Shown here one piece after another: positions 1-64,000 of a DNA stretch of 64,000 nt. The stretch's first letter is position 1. Each line of letters opens with the position of its first letter. The translations under genes and the position numbers were made by a program. Location of the stretch: contig JAJYIF010000004.1 in assembly GCA_021790195.1 (NCBI GenBank), positions 1 through 64,000 on the forward strand, in the 5' to 3' direction. Source of the stretch: Nitrospirota bacterium (GTDB taxonomy: Bacteria > Nitrospirota > Thermodesulfovibrionia > Thermodesulfovibrionales > UBA9159). Under the pieces are notes generated by a model that searched no databases, was not told the origin of the DNA, and was given only the letters and a program-made list of their open reading frames with translations.

Positions 1-80
1 TCTTCTATCTGCTGAACTGCCCTTATCCGAAGTGCTTCCAAAACATCATGCTTGAGCTTTCTTCCGTCTGTTTCTCTCAT
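1..80 (-). CDS. IS630-family transposase, N-terminal fragment running off the window
   Basis: On the minus strand an ATG at 80 opens a frame (MRETDGRKLKHDVLEALRIR and on, ending in VQQIEE at the window edge). This resembles the N-terminal helix-turn-helix start of IS630/Tc1-type transposases, which typically begin with DGRKL and a helix rich in R and V. Only about 26 codons are visible, so the catalytic DDE domain is outside. The element end must lie between about 80 and 118, because the regulator-like reading frame on the plus strand becomes recognisable from 118. IS630 elements insert at TA dinucleotides; TA occurs at 112-113 and 123-124, but the terminal inverted repeat cannot be defined without the other end. 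The family call is from sequence memory of the motif, not a search. Confidence 0.6.
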   Translation of the reverse strand, partial: MRETDGRKLKHDVLEALRIRAVQQIE

Positions 81-117
81 GCCTCATAGTATACCATAAT
101 GAGGCCTTACTTATGAA

Positions 118-1733
118 CTGATTAGTAGCAGAAGTGAGCCGCCTCCCTCTCTCGCCCGTTTGCGGGCCGGCGGCGGGATAGAAGTCCTCGGGTGGGAGGA
201 GCTCCGTTTCACTCGGGAAGAGTCGGATAAGATGATGCGGATAAAAGGGCGCGGCAAACTCACCGAAGAGACAATCGACAATCTTTATCAGGAGACAAAC
301 GGCTGGGCGGCAGGGCTGGTGCTCCTTGCTGATCGGGCCGATGCCGCAATGCTGAAGTCTTCTTTGACAGTCCGGCATCCTGGGCAAGTGTTCGATTATT
401 TTGCCAGGGAGGCCTTCGATAACCTGGACAGAGAGACGCGGGATTTTCTGCTCCAGAGTTCTTTTCTTCCGAGAATGACCTCTTATACGGCAGCCAAGTT
501 TACCGACAATGAAAAAGCGGACAAAATCCTGTCCGGTCTGAGCCGCAATCATTTGCGTTTGAGTATGCCCGCTCGGCGTTGGAACTGCTGTTCAGAGGAG
601 GGGCGTATTTCCCTCAGAGTCTTACCGCTCTTTTACTTGCACAGTTGCTGCTAGAGTCAGGTGACCGCAAAGGCGCATATGGCTATCTCGCAGACGCGCA
701 CGAGATTGGTACGCGCATGAAGAGCCGGTTTCTTGAGTTCGTCTGCCTGATGCTCGACTCATATTTCGCCTTTGAAACTGGAGGTCAGGCCGGAGAAGAG
801 AGAGGACATGCGTTACTTAAGAAGGCTATGACGCTGGGAAGAGAAGCGGATATCGTGAATTTTCAAGGTCTGAAGCGGGAGGTTGTCACCCGACTCTGTG
901 CGAAGGCCCTGGAAGCAGGAATAGAGGTTGAATTTGCGAAACGGCTTATTACCTCATATCGGTTCCTGCCCGAGGGCGCACTGCTCGATCTGGAGCAATG
1001 GCGCTGGCTGATCAAGGTCTACACGCTTGGCCGCTTCCGTATAGAGAAAGACGGAAAGCCGCTCTTGATTTCCGGAAAGGTCCCGAGGAAACCGCTCGAA
1101 ATGCTCAAGCTGCTGATCGCTTATGGAGGCAGGGATGTGAGCGATGAGCGAATAGCCGAAGCTCTCTGGCCGGAGGCAGACGGCGACACGGCATACCAGT
1201 CCTATGAGACCACACTGCACCGCCTGAGAAAGATGATCGGCGGCGATAGCGCGATCGTTAGGCAGGATGGGAGTATTACACTCGATCCCAGATATTGGTG
1301 GACGGATGTCTGGGCGTTTGAGCGGATGATTGAGAATGGGGCATCTTCGACAGAGCCTGTACTGAGCGTACTTGAAAAAGCAGTCGGCATGTACAAAGGC
1401 CCTTTCCTCGATGGCGACGGCGATAAACAGTGGCTCATATCCATGCGGGAACGCCTGCGTAGCAAATTCCTGCGCGCGGCTGGAAAAGTGGGACATGAAT
1501 ACGAGGAGTCAGGACAGTGGGACAAGGCCGTGGAATGTTACCGTAAGGCGATTGAGGCGGACAGTCTGGCTGAGGAGTTTTATCAGCATCTAATGACCTG
1601 TTATCAAAGACTCGGGCGCAAGGCAGAGGCATTGGCCGTTTATAACCGCTGCCGTGATACTCTTTACAAGGTCTTCGGCCTCGGGCCATCTTCGAAAACG
1701 GAAGAGATATATTTATTGATAAGACAGAAATGA
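118..1733 (+). pseudogene. Decayed MalT-like / SARP (BTAD) transcriptional regulator
   Basis: Two pieces of one large regulator lie in different frames. Piece one (about 118-550) reads ISSRSEPPPSLARLRAGG, then LRFTREES, NGWAAGL and FDYFAREAFDNLD, the end of the STAND ATPase region and winged helix of MalT-type regulators. Piece two (frame open from about 561, nominal TTG at 579, to 1733) has TPR-like helices, then an OmpR-like winged helix (VYTLGRFRIEKDGKPL, about residues 150-230) and a bacterial transcriptional activator domain with TPRs (about 240-384). Full-length relatives are about 1000 residues or more. Here the P-loop part is missing, the frame shifts near 550-561 where much of the TPR region also seems lost, and the 5' side abuts the IS630-like element. 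The C-terminal BTAD part alone could still be expressed, but I read this as a pseudogene. Confidence 0.75.
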
Positions 1734-1770
1734 TTTCGATCCGCCGCGACTGGCGGGAATAGGGGGAGGA

Positions 1771-3024
1771 ATGAAAAAGGCGCTGAGATATCTCGGAAGG
1801 TTGTGGTTTCTTATCTTGCTTTCGTTGTTTGTATGGCATGCAGGGGTCTCCTATGCCGGCAACCCCGTCATGGGGGCGAAGAGTACGGCAATGGGTACGG
1901 CTTTTTCCGCAATTGCAGATGACCCATCGGCCATAGCTTCCAATCCCGCAGGAATAACGCAGCTCACGGGAACAAACATCTACGGAGGCCCCACCTTCGT
2001 AATCCCTTCCACAACCTTTAAGAGCCCGTCAGGACAGAGAGAGAAAACCGAGTTCCAGATATTTTATCCGCCTCAACTCTATCTCACCTCCGATGCAGCG
2101 GGCAAGGATTTCGTGGTGGGCCTGGGGATATTCTCTCCTTTCGGTATAGGAGGAAGAAAGTGGAACAGTGACGGCTTGACCAGGTATTTATCGGTAAAGG
2201 ACCAGGTAGCTACCGTTGACATTAATCCCACTGTCGCTTATAGGGTATCGCCTTCACTTTCAGTCGGGTTCGGCTTTGACGCCATGTACTCGAAAAAGGA
2301 GGCAAGCAAAAAGGTCAACCAATCGCTTCTCGGCGCCGCCGACGGTGACGCCGCGCTCAAGGCCGATGGATGGGGGGTGGGATTCAACGCCGGAATCCTC
2401 TTTACGCCGGTCGAAAGGTTGAGTTTTGGTCTTGCCTACCGTAGCAAGGTAAAGATCCGCCATGACGGTCATATAGACCTTGATAACATAGCGCCTCCGC
2501 TCCAGAGCCTATTCGGCGACTCCGGATTCAGAACGGATGTGAGTACGACGATGACTTTCCCTGACATAATAACGCTCGGAGCGGCTTACAGGCCATCGAA
2601 CGATATAACTCTTTCCTTGGAAATAGAAGAAGTGAGGTGGTCGAGTTTCAAGAATGCTGATATCGATGTAGAGCATAAAATACCGCAGGCCGGATTTACC
2701 GATACTTCAACCAACCTCAACTGGCGGGATTCGTGGCTATTCAAGGCCGGCGCCGAATACAAGGTCTCGGAGAGACTTTCCCTGAGAGGCGGTTATGCAT
2801 ATATCCAAACTCCGGTCCCGGAAAGCACCCTTGACCCCGGCAATCCCGATTCGAATCAGCATAACGTGTCTGTTGGTTTCGGCTATAAGACCGGCAAGAA
2901 TGTCATCGATTTCTTTTATATGGCCGGCTTCTATACGAATCGCAAAGTAGAGAACAACATTCTGAGCGGCGCTTACAATAACTTCGTTCACTACACCGGA
3001 GTCAGCGTAGGGCATAAGTTCTAG
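1771..3024 (+). CDS. OmpP1/FadL/TodX-family outer membrane transport protein
   Basis: A 417-residue protein with a cleavable signal peptide (hydrophobic core about residues 10-25, likely cut after VSYA near residue 29). The mature N-terminus carries the FadL hallmark: a small-residue hatch segment followed by AIADDPSAIASNPAGI (about residues 47-62). The rest is alternating beta-strand sequence and the protein ends in GHKF, with the C-terminal Phe typical of barrels inserted by Bam. FadL proteins are 14-stranded barrels that let long-chain fatty acids or aromatic hydrocarbons cross the outer membrane; the actual substrate cannot be read here. The start is supported by GGGGAGGA just upstream of 1771. 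It stands alone on its strand after the regulator relic, with a gap of about 180 bases before the next gene. Confidence 0.85.
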   Translation: MKKALRYLGRLWFLILLSLFVWHAGVSYAGNPVMGAKSTAMGTAFSAIADDPSAIASNPAGITQLTGTNIYGGPTFVIPSTTFKSPSGQREKTEFQIFYPPQLYLTSDAAGKDFVVGLGIFSPFGIGGRKWNSDGLTRYLSVKDQVATVDINPTVAYRVSPSLSVGFGFDAMYSKKEASKKVNQSLLGAADGDAALKADGWGVGFNAGILFTPVERLSFGLAYRSKVKIRHDGHIDLDNIAPPLQSLFGDSGFRTDVSTTMTFPDIITLGAAYRPSNDITLSLEIEEVRWSSFKNADIDVEHKIPQAGFTDTSTNLNWRDSWLFKAGAEYKVSERLSLRGGYAYIQTPVPESTLDPGNPDSNQHNVSVGFGYKTGKNVIDFFYMAGFYTNRKVENNILSGAYNNFVHYTGVSVGHKF

Positions 3025-3067
3025 TTGTAAATGGGACGCAAACTCTATTCAAACCTAAAATTACAAT

Positions 3068-3203
3068 TTGACATTATCCGTACGCTATTTGTACGTCCTT
3101 CTCCTGTAAGATCAATCGCAATAACGTAACAACAGCCGGGATCAACCAGGCAAAGAGTTACTTGAAGGCGACATATGCGGGTTGAATGAAGGAGGTAAAA
3201 GCG
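3068..3203 (+). promoter_or_regulatory. Leader of the small-membrane-protein / two-CW genes
   Basis: The gap between the FadL gene and 3204 has a perfect TTGACA at 3068-3073, but no good TATAAT 16-18 bases downstream, so a sigma-70 promoter is only possible. A strong ribosome site (GAAGGAGG, 3188-3195) precedes the ATG at 3204. No hairpin followed by a T run was seen. Confidence 0.25.
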
Positions 3204-3332
3204 ATGAGTTCAGCGAATCTCGCCAGAGTTGTAATAGTCGCGGTAATCCTGGCGGGTCTTATCTTCTGCCTGCCAATGGCGGATTTAATAGCCGGAACAA
3301 AGATATTCGGCATGGACCTGGAGGTTTTATGA
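3204..3332 (+). CDS. Small single-pass membrane protein (42 aa), coupled to two-CW gene
   Basis: A short gene easily missed by length cut-offs. ATG at 3204 has a strong Shine-Dalgarno (AAGGAGG at 3189-3195, 8 bases away). It encodes 42 residues starting MSSANLARVVIVAVILAGL: a short polar head, one hydrophobic helix (about residues 9-25), then a short tail ending GMDLEVL. Its TGA (3330-3332) overlaps the ATG of the next gene at 3329 in an ATGA arrangement, implying translational coupling. I do not recognise a family. It could be a membrane partner or an uncleaved signal-like peptide for the two-CW protein; that role is inference from the overlap only. Confidence 0.6.
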   Translation: MSSANLARVVIVAVILAGLIFCLPMADLIAGTKIFGMDLEVL

Positions 3333-3637
3333 AAAAGAATTGCTGGGAGTTCAAGAAATGCGGAAGGCAACAGGGTGGCAAGCATGTCCATGACCTCGGC
3401 ATATGCCCTGCGGCAACAGACGAAAGGCTCAACGGGGCACATGCAGGGAAAAATGCGGGGAGGGCCTGTTGGGTGCTGGCCGGCACAATGTGCGGAGGGA
3501 GAGTCCAGGGCACGTTTGCCCAAAAGTATCATGAGTGTGAAATATGCGATTTCTATAAGACGGTAAAAGAGGAAGAAGGCCGGTCGTATCAGCTTTCGAT
3601 AACCCTTCTGAACAGGATGAGGATATTTGAAACGTAA
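3329..3637 (+). CDS. Two-CW domain protein (first of two paralogs)
   Basis: A 102-residue cytoplasmic cysteine-rich protein. It starts KKNCWEFKKCGR, has a central CPAATDERL, then GRACWVLAGTMCGG and a C-terminal ECEICDFY. The paired Cys-Trp motifs and regularly spaced cysteines define the two-CW family, likely a metal-binding fold; its biochemical role is not established. Start at 3329 is chosen because GGAGG at 3320-3324 sits just before it and the sequence aligns from the first residue with the paralog at 54014. A longer in-frame extension to 3182 is possible but would overlap the small membrane gene. The two paralogs share most cysteines and the stretch QGTFAQKY. Confidence 0.8.
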   Translation: MKKNCWEFKKCGRQQGGKHVHDLGICPAATDERLNGAHAGKNAGRACWVLAGTMCGGRVQGTFAQKYHECEICDFYKTVKEEEGRSYQLSITLLNRMRIFET

Positions 3638-3655
3638 CAGAGCGGAAAGGGAATT

Positions 3656-3844
3656 ATGGACTACTACATAGTTCGTATCTATCGGGAGGAAAAAGACAAG
3701 CCTCATAAGCTCGTCGGCATAGTCGAAGAAGTGACAGGGGGCACAGGCGAAAAGGACATAGGGGCCTTTACCAACCTTGAGGAGCTGTGGAAGATCCTGA
3801 GTTTAGGAAAGGGAGACTTCAATTCATTATCAGACCACAGATGA
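3656..3844 (+). CDS. Hypothetical protein, 62 aa
   Basis: A short frame beginning MDYYIVRIYREEKDKP 18 bases after the two-CW gene, with a purine-rich site (GGAAAGGGA) before the ATG. The predicted product is soluble, begins with a beta-strand/loop pattern (YYIVRIYR... LVGIVEEV) and ends with a helix (NLEELWKILSLGK). No named family is recognised. Position and spacing suggest it is the last gene of a small transcript with 3204 and 3329. Confidence 0.5.
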   Translation: MDYYIVRIYREEKDKPHKLVGIVEEVTGGTGEKDIGAFTNLEELWKILSLGKGDFNSLSDHR

Positions 3845-3928
3845 CACGGAGAGATGGATGTTCAACAATGAAATATACGGGATACACGAAAATGAGAAGG
3901 GGTAAGCATACGTGACGACAAAGCAAAC

Positions 3929-3945
3929 TGGCAGATTTCTTGCAT
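3929..3945 (+). promoter_or_regulatory. Sigma-54 (RpoN) type promoter
   Basis: TGGCAG at 3929-3934, five bases, then TTGCA at 3940-3944. The invariant GG (3930-3931) and GC (3942-3943) are separated by exactly ten bases, as RpoN requires. The next gene on this strand is the giant RCC1/YVTN protein about 270 bases downstream, so the leader would be long. Confidence 0.6.
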
Positions 3946-4163
3946 GAATTAATGATTAATTTTTCAGAGGATAGGGGTGAATTGTGAAAAGTACCTTGAT
4001 AATAACGTGTTGATGCATGTATCTTAAAAACTATCTCGTGACACCTTGTCTCTTCACATGCGGCAGATTCAGGGTGCAAAAAAAAGAAAAAAACGAGGTG
4101 AGGGGTGGCAATGGGCGCATTAAGACTTAAGAATTTTTTCGACAAGGTAAACACGTCTTTTTC

Positions 4164-4184
4164 AATCCGCAATCCGCAATCCGC
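4164..4184 (+). repeat. Three tandem copies of the heptamer AATCCGC
   Basis: Three exact copies of AATCCGC (4164-4170, 4171-4177, 4178-4184) lie between a well-positioned ribosome site plus ATG (4111) and the giant open frame. A 7-base unit shifts the frame by one when a copy is gained or lost. Similar short repeats between genes are common in genomes of this kind, so it may be neutral. Confidence 0.8.
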
Positions 4185-4217
4185 AATTGGAATATTCCGC
4201 AATTTGCAGCAGGCATT

Positions 4218-7200
4218 TTGCTAATTATTTTCACCTTGTTTGCGAAGCGCGGGCGAGCCGTTTCGAAAGCCTTCTTTATCGGGCTGTTCTCTTTTGTGAC
4301 AGCAGGGGCGATAGTGTTTTCGACGGGATCAGCTTCTGCGTCAATGATAGCCGCCGGCAACCACTCCTTATTTATTAAAAGTGACGGAACTTTGTGGGCC
4401 TGGGGAAATAATGGATACGGCCAACTCGGCGACGGGACCACTACAAACAGGTCTGTCCCGGTTCAGGTCGGGACGGCAACTAACTGGGCCTCCGTTGCGG
4501 CAGGCGAAAATCACTCGGTTGCCCTTAAGACGGATGGGACTTTGTGGGCCTGGGGATACAACTATTACGGCCAACTCGGCGACAATACGACGACGACAAG
4601 GTACGCTCCTGTGCAGATCGGGACCGACACGCACTGGGCGGCCGTTGCGGCAGGCGAGAATCATACAGTTGCCCTCAAGACGGATGGGACGTTGTGGGCC
4701 TGGGGATACAACTATTACGGCCAACTCGGCGACAATACGACGACGACAAGGTACGCTCCGGTACAGATCGGGACGGCCACCTGGACTTCCATTACGGCGG
4801 GCGACTACCATACGGCGGCCATCGGATCGGACGGAACGCTTTGGACGTGGGGGTATAACGGCTACGGCCAGCTTGGCGACGGCACTACAACGACAAGATA
4901 CAGTCCGGTCCAGATAGCCTCTGCCGTGAACTGGTCGGCCGTTGCCGCCGGGGGAATTCAGGGATACCATACAGTTGCGATAAAGGCAGACGGGACCTTA
5001 TGGGCGTGGGGATACAACTATTACGGCCAACTCGGCGACAATACGACGACACAAAGAAATGCCCCTGTTCAGATAGGCACAGGGACAACCTGGGCATCAG
5101 TTTCTGCAAACCACTATAACTCCGCCGCAATCAAGACTGACGGGACATTGTGGACCTGGGGTTACAACAGCAACGGGCAGATAGGAGATGGCACCACAAC
5201 CCAAAGTAATGCCCCTGTACAGGTTGGAACGGCCGCGAACTGGGCAGCCGTTTCCGTGGGATTTGCTCATACGATGGCGCTTACAACCGGCGGGATGTTA
5301 TGGGATTGGGGCTATAACAACTACGGACAGATAGGCGACGGGACGACTACTCAAAGAAATTTCCCTGTGCTTATCTCTCAGCAAATCTCTATAACGCCAT
5401 CCTTCAAGAATTTCGGCAACATCGAAGCGCTGACCCAGTCGACCGCAACTCCATTTACCATATCGAATTCAGGATCGTTCAACCTCAATGTGGGAGCCAT
5501 TTCCCGGACAGGACTGAATACCTCGGAATTTGTTATCCAGAGCGATGCATGCTCAAGCCAGACATTGGCGCCGGGAGGCAGTTGCACAATCAAGGTTGCC
5601 TTTGCGCCTGCAACGACGGGAGCAAAGAGCGCGGCCTTGTCCATTCCGTCAAATGATCCAAATTATCCCCTTTCAGCGGTTTCTTTGAGCGGAACCGGAA
5701 CGGATTATACACTCAATGTGATAAGGACCGGGATGGGGTCGGTCAAGGGCAGTGGCTTGAACTGCGGCTTTATCTGTTCGAATGGATACAATTCAGGCTC
5801 AGTCATCACACTTGCCTCAACTCCGGCGCCCGGTTATACCTTCGCGGGCTGGTCCGGCGGCGGCTGCTCCGGGACGGGTACGTGTTCCATTACCATGTCC
5901 GGCGATACAGTTGTAACGGCTACATTCACGGCGTCTGCGTCAGGATTGACTACTGTTGCTATAGCCGCCGGGGACGACAACGCAAGGGCGATAGCTAACG
6001 ATGGCACTTTATGGTCATGGGGATATAACAACAACGGCCAGCTCGGAGACGGCACTACGACAGCGCGGAGCTATCCTGTTAAAATCGGTACGAATACGAA
6101 TTGGGTTGCTGTTTCTGCAAGCTGCAGCAGCGGCAGCAACCCGCAGCACACGGCTGCCTTACGGTCGGACGGCACACTTTGGGCCTGGGGCGCCAACAAT
6201 TACGGTCAGCTTGGAAATGGCACTACGACTCAGAGTAACTCCCCTGTGCAGATCGGAACCGACAGTGATTGGGCGGGCGTTTCAGCGGGGCAGTATCACA
6301 CTGCGGCAATCAAGACCGACGGGACGCTATGGTCCTGGGGAAACAACTCTTTTGGACAACTCGGCAATGGAACTACAGTGAACAGAAGCACCCCGGCCAT
6401 CGTAGGCACCGGCTCGACCTGGGCGGCGGTTTCAGCGGGGCAGTATCACACTGCGGCAATCAAGACCGACGGGACGCTATGGGCCTGGGGTTACAACAGC
6501 AACGGACAGCTCGGCGACGGCACGACAACAAACAGGTCTCTCCCTGTTCAGATAGGTACCGCTACTAATTGGGCCGCCGTTTCCTCGGGTTATTTACAAA
6601 CTCTGGCAATCAAGACCGACGGTACCTTGTGGGCTTGGGGGTATAATGGCTACGGCCAGCTCGGGGACGGTACGACGACTCAGCAGACTGCGCCCGTTCA
6701 GATTGGAAGTGCCATCAACTGGGCTTATATCTCAGCCGGTCAATATCATTCCCTTGCAGTGAAGACGGACGGGACCTTATGGGCCTGGGGATATAACTTA
6801 CATGGCGAGGTTGGAGACGGCACCACGATTCAGAGAAACGCACCAGTTCAGATAGGAACTGCCGTTAATTGGGCTGCCGTTGCAGCTGGAGGCAACTATT
6901 TCTCCCTGGGGTTGAAGACGGACGGGACGGTGTGGTCATGGGGAAACAACAGCGCCGGCCAGCTCGGCGACGGCACTACGACACAACAGAACGCCCCTGA
7001 ACTTATCGCCCAACACATATCAGTGTTTCCAATTTCGAAAGACTTCGGCAACGTGAAGGCAGGAGGACAATCGAACCCGGTGAATTTCTATATAACAAAC
7101 ACCGGATCGTTTCCTCTCGGCATAGGCGCGATAAACTTAACCGGAGCTAATGCATCAGAATTCATTATCCAAAACGACCCATGTTCGAATCAGACTCTCG

Positions 7201-10200
7201 CGGTCGGCGCAATCTGCACGCTAAGTGTTTCGTTCTCGCCTGCGTCCACTGGCGCAAAGAGCGCAAACTTATCTGTCCCATCAAGCGATCCTGACAATCC
7301 GACAGCAACTATCGCGCTGAGCGGAACCGGGACTGATTATGGGCTGGCAGTCATAAAGTCCGGGATGGGCAAGGTAACCGGTGCAGGCATCAACTGCGGC
7401 TTCGACTGCTACGAAGGACTAAATTCAGGCGCGGTTGAGACTCTCTCTGCGACTCCGGCCATAGGGGTCACTTTTGCGGGCTGGAGCGGAGGCGGCTGCT
7501 CAGGCACAGGGACATGCACTGTGACGATGTCTGCCGATGCGACTGTATCCGCGACTTTCGTCGCTCCCATACCTGCTACAACGGCAATATCCGCAGGAAG
7601 CGGTCATACCGTCACTATCAGGTCGGACGGTACCTTATGGGCCTGGGGAAATAATGGATACGGACAGCTCGGCGACGGCACAACTACGACTAAGAACACC
7701 CCGGTCCAAATCGGAACAGGTACGACCTGGGCTGCTGTCTCAGCAGGGTATCTTCACACTGTGGCAATCAAGGACGACGGGACGCTATGGGCATGGGGTT
7801 ATAACAGCAACGGACAGCTCGGCGACGGCACAACTACGGGCAGATATTCTCCTGTGCAGGTCGGGACAGATACAGACTGGGTGGCGGTATCAGCGGGTCA
7901 ATATTTTACCGTGGGTTTGAAGACGGATGGGACGCTATGGGCATGGGGTTACAACGGCAACGGACAGCTCGGGCAGGGGACCAGCGACTCAAATCCTCAT
8001 CCATCTCCCGTTCGGATCGGGACAGATACGAACTGGGTTACATTTGCTACCGGGTCAGATCACACCCTGGCTATAAAGACAGACGGGACGTTGTGGGCCT
8101 GGGGAGGCAACGCTTATGGCAAATTGGGAGACGGCACTTTGACGAGCAGATATTCTCCGGTCCAGATAGGGACCGGCACGAACTGGGCGGCCGTTGCGGC
8201 GCCCTCCGGCGGCCTTTACTCTCTGGCTATAAAGACAGACGGGACCTTGTGGGCGTGGGGGTATAACGGTTACGGGCAGCTGGGCGATGGCACCACGACG
8301 ACAAGGCTTTCTCCCGTGCAGATCGGGAGCGGAACGAACTGGGCTGTGATTGCGGCAGGCGCCGACCACGCGGTGGCTATAAAGACAGACGGGACCTTGT
8401 GGGCGTGGGGGTATAACGGTTACGGGCAGCTGGGCGATGGCACCACGACCCAAAGGCTCTCTCCAGTTCAGATAGGAACGGCCGCAAACTGGGCTGCTAT
8501 AGCGGCAGGCGATAGTCATACTGTAGCCCTTACAACAGACGGGACGTTGTGGGTCTGGGGTTATAACAATTACGGTCAGCTGGGAGACGGGACGTACACA
8601 AATAAGACATCCCCTCTTGCAATTGTAATTATCACTGCGACTGCGGGCCCCGGCGGCGCTATTACGCCGTCAGGGACATTATCTCTTGCTGGTGGCGCCT
8701 CGCAGACCTTTACCATTACGCCTTCGGCAGGTGGTTACTATATCGTCGATGTTTTGGTAGACGGCACATCCGTGGGCGTGGTACCGACTTACACCTTTAC
8801 AAACTTAACAGCGAATCATACGATCAGCGCCTCGTTTGCGTCGACTCCTGTATGCTCTCCTATTACTGTTTCCCCTCCGTCGCTCCCTAATGGAACACAA
8901 GGCGCTTCTTATAGCCAGACAATAACGGCAAGCGGTGGGACGGGACCATACACCTACGCAGTGACATCGGGCTCGTTGCCGAATGGTCTCAGCCTGTCTA
9001 CTGGGGGAGCGATTACGGGAACACCGACGGCGGCAGGGACATACACTTTCACTATCACGGCAACCGATACCGCTACTTCCTGCACGGGAAGCCAGACATA
9101 CACTTTGACAATCAATTGCCCGTCAATCACGCTTTCGCCGTCTACGCTGCCTGACGGCGTACAGAATACGGCATACAACCAGACTGTTTCTGCAAGTAGC
9201 GGGACATCCCCATACACATATGCTGTAACATTAGGGTCATTGCCGACAGGATTGACGCTGTATCCATCATCGGGAGTAATTTCAAACGCACCGACTGCGG
9301 CCGGGCTATACAGCTTCACCGTCACTGCTACTGACTCATACAACTGTGCAGGCAGCCAGGCATACTCGGTTCAGGTATGGAGCAATACCTGTTATGCGCA
9401 GCCTTCAGGCCTCGTCGCCTGGTGGCCGGGCAATGGGAACGCTAATGATGTAGTTAATGGCAACAACGGCACGCTTATGAACGGTACAACGTATGGGGCT
9501 GGAAAAGACGGACAGGCATTCTTACTCGACGGAGTAAACGATTATATTTCGATTCCCGACAGCTCAGCCCTTCGCCCGACGAATGTAACTGTCTCCGCGT
9601 GGGTGTACTTTAATAGCCTCGACTCTACTATTAGCGGAGGAGCCCCTGCCGGTGAACAATATTTAATCCATAAAAACAATAGTCGCACCGTTTCCCAAAC
9701 CGAAGGCTATACCCTGAACAAATACCGCAGCGCAGGCCAGGACTATCTTAGTTTTGTTATTTCGAGCGCAACGGGAACTCAGGCTATCGCGAGTTCCTTT
9801 ACGCCCGTGGTTGCCGGGCAATGGTATCACGTCGTCGGCACATATGACGGCAGCATGGCTAAGCTCTATTTTAACGGCTCACTCCAGGGGCAGACGCCGG
9901 CGACGTTCGCACTTGATTACGGCAACTATCCGCTGATCATAGGCGCAACCAACCAACCTACTGAATGGGACGGCAAGCTCAACGGCCTGATCGACGAAGT
10001 CCAGATCTACAACCGCGCATTGACCGATACCGAGATTGCCGCTATTTACAACGCCGGAAGTAACGGCGTATGTCCGGACACAACAGCGCCTACATTAAGT
10101 CCTGTGCATATCGCTTCAAATAATGCGGACCCGACCAAGGCAGTGGTTGGTGACATTGTGACGCTGACATTTACATCATCGGAGGGCATAACCACACCGG

Positions 10201-13200
10201 CAGTAACCATAGAGGGCACGACAGCGGCAGTGACAGGCGGGCCGACAAACTGGAGTGCATCGTATACGATACAGGCGGCAGACGCCATCGGACCGGTTAC
10301 GTTCACCATCTCCTCATACAGTGATTTTGCAGGCAATGCAGGAAGCGCTGTTTCTTCTGCCACGGATGGCAGCAGCGTGTCCAAAATAGCCGGGGATCCT
10401 GGTGTTACTCAATGGCCGACAGCAAGCGCGATCACATATGGACAAACACTTGCCTCTTCAACTTTAAGCGGTGGTTCGGCATCTGTATCCGGCACTTTTG
10501 CCTTCACAACATCGTCAACAGCGCCCAATGCGGGCACATCCTCACAGAGTGTGACGTTTACGCCTGCCGATACGACCAACTACAACACAGTTACAGGTAC
10601 GACAAGTGTGACGGTAAGCCAGGCGACGGTAACTCCTCTCATAACGGCAAACAATAAGCAGTATGATGGAACAAGAACGGCGACGATAGCCAGTCATTCA
10701 CTTACAGGCGTAATCGGAACTGACGACGTAAGTCTGACGGGAGGAGTAGCGAGCTTTGCCGACCCTAACGTAGGGACGGGTAAGACAGTAACAGCAACCG
10801 GTCTCAGCCTGAGTGGAACAACAGCGGGTAACTATCAGCTCTCATCCGCCACAGCAACCACGACGGCAGATATCACGTCAGCCATTGTGACTCCTGTTGT
10901 GACAGTTAACAACAAGCCATATGACGGTACGACCGCAGCGACCATCGCCACACGTTCGCTGCTGGGAGTGATCGGCACCGATGATGTAACCCTGACGGGA
11001 GGGGTAGCGAGTTTTGCCGACCCTAATGTGGGGACGGGCAAGACGGTAACAGTTACGGGCTTGAGTTTAAGTGGTGTAACTGCGAGCAATTACCAGCTTT
11101 CATCGACCACGGCGACGACCACGGCGGACATAACCGATACAGCCCCTGTCTTCAGTTCGACCACACCAGGGAGCAACAGTTATATAAACACGACGACGGT
11201 GGGTTACACCTTAAGCAAGGATGTAGCAAGCGGCACGATCACCTTTACACGGACAGGCGGAAGTCCTGATGCACTCTCTCCTCACACTTACCCATTTACA
11301 GCGCCTGACCTTACAGCCGGGTCGCACTCTGTAACCACAGGATTATCTCTGGTGAACGGGGCTATTTATAGTGTGAGCTTTGACGCAGTAGATGCTGTGG
11401 GCACATCAGCTGTTACGGTGGCGAACACGAATATACTGTATGACACAACGGCAGCCTCGGTGACGCTTGACAGTCCTGTGTCGGGCAGCAGGACAAATAA
11501 CACGCAGGTCAGTTTTACCTTGAGCAAGGACGCGGCCTCGGCCAGGATCGTATACACCAATACTGGAGGTACGTCTGACGGGACATCACCGCATACCTAT
11601 AATCTGAGTGGGGCGGAGCTGACATCCGGCTCTCACACAGTGACCACTAATCTCCCACTTGTGGACGGAGCTGTGTATACGGTAGATATAGAGAACGTAG
11701 TAGACCTTGAGGGCAACGTCTCTGCGGTAGTATCGAACACAAACGTCACCTATGACACAACAGCGGTGGCGATAACGAACACTTCACCGGCCGCGGGCAG
11801 TTATATAACGACGGCTGATGCAAGTTACACCTTAAGTGAGCAATCCTTCTCAGGGACGATCACCTTTACGCGTACAGGAGGAGCGACTGACGCAGGTTCG
11901 CCGCATATATATACGATGAGCGGGACAGACCTGACGATCGGAGCGCATTCGATAAACACCGTCCTCACCCTGGTAAGCGGTTCAATCTACACCGTATCTT
12001 TTAACGCAACCGACATGGCCGGCAATGCAGCCACGACCATATCCAGTGCGAATGTCACTTATGCCCCTGCATGTCCGACCGTTACACTTACATCCTCGAC
12101 ATTGCCTAACGGAACCAAGGGCACGGCTTACAGTCAGACGATAACGGCAAGCGGTGGGATATTACCCTATACCTTCACATCCACAGGGCTTCCTTCATGG
12201 CTGACACTATCACCTTCGGGTGCTCTTACAGGAACACCTACAGCAACAGGCACGTTTAACTTCGCAGTAACGGCAATCGATGCAAATGGATGCACATCAG
12301 CGGCACAGAGCTTTACGATCATTGTCAGCTGTCCGAGCATCACTATTTCACCGACAACCTTGTCAGGCACAGCAGGCGCTTCCTTTACAGGTTCTGTCAC
12401 GGCAACTGGGGGTACAGGGCCTTACACATACTCAACAACGTCAACTATGCCGGCAGGGCTTAGACTGAATGCCAATGGTTCAATAACCGGAACACCTACT
12501 GCGTCTGGATCTACAACCATTGCGGTTACCGCCACTGACAATAGTGGTTGCGCCTCCGCATTGCAGAACGTCACCATCAGCATCTCATGCCCGACGATCA
12601 CGCTTTCGCCCACAAGTTTGTCCAACGCCACAAAGGGAACGGCATACAGGCAGGGGATAATAGCGTCCAACGGCGGAACGATGTACACAATAAGCAGCGG
12701 CAGCCTGCCTCCCGGCATCCAGATCGTAAACGGTGTGCTGATGGGGACGCCGACGGCAGTGGGTACATACAACTTTACGATAACGGTGGCGGATTCCAAC
12801 GGCTGTAGCGGGTCACAGGCGTATACACTGGTGATCACCGCCCCTGCTTGTCCGATCGTTACACTTACACCCTCGACATTGTCAAACGGTACAAAGGGGA
12901 CTGCTTACAGCCAGACAATAGCGGCAAGTGGTGGATTATCGCCCTATACCTTCACATCCACAGGCCTTCCTTCGTGGCTTACACTATCACCTTCGGGTGC
13001 TCTTACAGGAACACCTACAGCAACAGGCACGTTTAACTTCACGGTAACGGCAACCGATGCAAATGGATGCACTAGTAGCGCGCAGTCTTACACAGTCGTT
13101 GTCAACGCTCCACCGTGCCCGACAATAACGCTCTCTCCTGCAACATTGCCGAATGGGACAAAGGGAACCGCTTACAATCAGACGGTTGTTGCAACTGGTG

Positions 13201-14570
13201 GGGCAACTCCCTATAGCTTTATGGCAACAGGGCTACCCACGTGGCTCAGCTTTTCGTCGGCCGGTTTGCTGTCAGGGACACCGACCGCAACAGGCACATT
13301 CAACTTCACGGTGACAGCCACTGATACGAACAACTGTTCCGGGTCAGACGCATACACATTGACAATAGCAGAAACTCCGAAGATAGCCATATCGCCCTCA
13401 TCGCTGGTCAATTTTGGCAGCGTGAACCTTGGCAAAACGGCTATGAAGAAGTTCATTGTGGCTAATGAGGGAGACGGGGACCTTGTCATAAGCGCTGTAG
13501 GGGTAGGCAAAAGCTTAGACTTCAGCCAGACAAATGATTGTGCGACCCTGGCGCCTCGATCCTTCTGTGAGGTGGACGTGACCTTTGATCCTCTATCCCA
13601 AGGGAGGAAGAAGGATGTGCTTGTGGTGGAATCCAACGATCCGGCAGCGCCGTTGCATAACGTTCCCCTGACCGGCTACGGTAACTCGGTGTGGGGGATA
13701 GCGTATATAACGAATTCCCTTGTAAACATGGTCGCCTGCGTTGACGACGGCTCGCTGTCGGAGAGCACAAACGTGGGGCATACCCCGCTTGGTGTTGCCG
13801 TTAGTCCCCTGGGAGATGTTGTTTATGTGACGAACCACAACGGCAATACCGTCTCTGTAATCAGTACAGCGACTAATCAGGTTGTATCGACCATTGAGGT
13901 CGGCATTAGTCCGACGGGCGTGGCTGCAAGTCCGAAAGGAGATCTTGTATATGTGGCAAATTACGGCAGCGGTTCGGTCTCGGTCATTAATGCGACATTA
14001 AGGCACGTAATAGCTTCAATCCGGACCGGTTCCGGCCCATCGGGGGTAGCAGTGGGCCCGGACGGCAGAATCCTTTATGTTACCGGCTATTTGAGCGATA
14101 AGGTTTCAATTATTGATACAGAAACGCGAATAACGGCGGCAACGGTAGATGTTGGGCTGGAGCCTTACGGGGTGGCGGTAAGTCCGTCAGGGACTGTGGT
14201 ATATGTGGCAAACTTCGGGAGTAATACAGTGTCTGCAATCGATGCCTCGACACATAAAGTAATAGGCACAGTGGCGGTGGGCCTCAATCCTGCGGGATTG
14301 GCCCTTGACCCTGCTGGTGAGAAGCTTTATGTGACGAACTTCGGCGGTGATACCGTGACCGTGATCGGCACTTCCACGCTGAGTGTTGTCGATACAGTTC
14401 AGGTGGGGACGAGACCGTTCGGGGTCTCGGTGAATTCGGACGGTCTGGTTTACGTTGTGAATTGGGGGAGCGGCAGCATCTCGGTTATCTCGCCTTCTAC
14501 CGGAAACGTTACAGACACTATTTTTGTAGGGAACGGTCCTATTTCCTTCGGGAATTTTATACTGCCGTAA
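4218..14570 (+). CDS. Giant exported multi-propeller protein (3 x RCC1, Ig-like, LamG, YVTN), 3450 aa
   Basis: A putative secreted or surface protein. Residues 1-42 form a signal-peptide-like segment (KAFFIGLFSFVTAG core, SASA cut site). Then in order: RCC1 block 1 (about 43-385, seven TLWAWG...YGQLGDGTT repeats), a HYDIN/ASH-like domain and a bacterial GWSGGGCSGTGTC repeat domain (388-574), RCC1 block 2 (578-931, seven repeats), a second ASH plus GWSGGG unit (933-1118), RCC1 block 3 (1120-1468, seven repeats), a repeat domain (1471-1543), two putative-Ig (He_PIG) domains, a LamG/concanavalin-like domain (1723-1953), Ig-like and two YDG domains (2063-2308), three Ig-like repeats (2310-2616), five He_PIG domains (2617-3051), a third ASH domain and a seven-blade YVTN propeller (3159-3450). 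No sortase or PEP anchor is seen. Start is a TTG at 4218 with no clear ribosome site; translation might instead begin at ATG 4111 with a frameshift. Likely roles (adhesion, glycan binding) are inference. Confidence 0.85.
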   Translation: MLIIFTLFAKRGRAVSKAFFIGLFSFVTAGAIVFSTGSASASMIAAGNHSLFIKSDGTLWAWGNNGYGQLGDGTTTNRSVPVQVGTATNWASVAAGENHSVALKTDGTLWAWGYNYYGQLGDNTTTTRYAPVQIGTDTHWAAVAAGENHTVALKTDGTLWAWGYNYYGQLGDNTTTTRYAPVQIGTATWTSITAGDYHTAAIGSDGTLWTWGYNGYGQLGDGTTTTRYSPVQIASAVNWSAVAAGGIQGYHTVAIKADGTLWAWGYNYYGQLGDNTTTQRNAPVQIGTGTTWASVSANHYNSAAIKTDGTLWTWGYNSNGQIGDGTTTQSNAPVQVGTAANWAAVSVGFAHTMALTTGGMLWDWGYNNYGQIGDGTTTQRNFPVLISQQISITPSFKNFGNIEALTQSTATPFTISNSGSFNLNVGAISRTGLNTSEFVIQSDACSSQTLAPGGSCTIKVAFAPATTGAKSAALSIPSNDPNYPLSAVSLSGTGTDYTLNVIRTGMGSVKGSGLNCGFICSNGYNSGSVITLASTPAPGYTFAGWSGGGCSGTGTCSITMSGDTVVTATFTASASGLTTVAIAAGDDNARAIANDGTLWSWGYNNNGQLGDGTTTARSYPVKIGTNTNWVAVSASCSSGSNPQHTAALRSDGTLWAWGANNYGQLGNGTTTQSNSPVQIGTDSDWAGVSAGQYHTAAIKTDGTLWSWGNNSFGQLGNGTTVNRSTPAIVGTGSTWAAVSAGQYHTAAIKTDGTLWAWGYNSNGQLGDGTTTNRSLPVQIGTATNWAAVSSGYLQTLAIKTDGTLWAWGYNGYGQLGDGTTTQQTAPVQIGSAINWAYISAGQYHSLAVKTDGTLWAWGYNLHGEVGDGTTIQRNAPVQIGTAVNWAAVAAGGNYFSLGLKTDGTVWSWGNNSAGQLGDGTTTQQNAPELIAQHISVFPISKDFGNVKAGGQSNPVNFYITNTGSFPLGIGAINLTGANASEFIIQNDPCSNQTLAVGAICTLSVSFSPASTGAKSANLSVPSSDPDNPTATIALSGTGTDYGLAVIKSGMGKVTGAGINCGFDCYEGLNSGAVETLSATPAIGVTFAGWSGGGCSGTGTCTVTMSADATVSATFVAPIPATTAISAGSGHTVTIRSDGTLWAWGNNGYGQLGDGTTTTKNTPVQIGTGTTWAAVSAGYLHTVAIKDDGTLWAWGYNSNGQLGDGTTTGRYSPVQVGTDTDWVAVSAGQYFTVGLKTDGTLWAWGYNGNGQLGQGTSDSNPHPSPVRIGTDTNWVTFATGSDHTLAIKTDGTLWAWGGNAYGKLGDGTLTSRYSPVQIGTGTNWAAVAAPSGGLYSLAIKTDGTLWAWGYNGYGQLGDGTTTTRLSPVQIGSGTNWAVIAAGADHAVAIKTDGTLWAWGYNGYGQLGDGTTTQRLSPVQIGTAANWAAIAAGDSHTVALTTDGTLWVWGYNNYGQLGDGTYTNKTSPLAIVIITATAGPGGAITPSGTLSLAGGASQTFTITPSAGGYYIVDVLVDGTSVGVVPTYTFTNLTANHTISASFASTPVCSPITVSPPSLPNGTQGASYSQTITASGGTGPYTYAVTSGSLPNGLSLSTGGAITGTPTAAGTYTFTITATDTATSCTGSQTYTLTINCPSITLSPSTLPDGVQNTAYNQTVSASSGTSPYTYAVTLGSLPTGLTLYPSSGVISNAPTAAGLYSFTVTATDSYNCAGSQAYSVQVWSNTCYAQPSGLVAWWPGNGNANDVVNGNNGTLMNGTTYGAGKDGQAFLLDGVNDYISIPDSSALRPTNVTVSAWVYFNSLDSTISGGAPAGEQYLIHKNNSRTVSQTEGYTLNKYRSAGQDYLSFVISSATGTQAIASSFTPVVAGQWYHVVGTYDGSMAKLYFNGSLQGQTPATFALDYGNYPLIIGATNQPTEWDGKLNGLIDEVQIYNRALTDTEIAAIYNAGSNGVCPDTTAPTLSPVHIASNNADPTKAVVGDIVTLTFTSSEGITTPAVTIEGTTAAVTGGPTNWSASYTIQAADAIGPVTFTISSYSDFAGNAGSAVSSATDGSSVSKIAGDPGVTQWPTASAITYGQTLASSTLSGGSASVSGTFAFTTSSTAPNAGTSSQSVTFTPADTTNYNTVTGTTSVTVSQATVTPLITANNKQYDGTRTATIASHSLTGVIGTDDVSLTGGVASFADPNVGTGKTVTATGLSLSGTTAGNYQLSSATATTTADITSAIVTPVVTVNNKPYDGTTAATIATRSLLGVIGTDDVTLTGGVASFADPNVGTGKTVTVTGLSLSGVTASNYQLSSTTATTTADITDTAPVFSSTTPGSNSYINTTTVGYTLSKDVASGTITFTRTGGSPDALSPHTYPFTAPDLTAGSHSVTTGLSLVNGAIYSVSFDAVDAVGTSAVTVANTNILYDTTAASVTLDSPVSGSRTNNTQVSFTLSKDAASARIVYTNTGGTSDGTSPHTYNLSGAELTSGSHTVTTNLPLVDGAVYTVDIENVVDLEGNVSAVVSNTNVTYDTTAVAITNTSPAAGSYITTADASYTLSEQSFSGTITFTRTGGATDAGSPHIYTMSGTDLTIGAHSINTVLTLVSGSIYTVSFNATDMAGNAATTISSANVTYAPACPTVTLTSSTLPNGTKGTAYSQTITASGGILPYTFTSTGLPSWLTLSPSGALTGTPTATGTFNFAVTAIDANGCTSAAQSFTIIVSCPSITISPTTLSGTAGASFTGSVTATGGTGPYTYSTTSTMPAGLRLNANGSITGTPTASGSTTIAVTATDNSGCASALQNVTISISCPTITLSPTSLSNATKGTAYRQGIIASNGGTMYTISSGSLPPGIQIVNGVLMGTPTAVGTYNFTITVADSNGCSGSQAYTLVITAPACPIVTLTPSTLSNGTKGTAYSQTIAASGGLSPYTFTSTGLPSWLTLSPSGALTGTPTATGTFNFTVTATDANGCTSSAQSYTVVVNAPPCPTITLSPATLPNGTKGTAYNQTVVATGGATPYSFMATGLPTWLSFSSAGLLSGTPTATGTFNFTVTATDTNNCSGSDAYTLTIAETPKIAISPSSLVNFGSVNLGKTAMKKFIVANEGDGDLVISAVGVGKSLDFSQTNDCATLAPRSFCEVDVTFDPLSQGRKKDVLVVESNDPAAPLHNVPLTGYGNSVWGIAYITNSLVNMVACVDDGSLSESTNVGHTPLGVAVSPLGDVVYVTNHNGNTVSVISTATNQVVSTIEVGISPTGVAASPKGDLVYVANYGSGSVSVINATLRHVIASIRTGSGPSGVAVGPDGRILYVTGYLSDKVSIIDTETRITAATVDVGLEPYGVAVSPSGTVVYVANFGSNTVSAIDASTHKVIGTVAVGLNPAGLALDPAGEKLYVTNFGGDTVTVIGTSTLSVVDTVQVGTRPFGVSVNSDGLVYVVNWGSGSISVISPSTGNVTDTIFVGNGPISFGNFILP

Positions 14571-14581
14571 AGGGGCGGGTT

Positions 14582-15640
14582 CTATGCAGAGATGCAGAAT
14601 AGTTTACCCGGCTTTCCAATTTCCCCCTCGACAGAATATCCGAATTTATGGAATAGACCGATCACCCACAGATTTGTCTTAAGATGTTGCGTAATACAAG
14701 AGGTGGTGAATACCGACTCTTCCTCGCACAGTGAAAGATATAGCGCGATTTGGTCCGCCAGGTTCGGATCGAGAGCAGCGCCTGTTTCGTAATATCGAAG
14801 AAGATCTGCCGCGGCCTCTTCGCCTACTAACTCGGCCCTTTTCCCTCTTCCGCCGAGCGCCGTAAACCCCGCAAGAGAATTCTCTGCCTCCACCTTCAGG
14901 AAGACTAAAGTTCCCTGCCCCGGCGTAGGTACTTCAATTGTCTTGATTTCCGCCGTAGAGCCGATGTCCCCCGCCTCCCGTATTCTCTCAGTGAGCGCCT
15001 TCCTCTGTCTTTCCGCTATGGAGAGAGGAAGGTTCCCTACCCCTGAATATCCTGTCACACCGCGAATTCCGCCCCTATGCAGGAGTCTTAGCGGCGTCAA
15101 ACGTGTTACTGGCGTCAGCTCAGCCCTGATTCTGCCCCCGCCTTTCGGATAGAACCCATACGATTCGATGGAAAGGTTTATCCTGATGCCAATCCTTTCA
15201 AGGAACGCAAGGAAGACCTCCTTCACATAGTCGTAGGAGGGACTGAAGGGCACGTGGGTCCCGCCTTTAAGGGTTATCGTGACCTTCTTATCAGAGAATC
15301 CGCGAGAAAGTATCAGGGCCGGCAGGAGAGTCTGGAGCACGAGCATCGTCGAGCCCGCGGTCCCGATGTCGAAGAAGAAATCCCCGCCCCTTACTTCGCG
15401 CGGGGAGAATACGAGCTCCTCAGAGCCATGGTGATCGCCTTGCACTTCAGATTGCGAGATAAGCTGGGCAGCCCTTATGCTTGTGATATGCTGCGGCATC
15501 AGCCCGGGTTTCTTGCGGTTCTTCCTGATGTTGAAGATCCGGAAAGGCCTTCTGAGAAGGCAGGAGAGGCTGAGCGCAGTCCTCAGAATCTGTCCTCCGC
15601 CCTCTCCGTAGCTTCCGTCTATGTCAATCATTTCATTCAT
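14582..15640 (-). CDS. rtcA: RNA 3'-terminal phosphate cyclase
   Basis: A 352-residue protein that matches RtcA along its length. This enzyme converts RNA 3'-phosphate ends to 2',3'-cyclic phosphates with ATP through a covalent AMP-histidine intermediate. Visible signatures: DGSYGEGGGQILRTALSLS near the N-terminus, GGTHVPFSPSYDYV mid-protein, and QHLKTNLWVIG near the C-terminus, which carries the conserved nucleotidylated His. I chose the ATG at 15640 (MNEMIDIDGSYGEGG), because family members start a few residues before IDGS; the frame extends upstream to 15709 without family-like sequence. The usual partners rtcB and the sigma-54 regulator rtcR are not next to it. It converges with the giant gene with only 11 bases between stops. 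Confidence 0.9.
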   Translation of the reverse strand: MNEMIDIDGSYGEGGGQILRTALSLSCLLRRPFRIFNIRKNRKKPGLMPQHITSIRAAQLISQSEVQGDHHGSEELVFSPREVRGGDFFFDIGTAGSTMLVLQTLLPALILSRGFSDKKVTITLKGGTHVPFSPSYDYVKEVFLAFLERIGIRINLSIESYGFYPKGGGRIRAELTPVTRLTPLRLLHRGGIRGVTGYSGVGNLPLSIAERQRKALTERIREAGDIGSTAEIKTIEVPTPGQGTLVFLKVEAENSLAGFTALGGRGKRAELVGEEAAADLLRYYETGAALDPNLADQIALYLSLCEEESVFTTSCITQHLKTNLWVIGLFHKFGYSVEGEIGKPGKLFCISA

Positions 15641-15707
15641 AATATGTAACCGCAGAGGCATAGAGAGCGACAAGAATACATCAGCATGTTGGCCTCTTCC
15701 GTACTTC

Positions 15708-15800
15708 AACTCCCCTCCTTGGTTAAGGAGGGGTTGGGGTGGTTTGTCTTAGCTTGAAGATTACCACCCCTTAGTCCCCTCCTAAAATAGGAGGGGAGCT
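15708..15800. repeat. Composite inverted repeat of two palindromic elements
   Basis: Left arm 15710-15743 (CTCCCCTCCTTGG...GGGGTGGT) and right arm 15763-15798 (ACCACCCCTTAG...GGAGGGGAG) are inverted copies of each other, and each contains its own CCCCTCC...GGAGGGG palindrome. A long cruciform or RNA hairpin is possible. It lies between rtcA and the divergent MFS gene. A related sequence sits inside the coding region at 25066-25122. Confidence 0.85.
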
Positions 15801-15863
15801 ACGGCAAAACCTGACTCCTGTCTTTGTGGTGAATTGTAACTTCTAAAGGTATAATATCACACA

Positions 15864-17027
15864 ATGAAAAAAGTACTCGGCTTTCCAAGAAACGTCTTTG
15901 TCCTAGGCATGGTCAGTCTGTTTATGGACGCCAGCTCTGAAATGATATACCCCCTTGTTCCGCTCTATCTGAACAATGTCCTCCATGCCTCGAAAACATC
16001 CATCGGCCTAATCGAGGGCATTGCCGAAAGCACGGCGAGCCTCCTGAAGGTCTTTTCAGGATGGCTTTCGGACAGACTCGGAAAACGCAAGACCATCATC
16101 TTCTGGGGATACGGCATATCGGTCTTAAGCAGGTCCATCCTCGCTACCGCGACATCGTGGGTCCAGGTACTCGTTTACAGGTTCACGGACCGCACGGGAA
16201 AGGGAGTCCGGACCGCTCCCCGGGACGCGATAATCGCGGATTCCACGCCGAAGGAGACGCTCGGAAAGGCGTTCGGTTTCCACCGTTCCATGGACACGGT
16301 CGGGGCTGTGATCGGCCCGACCCTCGCATTCGCGCTCATGGGCATTTTCCACGACAGGATCCAAACGGTCTTCTGGGTATCCATCATCCCCGGTCTGTTC
16401 GCACTTTTGACGATCGGCCTCTTTGTGACCGACGTGAAACTCAGGGATGGAGCTGAAAGACCGAGGATCAGTCTGCGGGGATTTGATGGGAGGTTCAGGG
16501 CGTTCCTTCTGGTTGTGGCTGTTTTTACGCTCGGAAAGACGTCGGACGCCTTCCTAGTCCTTAGGGCCCAGAACCTCGGCGTGAGGGCCGGCCTCATACC
16601 TTTGTTATATCTCACCTTCAATATTGTATCCGCGGCCTTCTCTACGCCTGCGGGCATCATCGCCGACAGAGTGGGAAAGCGGAAGGTCATCCTCGCGAGC
16701 TACTTCCTCTTTGCGCTCATATTCATCGGCTTCGGCGTTGCGGCGAGCCCCCTTCATGCATGGCTCCTGTTCGGGGTCTACGGGTTCTTCGTGGCGATCA
16801 ACGAGGGCGTCCAGAGGGCTTACGTGGCCGCCATCATAAGGCCGGAGATAAAGGCGACAAGTTACGGCGTATATCATACCGTTACAGGACTCGCGGCTCT
16901 TCCGTCGAGCATTATCGGCGGCGCCCTGTGGCAGAATATCGGACCGCAGGCATTGTTCTATTACGGAGCGGCCATGGCGCTTATGTCCTGCGCAATCTTT
17001 GCCTTCTTTATTTTTTCCAGGGACTGA
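15864..17027 (+). CDS. Major facilitator superfamily transporter
   Basis: A 387-residue inner-membrane protein with about 12 hydrophobic helices. It has the MFS loop motif between helices 2 and 3 (GWLSDRLGKRKT, about residues 66-77) and a second copy in the C-terminal half (GIIADRVGKRKV), plus RTDRTGKGVRTAPRDAII-like sequence near residues 108-125, a pattern found in a family of uncharacterised bacterial MFS permeases. The substrate cannot be predicted. The frame starts with ATG at 15864 after an AT-rich leader holding TATAATATCA. It is followed directly by the sigma-54-type promoter and the diguanylate cyclase gene, so it probably ends its own transcript. Confidence 0.85.
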   Translation: MKKVLGFPRNVFVLGMVSLFMDASSEMIYPLVPLYLNNVLHASKTSIGLIEGIAESTASLLKVFSGWLSDRLGKRKTIIFWGYGISVLSRSILATATSWVQVLVYRFTDRTGKGVRTAPRDAIIADSTPKETLGKAFGFHRSMDTVGAVIGPTLAFALMGIFHDRIQTVFWVSIIPGLFALLTIGLFVTDVKLRDGAERPRISLRGFDGRFRAFLLVVAVFTLGKTSDAFLVLRAQNLGVRAGLIPLLYLTFNIVSAAFSTPAGIIADRVGKRKVILASYFLFALIFIGFGVAASPLHAWLLFGVYGFFVAINEGVQRAYVAAIIRPEIKATSYGVYHTVTGLAALPSSIIGGALWQNIGPQALFYYGAAMALMSCAIFAFFIFSRD

Positions 17028-17031
17028 CCCG

Positions 17032-17048
17032 TGGCGCAAATGTTGCAA
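17032..17048 (+). promoter_or_regulatory. Sigma-54 (RpoN) type promoter
   Basis: TGGCGC at 17032-17037 and TTGCA at 17043-17047 give GG-N10-GC spacing exactly (GG 17033-17034, GC 17045-17046). It begins five bases after the MFS stop codon and lies 35 bases before the GGDEF response-regulator start at 17083, an ideal position for an RpoN promoter. Confidence 0.65.
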
Positions 17049-17082
17049 AAGACGCTCTGTTTTATCAGAATATAGGAGGAAG

Positions 17083-17946
17083 ATGAACGAGGTCGGCTCC
17101 ATAATTATCGTCGACGACGATGAAGTGCTTCTCAGCATGCTGAGAGATTATTTCCTGAACGAAGGCTACCGATGTGAAACAGCCGGCAACGCCGAGGCGG
17201 CCCTTAAGCTTATCGGCAAAGCTCCTTTCGATATCATGCTGACCGACGTCTCCTTGCCCGGCATGAAGGGGTTTGAGCTGACTGAGCGTGCGAAGAAGGT
17301 CAGGCCCGACATGGCCGTCATAATAATGACCGGCTTCATCGATGATTTCTCATACGACAGTGCAATAGAAGCGGGGGCGTCCGACTTCATAAAGAAGCCT
17401 TTCACCTTTAAAGAACTCAGGGCCAGGATGGAGCATGTCAAGGTCCACGAGAGGCAGCGTATGATGGCTATCACCGACGAGCTGACAGGTCTCTGCAACC
17501 GCCGGGGGTTCTTTACCCTTGCGGAGCAGCAGTTAAGGCTTTTGAAGAGACTGAAGAGGGGCATATATATACTTTATGCCGATGTGGACAACCTGAAGGC
17601 GATCAACGACAACCTGGGACATCAGAAAGGCGATATGGCGCTGACCGACGCCGCAAATATCCTCAAAGCTACGTACAGGGAATCCGATATCATTGCCAGG
17701 ATCGGCGGCGACGAATTTGTGGTGGCGCCCATAGGAACGACCGGAGACAGTATCGACTCGGTCACGGCCCGCCTGGAGGAGAATGTCAATCGCCACAACT
17801 CAAAGGAAGGCCGCCCTTATAAGCTTTCGCTGAGTTTCGGAGTCACCTTTTGCGATCCGGAAAACCTTTGTTCCATAGACGAGTTGCTGTCCAGCGCCGA
17901 GAAGGTGATGTACGAGCATAAAAGAAGCAAGCGCGTACGCGCCTGA
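17083..17946 (+). CDS. Response regulator with GGDEF output (diguanylate cyclase)
   Basis: A 287-residue two-domain protein. Residues 6-122 are a receiver with the acidic pair IVDDDE, phospho-acceptor Asp in DIMLTDVSLPG and the Lys in IKKPF. Residues about 130-285 are a GGDEF domain: TDELTGLCNRRGF start, DVDNLKAINDNLGHQKGD, and an intact RIGGDEFVV active site. An RESD sequence five residues before GGDEF fits the inhibitory I-site (RxxD). The Asp in GHQKGD is the canonical guanine-reading residue, so a c-di-GMP product is expected rather than the cGAMP of Hypr enzymes. Start is the ATG at 17083 with AGGAGGA before it; an in-frame extension to 16999 overlaps the MFS gene and lacks homology. No kinase gene is adjacent. 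Confidence 0.9.
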   Translation: MNEVGSIIIVDDDEVLLSMLRDYFLNEGYRCETAGNAEAALKLIGKAPFDIMLTDVSLPGMKGFELTERAKKVRPDMAVIIMTGFIDDFSYDSAIEAGASDFIKKPFTFKELRARMEHVKVHERQRMMAITDELTGLCNRRGFFTLAEQQLRLLKRLKRGIYILYADVDNLKAINDNLGHQKGDMALTDAANILKATYRESDIIARIGGDEFVVAPIGTTGDSIDSVTARLEENVNRHNSKEGRPYKLSLSFGVTFCDPENLCSIDELLSSAEKVMYEHKRSKRVRA

Positions 17947-17957
17947 CCGCGTTTTTC

Positions 17958-18542
17958 CTACTGCTTCAGCGATTTCGCGACGCTCGCATCGGCCTCTTCA
18001 ACACCTTCGGTAAGTCCGCTGCTCAGGGCCTTTGCAAGGCCGAGAAAACTCCTGTCTTCCAGCTTTATCTTCTTGACCACGGCGGCGTGATAAAGCTCTT
18101 TACCATCCGGCGAGAAAAGATCAATGTTGAAGGCGATCTCGCCGAAGGAGGCGTCCCCTTCATCCAGTCTTTCGAACTGTTTAAGGTCTATCCTGAGGGA
18201 GTAGAAACCGCGGGGAACAAAATTTGAGGCCCTGACATTCTTGAAAAGACCGCCCGAGGAAAGTTTATCATCGAAGGCCTGCCTCACCATTTCGTCCGGC
18301 GAAGCCTCCCATTTCGAGTAGCGGGATACGGAGAGCTGGTAGGGCGAAGTCCTGTAAGCGATGTACGGCTGCATGAGATATCTCGGGGAGGTCACCATGA
18401 CGGCCAAAGATGCGTCTGACCTTGATTCCTTTGCATTGTCCCAGTTCGGCAGGTTGAGGCTGTATACCTCTGTTTCGGGCATATTCATGCTGCAAGCCCC
18501 GAGAACGAAAAAGAGCAAAACAACAGCCAGGTTCTTCCGCAT
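17958..18542 (-). CDS. ABC-transport auxiliary lipoprotein of the Mla-type system
   Basis: A 194-residue predicted lipoprotein: signal sequence with lipobox LGAC at residues 14-17, then a soluble domain of the ABC_trans_aux (PqiC-like) type with the opening YSLNLP and the segment VRQAFDDKL. Such lipoproteins partner MCE-domain lipid transporters at the outer membrane. It is the last gene of the seven-gene minus-strand operon, one base after the MlaD-like gene, which supports the role. It converges with the GGDEF gene with an 11-base gap and no evident terminator hairpin between. Confidence 0.8.
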   Translation of the reverse strand: MRKNLAVVLLFFVLGACSMNMPETEVYSLNLPNWDNAKESRSDASLAVMVTSPRYLMQPYIAYRTSPYQLSVSRYSKWEASPDEMVRQAFDDKLSSGGLFKNVRASNFVPRGFYSLRIDLKQFERLDEGDASFGEIAFNIDLFSPDGKELYHAAVVKKIKLEDRSFLGLAKALSSGLTEGVEEADASVAKSLKQ

Positions 18543-18543
18543 C

Positions 18544-19461
18544 TTATTTCTCCTTCCCTTTCCCCTCTTTATAAACTACGCTCCACGGCTTGTTCTTAAC
18601 CTCCTGAAGGACGTCCCTCAGGTCTTCGGTGGTCCTGTTCAGGTTATTGAGGAGATTGTCGATGTTCTGCGATTGCAGGTCGATGGCCGAATCCGCAGTC
18701 TTCATCGTGCTGTCCACGCTCTTGGCGGTGGTCTCTATGGTCTCGATCATCTTCCCGGCCTTTTCGATGCTCTCTCTTGCCCTCTTTATCAGCTGTGCGA
18801 CCTCCGCCTTGTTGTCACCGACGAGACTCTCCACTTCAGCCAGCACTTTTTCGAGCTTCGAGGTGGTCCCTCTCAGGGCCGCTGTGACCTTGTTCATGTC
18901 CGCTGTTCCGGACACGATTGCGGTGTTAGTGTTTTTCAGGATGCTTCTTATCTCAGTCCTGTTCTCTTCGTTGAAAAGCGCATGCACGTCTTTCAGCAAT
19001 CCATCGACTGTCTGAGATATAGTATCGAGCCGCGCCATAAGAACCCCGAACTGGACCTGCTCTTCCGAGGGGATGGTATCTCCGACCTTATACCTTTCAG
19101 CCGTCTCTGTTTTTTCCAGGGAGAGGAGGAGGTAAAGGTCTCCGACGAACCCTACCTGGGCGATGGAGGCCTTCGTCCCCTTGTAGATAGGGGTCCCCTT
19201 CTTGACGCCGATGGTCAGGGTGACCGGCTCGCCCGGAGAAACCGGCAAAGCGACCTTCAGCACCTTGCCCACCCTCACGCCGCCGAGTTTCACAGGAGCG
19301 CCTTCTTCGACGCCGGCCGCATTCATTACCTTCACATAATAGGTATCGAGCTTTTGGAAGAATTGTGTGCCGCCTATGAGGATTACCGAGCCGCTGAGGA
19401 TAAGAAAGGAGACAACAATGATCGTCCCAGCCTTTATCTCTTCCTTCAGATACGAAGCCAT
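18544..19461 (-). CDS. mlaD: MlaD-like MCE-domain substrate-binding subunit
   Basis: A 305-residue inner-membrane-anchored periplasmic protein. One N-terminal helix (about residues 11-30, KAGTIIVVSFLILSGSVI) is followed by an MCE domain (about 38-118) with VEEGAPVKLGGVRVGKV, then a long C-terminal region of heptad-like sequence (about 140-290) predicted to form a coiled helix. MCE proteins form hexameric rings that channel lipids between the two membranes. The long helical tail is more like PqiB/YebT or Mce proteins of other phyla than the short E. coli MlaD, so a tube or bridge across the periplasm is possible. It is 13 bases from the ATPase gene. Confidence 0.88.
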   Translation of the reverse strand: MASYLKEEIKAGTIIVVSFLILSGSVILIGGTQFFQKLDTYYVKVMNAAGVEEGAPVKLGGVRVGKVLKVALPVSPGEPVTLTIGVKKGTPIYKGTKASIAQVGFVGDLYLLLSLEKTETAERYKVGDTIPSEEQVQFGVLMARLDTISQTVDGLLKDVHALFNEENRTEIRSILKNTNTAIVSGTADMNKVTAALRGTTSKLEKVLAEVESLVGDNKAEVAQLIKRARESIEKAGKMIETIETTAKSVDSTMKTADSAIDLQSQNIDNLLNNLNRTTEDLRDVLQEVKNKPWSVVYKEGKGKEK

Positions 19462-19474
19462 AGCTCCTCCTCCT

Positions 19475-20260
19475 TCAGTTCCCCGCTATAAACCTGAAAT
19501 AATCTTCCGGCGAATAGGTCTCCTGCTCAGCCTGTCTTTCGAGGAACCTCCTCACCTTTGGGTGGGCGGAGGCTTTCAATTCATCGATAGGCCCCGCGAA
19601 GATGACCTCTCCAAGGTCAAGCATAATAACATAATCAGCGATCATAAATACACTGGGAAGCTCGTGGGTCACCACGACGATCGTTATCTTGAATACGTCC
19701 CTGAGTTTTATGATAAGCTCATCCAGCCCGGCCGCTGTAACGGGATCGAGCCCGGCGGACGGCTCATCAAAAAAGAGGAGCTCCGGGTCAAGGGCCATGG
19801 CCCTGGCTATCCCCGCCCTTTTCTTCATCCCGCCCGAAAGCTGGGACGGATAAAAGTGTTCGAACTTCGAAAGGCTGACGAGGTCGAGCTTCATGCGGCA
19901 AATGATCTGAATAGTGGGCTCCTCCAGTTTCGTGTGCTCCCTCAGGGGAAGGGCCACGTTGTCCGCGATCGTCATGGAATTGAGAAGGGCCGAGCCCTGG
20001 AACAGCACGCCCATCTTCTTTCTGAATTCATTGAATTCGTCCTCTGTCATGGCCGTGATATCATGTCCGTTGATGAGGATCTCCCCCGAAGTGGGCTTCA
20101 GGAGGCCGATGAGGTGATTGAGCAGAGTGCTCTTGCCGCAGCCGCTCCCGCCGAGTATCACGGTGGTCTTTCCCTTCGGTATCGAGAAAGATATGCCGTT
20201 GAGGATGACGCGGTCCCCGTACTGGGTCACAAGATCTGTGACTTCTATTGCCTTTTCCAT
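19475..20260 (-). CDS. mlaF: MlaF-like ABC transporter ATPase
   Basis: A 261-residue ABC ATPase: Walker A GGSGCGKST (residues 38-46), Q-loop LFQGSALL, signature LSGGMKKRAGIARA, Walker B ELLFFDEPSAGLDP and switch His in VVVTHE. The LSGGM signature and the LNSMTIADNVALPLRE segment are typical of the MlaF family. It energises phospholipid traffic together with the permease at 20314-21120 and the MCE protein at 18544-19461. Its C-terminus (QETYSPEDYFRFIAGN) extends slightly beyond the fold; in E. coli MlaF the C-terminal tail contacts the STAS protein MlaB, and a STAS gene is present in the same operon here. Confidence 0.92.
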   Translation of the reverse strand: MEKAIEVTDLVTQYGDRVILNGISFSIPKGKTTVILGGSGCGKSTLLNHLIGLLKPTSGEILINGHDITAMTEDEFNEFRKKMGVLFQGSALLNSMTIADNVALPLREHTKLEEPTIQIICRMKLDLVSLSKFEHFYPSQLSGGMKKRAGIARAMALDPELLFFDEPSAGLDPVTAAGLDELIIKLRDVFKITIVVVTHELPSVFMIADYVIMLDLGEVIFAGPIDELKASAHPKVRRFLERQAEQETYSPEDYFRFIAGN

Positions 20261-20313
20261 CTTAGCCTAACCCGGCAAAGCCGGAACCAAAAAAATATCT
20301 ATCCTTTCCATCG

Positions 20314-21120
20314 CTATGTGAAGTAGAAGAACAGGGCAGTGAAGAAGAGGTCAAAGACTATCACCAGGAAGATCGACGCCACCACCGAAGCGGTCGTCCT
20401 CCTTCCCACTTCTTCGGCCCCTCCGGAGACCTTGAACCCCTGATATGCGCCGACAATCGTGATTACAACCCCGAAGGCCCAGGCCTTCACAAGTCCTGTC
20501 ATGACGTCCTTGACGAGCAGGGAACTTACGGTCTGCTGCATATAGCTGAACGGGTTCATATCCAGGGCGGTCGCGGACAGGATAAGCCCGCCCAGGATTC
20601 CTATGAAATCGGAGAAAATGGTGAGCGCAGGCAGCATGACCATGAGCGCGATGAGCTTCGGAGTGACCAGGAACCTGATCGGGTTGATCCCCATGCTGAC
20701 GAGGGCGTTCACCTCCTCCGCCGCCTTCATCGAGCCGATCTCCGCGGCATACGAGGAGCCGCTTCTGCCCGAGACTATGATGGCGGTAAGAATCGGCCCA
20801 AGTTCCCTCGTGAGAGACACCCCCACGAGATTCGCCACGTAGATCAGGGCGCCCACCTTCTTCAGCTGGTATGCCGCCTGGAGGGCGAGGATTATGCCCA
20901 CAAAGAAAGATATGACCCCCACGATGGGAACGGAGTTGTAGCCCGCCTTCACCATTTCCGATATGGTGGCCCTCACGCGAACGGCCTTGCCTTTGAAAGG
21001 GGAGATGAAGGTCCAGTAGAAAGTATCGTTAATCAGCTTAGAGGCGTCATGGACATTCCTGAGAATGGAGAAGGTCTTTCTCCCTATGAAGCCGAAAAGA
21101 CCTTCAATTGCGGCAGGCAT
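20314..21120 (-). CDS. mlaE: MlaE-like lipid ABC transporter permease
   Basis: A 268-residue permease of the MlaE family with an N-terminal interfacial helix and about five membrane helices. Conserved stretches are VGVISFFVGIILALQAAYQL, LTRELGPILTAIIVSGRSGSSYAAEIG and EEVNALVSMGINPIRFLVTPK, all hallmarks of the family. The start at 21120 (MPAAIEGLFGFIG) is preferred over an upstream in-frame codon because relatives start there; it overlaps the end of the STAS gene by 17 bases, so translation of the two is probably coupled. It forms the membrane dimer that the MlaF-like ATPase drives. Confidence 0.92.
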   Translation of the reverse strand: MPAAIEGLFGFIGRKTFSILRNVHDASKLINDTFYWTFISPFKGKAVRVRATISEMVKAGYNSVPIVGVISFFVGIILALQAAYQLKKVGALIYVANLVGVSLTRELGPILTAIIVSGRSGSSYAAEIGSMKAAEEVNALVSMGINPIRFLVTPKLIALMVMLPALTIFSDFIGILGGLILSATALDMNPFSYMQQTVSSLLVKDVMTGLVKAWAFGVVITIVGAYQGFKVSGGAEEVGRRTTASVVASIFLVIVFDLFFTALFFYFT

Positions 21121-21433
21121 CGTCGATAGACCCGTAAATCTCGAACACCCTGTCGAGCTTTGCAAAACAAAGTATCTCCATGATCTTTTCAGGGATACCG
21201 ACGAACTTCAGTTTTCCGCCATACCCCATCATAGATTTCAGCCCTTCCACAAAGGTCGCGATCCCGGAACTATCGATGTAAGACACCCCTCTGAAATCCA
21301 CGAGTAGGGGTGAAACCTTTTTGTGGACAAAATGCATCAGCTCCTTTCTGAGGTCGGGCGACGAATACATGTCGATGTCCCCCGAAAGCGCGAGAACTTT
21401 TACACCTTTGCAGTCCACTACTTCGATCTTCAT
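21104..21433 (-). CDS. STAS-domain protein (anti-sigma antagonist / MlaB-like)
   Basis: A 109-residue single STAS domain. It starts MKIEVVDCKGVKVLALSGDID and carries VSYIDSSGIATFVEG, where the first Ser of SSG is the usual phosphorylation site of SpoIIAA/RsbV proteins. It overlaps the kinase-like gene upstream by four bases (ATGA) and the permease gene downstream by 17 bases. Two readings fit: an RsbV-type antagonist controlled by the neighbouring kinase and phosphatase, or an MlaB-type subunit that binds MlaF. The gene order suggests it may be both, a phosphorylatable transporter subunit. Confidence 0.88.
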   Translation of the reverse strand: MKIEVVDCKGVKVLALSGDIDMYSSPDLRKELMHFVHKKVSPLLVDFRGVSYIDSSGIATFVEGLKSMMGYGGKLKFVGIPEKIMEILCFAKLDRVFEIYGSIDDACRN

Positions 21434-21846
21434 TGCCCACCCCCTATGCGTCTTACCAATCTGAGTCTGTTGCCTTTTCTTTTTCTTTCGTCGAATTGAA
21501 AAACGTCAAAGGCCCTCTTAATGAGATGGATGCCGAGGCCCCCGGGTCTCACGTCGTCAAGGTCTCTTCCCGCGATAAGGTGAGGCTGGGCCTTGACCCC
21601 GTTGTCTTCGATCACCACCTCAAACCGTTTAGCTATGACTCTGAATTTTACCACAATCTTTTGGCCGGTGTCTCCCCTGTAGGCATGCCTGATTACGTTT
21701 GCGCAGGCCTCGTCGACCGCGAGCTTCACATCCTCCACCGCCGAATCGCCCAGACCGCAGATACCCCCCATAGCGGCGACCACAGACCTTATCACAGAAA
21801 GGTATTTAGGGTCAGACGGTATGCTGATGACAGCGGAGTCTTTCAT
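21430..21846 (-). CDS. RsbW-like serine kinase / anti-sigma factor (HATPase)
   Basis: A 138-residue GHKL-ATPase. Motifs: N-box DEACANVIRHAYRG, G1 IEDNG, and G2 GGLGIHLIKRAFD, the pattern of RsbW/SpoIIAB kinases that phosphorylate STAS partners on Ser or Thr. I chose the ATG at 21846 (MKDSAVISIPSDPKYL) six codons before the domain, six bases after the phosphatase stop codon; an in-frame TTG at 21867 is the alternative. No sigma factor gene is present nearby, so the target may be the STAS protein alone. Confidence 0.85.
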   Translation of the reverse strand: MKDSAVISIPSDPKYLSVIRSVVAAMGGICGLGDSAVEDVKLAVDEACANVIRHAYRGDTGQKIVVKFRVIAKRFEVVIEDNGVKAQPHLIAGRDLDDVRPGGLGIHLIKRAFDVFQFDERKRKGNRLRLVRRIGGGQ

Positions 21847-21851
21847 GGCCG

Positions 21852-23144
21852 CTATGCATTCCACCAAATCTCGACCATGGTGAGATCATCCGCCCTCTCC
21901 ATCCCCTTTGAAAAGTCATCGACGTATTCAATGATCCTCGAAACGAGCTGAGGGTCTTCTGCGTGGCGCCTTGCGAACTCGACGACCGGATCGAAGCCGA
22001 TCCTTTCGCCCGCGCTGTTCTTTGCATCGAAGACGCCGTCCGTAAGAAAAATGACTCTGTCGCCACACCTGAGCTGGAGAGATACACTCGGGTATTCTAC
22101 CGGCATTATGCCGAGCGGCGGACCCGATTCGACGGTCATGACCCTGACCTCTCCCGCCGAGATCCAGATGAACGGCGGGTGCCCGGCAACGGAGAGATGG
22201 AGATGGCCCGTGACCGTATTCACGACCGAATAGATTGCAGTCAGGAACATGCCTCTCGGGGCTTTTGAAACAAGCGAATTGAGCCTGTTCAGCGTAACGT
22301 CCGGCTCGTCCAGGCCGTGTGAGACATACCTGAAGTCGCTGATGAATTTTGCCATGTACAGCGCCGCGGATATCCCTTTGCCCGAAACATCTCCGATCAG
22401 TACGCCCATCTTCTCGTCGGAAGGCTCGACAAAATCGTAGATATCTCCGCCGACCTGGGCCGCCGAATAATTGACTGCCGATATTGTGAACTTTCCCTTC
22501 CTGATTAGGGGAGACTCGGGAAGGAAGCTCTTTTGCAGGGACGAAGCGATCTCGAGCTGCTGCTTCAGTTTTTCCCTTTCTATGGACTCTTTATGAAACC
22601 TTGCGTTCTCGATGGCTATGGCAAACTGCCTGCAGAGGAGCTCGAAGATCTCGGTATCATAATCCTTCACCGAGGGATTGATGATCTCCGCAACTCCGAT
22701 CAGACCGCTCCTTCCAACGAGCGGAACGGCCACGATGCTCTTGGTGGTGAAACCGGTCATTTTGTCCGCACCCTGGAAGAAGCGGCTGTCCTTTGACACG
22801 TCCTCGATTACAATGGCCTTCCGGTTTTCCGCTACCCAGCCTGCTATGCCCTGTCCCATTTCGAGCGTAATGGTCTTCTTCAGGATGTCGGACTTCGAGT
22901 TTTCATCGCACATGGCGACCTCGAACTCGAGTTTGTTTGTTTCCCGGTTATAGAAAAGGATAGAGCATGCCTCGGCGTTCATTACATTCTTGGCCTTTTC
23001 CATGACGAGGGGCATGAGATCATTCAGATCGAGAGTGGAGGATATTAACGAGGAGACTTCTATCAGAACCTTGAGGTTATCTACCTTTTTTTCGATACCT
23101 TTCAGGTAATCCTCTAAGACGGTTACCCTCGGTTCTTCTTCCAT
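21852..23144 (-). CDS. GAF-domain SpoIIE/RsbU-type serine phosphatase
   Basis: A 430-residue cytoplasmic protein. A short coiled N-terminus leads into a GAF domain (about residues 38-185, with MGQGIAGWVAENRKAIVIEDV), a linker helix (EREKLKQQLEIASSLQKSFLP) and a PP2C-type SpoIIE domain (about 205-430) with metal-binding Asp residues in VGGDIYDF, LIGDVSGKGISAALYM, and a terminal RADDLTMVEI. Such phosphatases dephosphorylate STAS proteins in response to signals sensed by the GAF domain. Start at 23144 (MEEEPRVTVLEDYLKG) is chosen because the frame upstream to 23384 is rich in basic residues and unlike the family. It is the first gene of the Mla operon. Confidence 0.88.
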   Translation of the reverse strand: MEEEPRVTVLEDYLKGIEKKVDNLKVLIEVSSLISSTLDLNDLMPLVMEKAKNVMNAEACSILFYNRETNKLEFEVAMCDENSKSDILKKTITLEMGQGIAGWVAENRKAIVIEDVSKDSRFFQGADKMTGFTTKSIVAVPLVGRSGLIGVAEIINPSVKDYDTEIFELLCRQFAIAIENARFHKESIEREKLKQQLEIASSLQKSFLPESPLIRKGKFTISAVNYSAAQVGGDIYDFVEPSDEKMGVLIGDVSGKGISAALYMAKFISDFRYVSHGLDEPDVTLNRLNSLVSKAPRGMFLTAIYSVVNTVTGHLHLSVAGHPPFIWISAGEVRVMTVESGPPLGIMPVEYPSVSLQLRCGDRVIFLTDGVFDAKNSAGERIGFDPVVEFARRHAEDPQLVSRIIEYVDDFSKGMERADDLTMVEIWWNA

Positions 23145-23222
23145 AGATACTATTAAATACCAGCTGCGAAGGATTTTCAAGGGAAAATTACCTTCAGGGT
23201 ATTGTCCGTCACGGGAAAATGA

Positions 23223-23477
23223 AGGTCCAGGTGGAACTTCTTTGCCGGTGACAGCATTCCGCTGGCAGCGCACATCTTTGCCGTAGTCGATGTTTTGGAC
23301 GCTCTGGCGTCGGACTGTCCTTATCGTCCTGCCTGGCCGAAAGAGAAGATATTGAACTATCTGAGGGACGAGTCCGGAAGACATTTTGACCCCAGTGCCG
23401 CGAGGCGTCTATTGAGAAAACCGCCGCAAAATATGATAATTAAGGTGAACCCTGAGATTGCATTCTGTCGGGCATGA
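23223..23477 (+). pseudogene. Remnant of an HD-GYP domain gene (C-terminal end)
   Basis: Reading from just after an in-frame TGA at 23220, the plus strand encodes NFFAGDSIPLAAHIFAVVDV, then LDALASDCPYRPAWPKEK and SGRHFDPSAARRLL before its stop at 23477. This is the highly conserved C-terminal end of HD-GYP phosphodiesterases (IPLxARIFAVVDVxDALxSDRPYR, HFDP). The metal-binding HD and GYP portions are missing and there is no start, so it is a gene fragment. A complete HD-GYP gene exists at 41971-43041. Confidence 0.75.
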
Positions 23478-23523
23478 AGCCTGAATAAACTTTGTAAATG
23501 ACGACGAGATTACATAGGGAGAT

Positions 23524-24459
23524 TTGACACTGAGAATCGGTCATCTTTCAACCTTTTATCACACCGCAATCCTTCTGATGGCGAGGGACGATCTTCGAAG
23601 GATTTTAGGCGCCGATGCCGAATGGCGGCTTTTCGGGACAGGCCCTGCAATAGTGAATGCCTTTGAAAAAAGTGAGCTCGACCTCGCCTATGTCGGTTTG
23701 CCCCCGGCGATTATCGGGATAGCGAGGGGAGTTAATATCATATGCATTGCGGGAGGGCATGAGGAGGGAACCGTCCTGGCAGGGAGAAAGGAGTTCTCGT
23801 CGTTCCCCAAAGAAGACCTCCAATTCATACTGGGCCAGTTTACAGGGAAGAAGATCGGTGTCCCTGGGACCGGGTCCATACACGATGTGATCATTAGGGA
23901 CTATATCTCCAGATTCAATCTCAGAGACATAGAAATCGTAAACTTCCCATGGGCCGACCAGGTCCTCGATGCGATGGTGAAGGGCTCTATCTCAGCGGCT
24001 GTCGGGACCCCCGCCCTGGCGGTTGCGGTGAAGACCTACGCCGACGGAAAGGTACTTTATCCACCCTCAAAACTATGGCCCCACAATCCGAGCTATGGTA
24101 TTGTGGCGGACAAGGGCTTTCTGGATAGAGACAGGGATCTGGTGGAGAAGTTTCTTGTCCTGCACGAAGAGGCAACAGCATTTATCAGGAACAAGCCGTG
24201 CGAGGCCGCACGGACAATATCGAATTTTGTCGGTTTTGTAGATCCGGAATTCGTCCTGGACACCTTCAGGGTTTCCCCGAAGTATTGCGCTCAGCTGACG
24301 GACGGATATATGGCCTCCACTATGGAATTTGTCGCGCCTATGAAAAAACTCGGGTACATCGGAAGGGAAATAGCATCTTCTGAAATCTTCGACGCCTCCC
24401 TGATTATGAAGATCCATCCCGGGAAAGACCACTACGAAGACGGGATAGCGGAAGTGTAG
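23524..24459 (+). CDS. NMT1/SsuA-like ABC substrate-binding protein
   Basis: A 311-residue protein of the NMT1/THI5-like periplasmic-binding fold used for sulfonates, nitrate/taurine and thiamine precursors. It begins MTLRIGHLSTFYHTAILLMA, has ELDLAYVGLPPAIIGIARG and GKKIGVPGTGSIHDVIIRDY, and ends in a charged tail. No signal peptide or lipobox is visible from the TTG start at 23524, so it may act in the cytosol as a sensor, or be exported by an unrecognised route. It converges with the sulfopyruvate decarboxylase gene (18 bases between stops). The sulfonate-like binding fold beside sulfonate-synthesis genes is suggestive but not proof of a shared role. No permease gene is adjacent. Confidence 0.75.
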   Translation: MTLRIGHLSTFYHTAILLMARDDLRRILGADAEWRLFGTGPAIVNAFEKSELDLAYVGLPPAIIGIARGVNIICIAGGHEEGTVLAGRKEFSSFPKEDLQFILGQFTGKKIGVPGTGSIHDVIIRDYISRFNLRDIEIVNFPWADQVLDAMVKGSISAAVGTPALAVAVKTYADGKVLYPPSKLWPHNPSYGIVADKGFLDRDRDLVEKFLVLHEEATAFIRNKPCEAARTISNFVGFVDPEFVLDTFRVSPKYCAQLTDGYMASTMEFVAPMKKLGYIGREIASSEIFDASLIMKIHPGKDHYEDGIAEV

Positions 24460-24477
24460 GAAGAGGAAGGGCAAACA

Positions 24478-25665
24478 CTATATCATTCCAGTGCAAATAT
24501 TACCCGATCTCACGAAGTCCCGGACCTGCCGTTTTATTTCCAGATGATCTATAGATATATTCGGCACGTCTTTGTTCCCCGGAAGGGCGAGAATATGGAT
24601 GAAGCGCAGACCTTTATGCGGGCTTTTCATGACACCGCTTATTTGTCGCGAAGTGGAAACTTTTAATGTCTCTTTGATACCAAAACCCTTTGCGACCAAT
24701 TCCAGATCTACGCACGAACCGGTCAGTGTAGGCTGATTGCCTGTCGAACCATATGAGCTATTGTCGATAGCGAGTATGGTAAGATTCTCGGGCGCAAAAT
24801 AAGCGACTGTTGCAAGGGTGCCGGGGTTCATGAGAAGGCTCCCGTCACCGTCTATGACGACGACCTGTTTGTCCGAAGTCAGAGCGATGCCGAGCCCGAT
24901 CGGGGTAACCATTCCCATGCTTCCGAGCATATAAAAAGTGGAAGACTGGTGTTTGATGCTAAACAACTCCTTCGAGGGAAAACCGAGGTTGCACACCACG
25001 ACCTTCGAGTCGAGATAGGGAGCTACCGCATCCAGGATCTCATACCGCGTCAATCGGGGGGGAGATACACGACTCCACTTTAATTCCCTCCTTACTAAAG
25101 GGGGATTTGGGGGGACGTGAAACCCGTATCTTTCATCCCGCTCCCTGTATTCCGTGTCTTCCGTCCCGCAGGCCACTTCTTCCCATAGGGCGGGGCTCAT
25201 AAGAAAGGCATGCATCGTATCATTCTTATAAACGCCTGCAAGCTTCTTCTTCATGCCCTCGAAATCATTCCTTGAGTCGATAACCGAATACGGAATTCCA
25301 GCGCCCCGCAGAATAGATGGGAGTCTGAGTCCCATAGGGAACTGCGCGGCGATCTTCTCCCTATAAACTCCCCGCCGGCTCACAAAGAGGGTCAGAGGAA
25401 ATCTGTAGAACCCTGTGAGGGAAAGCAGGGCATTGATCATGTTGCCCACGCCGGAACTTTGGACGAACATGGCAGGTCTTCTTGAAGAAAGGGCCGCGCC
25501 GGCGCATATGCCGACCCCTTCTTCCTCCCTTGTCAGGGGCACATGGAAGAAGGTCCCCGAGACTATATCGAGAAGCGTCCTGATCTTTTCACAGGGAAGG
25601 GAGCACGCGAAATCCACTCCTTCTTCTTTCAGAAGTTTTATGAGCTCTTTTTCAGGGCGCTGCAT
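24478..25665 (-). CDS. comDE: Fused sulfopyruvate decarboxylase (ComD-ComE), TPP enzyme
   Basis: A 395-residue thiamine-diphosphate enzyme. Residues 1-170 match the alpha (ComD) half: TREEEGVGICAGAALS, VQSSGVGNMINALLSL, LFVSRRGVYREKIAAQFPMG. Residues about 205-395 match the beta (ComE) half with the TPP motif starting GDGSLLMNP (273-281) and closing at AIDNSSYG. Sulfopyruvate decarboxylase turns 3-sulfopyruvate into sulfoacetaldehyde in coenzyme M synthesis; phosphonopyruvate decarboxylase is the closest alternative. The upstream gene is a cysteate-synthase-like enzyme, overlapping by 28 bases, which favours sulfopyruvate. The linker (residues about 182-200, VPPNPPLVRRELKW) is encoded by a genome-type palindromic repeat. 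Fusion of the halves is also seen in Methanosarcina. Confidence 0.8.
   Translation of the reverse strand: MQRPEKELIKLLKEEGVDFACSLPCEKIRTLLDIVSGTFFHVPLTREEEGVGICAGAALSSRRPAMFVQSSGVGNMINALLSLTGFYRFPLTLFVSRRGVYREKIAAQFPMGLRLPSILRGAGIPYSVIDSRNDFEGMKKKLAGVYKNDTMHAFLMSPALWEEVACGTEDTEYRERDERYGFHVPPNPPLVRRELKWSRVSPPRLTRYEILDAVAPYLDSKVVVCNLGFPSKELFSIKHQSSTFYMLGSMGMVTPIGLGIALTSDKQVVVIDGDGSLLMNPGTLATVAYFAPENLTILAIDNSSYGSTGNQPTLTGSCVDLELVAKGFGIKETLKVSTSRQISGVMKSPHKGLRFIHILALPGNKDVPNISIDHLEIKRQVRDFVRSGNICTGMI
25066..25122. repeat. Palindromic repeat element inside the comDE coding region
   Basis: The stretch TCCCTCCTTACTAAAGGGGGA (first bases at 25085) is an imperfect palindrome flanked by a GGATTTGGGGGGAC tail, the type of AT-centred C-tract/G-tract repeat found between genes in related genomes. 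Here it is translated in frame on the minus strand as VPPNPPLVRRELKWS, in the linker between the two decarboxylase halves, without breaking the frame. Confidence 0.7.
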
Positions 25666-26897
25666 AGCAGTTCCGAGATCTCCTTTTCAGAGATTTTCTT
25701 CGATACAAAACGCGGCGACACCTTGTAAGTCCTTATGTCCTTTCTCAGCCTCCGCTCTCCGGCCCCGGTAATATTCAAAAGAATGGTTTCGTCTCTCGAT
25801 ACTGCCTCCCTGGTCACGGCCTCCTTCAGGGCTGCCACCGCCACTCCCGCGGCAGCCGAGACATCGATGCCTTCAGTCTTTTCAAAGAGGTCCATTGCGG
25901 CATAAGTCTCCCTGTTCTCCACGGCATACATCTTTCCTCCAGCCGCCTTCAGTGCATCGTATACACCCCCGTTGACGGAGTATGCCGGGTACCTGGTCGA
26001 GAGCACCCGCGTGGTGATCTTCTCTATCAATTCGGGCCTCAGGTCCTCCGGGAAGAGTTCCCGGCTGTCTTGCTGCCAAGCCCTGACCATGGGAACGAAA
26101 GGCGCATTTTGTGCGAGATGAAGGAGCGGCAATTTATGGCCGAACCGGCCGTCTTTTATAAACCTCTCCGCCATCTCCCAAACCCCTATCGCGCCTGTGC
26201 CGCTGCCCACAGCCTGAAAGTAATGGTCCGGGAGCTTCCCTATCTCCGAGCACGCTTCAAGCAGCACGACCCCGAGGCCGTCTCTCTTTGCAATGTTTTT
26301 TACTCCTCCCTCAAAGGGTATCCCGAGGGTCTGAGATATCCTCCTTGCCACATCTATGGAGTCAGCGTAATCGCCGTCCCCTACGGCTATGGTAGGTACT
26401 GGATAAGTGGCTTCAAGATACCATGTATCGAACAGACACATGCTCGGCACAACTATTGCCACCGGGAAGTTGTGCATCGCAGAGAGGTGAGAGAATGCCC
26501 TTGCGGTATTTCCCGCGGAGGCCACGACCAGGCTTGTCACTTCATTCTCGCGGGCATTCTGAAATACCACAGCGGCCTCCAGCTCCTTGAAGGTGCAGGT
26601 CTGGAAATATACCCCTCTTTCTGGCCAATAGCCGTTAAAGGCTATGTAAAGATCTTCGAGACCGAGGACTCCGGAGAGGCCTTTTGATTTATAGACCAGA
26701 GGGCAGGGCTGATCAAAGGAAGCCGCATGAACCGGAAGCCAGTTGAACTTCCATATGCCCTTCCCGCAGTCGCTTCTGAAATTGCGCTCTTTGTATTCGC
26801 TGGTAAGGAGAGCCCCTTTGCAATGCTCGCAAAATGCGCAGTAGACATTCTCCAATCCTTTGCCGCAGCTTCTGCATCTGATGACGAAGTGGCTCAT
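25638..26897 (-). CDS. Cysteate synthase-like PLP enzyme (threonine synthase family)
   Basis: A 419-residue fold-type II PLP protein. An N-terminal zinc ribbon uses Cys 8, 11, 23 and 26; the PLP lysine is K104 in TCTFKELEA; the substrate loop is VVASAGNTARAFS and the phosphate-binding loop VGSGTGAIG. Ordinary threonine synthases have a different lysine context (SFKDR-like). The TCxFKELEA context and the ribbon match the archaeal cysteate synthase that makes cysteate from O-phosphoserine and sulfite. In Methanosarcina that gene neighbours comDE, exactly as here. Cysteate would still need transamination to sulfopyruvate; a dedicated aminotransferase is not in the window, but a general aspartate aminotransferase could serve. 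Threonine synthase paralog of unknown specificity is the alternative. Confidence 0.75.
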   Translation of the reverse strand: MSHFVIRCRSCGKGLENVYCAFCEHCKGALLTSEYKERNFRSDCGKGIWKFNWLPVHAASFDQPCPLVYKSKGLSGVLGLEDLYIAFNGYWPERGVYFQTCTFKELEAAVVFQNARENEVTSLVVASAGNTARAFSHLSAMHNFPVAIVVPSMCLFDTWYLEATYPVPTIAVGDGDYADSIDVARRISQTLGIPFEGGVKNIAKRDGLGVVLLEACSEIGKLPDHYFQAVGSGTGAIGVWEMAERFIKDGRFGHKLPLLHLAQNAPFVPMVRAWQQDSRELFPEDLRPELIEKITTRVLSTRYPAYSVNGGVYDALKAAGGKMYAVENRETYAAMDLFEKTEGIDVSAAAGVAVAALKEAVTREAVSRDETILLNITGAGERRLRKDIRTYKVSPRFVSKKISEKEISELLCSALKKSS

Positions 26898-27100
26898 GTC
26901 CTTATTCCATCCAAAAAGCGTCTCTTTGTTTATTATATCAGTAATCCCGCTTTATATATGTTTACCCTAACGTTGCATTCCATTGGACATAAATCCTGAA
27001 GAAACTTTCGCCATATCCGCCTTCTTCAATATGTGCTTACGGCGTTGTCGGAATGTTCTTCTTTTTGTCTTTTGTCTTCCTCGGGCGTTAAGATAAAAGA

Positions 27101-28657
27101 ATGAAAAGAAGTCCGCTTATCGATATTCAGGATGTTGATGTCTCCATTTCGGGACGAAAGATATTACGGGGCATAACCTGGCAGTTAAGGAAGGGGGAGC
27201 ACTGGGCCGTGATCGGTACGAACGGCGCGGGCAAATCCACCTTCCTGCGGTTGATAAGGGGCGATATATGGCCCGATATTTCGAGCCGGGGTAAGAGGAC
27301 CTATCATTTCGGCAGGAGAGCAGAAGAGAGCCCGGTCGATATCAGACAAAAGATAGCCTTTGTTTCTCCTGAAAGACAGGATGAGTATACGAGGAACAAC
27401 TGGGATTTGAAAGGGATCGAAGTAATTCTTACCGGTTTTTCCGGCAGTGTTTACCTGCATCGGGAGACAAAGAAAAGCGAAAGGGTATATGCGGAACGAA
27501 TCATTCGTCTGCTGAAGCTGGAAGATTTAAAAAACAGAAGTCTTCTCAATATGTCGGAGGGTGAAGCGAGGAAGGTATTGATTGCACGCGCCCTGGTTTC
27601 ACGCCCGGGTGTCCTTGTCCTCGATGAGTTTTCCAGCGGGCTCGATGTTTCCGCCAGAGAGCAGATGCTCGGCCTGATAGAGCGGATAGCCCGTAACGGC
27701 ACGCAGGTAGTCTATACGACCCACAGGATTGAAGAATTGGTCCCCTCGACTTCACACGTTATGCTTCTCGATTCCGGAAAGATAGCGGGGCAGGGTGAAA
27801 TAGGATATATGCTCAACAGGGAAGACCTGTCCGGGATGATTGAAGGCGGGGTAAGAATTCCGAAGATAAGACCGATGAAGAAGAGCATGCGCCGTGCTGA
27901 GAACAAGGGCGCTTATCTTGTGAAGATAAGGGATGCTGACGTGTATCTGAGCGGCAAGAAGGTCCTGGATGGAATAAACTGGCAGATAAAGAAGGACGAA
28001 AACTGGGCGGTCCTCGGGAAGAATGGGGCGGGGAAATCGGCGCTCCTTAAATTGATAAGGGGTGATCTGCACCCGGCCCTCGGAGGAGAGGTGCTCCGCT
28101 TCGGAGAAGGAAGACGGACCGACCTGTGGGAGTTCAGGAAAAAGACGGGTTATATTTCCTCTGAGCTGCAGGCCAATTATGATCACCCGCTGACCGGCCG
28201 GGAGGTCGTTCAGTCGGGCTTTTTCTCGAGTATCGGACTATATCGCAAGGTGAGCCCCGAACAGAGGGCGGCTGCAATAAGATGGATCCGGTTCTTAGGT
28301 CTGGAAGGCATTGCAGGGAGAAATGTCAGTTCTTTTTCGTACGGTGAAATGAGGAAGATCCTCGTGGCGCGGGCCATGGTAAACAATCCCGATATGCTGA
28401 TACTCGATGAACCGTGCAGCGGTCTCGATATCTCCGCGAGAAGAGATTTCCTGAATATCCTCGAAAGGTTGGCCCGGGCTGGAACGAGGATTGTCCTTGT
28501 CACCCATCATTTGGAAGACATAATCCCGTCCATAACTAACGTACTGGTAATGGACAGGGGGAGGATTGTTGCAAGGGGCGGAAGAAGGGATGTATTGCCG
28601 GCGATAACAAGACTCCTCAGCCGGCAGGGTCTGTTTCGGTCCCGCCGGAGAGTATGA
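27101..28657 (+). CDS. Double-ATPase ABC protein, ModF/PhrA-like
   Basis: A 518-residue protein made of two ABC ATPase domains in tandem with no membrane part. Domain 1 (about 6-240) has Walker A GTNGAGKST, signature-like NMSEGEARKVLIARAL and Walker B VLVLDEFSSGLD; domain 2 (about 270-505) has GKNGAGKSA, FSYGEMRKILVARAM and MLILDEPCSGLD. The degenerate SxGE signatures and the paired layout match ModF (PhrA) of the molybdenum gene region, whose function is poorly defined. No mod genes are near. It is divergent from the cysteate synthase gene with about 200 bases between, and its 3' end overlaps the YihY gene on the other strand. Confidence 0.82.
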   Translation: MKRSPLIDIQDVDVSISGRKILRGITWQLRKGEHWAVIGTNGAGKSTFLRLIRGDIWPDISSRGKRTYHFGRRAEESPVDIRQKIAFVSPERQDEYTRNNWDLKGIEVILTGFSGSVYLHRETKKSERVYAERIIRLLKLEDLKNRSLLNMSEGEARKVLIARALVSRPGVLVLDEFSSGLDVSAREQMLGLIERIARNGTQVVYTTHRIEELVPSTSHVMLLDSGKIAGQGEIGYMLNREDLSGMIEGGVRIPKIRPMKKSMRRAENKGAYLVKIRDADVYLSGKKVLDGINWQIKKDENWAVLGKNGAGKSALLKLIRGDLHPALGGEVLRFGEGRRTDLWEFRKKTGYISSELQANYDHPLTGREVVQSGFFSSIGLYRKVSPEQRAAAIRWIRFLGLEGIAGRNVSSFSYGEMRKILVARAMVNNPDMLILDEPCSGLDISARRDFLNILERLARAGTRIVLVTHHLEDIIPSITNVLVMDRGRIVARGGRRDVLPAITRLLSRQGLFRSRRRV

Positions 28658-29987
28658 GGTCCTTGAGCGTATCCTTTTCGAGAGATGCGCTTACCGCGTC
28701 GTCCATCCGCCTTATGACTCTGTCGACCTCAGGTAATGAAGACTGTCTGTCCGTTGCGGCATAGGGACCGGTTTCCGATGTCCTGACGGAAGCCACGATC
28801 TCTTTTATAAAGATACTGCCGATGTCCTTCGCGGGAACAAGCGCCGGCGGCTCATCGCCCGAGGAGAGAATAAGGCCCCTGGCTGTTAGCGCTGAAACCG
28901 CGTCCTTGGCAAATTCAGGGGGAAGTCCTATTTGCTCTGTGAGGGCGGCAAGGGTCCAGTGATGCTTGCCGTGATAGAAGTTGTATCCGATGAGATACAT
29001 CACCATTACCGCGACCTTCTCTTTAATCCAATCCCCAGGGACAGACTGTTGCTGTGCGGGGCCGATGAACCCGTGGTATTGCGAATAGAAACATACTTTT
29101 GCTCCCACCAGGAGTATCAGGAAACTCCAGTACAGCCATATTAAAAAAAGAATAAGAACGGCAAAACCCGAATAGATTGCCGAGTACTGCGCCGACGAGG
29201 TGACAAAAGAGGTAAATATCCAGCCTATGGTTTGCCATAATATTCCTGCGGTAATGCCGCCGGCAAGCGCAGCCTTATAACGCACTCTCGTATTCGGCAG
29301 GGAAATATAGATGAAGGTGAGGGCGGCGCAAATAAGAATGTAGGGAACAAGCCTCCCGACAAAATAAAACAGTATGCCGAAAACGTGGACCGACAGCAGT
29401 TTCTTAACGACGGCGCTGCTCATGAAGGAGGCAGTAATACCGAGCGCGGAAATAACAAGGACGGGACCGATGAGCAGCACGCTCAGGTAGTTGCTGAATC
29501 TCCGGACCAATGTCCTTGTGTCTTTGACATGCAGGACGTAATTGAGAGCACTCTCCAGCTTTTGAACGGTAGAGAGCACTGTATAGATAAGCGTTGCAAG
29601 ACCGACCGACCCCAGGACGCCGATCTTTACGTTTTCTACGAATTCGATTATTTTCATCGAGAGATCTACCCCCTTGCTTCCAAGGGGCTCGAGAAAATAA
29701 TAAAGAAAGATCACGAGCTTCGTATCGACGCCCAGGGCCTTCAGCACAGAGAAGCTTACCGCCAGCAGCGGAACAATAGTGAGAAGGGTCGTATAGACGA
29801 GACCCATCGCCCTCAACGTGAGCTGTTCGTCAAAGAGTCCCTTGATGATTATATAGGCGAGCCGGAGCGTCCTTATTTGCAGCGCCTTCAATTTGCCGAG
29901 AGATTCCGGGTCTTTGACCCAGACCTCTCTTGTGAAATAATCGTCTATCCTTTGTACCGGGGATATCATCTGAATAGATTCTATCAC
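28617..29987 (-). CDS. YihY/virulence factor BrkB family membrane protein
   Basis: A 456-residue membrane protein. After a charged N-terminus (1-45) come about six to seven helices (45-320) with LTLRAMGLVYTTLLTIVPLLAVSFSVLKALG, the family signature near the first helix, and KVCFYSQYHGF after the last. A cytoplasmic C-terminal extension (about 325-456) with a winged-helix-like LTEQIGLPPEFAKDAVSALTARGLI follows, an arrangement seen in many YihY proteins of Nitrospirota and Deltaproteobacteria. The family was once misnamed RNase BN; its function is unknown. The last 41 bases overlap antisense with the ModF-like gene. Confidence 0.85.
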   Translation of the reverse strand: MIESIQMISPVQRIDDYFTREVWVKDPESLGKLKALQIRTLRLAYIIIKGLFDEQLTLRAMGLVYTTLLTIVPLLAVSFSVLKALGVDTKLVIFLYYFLEPLGSKGVDLSMKIIEFVENVKIGVLGSVGLATLIYTVLSTVQKLESALNYVLHVKDTRTLVRRFSNYLSVLLIGPVLVISALGITASFMSSAVVKKLLSVHVFGILFYFVGRLVPYILICAALTFIYISLPNTRVRYKAALAGGITAGILWQTIGWIFTSFVTSSAQYSAIYSGFAVLILFLIWLYWSFLILLVGAKVCFYSQYHGFIGPAQQQSVPGDWIKEKVAVMVMYLIGYNFYHGKHHWTLAALTEQIGLPPEFAKDAVSALTARGLILSSGDEPPALVPAKDIGSIFIKEIVASVRTSETGPYAATDRQSSLPEVDRVIRRMDDAVSASLEKDTLKDLILSGGTETDPAG

Positions 29988-30029
29988 AATCCTGCTTTGT
30001 GTCAGGTCCGGCGTCCGGACGGCTGAAAG

Positions 30030-31046
30030 CTATATGATCTCGTCGAGTAAGTGGCGGTAGTCTTCGGCGCTGACGATATGTGTGCCGTCGCAATTGAACT
30101 GCATGCGGATAGCGTCCTGGACCATGCTGATCGTGAAGGTGCGGAGGTAATAATTGGGAATGCTTCTCAGGGAGGTCAGCCGCGATATGACATTCACAAC
30201 ATCCGGCGGCGAGATGGGTTTCCAGTTCTCATAATAACGCGAGAAGATCTTCTTGTAATAGTCCGGCAATCTTCCGAAGATGGGATCACCGGCGATAGCC
30301 TCATACAAGCGCCGCAGCATTAGGGCCTTCTCTTCATATGAGACCTGAGCGAAGTGGCGGTCCACGTAACCCTCGTCCACCACCTTGTTCGCCTGATGGA
30401 CCTCTTCATTGAAGGGATCGAAGATCGAGGATGTCCGGATCTCTCCGTTGTTGAAACCCACGTAGACCTGATAGACGCACCGGTTAAGCAACAGGTCTTC
30501 CAATCTGGGCTGGAGAATCGGCAAGACTTTGTCTACCACACTTTCGTATCTCTCCCTCGTGAAGGTGGTCTCCCTCAAAGACGGGTCGCCTTTGATGCTT
30601 ACATGCAGATGGTTGTCAGTGAGACCCGTGATGTCCACGAGGTTCTCCTTCAGGAGCAGCTCCTCGTTCCTCCTGGCGAGGATGTTGTCGATCTTCGAGG
30701 CTATGTCCCGGTCGTTCCTGATGAGTTCCAGAAATGCGTTCTTGCCGACCGCAAGAAGGACGGTGTCTGTCAGGGCAACTACAGAGGCGGTCCGTTTGTT
30801 GTTAGTGAGAACGGCCATCTCGCCGAAGTACTCGCCCGGTCCGAGCGCAGCAATCTCCTCCTGAGAAGTGAATTTCTGAATCATGATCGAGACGCGGCCC
30901 GATTCAATAAAATATATATAGTCAGCCGAATCCCCTTCAGAAAATATGAGCTCGTCCTTCTTATAGTTCTGCGTGACGGCGAGCGCCTTGATCTTATCGA
31001 AATCCGCGGCTCCCAGCTCCCGGAATGCCGATCCCTTCTGCGACAT
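30030..31046 (-). CDS. Cyclic nucleotide-binding domain protein with unknown C-terminal domain
   Basis: A 338-residue soluble protein. Residues about 8-125 form a CNMP fold with LIFSEGDSADYIYFIESGRV and a phosphate-binding cassette FGEMAVLTNNKRTASVVAL that keeps the conserved Arg. The remaining 200 residues are not recognised; they lack a DNA-binding HTH and are rich in charged helices (YYKKIFSRYYENWK). Start at 31046 has GAGGAGGG in front; an in-frame ATG at 31088 is upstream but weaker. It stands alone on the minus strand between YihY and the phosphatase-like gene. It may tie cAMP-like signals to a protein partner rather than to DNA. Confidence 0.75.
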   Translation of the reverse strand: MSQKGSAFRELGAADFDKIKALAVTQNYKKDELIFSEGDSADYIYFIESGRVSIMIQKFTSQEEIAALGPGEYFGEMAVLTNNKRTASVVALTDTVLLAVGKNAFLELIRNDRDIASKIDNILARRNEELLLKENLVDITGLTDNHLHVSIKGDPSLRETTFTRERYESVVDKVLPILQPRLEDLLLNRCVYQVYVGFNNGEIRTSSIFDPFNEEVHQANKVVDEGYVDRHFAQVSYEEKALMLRRLYEAIAGDPIFGRLPDYYKKIFSRYYENWKPISPPDVVNVISRLTSLRSIPNYYLRTFTISMVQDAIRMQFNCDGTHIVSAEDYRHLLDEII

Positions 31047-31180
31047 TTTCCAATCCCTCCTCTTTCGCCGATGTGCTTTCAGCATCAAACAAATAGCACA
31101 AATATGTCCGGCCTGTCAACCTGAAACTATAATTTGAGGGGTATGTAGCTCTTATTTTTTGCAGTGTACGTGCTTGGAGA

Positions 31181-31777
31181 TTACGTTTTCGGCCGGCGGG
31201 CGGGGCGGCGACTCTTCGGGTACTTCCTCTTCCCGACCTTCACAAGTGTCTCGTAAACGTGCTCGTTGTATGGATAGATAGTCTTCAGCCCTTGACTCGT
31301 GGTCTTCCTGAACCCCCTGACCCTCGATGGTCTCAGAAAGGAAGAGACCCCCATCTTCTCTTCCAGCCACTTGAGGTGGTCGGGGGTAGGTATAAGCGCG
31401 TGATCTATCCTTTCAATGATGTCCATCACCCCCGCGGCGACCGCCGGGCTTCTCGAAAGTCCGAGATTGCAGTGGACCAGGAGTGTCTCGCAGTCCTTTT
31501 CGATAGACGCGATGTCATCCAGAATCCTCTCCGCTATAACCTCGTCGAAAAGGACCCTGCCGTCGTCCCTGATCACCTTGTCCAATTCTTCAGGAGACAT
31601 CCTTTCGAGGGTTATATCGTCAAAGACATACTTGAAGATTTCGAGGTATAGTCTTCCCTGAAGCCGCGGGTAAGACTTTTGAGACCGCCTGCTGCTGTCA
31701 AGAATGCGGACGACTGCGGTCCTGTCGGACGGCTCAAAGGCGCCGGTCATCTCGGCCGACATCACTATCACTTTCAT
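31181..31777 (-). CDS. Tyrosine/dual-specificity phosphatase-like protein
   Basis: A 198-residue cytoplasmic protein with the phosphatase P-loop HCNLGLSRSP (CX5R, about residues 103-112) followed by a helix of small residues, and an acidic region upstream. It resembles the predicted protein-tyrosine phosphatases of COG5350 type found in archaea and some bacteria. The C-terminal tail is strongly basic (RKYPKSRRPARRPKT), which may bind nucleic acid or phosphoinositide-like ligands. No kinase is adjacent; substrates are unknown. Confidence 0.7.
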   Translation of the reverse strand: MKVIVMSAEMTGAFEPSDRTAVVRILDSSRRSQKSYPRLQGRLYLEIFKYVFDDITLERMSPEELDKVIRDDGRVLFDEVIAERILDDIASIEKDCETLLVHCNLGLSRSPAVAAGVMDIIERIDHALIPTPDHLKWLEEKMGVSSFLRPSRVRGFRKTTSQGLKTIYPYNEHVYETLVKVGKRKYPKSRRPARRPKT

Positions 31778-31885
31778 CGCGACCCTTTTCTCCCACTGTC
31801 TTTATTTGTGATCATTATTCTTTTTATATAGCTTCAGTAAAAGCAAAGTCAAGCGCCGAACGGATGTTTGAGTGTAAAATGAAGA

Positions 31886-34267
31886 ATGTCGTCATCGAAG
31901 AGAAGGTTATTCAAGATCGCATTCATAACGGCAGGGACAATACTCCTTTGCCTGATTTTGGCGGCGTATTTCCGGTATGCCGCGCTAAAGAAGATACTCA
32001 TCGAGAGGATTTCCCACAAGATGACCGAGTATATCGGGCAGAAGGTGGATATCGGGAACCTTTCTTTCAGCCCGGCTTACGGGATCGACATTCATGATTT
32101 GATCGTCGAAAACCCTGAAGGATTTGAAAAAGGACATTTGCTGAGAATAGGGGACGTGTCGCTGCAAATGAAGTATGCCGAGCTTGCAAAGGGCTTGATC
32201 GCTGTAAAGAGCATCGATATAACCGGCCCTGAGCTGACGCTGATGAGGGACAAATCGGACAGGCTCAACATCTCGGACAAACTCAAGGGCCTGCTTTCGA
32301 AGAAAGGTACGTCGAAATACAAAATCGATGAGCTGAATATCCGCTCGGGGATATTTGACATGGATAAGGACAAAAGGTATTACAACGACAACATCTCAAT
32401 CACGCTGCATAACCTTTCAACTGAGAAGGGGACTAAGACCTCGATCGAGGCGAGCGCTTCTTCACCGGGACGCAGTAAGTTTTCGATCCGGGGGTGGACG
32501 TATCTGAGCGACGTCCCGAAGAAGCTCGACCTCTCCGCCGCCTGGAGTGGCGTTCCCCTTTCGCTGTTTGTGGGGGCCGGGGGACCGGCAGAAGACGGGA
32601 AGGCCGTGTTCGACATGAGCCTCCATGCGGAGGGAGACACGAAGAGCGGGATCGCCTTAAAATCCGGCCTGAGGCTGAAGAGGGCTCGCTTCGCCTTTTT
32701 CAGGAAAGAAGCCGGGGATATAACAATCGATGCGGACGTCTTTCTGAATCTGACAGACAATTCTCTCAGCGTCAAAAATGCAGTATTGCAGGCCGGCTCA
32801 TCCACTTTGCAGTTGACTGGAGTCGTCAAAGATCTCGCCGGGACTCCGTCCTACAACACTCAGGTGAGAATAAATGCCCCGGATCTTTCTTTGTTCGACT
32901 TTGGCGAAAGTCTGGCGGCCGGAGGCTCATTGACCTCCGGCACGATCATTGTCAGGGGAAGGCTCGACAAGACGGCGCCGCTCTTGTCAGGGGACCTCCG
33001 GCTTACAAAGGCCTCTGTGAAATACGGGGGCATCTATGCGGAGAGCGGCGAAACACGCGTCGCCTTTGAGGGCCTAAAATACGCGGCAGGGTCTCTTCAA
33101 GGCAGTATGAAAGTGAAGGCTGCAAGACTTTCGGTCTCAAAGACGGGAGACAACAGAAAGATCATCAAAGACGCGTCACTTGATTCCGACTTCACCTTCC
33201 GCGGGAGAGACCTGCTCCTGAAATCCGGCCTTCGCGCCGGGAACGTTGCGACTGCGCTTTCCGGGACCGTGACCGGCTTCATGGGCAGGGACAGGTCGGC
33301 AAGGCTTTCAATAGTATTACCTGCAACCAGCCCCTCCGACATCAGGAGCGTGTTTTGGGACGTTTTCCCGGACAGTATGCTATACGCCGGATTAAGCGGG
33401 ACCCTTTCGGCGAACGTGGCGATAGGGTACGGGAAGGCCGGAGCGAGCGCAGAGGGCGTTATCAGCGCGAAGGATGTCTCGATCGAAGGAGAGAATGGAG
33501 AATACTCCATCGGTCCAATAAATGGCACTGTCCCTTTCCACTACGGCAAGAACAATTCCGGGGAAGGTCCGGTTTCACTGCCCTCTTTTGAGCGCAGCGA
33601 GTTCAAATCTCTGAATGAGTATTACGCGCGGCTGCAGCCGGCAAAGGGTTCAAACAAGATCACCGTGGGCTCTTTGAGATACGGCTTCAGACTGCTGGAC
33701 GATATTGAGATGTGGATCCGGAGCAGCGGTAGTTATTTGAATATCGACCGTTTTGGTGCTAACATATTCGGGGGCAAACTTAACGGCTCCGCTACTGTCG
33801 ATATTTCGCACGGATTGGACTACCGTGCGGGTCTGGTTATAAAGGGGATAAGCCTCACGAAACTCTGTGAAGACATAGAGCCGATCAAGGGATATATCTC
33901 CGGAAAGGTCGACGGCACGGCCCTTATAAAAGGTTCCAGCGCCGGCCTGGGCGGGCTTATCGGCAGGGCTGATTTCTGGGCTTACAGTGACGCCAAGGAG
34001 AAGACGAAGATAAGCAGGGAATTCCTTCAGAAGATGGGAGGCCCGTCCGTAAAGGCCTATCTCGGAGAAAGGCCTTTTGACAAGGGTTTAATAAGCCTCT
34101 ATTTGCAGAACGGCTTTCTGATCTTCAAGGAGCTGCAGATATCGCACAAGAATCTTATCGGGATTACCGACCTCTCGGTCAAGGTGGCCCCGTTCAACAA
34201 CAGGATCGCGATAGACCACCTGATGTCGACCATCGCCGAGGCGGCCCAAAGGGCGAAGGAAAAATAG
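31886..34267 (+). CDS. AsmA/YdbH-like inter-membrane lipid transport protein
   Basis: A 793-residue protein with one N-terminal membrane helix (about residues 10-28) and a long periplasmic stretch of repeated beta-strand segments, ending in a region with DLSVKVAPFNNRIAIDHLM. The opening KVDIGNLSFSPAYGIDIHDLIVENP matches AsmA-superfamily/DUF748 proteins, which form elongated grooves that carry phospholipids to the outer membrane. The next gene encodes a YdbL-like protein; in E. coli ydbH, ynbE and ydbL form one operon, so a YdbH-type role is likely. A YnbE lipoprotein was not found between them. The ATG at 31886 has only a weak ribosome site. Confidence 0.8.
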   Translation: MSSSKRRLFKIAFITAGTILLCLILAAYFRYAALKKILIERISHKMTEYIGQKVDIGNLSFSPAYGIDIHDLIVENPEGFEKGHLLRIGDVSLQMKYAELAKGLIAVKSIDITGPELTLMRDKSDRLNISDKLKGLLSKKGTSKYKIDELNIRSGIFDMDKDKRYYNDNISITLHNLSTEKGTKTSIEASASSPGRSKFSIRGWTYLSDVPKKLDLSAAWSGVPLSLFVGAGGPAEDGKAVFDMSLHAEGDTKSGIALKSGLRLKRARFAFFRKEAGDITIDADVFLNLTDNSLSVKNAVLQAGSSTLQLTGVVKDLAGTPSYNTQVRINAPDLSLFDFGESLAAGGSLTSGTIIVRGRLDKTAPLLSGDLRLTKASVKYGGIYAESGETRVAFEGLKYAAGSLQGSMKVKAARLSVSKTGDNRKIIKDASLDSDFTFRGRDLLLKSGLRAGNVATALSGTVTGFMGRDRSARLSIVLPATSPSDIRSVFWDVFPDSMLYAGLSGTLSANVAIGYGKAGASAEGVISAKDVSIEGENGEYSIGPINGTVPFHYGKNNSGEGPVSLPSFERSEFKSLNEYYARLQPAKGSNKITVGSLRYGFRLLDDIEMWIRSSGSYLNIDRFGANIFGGKLNGSATVDISHGLDYRAGLVIKGISLTKLCEDIEPIKGYISGKVDGTALIKGSSAGLGGLIGRADFWAYSDAKEKTKISREFLQKMGGPSVKAYLGERPFDKGLISLYLQNGFLIFKELQISHKNLIGITDLSVKVAPFNNRIAIDHLMSTIAEAAQRAKEK

Positions 34268-34359
34268 GAATGAAAGGGCGACGGGGAAGCGATGACAAAA
34301 GGAAATATTGTAATTGCACTCCGATACCCCGATACATGCTTAACAAAGGAGGATTTAAG

Positions 34360-34989
34360 ATGAAGAGAAGAAGCAGATTTGTTGTCGGCGTAATATTTTT
34401 TATCTTCGCCTCATGCGCTGTTATTACGGTAAACATCTACTTTCCGGAAAAGGACGTAAAAGAGGCGTATAAGACCCTCGAAAAGGAGTTGATGACGCCC
34501 GGGGAGAAGCAGGAAGGGACAAAGCCCGGAGAAGCGCCCGTCGGCAAACCCGAAAGTCTGCTGAGATTTGAATTCACGTCGTCCGCCTACGCCCAGGAAT
34601 CGGGACTTGCCGAGAACATAGCGGGGATTGTGAAGAAGATGCCGGATGTGGTGAACGCCTACAGGGAAATGGGAGCAAGAGTGGCCGATACGGATAGGCT
34701 CAGGGACAGCGGCGCAGTCGGCGAGGGCAAGGACGGGTTGCTCGTCATCCGCGATAAGAACTTGTCGCCTGCTGACCGGCAGATCGTCGAAAAGGAAAAC
34801 GCCAACAGGAAGACGGTCATAAACGGAATGGCAAAGGCGATCATAAGGATCAACAGGGCACAGGAGACGCCGGACAATCTCAGACAGGTAATGCCCCAGG
34901 CTGCTGCGCAGTTCGCCTCTATTCGCCGCGATTCAGCAAAAAAGGGCTGGTGGGTCCAGGACTCGTATGGAAACTGGGGACGTAAATAA
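34360..34989 (+). CDS. YdbL-like DUF1318 protein
   Basis: A 209-residue exported protein. The N-terminus MKRRSRFVVGVIFFIFASCAVITVNIYFP is a signal/lipoprotein-like helix with a Cys at residue 19 in FASCA; the following ITVNIYFPEKDV is the DUF1318 hallmark. The C-terminal half is helical and ends GWWVQDSYGNWGRK. Start at 34360 is set by AGGAGG at 34349-34354; the frame upstream to 34270 is not family-like. YdbL works with the AsmA-like protein YdbH in lipid traffic, which agrees with the gene immediately upstream (about 90 bases). Confidence 0.8.
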   Translation: MKRRSRFVVGVIFFIFASCAVITVNIYFPEKDVKEAYKTLEKELMTPGEKQEGTKPGEAPVGKPESLLRFEFTSSAYAQESGLAENIAGIVKKMPDVVNAYREMGARVADTDRLRDSGAVGEGKDGLLVIRDKNLSPADRQIVEKENANRKTVINGMAKAIIRINRAQETPDNLRQVMPQAAAQFASIRRDSAKKGWWVQDSYGNWGRK

Positions 34990-35002
34990 AAGCAAAGGTT
35001 AA

Positions 35003-35079
35003 GGCTAAGGTTAAGATTAAGATTGAGGTTAAGGCTAAAGGGAATTCCGAACTCAGGACCCTAAACCTTAACCTTAGCC
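35003..35079. terminator. Inverted repeat between convergent genes, likely bidirectional terminator
   Basis: GGCTAAGGTTAAG at 35003-35015 and CTTAACCTTAGCC at 35067-35079 are exact inverted copies (13 bp) with a 51-base loop that repeats degenerate GGTTAA/GGCTAA units. It is followed by TTCTTTTT on the plus strand. The YdbL and CinA-like genes converge here. Confidence 0.6.
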
Positions 35080-35088
35080 TGGTTCTTT

Positions 35089-35844
35089 TTATTGGTTGTC
35101 GTTTTTTTCGACCCGCACTATCATCTCCTTGGGGAGTCTCTTGATGAGGTCCTCGACCGATAGGTCTACTCTTTCCCGGGACCTTGATTCAGCCGTGACA
35201 ACGACTTTGTATCCGGGGTTGTCTATTATCGGATAGGACCCGAACGCCACATCCCTGTTTTCGGCGACGACAGTGTTGAGGATTTCCGCTATGTCGGATT
35301 CTTTTGCGTCGAGGTAAAGTCGCCTGAGATAGAAAGGCGAACAGCGGAACCTTTCCTTTATTGCGGAGAATTTCTTTACGAGGTATTGAGGAATGCCGGG
35401 GAATATGAACACGTTTCTGAAAGAGACGAGCGGGAAGCCGGCGTTCCCGATGTCTATTATCTCCGCTCCCTCCGGCACTTCCGCCATCTTCATTACGGCT
35501 GCGTTGGTCCTGCCGCCGCAATAGTTCATCAGGTGCCTCACCAATTCGGGGTGCCGCACGATCCCCACGTGAAAGCCAGAGGCGATTCCCTCCATGGTGA
35601 CGTCGTCATGTGTCGGCCCCACGCCTCCCGAGGTGAATACATAGTCATACGTCTCCGAAAACTCAAGGATTTCCTTTCCGATTGTCCCGGCGTCGTCAGG
35701 TATAACGGATATCCGCATCAGATTCACGCCGATGGCCCTCAGTTCTTTTGCGAGAAAAGATGAATTGGCGTCTACCACCTTGCCCGAAAGGATTTCGTTT
35801 CCGATTATTATTATCCCGGCTTTTTTCGGTCCGTCGTCAGTCAT
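35089..35844 (-). CDS. CinA-like / molybdopterin-binding domain protein
   Basis: A 251-residue protein with the MoCF-biosynthesis (CinA N-terminal) fold: AGIIIIGNEILSGKVVDANSSFLAKEL, VFTSGGVGPTHDDVTMEGI and FIFPGIPQYLVKKF. It matches the COG1058 domain of CinA but lacks the C-terminal nicotinamide-nucleotide deamidase domain, so it is the short form found in many bacteria and archaea; activity on pyridine nucleotides or ADP-ribose is possible. The ATG at 35844 is used; in-frame starts upstream (35868, 35883) are alternatives and none has a strong ribosome site. Confidence 0.8.
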   Translation of the reverse strand: MTDDGPKKAGIIIIGNEILSGKVVDANSSFLAKELRAIGVNLMRISVIPDDAGTIGKEILEFSETYDYVFTSGGVGPTHDDVTMEGIASGFHVGIVRHPELVRHLMNYCGGRTNAAVMKMAEVPEGAEIIDIGNAGFPLVSFRNVFIFPGIPQYLVKKFSAIKERFRCSPFYLRRLYLDAKESDIAEILNTVVAENRDVAFGSYPIIDNPGYKVVVTAESRSRERVDLSVEDLIKRLPKEMIVRVEKNDNQ

Positions 35845-35998
35845 GATAAGGTATACATATTCTACCATTGATGCCTGTGACAAAAGTCAAGTATGATTTT
35901 TTGGATGTTTTGATTATATTAATATATCGGTAACAGGGAGAGGTCTCTTCGAAGACGGCGCTTGTGATTGTCTTTTGGTTCTCAGACTCGATACGAAT

Positions 35999-37630
35999 AT
36001 GAAACAAGACGGAAAGCTGCGGGAAAAAATCGCCGAGTATTTCTTGTTCATCGGCTTCGGCCTTTCAGGGGCTGCCGCACTCATCTATGAAGTCGCGTGG
36101 ACGAGGAGTCTGTCTACGATCATGGGCTCATCCACCTACGCCCTCTCCACGATGCTCGCAGCCTTTATGGCTGGGCTTTCGGTCGGCGGCTGGTTCGGCG
36201 CAAAATTGACGCAGAAGATCGCGGGGCTGAAGACCGCCTTTGCCATGTGCGAGTTGGGCACCGGGGTCATCGGTCTCATAACAATTCCCGTGATCAAGGC
36301 GCTGACGCCGCTTTATATGAAGAGTTTCTATGCATTCCATCTCTCCTTTAATACGTTTTCCTTTGTCCAGTTTGTTATAGCTTTCATGATAATGGGCATA
36401 CCTACCACATTGATGGGGATCACTTTCCCGGTCATCATCAAACTGTTCTCAAAAGAGGGGAGAGATGTCGGAGTGCAGTCCGGACGCCTTTACAGCATCA
36501 ACACCTTTGGGGCGATAATAGGTTCGACAGTTGCAGGTTTTCTGCTCATCCCCGCGCTCGGCGTGAGCGGGGCCGCTATCAGTGCCGCCTCGATCAACAT
36601 CTTTACCGCCGTAGTCATCCTTATATTGACAAAGGATGTGAAGAAGCTCATCGCTACGGTAGTTCTGGTCGTTGCTTCGAGCGGGGCCTACGCGGCTATC
36701 GAGAGGCCTTTCTTCCCTTTCTTCAGTTATTACAATGCGTTTCATTTCGGAAATTATGAGGATGCCCATGCGCTGCTGAAGATGCTGGACCAGACAGGTG
36801 CGAAAGAAACCATATACCACAGGGAAGGAGTCAACGGAGAGGTTTCTCTCATCAGCTATGCCGTCCATGGCTCCGAGGAAGGTCTGGCGCTGGTCAACAA
36901 TGGAAAACAGGAGGCGGGCGACGAGAAGGGTTTTGCGCTGCTTGCCTTCCTGCCTTATTTCATGCATTCGGACAATCCCGTAAAGGCCCTCAGCATAGGG
37001 CTTGGCTCCGGCCACACACTTTCCTATCTTGCGAGATTCCCATTAGAGCATGTCGATTCTGTCGAACTGAGCAAGGGCATAATCGAAGCGAACAAGCTCT
37101 TTCTCAGGCCCGACCTGTTTTCCGACCCGAGGATACGCCAAATCCAGGCCGACGGCAGGAACTATCTTCTTCTGAATCAGGACCTGTACGATATGATCGT
37201 TGTCAGCCCGTCGTGGGCGGTGGAGTCGTCCTCTGCGAGTATGCTCACTGACGAGTTCTTCGGGCTTGCCTGCAACAGACTCAGACGGAACGGCACGATG
37301 GCTGTGTGGATAGACTTTTTTATGATGACGCACGAAGACCTCGATATGATCATGAGGACATTTTCGAGGCACTTTGCGCATGCAACGGCATGGTATGTCA
37401 AGGGAGATTTTATTATTTTGGTCGGGTCGAACTCGCCTTTTCCTCCGCTGGAAGAGGTCGTGGGCAGGATAAATGAATACTATCCCGCCGTGAGGGATGA
37501 CTATAATGTCGTCCTGGCAGAAGAGGGCTTCGCGGGTCTGCCTCCCGGGAGGATCAACACCGACGACAGGCCTCTGATTGAATTCCACAATGCGCGCAAT
37601 ATAATCACTTGGCGCTCGGACGAATCATAG
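35999..37630 (+). CDS. Membrane-fused spermidine synthase-like protein
   Basis: A 543-residue fusion. Residues about 12-235 hold roughly seven to eight membrane helices of the kind found in fused MFS/spermidine-synthase proteins (LSGAAALIYEVAWTRSLSTIMGSSTYA start). The C-terminal part (about 250-543) is a spermidine-synthase-like Rossmann domain: VNGEVSLISYA, ALSIGLGSGHTLSYLA and HVDSVELSKGIIEA for the nucleoside. The usual catalytic Asp after the fourth strand is not present: the sequence reads YDMIVVSPSWAVESS where family enzymes have a D(S/P) motif. So aminopropyl transfer is doubtful and a different methyltransferase-like or binding role may apply. Start at ATG 35999. Confidence 0.78.
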   Translation: MKQDGKLREKIAEYFLFIGFGLSGAAALIYEVAWTRSLSTIMGSSTYALSTMLAAFMAGLSVGGWFGAKLTQKIAGLKTAFAMCELGTGVIGLITIPVIKALTPLYMKSFYAFHLSFNTFSFVQFVIAFMIMGIPTTLMGITFPVIIKLFSKEGRDVGVQSGRLYSINTFGAIIGSTVAGFLLIPALGVSGAAISAASINIFTAVVILILTKDVKKLIATVVLVVASSGAYAAIERPFFPFFSYYNAFHFGNYEDAHALLKMLDQTGAKETIYHREGVNGEVSLISYAVHGSEEGLALVNNGKQEAGDEKGFALLAFLPYFMHSDNPVKALSIGLGSGHTLSYLARFPLEHVDSVELSKGIIEANKLFLRPDLFSDPRIRQIQADGRNYLLLNQDLYDMIVVSPSWAVESSSASMLTDEFFGLACNRLRRNGTMAVWIDFFMMTHEDLDMIMRTFSRHFAHATAWYVKGDFIILVGSNSPFPPLEEVVGRINEYYPAVRDDYNVVLAEEGFAGLPPGRINTDDRPLIEFHNARNIITWRSDES

Positions 37631-37826
37631 CGAGCGATATCGGAACCCTGGTATTCATCAGGACCGGACCGCAGAAATCGTGATCAGCTTTACTTGAAGG
37701 CCTGTTTGTTTCATTGACTCGTACCTCCTGAATCCTTTAGACTTAAAGGGCTGTTTTTACGTTGTCGGGTCAGGTCGCAACGAATCGTGGTTTCTGCGTG
37801 AGAATTTATTTTTTGAGAGGTAGGAA
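37631..37826 (+). terminator. Leader of rpsA with possible terminator hairpin
   Basis: In this 196-base gap CCTTTA (37734-37739) and TAAAGG (37744-37749) can pair and are followed by GCTGTTTTTA, a weak terminator-like hairpin. The rpsA start at 37827 has GAGAGGTAGG before it. Confidence 0.3.
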
Positions 37827-39326
37827 ATGAGCGACGAGAATGTCGAAAAAGAATCCCTTGAGGCTGAAAAGGCCGGAGAGGAATCGGCGATGAAAGAGGA
37901 CTTCGCCGAAATGCTCGAAAAAAGCAGTATGGGCGCAAGGCTTTCACCGGGCCAAAAAGTGAAAGCAAAGGTTGTGAGCGTCTCGGATGACCTTGTGTAT
38001 ATCGACCTCGGCGGGAAGAGCGAGGGAGCTGTGGACCTTGCCGAGTTCATTGATAAGGACGGGGTGCGCAATGTCCGTGAAGGTGATGCGATAGAGGCGT
38101 TCTTCGTGACAGTCGAAGACGGCTTGATGAAGCTGACGACCCTTGTGAGCGGATACTCGGCCGTAAGCCTGAGCGCTATCAAGGATGCCTATGAGGCTGG
38201 AATAGCCATAAACGGAGAGGTGAAACAGGAGATCAAGGGGGGCTTCGAGGTGTCGGTAGGCGGGGTGAGATGCTTTTGTCCCTTTTCGCAGATCGATCTG
38301 AAAGCCGGACGTGAAGGCGGCCCTTATGTCGCTCAGACATTCCCCTTCAAGGTCCTGGAATACGGCGAAGAAGGCAAGAACGTAGTCCTTTCAAGAAGGG
38401 CGCTGCTTGAACAGGAAAGACAGGCGAAAATCCGGGAACTCAAGGACAGACTGGCTGTCGGTATGGAGGTCTCCGCAGAGGTCAAATCCATTCAGAATTT
38501 CGGCGCCTTTGCGGACCTCGGAGGGGTTGAAGGTTTGATACCGGCAAGCGAGATATCGTGGGACAGGAGCGTTTCCCCGGGGGAGGCGCTCTCCGTGGGT
38601 CAGGGCATTACAGTGAAGATAATTTCCCTGGACTGGGACAAAGAGCGTCTTACGCTAAGTCTGAAGGCGCTCCAGCCCGATCCCTGGATGGCGGTTCCTG
38701 AAAAATATCAGGTGGGGGCAAGGGTGAGCGGCCCGATCGTCCGTCTTTCGACCTTCGGGGCATTTGTGAGGCTCGAACCCGGCATCGACGGACTGATACA
38801 TATCTCTAACCTCGGGGCCGGCAGGAGGATCAACCACCCTAGGGAGGTCGTCGAGGCAGGGCAATGCGTAGAGGCGTATGTATTAACGGTGGATCCCCAG
38901 GGCCGGAAGATATCGCTTTCCATGCAGCCGAAGATAGAGCCTGTAAAGGTCCCGCTGCCTGCGGTGGGAGAAATCCTTGAGGGTACAGTTCAAAAGGTGA
39001 TGCCATTCGGCATTTTTCTTAAATTGGATAACGGCCTTACGGGGCTGGTCCCTAACATGGAGATGGGAACGCCGTCCGGCTCTGACCACAGGCGCATGTT
39101 CCCCGCCGGCACGGCCCTGAGGACCGTTGTGATCGAGGCGGATTCTGCTAACAACAAGATACGCCTGAGCCGCAAAGCTGTGCTCGAAAAGGCCGCGCAG
39201 GAGGAGTTCGACGAGTACAAGGAATCGCGCAAGACTTCTGCGGGGTCTCCTGCGGGTCTCGGAAGTTTCGGAGAGCTGCTCAGGGCGAAAATGGAAGAAA
39301 AGAAGAACAAGGCCCTCTGTCCCTGA
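37827..39326 (+). CDS. rpsA: Ribosomal protein S1
   Basis: A 499-residue RNA-binding protein with an acidic N-terminus and five S1 (OB-fold) repeats at about 40-108, 124-195, 212-285, 297-370 and 384-458. Repeats 3 and 4 are the most canonical (KSIQNFGAFADLGGVEGLIPASEISW and RLSTFGAFVRLEPGIDGLIHISNLG). S1 recruits mRNA to the 30S subunit; five rather than six repeats is common outside Enterobacteria. The first repeat carries SDDLVYIDLGGKSEGAVDLAEF. It has a good ribosome site and stands as a single gene. Confidence 0.88.
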   Translation: MSDENVEKESLEAEKAGEESAMKEDFAEMLEKSSMGARLSPGQKVKAKVVSVSDDLVYIDLGGKSEGAVDLAEFIDKDGVRNVREGDAIEAFFVTVEDGLMKLTTLVSGYSAVSLSAIKDAYEAGIAINGEVKQEIKGGFEVSVGGVRCFCPFSQIDLKAGREGGPYVAQTFPFKVLEYGEEGKNVVLSRRALLEQERQAKIRELKDRLAVGMEVSAEVKSIQNFGAFADLGGVEGLIPASEISWDRSVSPGEALSVGQGITVKIISLDWDKERLTLSLKALQPDPWMAVPEKYQVGARVSGPIVRLSTFGAFVRLEPGIDGLIHISNLGAGRRINHPREVVEAGQCVEAYVLTVDPQGRKISLSMQPKIEPVKVPLPAVGEILEGTVQKVMPFGIFLKLDNGLTGLVPNMEMGTPSGSDHRRMFPAGTALRTVVIEADSANNKIRLSRKAVLEKAAQEEFDEYKESRKTSAGSPAGLGSFGELLRAKMEEKKNKALCP

Positions 39327-39552
39327 CCCGGATTACTTATGAACTTCGTTGCATGACGGGCAGACACGACCCAAAACTTTTTTGCAATCGACGAGATACC
39401 ATGATCGGAACGCCGGGATTAATTAAAACCGACTGTGGCAACATGTGGCAAAGTGCTTATTGGAAATCTACATTAAGGTGTCGAAACAAAAAAGGTTTGC
39501 GCCGCATCGGCCCATATTTTATCGATAATATGGGCTAAGACTGCTGCAAGCT
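39327..39552. other. Intergenic gap between rpsA and the efflux gene
   Basis: About 225 bases. I see an AT-rich stretch with CGATAATATGG (39522-39532) near the efflux gene start but no clear -35 partner, no RNA gene and no repeat. Confidence 0.4.
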
Positions 39553-41082
39553 ATGAACAAGTGGCTCATTTCTCTTACGGTGATGCTTCCGACCCTGATC
39601 GAGATCATCGACACCTCTGTGGTCAACGTGTCGCTCGACCACATCCGCGGGAGCCTTTCGGCCGGTATTGATGAGGCCACATGGACTATAACGTCATATC
39701 TCGTATCCAACGCGATCATTATACCGATGACCGGATGGCTCAGCAGGCTCTTCGGAAGAAAACGCTACCTGATATTCTCGATATCGCTCTTCACCATCAG
39801 TTCTCTCCTCTGCGGCTCGGCCTGGAACCTCCAGAGTCTTGTGGTGTTCAGGGTGCTGCAGGGCATAGGCGGCGGCGCACTTCAGCCGATCTCTCAATCC
39901 ATACTCCTTGAGACATTTCCCCGGAAGCAGCACGGGATGGCGATGGCCCTCTTTGGGGTGGGTATCATGTTCGGCCCCATTGTCGGGCCTCTCCTCGGCG
40001 GATGGATCACCGACAACTGGTCCTGGCACTGGATATTCTTCATCAATATCCCTATCGGCATTGTCTCGATCCTTATGGTCCTGTTTTTCATTATAGATCC
40101 CCCTTACATGAAGAGGATGAAAATGAAGATCGACTATTGGGGCCTTGCCTTTCTCGCGCTCGGCCTCGGCTGTCTCCAGATTGTGCTCGACAAGGGCGAG
40201 AGGGAGGACTGGTTTTCGTCGGGCTTTATCACCTGGCTTACCGTCCTCTCGGTACTGTCCCTTGCGCTCTTTATCCTCGTGGAGTTCTTCGCAGAACACC
40301 CAATCGTAAACCTCAGGACGTTCAGGAACCGCACCTTCAGCACCGGGAACCTGGTTATGTTCTTCGCATTTTTCAATCTCTTCGGGAGCATCGTGCTGCT
40401 GCCGATCTACCTGCAGACGCTGATGGGATATACCGCCACACTTTCGGGGATGGTGCTCGGTCCGGGAGGCGTTGCGACCCTCATTGCCATGCCGATAGCC
40501 GGGAGGCTTGTGACAAAGGTGAACCCGAAGGGGCTTCTCGCACTCGGCATCATAATAGCGGCTTATTCCACGCACCTTATGTCGAGGTTCAACCTCCTGG
40601 CTGATTTCGATACGGTGATATGGCCGAGGATCGTGCTCGGGATCGGGATGGGTTTTCTTTTCATACCTCTTACGACGATGACTATGGCCGAGATAAAGAA
40701 GGAGGACATGGGGAACGCAGCTGCCATTTACAACCTTCTGAGGAACCTTGGAGGGAGCTTCGGCGTCGCTTTTGTGACGACCATGCTCGCAAGGAGGACG
40801 CAGTTTCATCAGGACCACCTGGCCGGGAATCTGTCGCAGTTCGATACGAGGCTTCAACTCGGCGCCGCGCAGGCGACGCATGCCCTGCAATTCAGGGGGC
40901 TTGGTTCCCAGGCCGACCAGGGAAGTCTCGTCCTAATCTATGGTAGACTGTTGAAGGAGGCATCCATGCTCTCTTTCAACGATGTGTTCTATCTGCTCAG
41001 CATTCTGATGGCTCTCGTGCTTCCCCTGGTGCTCATTATGAGAAGGGCAAAGGCCGGAGGCGCGGCCCCTGGTATGCACTGA
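39553..41082 (+). CDS. DHA2-family drug efflux transporter (EmrB/QacA type)
   Basis: A 509-residue MFS protein with about 14 membrane helices, the DHA2 count. Motif A-like GWLSRLFGRKRY (about 60-71), motif C GVGIMFGPIVGPLLGGWI (about 133-150) and the N-terminal MLPTLIEIIDTSVVNVSLDHI with the membrane Asp pattern of EmrB. These export hydrophobic toxins using proton exchange. No EmrA-type membrane fusion gene or TolC is adjacent, so it may work alone or with distant partners. The next gene begins one base after its stop, so the two are co-transcribed. Confidence 0.87.
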   Translation: MNKWLISLTVMLPTLIEIIDTSVVNVSLDHIRGSLSAGIDEATWTITSYLVSNAIIIPMTGWLSRLFGRKRYLIFSISLFTISSLLCGSAWNLQSLVVFRVLQGIGGGALQPISQSILLETFPRKQHGMAMALFGVGIMFGPIVGPLLGGWITDNWSWHWIFFINIPIGIVSILMVLFFIIDPPYMKRMKMKIDYWGLAFLALGLGCLQIVLDKGEREDWFSSGFITWLTVLSVLSLALFILVEFFAEHPIVNLRTFRNRTFSTGNLVMFFAFFNLFGSIVLLPIYLQTLMGYTATLSGMVLGPGGVATLIAMPIAGRLVTKVNPKGLLALGIIIAAYSTHLMSRFNLLADFDTVIWPRIVLGIGMGFLFIPLTTMTMAEIKKEDMGNAAAIYNLLRNLGGSFGVAFVTTMLARRTQFHQDHLAGNLSQFDTRLQLGAAQATHALQFRGLGSQADQGSLVLIYGRLLKEASMLSFNDVFYLLSILMALVLPLVLIMRRAKAGGAAPGMH

Positions 41083-41083
41083 T

Positions 41084-41674
41084 ATGCCGGATGTGGTAAA
41101 ACAGATCCTGTATTCCTTCATCCCGATCTTTGTGGCTATAGACATTTTTGCCGTCATACCGGCCTTTGTCTCAATGACCGAGGGCATGACAAGGAAGAAA
41201 AGACTCGATGTCGAGCGCGAGTCAGTGGTCACGGCCCTTGCCGTGGGGCTTTCATTTATCGCTGTCGGAGAGGGGATATTCAGGATCCTCGGCATAACCG
41301 AAAATGATTTCAAGATAGCCGGGGGTCTGATCCTTCTGATCTTCGCGGTCCTCGACCTTATGGGTTACACGAGGACGAGGGAACAGGCCGGGAAACTGGG
41401 CGTCGTGCCGCTGGGGGTGCCTCTTATCGTGGGGCCAGCAGTGCTTGCGACAATAATAGTCCTGGTAGACCATTACGGCGTCGTTCCCACCATCGTTTCG
41501 TTCATCGTAAATCTCCTCATCGTGTGGCTGTCTTTCAGGGCATCCGACAGGATACTCACCTTTTTCGGAAAGGGAGGCATCATGGCGGTTTCGAAGATCA
41601 TGGCGCTGCTCCTTGCATCCATAGCAGTGATGCTGATTCGTGTCGGTGTCGAGAATATTGTGGCGCAGTATTAG
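41084..41674 (+). CDS. MarC-family integral membrane protein
   Basis: A 196-residue membrane protein with about six helices. The first helix IPIFVAIDIFAVIPAFVSMT, the middle PLGVPLIVGPAVLATIIVL (PLaiPlixGPGai signature of MarC/UPF0056) and VSKIMALLLASIAVMLIRVGVE near the end identify the family. MarC proteins have no agreed function; they were once linked to multiple antibiotic resistance. It follows the efflux gene directly. Confidence 0.87.
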   Translation: MPDVVKQILYSFIPIFVAIDIFAVIPAFVSMTEGMTRKKRLDVERESVVTALAVGLSFIAVGEGIFRILGITENDFKIAGGLILLIFAVLDLMGYTRTREQAGKLGVVPLGVPLIVGPAVLATIIVLVDHYGVVPTIVSFIVNLLIVWLSFRASDRILTFFGKGGIMAVSKIMALLLASIAVMLIRVGVENIVAQY

Positions 41675-41721
41675 CTGCCGCCCTGAAATTTCCGCAATTT
41701 CCTGCCTCGGGATTTTCCCTG

Positions 41722-41751
41722 TTGACAATTGCTTTGGTAACGTGGTATAAA
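41722..41751 (+). promoter_or_regulatory. Sigma-70 promoter of the riboswitch transcript
   Basis: TTGACA at 41722-41727 and TATAAA at 41746-41751 with an 18-base spacer, immediately upstream of the riboswitch aptamer. Confidence 0.65.
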
Positions 41752-41757
41752 AATGTG

Positions 41758-41852
41758 GATTATCGAAAAGAGCTAACCATCCGAAAGGATGGGGCGCAAA
41801 GACACGGTCTAAAGCCTGGAAAGGTCAGGATGGCAGGTCTGCCGAAATAGTC
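41758..41852 (+). ncRNA. GEMM-I (c-di-GMP-I class) riboswitch, A20 variant
   Basis: The RNA has the GEMM-I landmarks in order: P1 strand GATTA (41758-41762), GAGCTAACC (41770-41778), the hairpin CCATCC-GAAA-GGATGG with the docking tetraloop, GGCGCAAAGACACGGTCTAAAG, a second stem, and GGCAGGTCTGCCGAAA, closing with TAGTC. Position 20 in Vc2 numbering, normally G in c-di-GMP sensors (GGCAAACC), is A here (41771). That change is the known signature of 3',3'-cGAMP-binding GEMM-Ib riboswitches of Geobacter. It lies in the 5' leader of the HD-GYP gene. Confidence 0.85.
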
Positions 41853-41865
41853 TGCTCAGACAGGG

Positions 41866-41893
41866 CCCATACCTTTTCAGGTATGGGTTTTTT
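41866..41893 (+). terminator. Intrinsic terminator of the riboswitch expression platform
   Basis: CCCATACC (41866-41873) and GGTATGGG (41880-41887) form a perfect 8-bp stem followed by six T (41888-41893). A small GTCTG-CT-CAGAC hairpin (41850-41861) overlaps the P1 3' strand and may mediate the switch. Confidence 0.85.
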
Positions 41894-41970
41894 GTTTGGG
41901 GCGGAGATTATTGGATGGGTGAGCTTAGGGCTTGAAGTCGGTATGCAATCAGGGGACAGAGGTAAGGTGA

Positions 41971-43041
41971 ATGAACGCTTTTGAAGGAAATATACTTGTT
42001 GTCGATGATGATCCCTTTGTCCTTCAGTATCTCACGGTAGTTCTCGGAAAAGAGGGTTACAGTATTGTCGCATGCGGGAGCGCAGATGAGGCTATCGCTC
42101 AACTGGGGAAGAGCAGCTTTGCTATAGTGCTGGCGGATATCAGGATGCCCGTGGTCTCGGGCCTTGAACTGCTCGAGAGGGTCCACAGTTTAGACCCGGA
42201 GACGCCTGTCATACTGATGACGGCATTTGCAGATATCGACACCGCCATCGGCGCCGTCAATAAGGGTGCCTTCAATTTTATAACCAAACCCTTCAATCGG
42301 GAAGCCCTCATGCGGTCCGTGGGAAAAGCGGTGAAGCATTACAGATTGATAGAGACGCAGAAGAATTACAAGCTCATGCTCGAAGATACCGTGATTCAGA
42401 GGACGCAGGAACTTGCGGATGCGGCCCTTATGGCGAGCAAGATGAGTCTCGAAATAATACAGCGCCTCTCTGCGGTCGCGGAGTTCAGGGACAGCTATAC
42501 CGCGGCCCACATCTCGCGGATCGGCCTTTATTCCGGGAGGATAGCCGAGGTCATGAGGATGAACGGAGACTTTGTCGAGGGCATAACCGTGGCTAGCTCT
42601 CTTCACGACATCGGGAAGATAGGCATTCCGGACAAGATACTCCTGAAGAAGAGCCGTCTCACGGAGGACGAATATCAGTTGATGAAGGAGCATACGATCA
42701 TCGGAAGCAAGATACTTTCCGATTCGTCCCATCCCACCATATGTATGGCCCATTCGATTGCGCTAAACCATCACGAGAGGTGGAAGGGCGGGGGATACCC
42801 CAACAGCCTTGCAGGGACCGAGATACCCATAGAGGCCCGCATAGTCAAACTGACGGACCAGTATGACGCCCTCAGAAGCGAGAGGACCTACAAACCTTCG
42901 CTGTCTCACGAGGAGTCCTTCAGGATAATCACGGAAGGAGACGACAGGACCAGCCCGGAGCACTTCGACCCCGAAGTGCTTGATGCGTTTATGCAAATAG
43001 CGCCGACCTTCGACGAGATATTTACACTGCACCAAGACTGA
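41971..43041 (+). CDS. Response regulator with HD-GYP phosphodiesterase domain
   Basis: A 356-residue protein: receiver (about 8-122; VVDDDPFVL, acceptor Asp in [12 protein letters not shown] Lys), short helix, then HD-GYP domain (about 160-356). HD motif is [16 protein letters not shown]; the GYP part is [14 protein letters not shown] with [17 protein letters not shown]. Trp-Asp-Gly of most family members is WKG here, the only clear deviation. HD-GYP proteins hydrolyse c-di-GMP, and some (V-cGAP enzymes, Myxococcus PmxA) hydrolyse 3',3'-cGAMP. The riboswitch in its leader predicts expression set by a cyclic dinucleotide, most likely cGAMP. Ribosome site GAGGTAAGG precedes ATG 41971. Confidence 0.9.
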
Positions 43042-43560
43042 TCAGGATGTCTTTTGAAGCAGCTGTCTGGCCCTCGCGAAAATCTCCGCGTAGGCGTCGC
43101 TTGCATAATCTGGGTAAGTGAAAAGATGCGGCCTGTACCCGCCCTCGCGGTATACAAGGGTTACCTCGGCAAAAATGCCCTGCCCGACATAGATCCGGTG
43201 CGAATAATTCTTGGTCGAAGCAAGCACTACTTTGGCGGCTGTCAGATAGCCGGGGTCTAAATTGATATTCCTCTTTCCTTCGATGGAAAGACTTGCCTCT
43301 ATCTTGTTAGTCGTAATCTTTATCGCTGCAAGGGTCTCAGGATCGATCCGGTCTTCAAAAAAGGTAAACACCCTTTTCAAGGGGCGGCCCAGTTCCTCCT
43401 CATAGTAGCGTGAATAGTCCCAGGACATCGGCGCTGTCTCGATCAAGATGCCGCCGAAGCGGCCCGAAATACTCTCTCTTGCCGAAGAGAGATAAGCCTG
43501 ATCCCGGTAGAGGATCCCGATGAAAAGAAGAGCTTCCTCTGGAAGGGACGGTCTGCCCAT
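43042..43560 (-). CDS. DUF4416 family protein
   Basis: A 172-residue soluble protein. The pattern LFIGILY near the start, the middle WDYSRYYEEELGRPLKRVFTFFEDRIDPETLAAIKITTNKIE and GRRNINLDPGYL-like sequence (KRNINLDPGYLTAAKVVLAS) match DUF4416, a family common in Nitrospirota and Deltaproteobacteria without a known function. Its stop codon begins one base after the HD-GYP stop on the other strand. It may share a transcript with the TlpA-like and ClpC genes upstream on the minus strand. Confidence 0.8.
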   Translation of the reverse strand: MGRPSLPEEALLFIGILYRDQAYLSSARESISGRFGGILIETAPMSWDYSRYYEEELGRPLKRVFTFFEDRIDPETLAAIKITTNKIEASLSIEGKRNINLDPGYLTAAKVVLASTKNYSHRIYVGQGIFAEVTLVYREGGYRPHLFTYPDYASDAYAEIFARARQLLQKTS

Positions 43561-43571
43561 CGCTGAGCTGG

Positions 43572-44099
43572 TTATTTTCCGATGAGATTTGACACCAGGG
43601 CCATGGCGTCCGGGGCGCTCCAGTCGGCCGGCCCTATCACTTTTTCTCTGAGGATCCCCTTCTTGTCAACAATGTAAGTCTCGGGCACTCCGGTCACTCC
43701 GTATGCCCTTGCGCCCCTTTCCCCGCTGTCCGTCCAAACAGGGAAATCGTATTTGTTTCCCTTCAGGTAGGCTATGGCCTTGTCATAGTCATCCCTGTAA
43801 AGAATGGTGACCATGCGGAACCCCGGGTTGTCTTTCAGAGTGGAATAGAGCTTTTCGATGGAGGGTATCTCTTCCCTGCAAGGCTGACACCAGGTCGCCC
43901 AGAAATTGACGAAAACCACTGTGCCTCTGAGATCGGAGAGTTTCAGCGTCTTCCCCGATGAATCGGTCAGGGTTAGATCGGGGGCATCCAGTCCGATGAC
44001 CGCCTTGTGAGCGGCCTTTTCCTGCCTTACCACTCCTGAGATTACCACCCCCACGGCAGCAGCGAGTATCACGATAAGTACGATGGCCTTGGTTTTCAA
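43572..44099 (-). CDS. TlpA/ResA-like thiol-disulfide protein
   Basis: A 175-residue protein anchored by an N-terminal helix (about residues 5-23) with a periplasmic thioredoxin domain. The active site is WATWCQPCREE, and the insertion DAPDLTLTDSSGKTLKLSDLRGTVVFVNF is typical of AhpC/TSA-like TlpA/ResA proteins. They reduce disulfides in apocytochrome c heme sites or in other exported proteins. The many cytochrome c genes in this genome make a cytochrome-maturation role plausible. VPETYIVDKKG holds the cis-Pro-like loop (GVPET). Confidence 0.85.
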   Translation of the reverse strand: MKTKAIVLIVILAAAVGVVISGVVRQEKAAHKAVIGLDAPDLTLTDSSGKTLKLSDLRGTVVFVNFWATWCQPCREEIPSIEKLYSTLKDNPGFRMVTILYRDDYDKAIAYLKGNKYDFPVWTDSGERGARAYGVTGVPETYIVDKKGILREKVIGPADWSAPDAMALVSNLIGK

Positions 44100-44133
44100 A
44101 GTGAGGTTCCCGTCTTCGGTCCCAGGCTCTCTT

Positions 44134-46575
<2,442 letters not shown>

Positions 46576-46699
46576 TGACGCCTCCTAAAAAAATAATAAA
46601 GCTTTTCCGAGGTGATTGTCAACCAAGTCAAGAACGAAAATTTATTTGCTCACAAACCGTTTACGAGGGTTTGCAATAAAGGGAGTCAAAGCCTCACAC

Positions 46700-47113
46700 T
46701 TACACGATCTCGATCGAAGAGAAAAAGAAGGGGATCTCGTATTCGGCTGACTTAACCGAGTCGGAGCCGTGAACTATGTTGTGCTCTATGTCCGAGGCAA
46801 AGTCGGCCCTTATGGTTCCCGGCGCGGCCTCCTTCGGATTTGTGGCCCCCATAATCTCCCTTACCTTCGATATGGCGCCGTCCCCGCTGACGACCATGAC
46901 AACGATGGGGCCTTCGGACATGAAGCCCGTCAGGCTGTCATAGAAAGGTCTTTCTTTGTGGACGATATAGAACCCGCGCGCCTCATCCTTTGAAAGGTGG
47001 AGCATCTTGAGGGCCGAAATCCTAAGACCCTTCTTTTCAAATCGTGAGATCACTTCTCCTATGACATTTTTTTTCACTCCATCGGGCTTGACAATAGACA
47101 AAGTTCTTTCCAT
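46700..47113 (-). CDS. ndk: Nucleoside diphosphate kinase
   Basis: A 137-residue enzyme of the usual length that transfers phosphate from ATP to NDPs through a phosphohistidine. Signature [12 protein letters not shown] holds the catalytic His, with [14 protein letters not shown] at the start and [28 protein letters not shown] in the core. Start at 47113 has AAAGGAGAT in front; an in-frame codon at 47146 lacks support. It follows mdh on the minus strand (87-base gap), so the two may form an operon. Confidence 0.95.
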
Positions 47114-47168
47114 AGCACATCTCCTTTCTTGATTCCTGCAGCTCAAATAGAATTCAGGAGTCAGAAGC

Positions 47169-47185
47169 CGGAATTCAGAATTCCG
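47169..47185. repeat. Perfect palindrome CGGAATTCAGAATTCCG
   Basis: A 17-bp palindrome around a central A in the mdh-ndk gap, within a degenerate GAATTC/GAATCC repeat tract (47149-47190). It may be a simple-sequence repeat or a protein or processing site. Confidence 0.7.
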
Positions 47186-47199
47186 AATCCAGATCAGCG

Positions 47200-48126
47200 T
47201 TATATCGAAAGTTTCTCTACGAGGGCCTTAACGGCTGAAAGCGACCTGGCGAAACCGGTCTTCTCCTCTTTGTTTATATCCAGCTCCATTACTCTTTCTG
47301 CGCCGTCTTTGCCGAGGACAACGGGAACTCCGACAAAGAGGCCGCGCGCCCCGTATTCCCCGTCCAGATATGCCGCACACGGCAGCACCCTTTTTTCGTC
47401 GAAGAGGACCGCCTTTATCATCTCGCAAGTTGCAGCGGCAGGGGCGTAGTATGCGCTGCCGGTCTTCAGAAGCGACACTATCTCGGCGCCGCCGTTGCGG
47501 GTCCGTTCTATAAGAGAATGTATCTTTTCTGCCGGAAGGATATCTGTTATGGGCACTCCTTTGACCGTTGTGAACCTCGGCAAAGGGACCATCTGGTCTC
47601 CGTGGCCTCCCATAACAAGGGCCTCGACGTCACTCGGAGATACGCCGAGTTCACTCGATATAAAAGTCCTGAACCGGGACGAATCGAGTACGCCGCCCAT
47701 ACCGACCACCCGCCGGTGCGGGAACCCGGAGACCTTCCAAGCAAGCTGCGCCATCACGTCCATCGGGTTCGTCACGACGATCATCACCGCATCAGGCGAC
47801 CGCTTCGAAGTTTCGGCTGCGACGCCCCTGACAACTTCGGCATTTGCGTTCAGGAGGTCGTCCCTGCTCATGCCTGGTTTCCTGGGAAAACCCGCGGTAA
47901 TGATCAGCACGTCCGAGTGTGCGGTATCGTCATAACTGTTCGTCCCCTTCACTGACGACGAAGACCTCCACAAGGGACACGCCTCTGCTATGTCAAGGGC
48001 TTTCCCTTGCGGAACTCCTTCTGCTATGTCGAACAGCACTACATTGACTGTCCCTTCGTACGCCAAAAGCTGGGCGGTTGAAGCCCCCACATGTCCGGCG
48101 CCTATAATGGATACCTTCTTTCTCAT
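47200..48126 (-). CDS. mdh: Malate dehydrogenase
   Basis: A 308-residue LDH-type malate dehydrogenase. NAD-binding [20 protein letters not shown], catalytic region [36 protein letters not shown] and [15 protein letters not shown] with the active His. The Arg that discriminates malate from lactate lies in FPRKPG. It interconverts malate and oxaloacetate in the TCA cycle. ATG at 48126 ([14 protein letters not shown]) is used; the frame upstream is unlike the family. A TATAAT on the same strand lies only 10 bases before the ATG, so the message may be leaderless. Confidence 0.95.
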
Positions 48127-48136
48127 GGAAGCTAAT

Positions 48137-48166
48137 ATTATAAGAGAAACGAGCCTGCAATCGCAA
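48137..48166 (-). promoter_or_regulatory. Promoter of mdh, probably giving a leaderless message
   Basis: On the minus strand TTGCGA (48166-48161) and TATAAT (48142-48137) are 18 bases apart. The -10 ends ten bases before the ATG at 48126, so transcription would begin about 3 bases before it. No Shine-Dalgarno sequence is present. Confidence 0.55.
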
Positions 48167-48228
48167 GAAGAACTCCGGACAAAAAAAACAGGAAAAGAGT
48201 GCGCAAGGCTATTTATAATAAAAAGGAC

Positions 48229-49688
<1,460 letters not shown>

Positions 49689-49744
49689 GTGGCCCCGGCG
49701 GCGAAGCGAGAATTACGGAACCATATGTCTGACGGTAAATAGCG

Positions 49745-51061
49745 ATGAATATTCTGATCGCCGATGACGACAAGAACCTGAGGAAGATCCTTTCACGGGA
49801 GCTTTCAGATGAAGGTTTTGATGTTCACGAAACTGAAAGCGGACTCGATGCCGCGTCTCTTCTCGAAAAGGGGGATTATGACGTCCTGATCCTCGATCTG
49901 AATATGCCCGACCTCGGAGGGCTTGAAGTCCTCAAGAAGATAAAGACACTTGCAATATCCACTGAGGTGATAATACTTACCGGCCATGCCGCTGTTTCGA
50001 CCGCTGTCGAAGCTATGAAACTGGGTGCTTATGACTACCTAGAAAAGCCTTTCAAGCTGGAGGAGCTGAAGGCCGTCGTGGAGAAGGCTTGCGAGAAAAA
50101 GAGGCTGCGCAGCGAGAACCTCCTTCTTAGGGCGCAGATAAGGAGACAGGCGGAAGCGCGGGCAATTATAACCAACAGTCCGCTCATGATGGAGGTCCTG
50201 GAAACCGTGAAGATGGTTGCAGTTTCGGATTTTCCGGTTCTTGTCTCGGGTGAGAGCGGCGTCGGCAAGGAGCTTATTGCAAAGGCAATCCACGAGGCGT
50301 CCGGGAGGAGGGAGGGGCCTTTTATTACGATCAACTGCGCCGCCATACCGGAAAATATGCTCGAAAGTGAATTGTTCGGATATGAAAGAGGTGCTTTCAC
50401 GGGCGCGTATGAAAAGAAGCTGGGGTTGATCGAGATAGCAAACAACGGGATACTCTTTCTGGACGAGATCAGCGAATTGTCCCCCCAGCTTCAGGGCAAA
50501 CTCCTGAGGGTAATAGAGGGGGGCGTCTTCTTTAGAGTGGGCGGTCTGAGAGAGATAAAGGTCAATGTCAAGTTTGTTTCGGCCACTAACAAGGACATCA
50601 AGGCGGAGGTCGAGAACGGATCCTTCAGGGCCGACCTCTATTACAGGATAAGCGCATTGACTATCAACGTACCGCCACTGCGGGAGAGAAGAGAAGATGT
50701 CCCTCTTCTCATAGACTATTTCATAAAGGGCAATCCTGCCTTCAAATTCAAGGAATTCAGCACCGAAGCCCTGAATGCGATGTCTTCCTATTCGTGGCCC
50801 GGAAACGTTAGGGAACTGCAGAATGTCGTTCACAGGGTGCTTCTGCTCTCTAAGGGAAGCTCAATCGGCGCAAGTGACCTGCCTGACGACATAGCGCGAA
50901 AGCCGGAGGCGGCGGGCAGACGGCTGGAAGATATAGAAAGGGATTACATCCTCAAGGTGATGAAGGAAGTGGGCGGTCAAAAGGGGAAGGCCGCTGAAGT
51001 GCTCGGCATTGATCCCAAGACCCTCTACAGAAAACTATCGGCCTACGAACAGAAGAGATGA
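49745..51061 (+). CDS. Sigma-54-dependent response regulator (NtrC family)
   Basis: A 438-residue activator. Receiver (about 1-118; IADDDKNL, phospho-Asp in VLILDLNMPDLGG, EKPF Lys), sigma-54 interaction AAA+ domain (about 145-370) with GESGVGKELIAKAIH, the sigma-54 loop GAFTGA in GYERGAFTGAYEK and the arginine finger region, and a Fis-type HTH (about 395-438, GKAAEVLGIDPKTLYRKL). It overlaps the sensor kinase by four bases, so it is the cognate output. Several RpoN-type promoters in the window are candidate targets. Confidence 0.93.
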   Translation: MNILIADDDKNLRKILSRELSDEGFDVHETESGLDAASLLEKGDYDVLILDLNMPDLGGLEVLKKIKTLAISTEVIILTGHAAVSTAVEAMKLGAYDYLEKPFKLEELKAVVEKACEKKRLRSENLLLRAQIRRQAEARAIITNSPLMMEVLETVKMVAVSDFPVLVSGESGVGKELIAKAIHEASGRREGPFITINCAAIPENMLESELFGYERGAFTGAYEKKLGLIEIANNGILFLDEISELSPQLQGKLLRVIEGGVFFRVGGLREIKVNVKFVSATNKDIKAEVENGSFRADLYYRISALTINVPPLRERREDVPLLIDYFIKGNPAFKFKEFSTEALNAMSSYSWPGNVRELQNVVHRVLLLSKGSSIGASDLPDDIARKPEAAGRRLEDIERDYILKVMKEVGGQKGKAAEVLGIDPKTLYRKLSAYEQKR

Positions 51062-53292
51062 AGATCGGCCGCAAGTTCACTCTCTCGATAGTATCCTTCC
51101 TTTTCGCGGTAGGCCTTGTCTCGGCGTTTCTCTACTACCGCTCGGAAATTAACGAAGGAACGGCCGGCATAGAATCGCTTGCCAGGGCGGCAGGCCCTAT
51201 TCTTGAGCAGAGCCTCGCGGATTATATGCTGAAAAGGGATTCGGACGCGCTCGAAAGGACCTTCAACAACCTCAAGAACATCAGGCCCATAAAGCGGATA
51301 TGGCTTGTGAACAAAGAATGGGTCCTCAAGGTTTCGTCGGAAGAGAGGGAGGCGGGCCGGTCCCTTTCGCCCGGGGACGCAGGATGCAGCGAATGCCACG
51401 AGAAAGGCCTCAAGGGCCCTTACCTCTTGTCCCCGGGAACGTTCCGATGGGTGCAGCCGGTCACGAATAGACCGGAGTGCCGCGGCTGTCACGGCCCTGT
51501 CGCAAAGTATAACGGCGTATTTATCATCGATTTGTCGACAGAGCAAATGAACAGCCACGTGTCGAGGCATATGGTGAGAGGTCTGCTGATCCTTGTCTTG
51601 TCCCTTGCGTGCGTGGGTTTCGTCCTTATTTCCCTCTCAAAAACAGTTGTGATAAAGCGACTCGACCGCATAAGCGAGACGCTTCGCCGGTTCCGGGAGG
51701 GCAACGGTAGTGTCCGCATACCTGTCCGGGGAAACGACGAGATAGCCGGCCTCGAAAATAATTTCAATGATATGGCGGAGGCCATCACTGAAAGGGAAAA
51801 AGAAAGGGACCTTCTCTACGCTCAGGTGTCGCGTGCCTATGAGCAGTGGCAGCGCACTTTCGACAGCATTAAGGAGCTGATCTCGGTCGTCGACGGAGAG
51901 GGCGTCATAGTGAGGGCCAACCGGGCTTTTATGGACTACTTCAGCGTTACTCAGGAAAACCTCAGAAACAGGAAATATCCGGAGTTCTTCCGCGGCGAAG
52001 ACATCGGGGATATGGGTCTGTGCCGGGACAAGGCCTTGGATACACATCCTTCATCCGAGGAGGTCGTCGACAGGAAGGGGAGGACATTTACGCTTTCCAC
52101 CTTTCCTTATGCGTATCCCGAAACGGATTTCAGGGGTGCGATACTTGTGGCCCGGGACATCACCGAGCGCAAGGTCCTGGAGGAGGAAAGGGAGAGACTT
52201 ATCCTTGAACTTCAGGACACCCTCGGCAAAATATCGCGGTCCCAAAAAATGTGGCAGGATACATTTGACTCTATCGGCGATCTTATCTCAATCCACGACG
52301 GGGACTTCAATGTCATAAAAGTGAACCGCGCTTTTGCGAAATACTTCGGCAGCGCGCCGAGAGAGGCCATTGGAAGGAAATGTTATGAATTCTTTCACGC
52401 CGGCAATTCCCCCTCGCCGGACTGCCCCCATCGCATAACCATGAGCGAAAAACGGCCCGCAATGGTGGAACAGTTCGACTCAAGGACCGGCAGGACCTTC
52501 AGCATATCTACGTTTCCGTTTATAATGCCGGAAAGCGGCTCTTACGGGTCGATCCATATCGCCAGGGACATAACCGATGAAAAAGAGAAGGAGATGAGGC
52601 TTATCATGAGCGAGAGACTCGCCGCGCTCGGGCAGATGGCCTCCGGCGTGGCACACGAGATCAACAACCCTCTTGCGGCGATACTGGGTTGCGCCGAAGG
52701 GCTCCTTTCGAGGCTTGGGAAAGGGCAATTCGACAGGGAGCTTTTCGAAAACTACCTGAGGATCATCGAGGAAGAGATATCACGCTGCAAGAATATAACA
52801 ACGAGTATGCTTTCCTTTGTGAGAAAGACCACCTATGAGAAGAAGGCGATAAATATTAACACGGAGCTCGACAAGACCCTCGACATCATCGGCTTCCAGG
52901 GCAGGCTGAAGGATGTAAAGTGCGTGAGGAATTATTCACTCGACCTTCCGCTGGTTTACGGAAACGAGGGAGAGCTAAGGCAGGCCCTTATTGCGATCAT
53001 TACGAATGCGCTGGATGCCATGCACGATAAAGGGCGGCTCACTTTCGAGACGGGAAAGGAAGTCTCGTCGCTGTTTCTGAGCATCACGGATACCGGTCCC
53101 GGCATTCCCTCCGAGATCATCAGCAAGATATTCGACCCCTTCTTTACAACCAAGTCTGAAAGCGGAGGCACCGGACTCGGCCTCTCCATTGCTAATAAGA
53201 TCATCAACAGCCATAAAGGGACGATCCGGGTGTCGACCGCCGAGGGAAAAGGTACAACCTTTACGATTGTCCTGCCGACGGGGACACTTTAA
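51058..53292 (+). CDS. Sensor histidine kinase with periplasmic diheme-type CXXCH domain
   Basis: A 744-residue membrane kinase. TM1 (about 7-27), a periplasmic domain (28-172) carrying two c-type heme motifs, CSECH (110-114) and CRGCH (141-145), TM2 (about 174-194), HAMP (about 196-250), two PAS domains (about 265-385 and 400-510), HisKA with ASGVAHEINNPL (phospho-His), and an HATPase ending in GTGLGLSIANKIINSHKG. The two CXXCH motifs suggest that heme c redox or ligand state sets kinase activity; such heme-PAS/Cache sensors are known from Geobacter. It pairs with the sigma-54 regulator upstream. Confidence 0.9.
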   Translation: MKIGRKFTLSIVSFLFAVGLVSAFLYYRSEINEGTAGIESLARAAGPILEQSLADYMLKRDSDALERTFNNLKNIRPIKRIWLVNKEWVLKVSSEEREAGRSLSPGDAGCSECHEKGLKGPYLLSPGTFRWVQPVTNRPECRGCHGPVAKYNGVFIIDLSTEQMNSHVSRHMVRGLLILVLSLACVGFVLISLSKTVVIKRLDRISETLRRFREGNGSVRIPVRGNDEIAGLENNFNDMAEAITEREKERDLLYAQVSRAYEQWQRTFDSIKELISVVDGEGVIVRANRAFMDYFSVTQENLRNRKYPEFFRGEDIGDMGLCRDKALDTHPSSEEVVDRKGRTFTLSTFPYAYPETDFRGAILVARDITERKVLEEERERLILELQDTLGKISRSQKMWQDTFDSIGDLISIHDGDFNVIKVNRAFAKYFGSAPREAIGRKCYEFFHAGNSPSPDCPHRITMSEKRPAMVEQFDSRTGRTFSISTFPFIMPESGSYGSIHIARDITDEKEKEMRLIMSERLAALGQMASGVAHEINNPLAAILGCAEGLLSRLGKGQFDRELFENYLRIIEEEISRCKNITTSMLSFVRKTTYEKKAININTELDKTLDIIGFQGRLKDVKCVRNYSLDLPLVYGNEGELRQALIAIITNALDAMHDKGRLTFETGKEVSSLFLSITDTGPGIPSEIISKIFDPFFTTKSESGGTGLGLSIANKIINSHKGTIRVSTAEGKGTTFTIVLPTGTL

Positions 53293-53407
53293 ATCCACGC
53301 TCCTTATATCTTATATCTTCGGACTTTTTGCCCGCCCTCTGAGGCAGTATGCCCGACGTAGAATCTCTTGATTCCTGATTTTCCTTGCTTTTCCGAACCC
53401 TGCTTTG

Positions 53408-53424
53408 TGGCATTCCGTTTGCTT
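53408..53424 (+). promoter_or_regulatory. Sigma-54 (RpoN) type promoter
   Basis: TGGCAT (53408-53413) and TTGCT (53419-53423) with GG-N10-GC spacing, 33 bases before the receiver gene at 53457. Confidence 0.6.
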
Positions 53425-53456
53425 CACTGTCCGGAAGGAGGAGGTGTGTTTGAAGC

Positions 53457-53819
53457 ATGAATATCCTGATCGCAGAAGATGACAGGAACTTCGGCCGTAT
53501 CTTAAAGACGGAACTCGAGGCGAGCGGTCATGTCGTCAGGCTTGTCGGAGACGGCGTAGCGGCGGTCCTGGAATTCATGGAGGGCAAGACCGACTTTATC
53601 CTCCTCGATATAAGAATGCCGCGACTCGGCGGCATAGATGCCCTCAGGATCATAAAGAAACTGGACCCCCGTCCGCCTGCGATTACATTTTCCGGCAACG
53701 CAGAAAGTGAGGAACTGGCAGACTCGGTGAGGGAGGGGGCCATAAAATGCCTCACAAAGCCTTTTGAGATAGCACTCATCAAAGAGGAAATCGAGAAACA
53801 GAAAATAAATGACCGCTGA
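53457..53819 (+). CDS. Single-domain response regulator (receiver only)
   Basis: A 120-residue CheY-like receiver: acidic pocket IAEDDRNFG, phospho-Asp in ILLDIRMPRLGG, Thr/Ser in ITFSGNAES and Lys in LTKPF. It has no output domain. It starts like the receiver of the activator at 49745 (MNILIADDDKN against MNILIAEDDRN) and lies 164 bases after the kinase gene, so it may compete for phosphate or read the same signal. An RpoN-type promoter precedes it. A strong AAGGAGGAGG site lies upstream of the ATG. Confidence 0.85.
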   Translation: MNILIAEDDRNFGRILKTELEASGHVVRLVGDGVAAVLEFMEGKTDFILLDIRMPRLGGIDALRIIKKLDPRPPAITFSGNAESEELADSVREGAIKCLTKPFEIALIKEEIEKQKINDR

Positions 53820-53936
53820 CTTATTTGAGTACTTCTCAGGAAGCTGTTCAGGCAATATGCCCTTTTCGCGGACAGATTTCCCTTGGATTAAGGAAGCGAG
53901 TTAGCCTATGGCATTGCAAAATCAGGGTTCTTATAG

Positions 53937-53953
53937 TGGCATATCTTTTGCAA
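53937..53953 (+). promoter_or_regulatory. Sigma-54 (RpoN) type promoter
   Basis: TGGCAT (53937-53942) and TTGCA (53948-53952) with GG-N10-GC spacing, 61 bases before the second two-CW gene. Confidence 0.62.
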
Positions 53954-54013
53954 TTCAATCTTAATTATTATGATGCATATTCTACAACATGAAATTGATC
54001 AGGAGGAAATCAC

Positions 54014-54319
54014 ATGAAACAGAATTGCTGGGAATTCAAGAAATGCGGCAGGGAGCCGGGTGGCAAGCATGTCGGCGACTTCGGCGTATGCCCGGCCGCG
54101 GTCGACGACAGACTTCAGGGGATCCACGGGGGCAAGAATGCCGGAAGGGCGTGCTGGGTCATGGCCGGCACCTTGTGTGGAGGAAAAGTGCAGGGAACCT
54201 TTGCGCAGAAATACAGCAACTGCGAAGTCTGTGACTTTTTCAAGGCGGTCAAGAAGGAAGAAAACGGGACCTATCAGATGTCTATAGTGCTGCTCAATAA
54301 ACTCAAGGCCTTCGGATAA
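54014..54319 (+). CDS. Two-CW domain protein (second paralog)
   Basis: A 101-residue cytoplasmic protein with NCWEFKKCGREPGG, CPAAVDDRL, GRACWVMAGTLCGG and NCEVCDFF, aligning end to end with the paralog at 3329-3637. Ribosome site AGGAGGAA is five bases from the ATG. It follows a receiver gene and a sigma-54-type promoter, so it may be a target of the kinase/activator pair just upstream. Function unknown; metal binding by its six or so cysteines is inference. Confidence 0.82.
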   Translation: MKQNCWEFKKCGREPGGKHVGDFGVCPAAVDDRLQGIHGGKNAGRACWVMAGTLCGGKVQGTFAQKYSNCEVCDFFKAVKKEENGTYQMSIVLLNKLKAFG

Positions 54320-54475
54320 GTATTTTCCGGTTTCGCGATTTTGTGCGAAGTTCAACCAATATATTTGCGGGTCGTTTCGCTCATCTGTAAGCCCCTGAAA
54401 TAACGGATAGAATCGTCTTTCGATCCTGCTTCAAATCTTGACTTCAGACCTTACCAAGTGGTAACTTTACAGACT

Positions 54476-57304
54476 ATGCCTCAAGACTATAAAGAGACCC
54501 TGAATCTCCCGCAATCTGCTTTCCCCATGAAGGCGAACCTGACCCAGAGGGAGCCGGAGATACTAAAGTTATGGGAAAACGGCCGCATATACGATAAATT
54601 GCAGCGGAAGAACAGGGGGCAAAAAACGTATATGCTGCACGATGGCCCCCCTTATGCGAACGGACACATCCACATGGGTCATGCCCTGAACAAGATATTG
54701 AAGGACATAATTGTTAAGTTCAAATCAATGCAGGGTTTCTATGCGCCCTACGTCCCTGGGTGGGACTGCCACGGATTGCCGATAGAGCTGCAGGTGGACA
54801 AGAACCTCGGTGAAAAGAAGGAAAAAATAGGGATACTCGAAAAGAGGAAGCTCTGCCGGGACTATGCGTCCGGATTCGTGGCTATTCAGCGGGAAGAATT
54901 CAAGAGGCTCGGGGTCTTCGGGGACTGGAACGCACCCTACCTGACGATGACGAACTCCTATGAAGGCGCGATAGTGAACGAGTTTATGAAGTTTGTCAAA
55001 GAGGGGTCAGTCTACAGGGGAAAGAAGCCTGTACATTGGTGTCCATCGTGCGTAACAGCCCTGGCAGAGGCAGAGGTCGAATATGCCGACAAAGAATCAC
55101 CCTCTGTATACGTAAAATTCAGAGTTCAGGATGCCGATGTCGACAGATATTTCCCGGAGCTGAAAGGCAGAAGGGTCTATTTCGTTATATGGACAACAAC
55201 ACCCTGGACCCTTCCGGCGAACCTGGCCCTTGCGATAAACCCGGACTTCGAGTACGCCGCGATCCTGAGCGAAGGGGACATATTAATCGTCGCCGATAAA
55301 TTGAAGGACCGGATTCCGGTGAAAGGGAAAGAACTGCTGAAGGTCAACGGCAAGAGTCTTGAGGGGATCCGGGCTGTCCATCCCTTTATTGACAGGGAGT
55401 CGAAAATCATATTGGGCGACTTTGTGACGGCCGAGGAAGGGAGCGGTATTGTCCATATAGCCCCGGGACATGGCGAAGACGACTATGAGGCGGGGTTGAA
55501 GTACGGTCTCGAGATCTATGCTCCGGTGGATGACAGGGGAAGGTTCACTAAGGCCGTTCCCGAGCTTGAAGGACAGTTTGTTTTTAAGGCGAACGAGGCG
55601 ATCATAGAAACGCTGAAGCAGAAAGGCGCTCTCATAGGCGTCATGAAGATCACCCATTCCTATCCTCATTGCTGGAGATGCAAGAAGCCTGTGATATTCC
55701 GCGCTACAGAGCAGTGGTTCATCTCTATAGATCATGGCGGTCTCCGCAAGAAATGTCTTGAGGAGATAGATAAGGTCGAGTGGATACCGGCTTGGGGGAG
55801 GGAGAGGATCCGCGCGATGGTTTCCGGCAGGCCCGACTGGTGCATCTCCAGGCAACGGTCGTGGGGTGTTCCGATCATGCTGCTGAAGTGCGGCGGATGC
55901 AACGAGTTCCTTAGTGACCCCGATATCCTTGACGCTATAGTGCGACTCGTAAGAGAAGAAGGATCGGACGTGTGGTTTGTGAAGACGCCGGAAGAACTGG
56001 CGCCCGCAGGTCACAAATGCAGAAAATGCGGAGATTCTTCTCTCCTGAAAGAGACGGACATACTAGACGTCTGGTTTGATTCGGGCGTAAGCCACTCCGC
56101 GGTCCTGGAGGAAGACGAAAGGCTCTCCTGGCCGGCGGACATGTATCTCGAAGGCAGCGACCAGCACAGGGGCTGGTTTCAGAGCTCTTTGATCGCAGCT
56201 GTCGGTACGCGGGGCCAGGCCCCTTATAAGACCGTGCTTACCCACGGGTTTACCGTAGACGGCCAGGGCAAGAAGATGTCGAAGTCGCTCGGCAATGTGG
56301 TCGCCCCGCAGGACATCATCAAGAAGGGCGGCGCCGAGATCGTCCGGCTCTGGGCATCCGCTGAAGATTACAGGGACGACATGAAGGTGTCCAAGGAGAT
56401 CATCGACAGGCTTGTCGAGGCATATCGGAAGATACGCAACACCGCGCGGTTCCTGCTGGGCAACATATCCGATTTCGATGGGGGAGATTACAGCGGCGAT
56501 ATGGCGGAGGTCGACAGGTGGGCGATGTCGAGGTTGCAGGGCCTTATAAAAAGGGTGACTGAATCGTATGAGCGGTTTGAGTTTCACCAGGTCTATCACA
56601 GTATCCACAATTTCTGCATCGTTGACATGAGCTCATTTTATCTGGACATTCTGAAGGACAGACTTTACACATTCAGGGCCGATTCGGCTCAGAGGAGGGC
56701 CGGGCAATGGGTCCTCTCGCAGGTATTGTCGGCCATGACGAGGTTGATGGCCCCTGTCCTGTCCTTCACCGCCGAGGAGATATGGAGTTTCATGCCGGGC
56801 AGGAAGGAAGAGAGTGTTTTTCTGTCCGCTTTCCCGGGTGTAGACGAAAGGTTTCTTGACCAGGGGCTGGAAGACAGGTGGTCCGTTCTCATCGCTCTCA
56901 GAAACGAAGTGAACAGGGCGATAGAAATAAAAAGGCAGGAAAAGGTCCTCGGGAATTCTCTCGATGCCGGAGTGAGGCTCTTTGTGCGGCCGGGAAGCGA
57001 CCTTTTGAGGCTTGTGGGCGATTACAGCGACTTTCTTCCTACGCTCTTCATAGTGTCACAGGCTGGTGTCGTCCCGGCTGACCCGGAGAATACGGGGCTG
57101 CCCGAAGGCTCATTCCCCGGTGAAGTCTCAGCAGGTCCTTACGGCGCTTCAGGGCAGGCTGAAAGGTCCGAGAAGATCGGCATACTCGTCGAAAGGGCCG
57201 GGGGGAAAAAGTGCGAGCGCTGCTGGAACTGGAGTGTCGAGGTCGGCACTTTCGAGGACGCGCCGGAGCTCTGCGAAAAGTGTTACAATAACATATCTAA
57301 ATGA
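54476..57304 (+). CDS. ileS: Isoleucyl-tRNA synthetase
   Basis: A 942-residue class I synthetase. HIGH-type motif PYANGHIHMGHALNK (about 52-66), editing domain, KMSKS motif in GKKMSKSLGNVV, and a C-terminal zinc site with CERCWNWSVEVGTFEDAPELCEKC. It charges tRNA-Ile. The ATG at 54476 matches the usual start MxDYKxTLNLPxxxFPMKANL; an in-frame GTG at 54458 is the alternative, and neither has a strong ribosome site. lspA follows with an ATGA overlap, giving the common order ileS-lspA-lgt. Confidence 0.96.
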   Translation: MPQDYKETLNLPQSAFPMKANLTQREPEILKLWENGRIYDKLQRKNRGQKTYMLHDGPPYANGHIHMGHALNKILKDIIVKFKSMQGFYAPYVPGWDCHGLPIELQVDKNLGEKKEKIGILEKRKLCRDYASGFVAIQREEFKRLGVFGDWNAPYLTMTNSYEGAIVNEFMKFVKEGSVYRGKKPVHWCPSCVTALAEAEVEYADKESPSVYVKFRVQDADVDRYFPELKGRRVYFVIWTTTPWTLPANLALAINPDFEYAAILSEGDILIVADKLKDRIPVKGKELLKVNGKSLEGIRAVHPFIDRESKIILGDFVTAEEGSGIVHIAPGHGEDDYEAGLKYGLEIYAPVDDRGRFTKAVPELEGQFVFKANEAIIETLKQKGALIGVMKITHSYPHCWRCKKPVIFRATEQWFISIDHGGLRKKCLEEIDKVEWIPAWGRERIRAMVSGRPDWCISRQRSWGVPIMLLKCGGCNEFLSDPDILDAIVRLVREEGSDVWFVKTPEELAPAGHKCRKCGDSSLLKETDILDVWFDSGVSHSAVLEEDERLSWPADMYLEGSDQHRGWFQSSLIAAVGTRGQAPYKTVLTHGFTVDGQGKKMSKSLGNVVAPQDIIKKGGAEIVRLWASAEDYRDDMKVSKEIIDRLVEAYRKIRNTARFLLGNISDFDGGDYSGDMAEVDRWAMSRLQGLIKRVTESYERFEFHQVYHSIHNFCIVDMSSFYLDILKDRLYTFRADSAQRRAGQWVLSQVLSAMTRLMAPVLSFTAEEIWSFMPGRKEESVFLSAFPGVDERFLDQGLEDRWSVLIALRNEVNRAIEIKRQEKVLGNSLDAGVRLFVRPGSDLLRLVGDYSDFLPTLFIVSQAGVVPADPENTGLPEGSFPGEVSAGPYGASGQAERSEKIGILVERAGGKKCERCWNWSVEVGTFEDAPELCEKCYNNISK

Positions 57305-57759
57305 AAAGGTCTCTTTGCTTTACCGCAGCATTTCTGGTTGTGGTTTCGGACCAGATAACCAAATACCTTGCAAGAAGTTTTATCGAACCCTACGAAACGA
57401 TAAAGATACTCCCCTTCCTCCAGCTGGTGAGCGTGAGAAACGAAGGCGCTGCTTTCGGACTGTTCAAGGGCTTCGGGAACAGCGGCTTCATCGTAGTCTC
57501 CCTGACGGCAATGGTCTTCGTCGCTTATCTGATCCTGAAGGTGAAGGAGGACAGGCTCGGACTTTCTCTCATTCTGGGAGGCGCGGCCGGAAACGTAATA
57601 GACAGGTTTTTTTTCGGGAAGGTCACTGATTTTATCGATGTCTTTGCAGGGAGGTTTCACTGGCCGGCCTTTAACGTAGCGGACTCGGCGCTGACAATAG
57701 GACTCACCTTGATGCTGCTGAACACTGTCTTCAGACGGAAGACCGGAGCGGATAGTTAG
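57301..57759 (+). CDS. lspA: Lipoprotein signal peptidase II
   Basis: A 152-residue inner membrane aspartic protease with four helices that cleaves prolipoproteins. Catalytic Asp residues lie in GGAAGNVIDRFFFGKVTDFID and FNVADSALTIG. Start overlaps the end of ileS by four bases; the stop overlaps the GTG of lgt by one base. Confidence 0.95.
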   Translation: MKRSLCFTAAFLVVVSDQITKYLARSFIEPYETIKILPFLQLVSVRNEGAAFGLFKGFGNSGFIVVSLTAMVFVAYLILKVKEDRLGLSLILGGAAGNVIDRFFFGKVTDFIDVFAGRFHWPAFNVADSALTIGLTLMLLNTVFRRKTGADS

Positions 57760-58523
57760 TGCATCCGGTCCTGTTCCGCATAGGTCCTCTGACGATCCAC
57801 ACCTATGGCGTATTTGTGGCCTCCGGTTTCCTGCTCGGTCTTGCTCTTGCCGTGAGACAGGCGAACAGGGAGGGGATCCCGCCGGAAAGGATCGTCGATA
57901 TCGGGTTTTACCTGCTCCTGTCCGCGATAATCGGCTCAAGGCTTCTTTTTATTGTGATCAACGCGGGCTATTATCTCCGCCACCCTCTCGACGTCTTCAA
58001 GATATGGGAGGGAGGCCTCGTCTTTTACGGAGGGCTCGTCCTCGCGGTCCCTGTCGCGGTCCTCTATATAAGGAGGAATAATCTCGACCTGTGGAAGATA
58101 TCGGACATATTTGCGCCGTCCGTTGCAATCGGTCATGTCCTGGGGAGGCTCGGCTGTTTTTCGGCAGGATGCTGTTATGGAAGACCAAGCAGTCTGCCGT
58201 GGGCCGTGACATTTACGGACCCCGGATGTCTCGCAAAGACCGGCGTGCCGCTTCACCCCACTCAATTATACGAGGCGGCGGGTGAGTTCCTTAATTTTCT
58301 TATCCTTATAGCTCTCAGACGGCGGCAGTCCTTTAAAGGACAGTTGTTCTGGACCTACATTGTTCTTTATTCGATACTCCGGTTTACCGTTGAAATATTC
58401 CGCGGGGACGAGGCGAGGGGATACATCTTCTCCTGGTTATCGGTCTCTCAAGGCATAAGCATAGTCACCGGCCTTGTAGCAGTTACCGCAATAATATTAA
58501 AATTGCGCAGGAAAACAGCATAA
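57759..58523 (+). CDS. lgt: Phosphatidylglycerol-prolipoprotein diacylglyceryl transferase
   Basis: A 254-residue membrane enzyme that transfers diacylglycerol to prolipoprotein Cys. Signature GHVLGRLGCFSAGCCYG, the WEGGLVFYGGL stretch and HPTQLYEAAGEF match Lgt. It starts with GTG at 57759, overlapping the lspA stop, and ends 18 bases before the multiheme cytochrome. The lspA-lgt pair supplies the lipoprotein modification needed by the lipobox proteins seen here. Confidence 0.95.
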   Translation: MHPVLFRIGPLTIHTYGVFVASGFLLGLALAVRQANREGIPPERIVDIGFYLLLSAIIGSRLLFIVINAGYYLRHPLDVFKIWEGGLVFYGGLVLAVPVAVLYIRRNNLDLWKISDIFAPSVAIGHVLGRLGCFSAGCCYGRPSSLPWAVTFTDPGCLAKTGVPLHPTQLYEAAGEFLNFLILIALRRRQSFKGQLFWTYIVLYSILRFTVEIFRGDEARGYIFSWLSVSQGISIVTGLVAVTAIILKLRRKTA

Positions 58524-58541
58524 CAAGCCGTCAAGGGGGAC

Positions 58542-59429
58542 ATGAAAAGAAATCTTCGCAACAGGCTGACAGAATGGGTCGAAGGGTTCCTCGATCATCT
58601 GAAGGGTTTTGTTCTTGCCTTGATTGTTACTATCTCGGTCCTCGGCGTTATCGTCGGATACAAGTATTACCGCCACACACAGGAGGACCCCGAGTTCTGC
58701 ATGTCGTGCCATATGATGAAGGAGGCCTTTCAGGAATGGCAGAGGGGGAAGCACAGAGACATAGTCTGCCAGAAGTGTCATCACCTCAGTATCATAGAGC
58801 AGAACCAACTTCTCATCTCATACGTCGTAAAAGGCAAGAGCGAGTTTTCTCAGACGCACGGAAGGAAGATGCCGTGGCTTGAGTGCAAGAACTGCCATCT
58901 CAGCGACATCGAACAGGGTTCTCTGACGCTCCGAAAATCATACGGGCATGCCAAACACGTCTTTATGCTGAATATCCAGTGTAAGGTTTGTCATGGCGGA
59001 AGCCTGCATAGTTTCAAGCCGGACGAAAAGGCGTGTCAGAGTTGTCACAAGGACAAGGGCGTCCATGGTGTCGGTATGGAGGCGTTCTCATGTCTGAAGT
59101 GCCACTCCTTTGCGGAAAAAAGCCCGACCATGGTGTCCAAGGAAAGGTGTCTTGGCTGTCATAAGCTGTCTTTCAAAGGTCCGATGTCCAACTTCCAGTG
59201 CTTCCAGTGCCACAAACCTCATGGTAAGATAAAACTCAAGTCAGAGGACTGCCTCGGAGAGTGCCACGGGCATGAGGCCCAGATAGGGGAGCACGGCTTC
59301 CATATGAAGAAAGGGATGGCCTGCCTCGATTGCCACAAGGCCCACAAGTGGGTTGTCACACAGCAGGACGCGAAGGTCCTTTGCAACCGCTGCCATAAGC
59401 CCAGAGACCCGAAGACTTTTGTTTTCTGA
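58542..59429 (+). CDS. NapC/NrfH-like multiheme cytochrome c (about 11 hemes)
   Basis: A 295-residue protein with one N-terminal membrane anchor (about 22-44) and a periplasmic multiheme part. Motifs: CMSCH, CQKCH, CKNCH, CKVCH, CQSCH, CLKCH, CLGCH, CFQCH, CLGECH (a CX3CH), CLDCH and CNRCH, so ten CXXCH plus one longer motif. NapC/NrfH proteins pass electrons from membrane quinols to periplasmic reductases; the N-terminal DPEFCMSCHMM matches, but the length and heme count exceed NapC. It is 18 bases downstream of lgt. Possible roles are nitrite, metal or sulfur respiration; substrate unknown. Confidence 0.88.
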   Translation: MKRNLRNRLTEWVEGFLDHLKGFVLALIVTISVLGVIVGYKYYRHTQEDPEFCMSCHMMKEAFQEWQRGKHRDIVCQKCHHLSIIEQNQLLISYVVKGKSEFSQTHGRKMPWLECKNCHLSDIEQGSLTLRKSYGHAKHVFMLNIQCKVCHGGSLHSFKPDEKACQSCHKDKGVHGVGMEAFSCLKCHSFAEKSPTMVSKERCLGCHKLSFKGPMSNFQCFQCHKPHGKIKLKSEDCLGECHGHEAQIGEHGFHMKKGMACLDCHKAHKWVVTQQDAKVLCNRCHKPRDPKTFVF

Positions 59430-59460
59430 CATATCAGCATTCTGCGAGGATGTCCATTAA

Positions 59461-59499
59461 GTAGCAGGCAGATCTGCCGAACCAAGCGGCTTCTGCTAC
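59461..59499 (+). repeat. Hairpin with nested palindrome after the cytochrome gene
   Basis: GTAGCAG (59461-59467) pairs with CTGCTAC (59493-59499), and GGCAGATCTGCC (59467-59478) is a perfect palindrome inside. No T run follows, so a terminator role is uncertain. Confidence 0.5.
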
Positions 59500-59643
59500 C
59501 TCATTGCCTTTGTTGTCAATGCTCCTATCAGCTTGTACATTCTTATTAACTTAACGAGGCCTATGTCGGACCGATCCCGAAGGAGTGTGTGGGCTGCGAT
59601 GAAACAGAACAGTGAAACCTTGGCGCGGCAGCAGAAGAGTTAG

Positions 59644-59688
59644 ATGGAACGTTTCGTCTGCATTCATGGTCACTTTTATCAGCCCCCG
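59644..59688 (+). pseudogene. Remnant of a GH57-family gene (first 15 codons)
   Basis: ATG at 59644 reads MERFVCIHGHFYQPP, the near-invariant opening of DUF3536-type family 57 glycoside hydrolases (usually followed by RENPWLE). After CAGCCCCCG the sequence becomes unrelated (LLNIFASL and on) although the frame stays open by chance. A deletion or rearrangement joined the start of this gene to the downstream region. Confidence 0.7.
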
Positions 59689-59789
59689 CTTCTTAATATT
59701 TTTGCATCTCTGCAAAAGCACTTTGTCCTTTTCTCATTCATGCAAAATGATTTTCTCCGATATTTCTGTAATTTCAAGGGGTTTTCATC

Positions 59790-59806
59790 TGGCACAGAAG
59801 GTGCAT
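59790..59806 (+). promoter_or_regulatory. Sigma-54 (RpoN) type promoter
   Basis: TGGCAC (59790-59795) is a perfect -24 element; GTGCA (59801-59805) keeps the essential GC, giving GG-N10-GC. It lies 39 bases before the gene at 59845. Confidence 0.55.
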
Positions 59807-59844
59807 TAAGAATTAGTGAAGGCGAAAGAAAGGAGGACAAAGAG

Positions 59845-60177
59845 ATGAAGACAAGAGAGACGGCAAAAAGGATGGCGTACATAGGAGCGGGAGCAGGAGT
59901 GGTTCTTTTTGCGGTAATAGGGCTTCTGCCCGGTTCTTTTCTTGGAGGTGTGATAGGGCTTAATATCGCGGGTAGTCTTTTTGGTATGCCGGTGGATTCT
60001 GTTTTGCTTCCGAGGCTGATAGTAGGTATTTTTATGCTTTTCGGCGTACTTATATCGGGGATAATTTTTATTATGGGTTCCACGGTTATCGGATGGCTTG
60101 TCGGGTATCTTATCGAGTCGCTGAGAGCCCAAAAGAACGAGGCGCCTGAAATGAAGCGCCGGGATATAGCGCATTGA
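59845..60177 (+). CDS. Small two-helix membrane protein, paralog of 60701-61018
   Basis: A 110-residue protein with a basic start (MKTRETAKRMAYIGAG), a Gly-rich hydrophobic helix (about 12-33), a loop with GLNIAGSLFGMPVDSVLLPRL, a second helix region (about 58-80) and a charged tail. It matches the protein at 60701 in start, spacing and the ETxxxxK / LLPR(L/V)IV pattern. The start at 59845 has AAAGGAGGAC in front. The family is not recognised; the glycine-rich helices suggest tight helix packing. Confidence 0.72.
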   Translation: MKTRETAKRMAYIGAGAGVVLFAVIGLLPGSFLGGVIGLNIAGSLFGMPVDSVLLPRLIVGIFMLFGVLISGIIFIMGSTVIGWLVGYLIESLRAQKNEAPEMKRRDIAH

Positions 60178-60297
60178 TGAGAATTTTGCCGGACGTGCCA
60201 TAACAGTATTGCAATGGAGGCTACGCTGTGAAGCAACCGGAAACAGAGGGCAATAGTATTCCCGGATCAGTTAAGAAAGGAAGGAGAAGAAAGTAAG

Positions 60298-60654
60298 ATG
60301 AAATTTATTGTGAACAGAAGGACCGTATCTTTAGTGGAGAGTAAGAAGCCTTGTGATGAGGCAAGGGAAGAGTTGTTGACCCCGCTGGATTATAGGACCG
60401 TTAAGACACTGGACGAGGCAAGGAAAAAGATATGGTACAAAGATTGGATAAAAGGAGGTGTGAACCACAGGGAAGAAGACGGTGCCGTGGTTTGTGACAG
60501 GAAGGTTAAAGAAAAGCAATGGGTCGTGGATGTGGACAGTCTTGAGGAGTTGATAGACTTTCAGGGAAAATACGGTGAAATAATGATCAGCAACAGTTCG
60601 CCGTACAAAGAAGCGAGAACTGAAATAAGAATTCTCGGCGTCAAGGGAATATAG
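60298..60654 (+). CDS. Hypothetical soluble protein, 118 aa
   Basis: A 118-residue protein with GAAAGGAGGAGAAG in front of the ATG. Start MKFIVNRRTVSLVESKKP, a middle WYKDWIKGGVNHREEDGAVV and the end PYKEARTEIRILGVKGI. No domain is recognised; the sequence is charged, mixed alpha/beta and lacks Cys motifs. It lies between the two membrane paralogs and probably belongs to the same transcript. Confidence 0.65.
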   Translation: MKFIVNRRTVSLVESKKPCDEAREELLTPLDYRTVKTLDEARKKIWYKDWIKGGVNHREEDGAVVCDRKVKEKQWVVDVDSLEELIDFQGKYGEIMISNSSPYKEARTEIRILGVKGI

Positions 60655-60700
60655 GCGGACATGAGTCCGCTGATATGACGGTAGAAAAGGAGGAAGAGAG

Positions 60701-61018
60701 ATGGAGACAAGAGAGATGAAGAAGAAAGGGCTTTATGTCGGGACGGGCATGGGACTTATACTGTTCGTGTTGGTCGGCTTTTTCTCGGGTTCCGTAATAG
60801 GGGGTATGATCGGACTTAAGATGGCCGGCGTACTGGGAATTCCGCTGAATACGGCGCTCCTCCCGAGAGTGATCGTCGCCGTTTCCATGGTTTTGGGGAT
60901 AATGGTATCGGCTGTCACCTTTGTATTCGGCGGCGGGCTGCTTGGATGGACGGCAGGCGCAGTGATTGATGCGGTGAGAAGTAGTGCGGAAGTCGCTGAG
61001 GCTGAGGCTGTAAAGTAG
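60701..61018 (+). CDS. Small two-helix membrane protein, second paralog
   Basis: A 105-residue protein beginning METREMKKKGLYVGTGMGLILFVLVG. The first helix is Gly-rich (GTGMGLILFVLVGFFSGSVIGGMIG), the loop has GIPLNTALLPRVIV and the second helix spans about 62-85 with GGGLLGWTAGA. It is clearly related to the protein at 59845. Ribosome site AAAGGAGG precedes it. Unknown function; the pair lies just before the NrfD cluster. Confidence 0.72.
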   Translation: METREMKKKGLYVGTGMGLILFVLVGFFSGSVIGGMIGLKMAGVLGIPLNTALLPRVIVAVSMVLGIMVSAVTFVFGGGLLGWTAGAVIDAVRSSAEVAEAEAVK

Positions 61019-61041
61019 GAATAAGCGCGATGGCTCTGCGG

Positions 61042-61097
61042 GCTCCTGCACCGTCCGGGTGATCTTTGTAGAGATTATTCCCAAGCGGGGCAGGAGC
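61042..61097 (+). promoter_or_regulatory. Inverted repeat in the leader of the NrfD operon
   Basis: GCTCCTGC (61042-61049) and GCAGGAGC (61090-61097) can pair across a 40-base loop, 33 bases before the NrfD start. It could be a regulatory hairpin or a former terminator; there is no T run after it. Confidence 0.4.
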
Positions 61098-61129
61098 AAT
61101 GACTCGAAAAGTTAAGGAGGAAAATACAT

Positions 61130-62377
61130 ATGCCGAACGACATCAAACCTGTGAAGGTTTCGGACATAATGAAAGACGTAGCCAGTTCATTTGACTCGTC
61201 CATCGCGTCAAACTGGTATTCAAACATCGTGGGGTTTCTGTCGGGAAACAAATCTTTTTATGTGCTGCTCGGCTTGAGCGGCTTGCTTGTCTTTGCGGCC
61301 GCGATGACCGCTCTGAATGCAATTAATATCGGGTATCGTCACGCATATGGGGTGAGCCGTGAAGTCCCGTGGGGTATTCTGATCTCTACCTATATTTTCT
61401 TTGTGGTCACGTCAACCGGACTGTGCATAATCTCTTCTATCGGACATGTCTTTGGCGTGAAAGATTTCTTGCCTATAGCCAAGCGGTCCGTTTTCCTCTC
61501 TGTCGTTACGATTTTTGCCGGTTTTACGGTCATCTTTTTCGATATAGAGAACCCGCTGAGGATGGCCCTTTACAATGTCATTTCACCTAACCTGACCTCG
61601 AATATATGGTGGATGGGCACACTCTACGGCGCTTATATGGTTTTCATGGCGGTCGAGTTTATCTTTCTATTGATCGAAAAACACAAGATTGCCATGTATG
61701 CCGGACTTGCGGGCCTCATTTCCGGTATCGCGGCTCACAGCAATCTCGGCGCTATCTTCGGGATGCTCCACGGCCGGGAATTCTGGTACGGCCCGTTTAT
61801 GCCTATCTACTTCATTGCCTCCGCAATGATGTCGGGTTGCGCCGCGATTATTTTCTTCACGTGGCTGGGTTACAGGGTCAATAATGAAAGAATGGACAAG
61901 CCTATGGAGCGCGCCATGGAAGTTGTCGGCAAACTCTGCACAGTTATGATCGCGGTGCTTATGTTCTTCACCGTCTGGAAACTGATCATCGGCTCTGTGG
62001 CGCCTGCGAAGTACGAGGTCATAAAATCGATGCTTCACGGACATTTTGCCGTAAACTTCTGGGTGTTCGAGGTCCTGATGGGCATGGCGGCGCCGTTTGT
62101 TCTTTTTCTCCTGTCGAGATGGAGGAATCTTAATATGATGTTCGTCGCCTCGTCCCTGATGGTCGTCGGCATCTTCTTTATGAGATTCGACCTGGTTATC
62201 GCCGGGGAGGCAGTGCCCTCATACTATGAGCTGGGGGTCAAAGAATACAGCCATTTGCTCAGTTATAGCCCGTCCTTCAGCGAGATCATGATCGTGTCGG
62301 CTGGAATGGGAATCGTGGCGATGAGCTTCCTCCTGGGCGAGAAAGTTTTCAAAGGTCATAAGACGGAAATTCATTAA
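61130..62377 (+). CDS. NrfD-like integral membrane quinol-oxidoreductase subunit
   Basis: A 415-residue protein with about ten membrane helices. GYRHAYGVSREVPWGILISTYIFF is the NrfD/PsrC-family N-terminal region (the PWG motif), and HSNLGAIFGMLHGREFWYGPFMPIYF lies in the core. NrfD subunits take electrons from or deliver them to the menaquinone pool in complexes with a periplasmic FeS protein and cytochromes. Ribosome site AAGGAGGAAAATA precedes ATG 61130. It is followed in order by an FeS protein and a c7 cytochrome, as in CbcSTU of Geobacter. Confidence 0.9.
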   Translation: MPNDIKPVKVSDIMKDVASSFDSSIASNWYSNIVGFLSGNKSFYVLLGLSGLLVFAAAMTALNAINIGYRHAYGVSREVPWGILISTYIFFVVTSTGLCIISSIGHVFGVKDFLPIAKRSVFLSVVTIFAGFTVIFFDIENPLRMALYNVISPNLTSNIWWMGTLYGAYMVFMAVEFIFLLIEKHKIAMYAGLAGLISGIAAHSNLGAIFGMLHGREFWYGPFMPIYFIASAMMSGCAAIIFFTWLGYRVNNERMDKPMERAMEVVGKLCTVMIAVLMFFTVWKLIIGSVAPAKYEVIKSMLHGHFAVNFWVFEVLMGMAAPFVLFLLSRWRNLNMMFVASSLMVVGIFFMRFDLVIAGEAVPSYYELGVKEYSHLLSYSPSFSEIMIVSAGMGIVAMSFLLGEKVFKGHKTEIH

Positions 62378-62420
62378 GGAACGCTCAGCATACGATATTC
62401 ATATAAAAGGAGAAAAAGCG

Positions 62421-63176
62421 ATGAAGTTCAAGAAAATGGATATTGGAAACCTGAAAGAGGACGGGCGGAAGACGGTTTCCCTTATGGAGCGCCGGGAATT
62501 CTTGAAGATAGGCCTTATGATAACAGGGGTCTTTGCCGGAGGAACGGTCCTTTCCCTGGCCTCTAACATGAATAAGGTCTTCGCGTCGAGCGAGGAGTTC
62601 AGGAAGAAATACCCGTACAAGCCTCATTACAGCATGGTCATTTTGGAGGGCAGATGCATCGATTGCGAGCGTTGCATGGAAGCCTGCGCGAAGACAAATG
62701 ACGTTCCGGACTACGGCTACCGCACCACGATATTGGAGAAAGACGTCCCGGATGCTATAGGGAGAAAAAGGGAATTTATTCCTGTGCTCTGCAACCAGTG
62801 CAACAATCCTCCCTGCGTCAGAGCGTGCCCTACAAAGGCAACCTATAAGGACAAGCAGAACGGTATCGTTATGATGCACTACGAGAAATGCATCGGTTGC
62901 AAGACATGCGTCCTTGCCTGCCCGTATAATGCGCGTTATTTCAATGAAGAAAAGCACGCAATCGATAAATGCAACTTTTGTTTTGACACGCGTCTCTCGA
63001 AGGGCGAAAAGCTTACGGCGTGCGCCGCTGCGTGTCCCGCAGGCGTGCGCATATTCGGCGACCTCTCCGACAGCGGCAGTGAGGTCTACAACCTGATACA
63101 TCAGCTTGAAAAACCCGTATGGGTAAACCGTCCCGAGGTGGGGGCAAAACCGAACGTATTCTACATGAAGTCATAA
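62421..63176 (+). CDS. Periplasmic 4Fe-4S ferredoxin-type subunit (Tat-like signal)
   Basis: A 251-residue protein. Residues about 22-35 hold ERREFLKIGLMITG, a Tat-like signal. It then has ferredoxin Cys clusters: CIDCERCMEAC, CNQCNNPPCVRACP, CIGCKTCVLACP and CNFC...CAAACP, so about four 4Fe-4S clusters as in NrfC/PsrB/DsrO-like proteins. It would relay electrons between the NrfD subunit and the cytochrome. The first ATG (62421) is used; an ATG nearer the signal motif is also possible. Confidence 0.9.
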   Translation: MKFKKMDIGNLKEDGRKTVSLMERREFLKIGLMITGVFAGGTVLSLASNMNKVFASSEEFRKKYPYKPHYSMVILEGRCIDCERCMEACAKTNDVPDYGYRTTILEKDVPDAIGRKREFIPVLCNQCNNPPCVRACPTKATYKDKQNGIVMMHYEKCIGCKTCVLACPYNARYFNEEKHAIDKCNFCFDTRLSKGEKLTACAAACPAGVRIFGDLSDSGSEVYNLIHQLEKPVWVNRPEVGAKPNVFYMKS

Positions 63177-63200
63177 CTCTAAGACTAAGGAAGGATGATT

Positions 63201-64000
63201 ATGAAAAGGCTGATTTTTTTGATCATGCTGGTTGCAGCGGCAGCTGTTCTTTTTGTCCAAAGCGCAAGTATAAACGCTGATGAGGGTGTTTCTCCCGGGG
63301 GAGATATCCTCTATACAAAACCCGTGAAGTCCGTGGTCTTTAGCCATCGCCTTCATGTCGAAGACAAGGGCTTAAGTTGCGATATGTGTCACAGCGGACT
63401 TTTTGATGCATCCGCGTTGAGAGCTCAAGAGAAGGGCGATTTCACAATGGAGTCGCTTTACAAGGGAAAATATTGTGGCGCGTGTCACGACGGCAAAACG
63501 GCCTTTGCGTCGAACACTCAGTGTGCGCGTTGTCACATCGGCGTGAAGGGTTTCAACGCGGCTCAAAAGGGGGGTAACGGGCCGGGCATGGACCTTCAGG
63601 GGCCTAAAGATGCAATTGCGATAGGCGCCGGCGACTCTGCGGTCCGGTTCAGCCATTGGTCTCACACGAAATCAATTAAGTGTGACGGCTGCCATTCGGA
63701 GCTGTTTCCGATGAAAAGGGGGAAAACGACGATTACAATGGGGGCCATTTATCAGGGAAAATTTTGCGGCGCCTGTCACAACGGCAAGAGGGCCTTCCCC
63801 GTCGGTGATTGCGCCAAATGTCACAAGATCATGCCTGCACCGAAGGAAGACCTTGTCTATAAAGTAAAGGATCTGAGCCCGGTAAGATTCAGTCACCAGT
63901 TTCATAGAAATCTTTTCGGGTGCAAAGACTGCCACTCGAAGCCCTTTGCCATGAAGCAGACACCGGGCAGGATGAACATGGACGCAATAAACTCAGGGAA
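63201..64000 (+). CDS. Cytochrome c7/c3-type multiheme protein, partial at the window end
   Basis: The frame opens with ATG at 63201 (AAGGAAGG six bases upstream) and runs off the window, so it has at least 266 codons. A signal peptide (KRLIFLIMLVAAAAVLFVQS) is followed by repeated blocks of the form SHxxH...C..CH...F...GxxCGaCHnGkxAF...CxxCH. Seven CXXCH motifs are visible: CDMCH, CGACH, CARCH, CDGCH, CGACH, CAKCH and CKDCH. The pattern is that of c7/c3-like cytochromes with bis-His hemes. It completes the NrfD/4Fe-4S/c7 complex. An in-frame ATG at 63195 is too close to the ribosome site. Confidence 0.85.
   Translation, partial: MKRLIFLIMLVAAAAVLFVQSASINADEGVSPGGDILYTKPVKSVVFSHRLHVEDKGLSCDMCHSGLFDASALRAQEKGDFTMESLYKGKYCGACHDGKTAFASNTQCARCHIGVKGFNAAQKGGNGPGMDLQGPKDAIAIGAGDSAVRFSHWSHTKSIKCDGCHSELFPMKRGKTTITMGAIYQGKFCGACHNGKRAFPVGDCAKCHKIMPAPKEDLVYKVKDLSPVRFSHQFHRNLFGCKDCHSKPFAMKQTPGRMNMDAINSG

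Follow-up and report, generated by a model that had tools for sequence, protein, structure and literature searches.

Could a riboswitch that reads 3',3'-cGAMP control the gene for a phosphodiesterase of its own signalling network? The question is raised by the leader of an HD-GYP gene within a stretch of 64,000 nt from a Nitrospirota bacterium (GCA_021790195.1, contig JAJYIF010000004.1, positions 1 to 64,000 of the forward strand), which is referred to here as the window. For Myxococcus xanthus a degradative enzyme for cGAMP has been described, namely PmxA, an HD-GYP enzyme able to take both cGAMP and c-di-GMP (PMC8844925), and none was found described for Geobacter in the literature consulted on the Hypr cGAMP pathway. 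A leader with a cGAMP-type pocket ahead of an HD-GYP gene, and a likely GacA-type synthase in the same genome, nominate a candidate degradative enzyme together with a testable circuit, and suggest that the messenger may govern an enzyme belonging to its signalling network. The best explanation, to which we give about even chances, is a cGAMP-reading, transcription-attenuating GEMM-I OFF switch that controls one response-regulator HD-GYP gene.

The aptamer and its ligand-reading bases

The leader had been assigned to GEMM-I in an initial annotation made from the sequence alone, and the covariance model agrees. RF01051 (GEMM-I) is the sole Rfam match in the whole 64-kb window, with 65.3 bits against a gathering cut-off of 35 (E 1.6e-10), and the alignment spans the full model (positions 1-87), nearly every column being at top posterior. 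In the predicted fold, the P1 helix (41757-41765/41843-41853) closes the aptamer and reaches beyond the RF01051 model, and the leader fold is more stable than that of all shuffled sequences (200/200, z -4.1).

The initial annotation had also placed A instead of G at the ligand-reading base, Vc2 position 20, and the alignment, in which no G stands at this position, bears this out. The base, A41771, corresponds to model position 11, single-stranded and 5' of P1b, and it is assigned to position 20 because the P1b pairs G41772-C41797 and C41773-G41796 fix the register. An alternative register giving G20 was rejected, as it would break one P1b pair. C41842, at model position 83, is equivalent to C92 of Vc2 and C75 of 4YAZ, the reader of G-beta according to the published contact list and position mapping (PMC7288161). 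Two features of GEMM-Ib, A at position 20 and C at position 92, are therefore found in the leader. The C at position 92 would keep the guanine side and argues against the c-di-AMP (C92U) type. Since a pocket with A20 and C92 suits one adenine plus one guanine, we infer that 3',3'-cGAMP is most likely the natural ligand.

The surroundings of the reading base form the arrangement A20-G-C...GCAAAG, that is, the pocket of Vc2 carrying G20A. The neighbours typical of the Geobacter class, although not strictly defining it (A-C-U...GGAAAG), are absent from the window pocket. In our Desulfuromonadia set, most elements have GATAATACTAAACC...GGAAAG, which fits the 4YAZ contacts, and a minority has GANAANAGCAAAC...GCAAAG, the kind present in the window. 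Vc2 with G20A is probably still tolerant of c-di-GMP. Consequently, selectivity may be loose, because the pocket (AGC...GCAAAG) is of the Vc2 G20A kind and not of the 4YAZ kind (ACU...GGAAAG). A G20A GEMM-I aptamer has served as a cGAMP biosensor (PMC11352751), and its crystal structure with cGAMP is available (4YB1; PMC6274999; PMC7288161); a study of G. sulfurreducens lists 13 GEMM-Ib elements and demonstrates cGAMP binding for 12 elements (PMC8835794). Judging by its bases, the aptamer very probably binds cGAMP, while a clear selectivity for cGAMP over c-di-GMP appears moderately probable.

The HD-GYP gene and the direction of control

The features of the leader and of the gene that follows it are listed in Table 1. 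The promoter-like element was recognised by eye; the strict consensus promoter scan, which requires the final T in the -10, reported no promoter at 41722-41751. The HD-GYP gene named in the initial annotation is intact and starts 125 nt 3' of the aptamer. The HD_5 domain is matched with E 1.7e-29, and the HDIGK, HHERW, GGGYP and DQYDAL motifs are all intact (at aa 212, 267, 273 and 296). The neighbours are a MarC-like gene upstream (41084-41674, +) and a DUF4416 gene on the opposite strand (43042-43560, -), which leaves the leader with the HD-GYP gene as its single downstream gene. Among solved structures, the protein scores best against 4mcw (PmGH), with 142 bits compared with 89 bits for the cGAMP-specific V-cGAP3 (5z7c), and this closeness to PmGH does not favour a cGAMP specificity of the protein. 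Reading the substrate preference of HD-GYP enzymes from sequence was also attempted, and no usable rule was found. Elsewhere, the window carries a second GGDEF domain, with the canonical Asp, at 17467-17934, and an 84-aa open frame containing a short piece of HD_5 at 23244-23396.

Table 1. Features of the HD-GYP leader and gene, in positions of the window
Feature	Position	Strand	Basis
Promoter-like element: TTGACA 41722-41727, 18-nt spacer, extended -10 TGG-TATAAA 41743-41751	41722..41751	+	By eye
GEMM-I aptamer	41761..41846	+	cmscan 65.3 bits; P1 from fold
A at ligand-reading position (Vc2 G20 / 4YAZ A14)	41771..41771	+	RF01051 alignment; P1b register
P3 apical segment GCCUGGAAAGGU, candidate antiterminator strand	41814..41825	+	12 contiguous pairs with 41871-41882
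C at Vc2 C92 / 4YAZ C75 equivalent	41842..41842	+	RF01051 alignment; PMC7288161 contacts
Intrinsic terminator apart from aptamer: stem 41866-41873/41880-41887, U-run 41888-41893	41862..41893	+	Terminator scan; fold
Terminator apical segment ACCUUUUCAGGU, partner of candidate antiterminator	41871..41882	+	Complementarity
Ribosome-binding-site-like AGAGG, 8 nt 5' of ATG	41958..41962	+	By eye
Rec (aa 8-116) + HD-GYP (aa 168-336) protein, 356 aa	41971..43041	+	PF00072, PF13487; PDB relatives 4mcw, 4r8z, 5z7c

Then, in which direction would the ligand act? In the ON-type pilM switch the aptamer and the terminator are mutually exclusive, while the OFF-type Cd1 switch allows both at once, with an antiterminator in competition (PMC9262584). 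The terminator that had been noticed in the HD-GYP leader was recovered by the terminator scan at 41862-41891 as a strong hairpin of 13 pairs with a T-run. It begins (41862) 3' of the aptamer and of the end of P1 (41853), and in the fold the intact aptamer and the terminator form together. The genome contains two further GEMM-I matches, C14 with 59 bits and C43 with 31 bits (under the cut-off), both with G20, in which the 5' arm of the terminator lies inside the 3' end of the aptamer, i.e., the overlapping, ON-type arrangement.

For a transcript of the HD-GYP leader ending at 41883, the antiterminator structure is the minimum free energy structure, with -42.7 kcal/mol vs. -31.3 kcal/mol for the aptamer fold. 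An equally strong duplex between the aptamer and the terminator arm was obtained with 11 of 2000 shuffled arms and with 272 of 5000 random hairpins matched in composition; the candidate antiterminator is only mildly above chance. In the full-length transcript, the terminator fold has the lower free energy even when no ligand is bound. Therefore, the switch would have to be kinetic. Separate terminators are also present in fourteen other A20 leaders of the order. An antiterminator common to these 15 leaders was sought and rejected, the segments being different and the pairing with the own arm no better than with swapped arms (40/200).

With the terminator lying clear of the aptamer and a 12-bp antiterminator possible, the arrangement suggests an OFF switch, which in our judgement is clearly favoured over ON. 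Consequently, simple negative feedback is not the favoured reading. The direct feedback loop proposed in the initial annotation calls for caution, as with an OFF-type terminator arrangement the ligand would be more likely to silence the gene than to activate it.

The candidate synthase and A20 elements in related genomes

A search for a Hypr-type GGDEF enzyme, which the initial annotation had recommended, gave one candidate in the same genome (3.3 Mb, 54 contigs, 96% complete). Among 12 GGDEF matches, the specificity residue was readable by a motif script in nine, with Asp in eight and Ser in one. The Hypr signature is a Ser/Thr replacing the GTP-specifying Asp, along with GGDE[F/Y] (PMC6456294; PMC9140294), and the Ser-bearing protein, a GAF-GGDEF protein of 463 aa with GHLVGS...GGDEF (G000:C51:4603-5991; L008/L153), shows it as Ser plus GGDEF. 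Its nearest solved structure is the GGDEF domain of G. metallireducens GacA (6D9M, 171 bits vs. 110 for PleD), and its Ser aligns to the Ser of 6D9M. RxxD (RSID) is retained five residues ahead of GGDEF, the inhibitory site whereby c-di-GMP restrains GacA (PMC6456294). By this signature, the genome likely encodes a cGAMP-making enzyme. Matches to the candidate occur in 101 of the 176 genomes of the order, and Ser is present in 30/30 orthologues read. The candidate gene is flanked directly by secA and by a gene for an MglA-like small GTPase, all on the same strand (L212 1601-2992).

Based on a hand-filtered pattern search, A20 elements are present in 22 genomes of the order. Note that chance matches and, in shifted register, a few G20 elements (e.g., G006:C257) also fitted the pattern and were removed by hand. 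As a positive control, the pattern was run on the class around a Desulfuromonadaceae genome, to which Geobacter belongs; of 117 genomes, 79 have matches, with at most 17 per genome and almost no control matches. Further families of the phylum are matched as well. Among the proteins encoded 3' of the order's A20 elements are paired-CXXCH cytochromes, proteins that are PilZ-like or secreted, and a small family with NCWEF. Taking the Geobacter cGAMP regulon (PMC6456294) for comparison, the paired-CXXCH cytochromes and PilZ proteins would make up a regulon like it. The survey indicates that, outside Desulfuromonadia, the order commonly has A20 elements as well as Hypr enzymes of the GacA-like kind, and that A20 elements are also common in the phylum, with cytochrome, PilZ and GGDEF targets.

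Co-occurrence of A20 elements and Hypr genes over 176 genomes was considered as evidence for the ligand and rejected. No association exists among GEMM-bearing genomes (18/22 vs. 49/62, p = 1), because in most families of the order almost every genome has a member of the Hypr family. In the four A20 genomes with no Hypr orthologue, Ser occurs in 0/30 GGDEF loci read.

Some individual loci are also worth recording. A family of about 110 aa (NCWEFxxCGRELGG...GRxCW...CGxCDFY) is encoded 3' of A20 elements in several genera (L190, L191, L195, L204, L206, L207), and Pfam gave no match for the one member that was scanned. Small PilZ-like proteins are encoded immediately 3' of A20 GEMM-I elements at L190, L192, L193, L194, and L195, where a cyclic-dinucleotide receptor is possibly placed under a cyclic-dinucleotide riboswitch. 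A20 elements with no evident terminator are located upstream of CXXCH cytochrome genes (L196, L197, L199), resembling, in another lineage, the cGAMP regulon of Geobacter. Others are upstream of GGDEF-containing stretches (L202, with canonical Asp, L289 and L298) and, at L254, of a gene resembling a FliA-type sigma factor.

Direct pairing of an A20 element with an HD-GYP gene was seen in one genome. RF01051 was found in none of the 20 loci of HD-GYP relatives scanned with Rfam, and a looser pattern over 29 relatives gave one spurious-looking match, L111, which has no Rfam match. No synteny is shared with the loci of the relatives (55-62% identity), and a search of the protein against named genomes returned distant matches only. 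In addition, the A20 loci read from the Desulfuromonadia set showed no HD-GYP gene up to about 1.5 kb from the element. With no RF01051 element at the relatives' HD-GYP loci, the wiring is therefore without comparative support. A looser parallel occurs in another family of the same order (G153:C8; L191 910-1899), where the A20 GEMM-I element is followed by a small NCWEF-containing protein and then, as the second gene, by an HD-GYP-like protein (HDFGK, HHERRDGSGYP), possibly an independent link of A20 elements to HD-GYP genes.

The proposed circuit, its rivals and known systems

In the circuit that we infer, as regards ligand, direction of control and enzyme substrate, the candidate Hypr GGDEF enzyme, whose gene is located elsewhere in the genome, would make 3',3'-cGAMP, the riboswitch ligand. 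With no ligand, the P3 segment would pair with the top of the terminator and transcription would go on; with ligand bound, the aptamer including P3 would be held, the separate terminator would form and the HD-GYP gene would be off. Thus, more phosphodiesterase would be made at low than at high cGAMP. Should the enzyme cleave cGAMP, high cGAMP would silence its own removal, which would be a self-reinforcing (latching) loop. If it mainly cleaves c-di-GMP, high cGAMP would let c-di-GMP rise and thereby restrain the Hypr enzyme via RxxD, and both messengers would be coupled because the Hypr enzyme keeps this inhibitory site. With an ON switch, the signs of both circuits, latch and cross-coupling, would be reversed. 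It is quite unlikely, in our estimation, that all parts of the latch hold at once, i.e., that a cGAMP-selective OFF riboswitch represses a cGAMP-degrading phosphodiesterase in a Hypr-pathway bacterium outside the Geobacter lineage; if true, this would identify the degradative enzyme of the Hypr pathway there. Should the OFF reading be true, this switch would depart from the cGAMP switches of Geobacter, for which ON behaviour has been reported.

The element could instead be a promiscuous or c-di-GMP-reading variant, in which A20 sits in a Vc2-like pocket, the RNA responds to c-di-GMP at least as well as to cGAMP, and an ordinary c-di-GMP sensor precedes a c-di-GMP phosphodiesterase. Such a variant would agree with a pocket equal to that of Vc2 G20A, with A20 elements in genomes where no Hypr gene was found and an A20 distribution that does not track Hypr, and with the G20 GEMM-I elements located near GGDEF genes in relatives. 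However, the G20A aptamer worked as a biosensor for cGAMP and was crystallised with it, and the genome has separate G20 elements as well as the GacA-like Hypr enzyme; we regard the variant as possible, though not likely. The direction of control could also be ON, where cGAMP would block termination, raise the HD-GYP enzyme and so be removed by negative feedback. A sensor ahead of a degradative enzyme is a common circuit, the characterised pilM cGAMP switch of G. metallireducens is ON (PMC9262584), and deletion of GacA lowers the genes downstream of GEMM-Ib elements (PMC6456294). Nevertheless, an ON switch seems unlikely here, as the terminator lies past the aptamer and P1 and both can form together. 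Being compatible with the terminator, the aptamer offers ligand binding no evident way to block termination, and the overlapping arrangement of the genome's two G20 elements is absent from the HD-GYP leader.

Finally, a mobile or relict riboswitch may have landed upstream of the HD-GYP gene, an accidental or decaying association with little regulation. The pairing is seen in one genome and the protein relatives at 55-62% identity lack both the element and synteny, as would be expected of such an accident. However, the leader has kept its aptamer, promoter-like element, terminator and ribosome site intact and at suitable distances, and the aptamer score tops those of all GEMM-I elements in the seven genomes of its family; we regard this explanation as quite unlikely.

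The cGAMP-reading OFF switch preferred here can be compared with known systems. The GEMM-Ib cGAMP riboswitches of Geobacter (pilM, pgcA, Gm0970; 4YAZ) are alike in the GEMM-I fold, A20, C92, the transcriptional terminator and a synthase with the Hypr signature. However, P1b is G-C with GCAAAG in the window and C-U with GGAAAG in Geobacter, the terminator is separate from the aptamer (OFF arrangement) whereas pilM is ON, and the leader would control an HD-GYP phosphodiesterase where the Geobacter targets are cytochromes or pili; the lineage is also different. The Vc2 c-di-GMP-I riboswitch (3IRW) shares the RF01051 architecture and the P1b G-C, but natural Vc2 has G20 and reads c-di-GMP; the reading base of its G20A mutant (4YB1) is the same as in the window. 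In the OFF switch Cd1 of C. difficile, as in the window, the folded aptamer and the terminator can coexist; an antiterminator competes in Cd1, as the candidate antiterminator of the window would. However, Cd1 reads c-di-GMP and its antiterminator uses the aptamer-stabilising strand, whereas the candidate strand of the window is in P3. As for the proteins, V-cGAP3, PmxA and PmGH (4mcw) have an HD-GYP domain with the HDxGK, HHE and GYP motifs, as does the window protein, which differs in its Rec-linked RpfG-type architecture and is nearer in sequence to PmGH than to V-cGAP3. The candidate Hypr protein, with GHLVGS, GGDEF and RxxD, resembles the Hypr GGDEF enzymes GacA (6D9M) and Bd0367, but according to Pfam it carries GAF and not Rec ahead of GGDEF.
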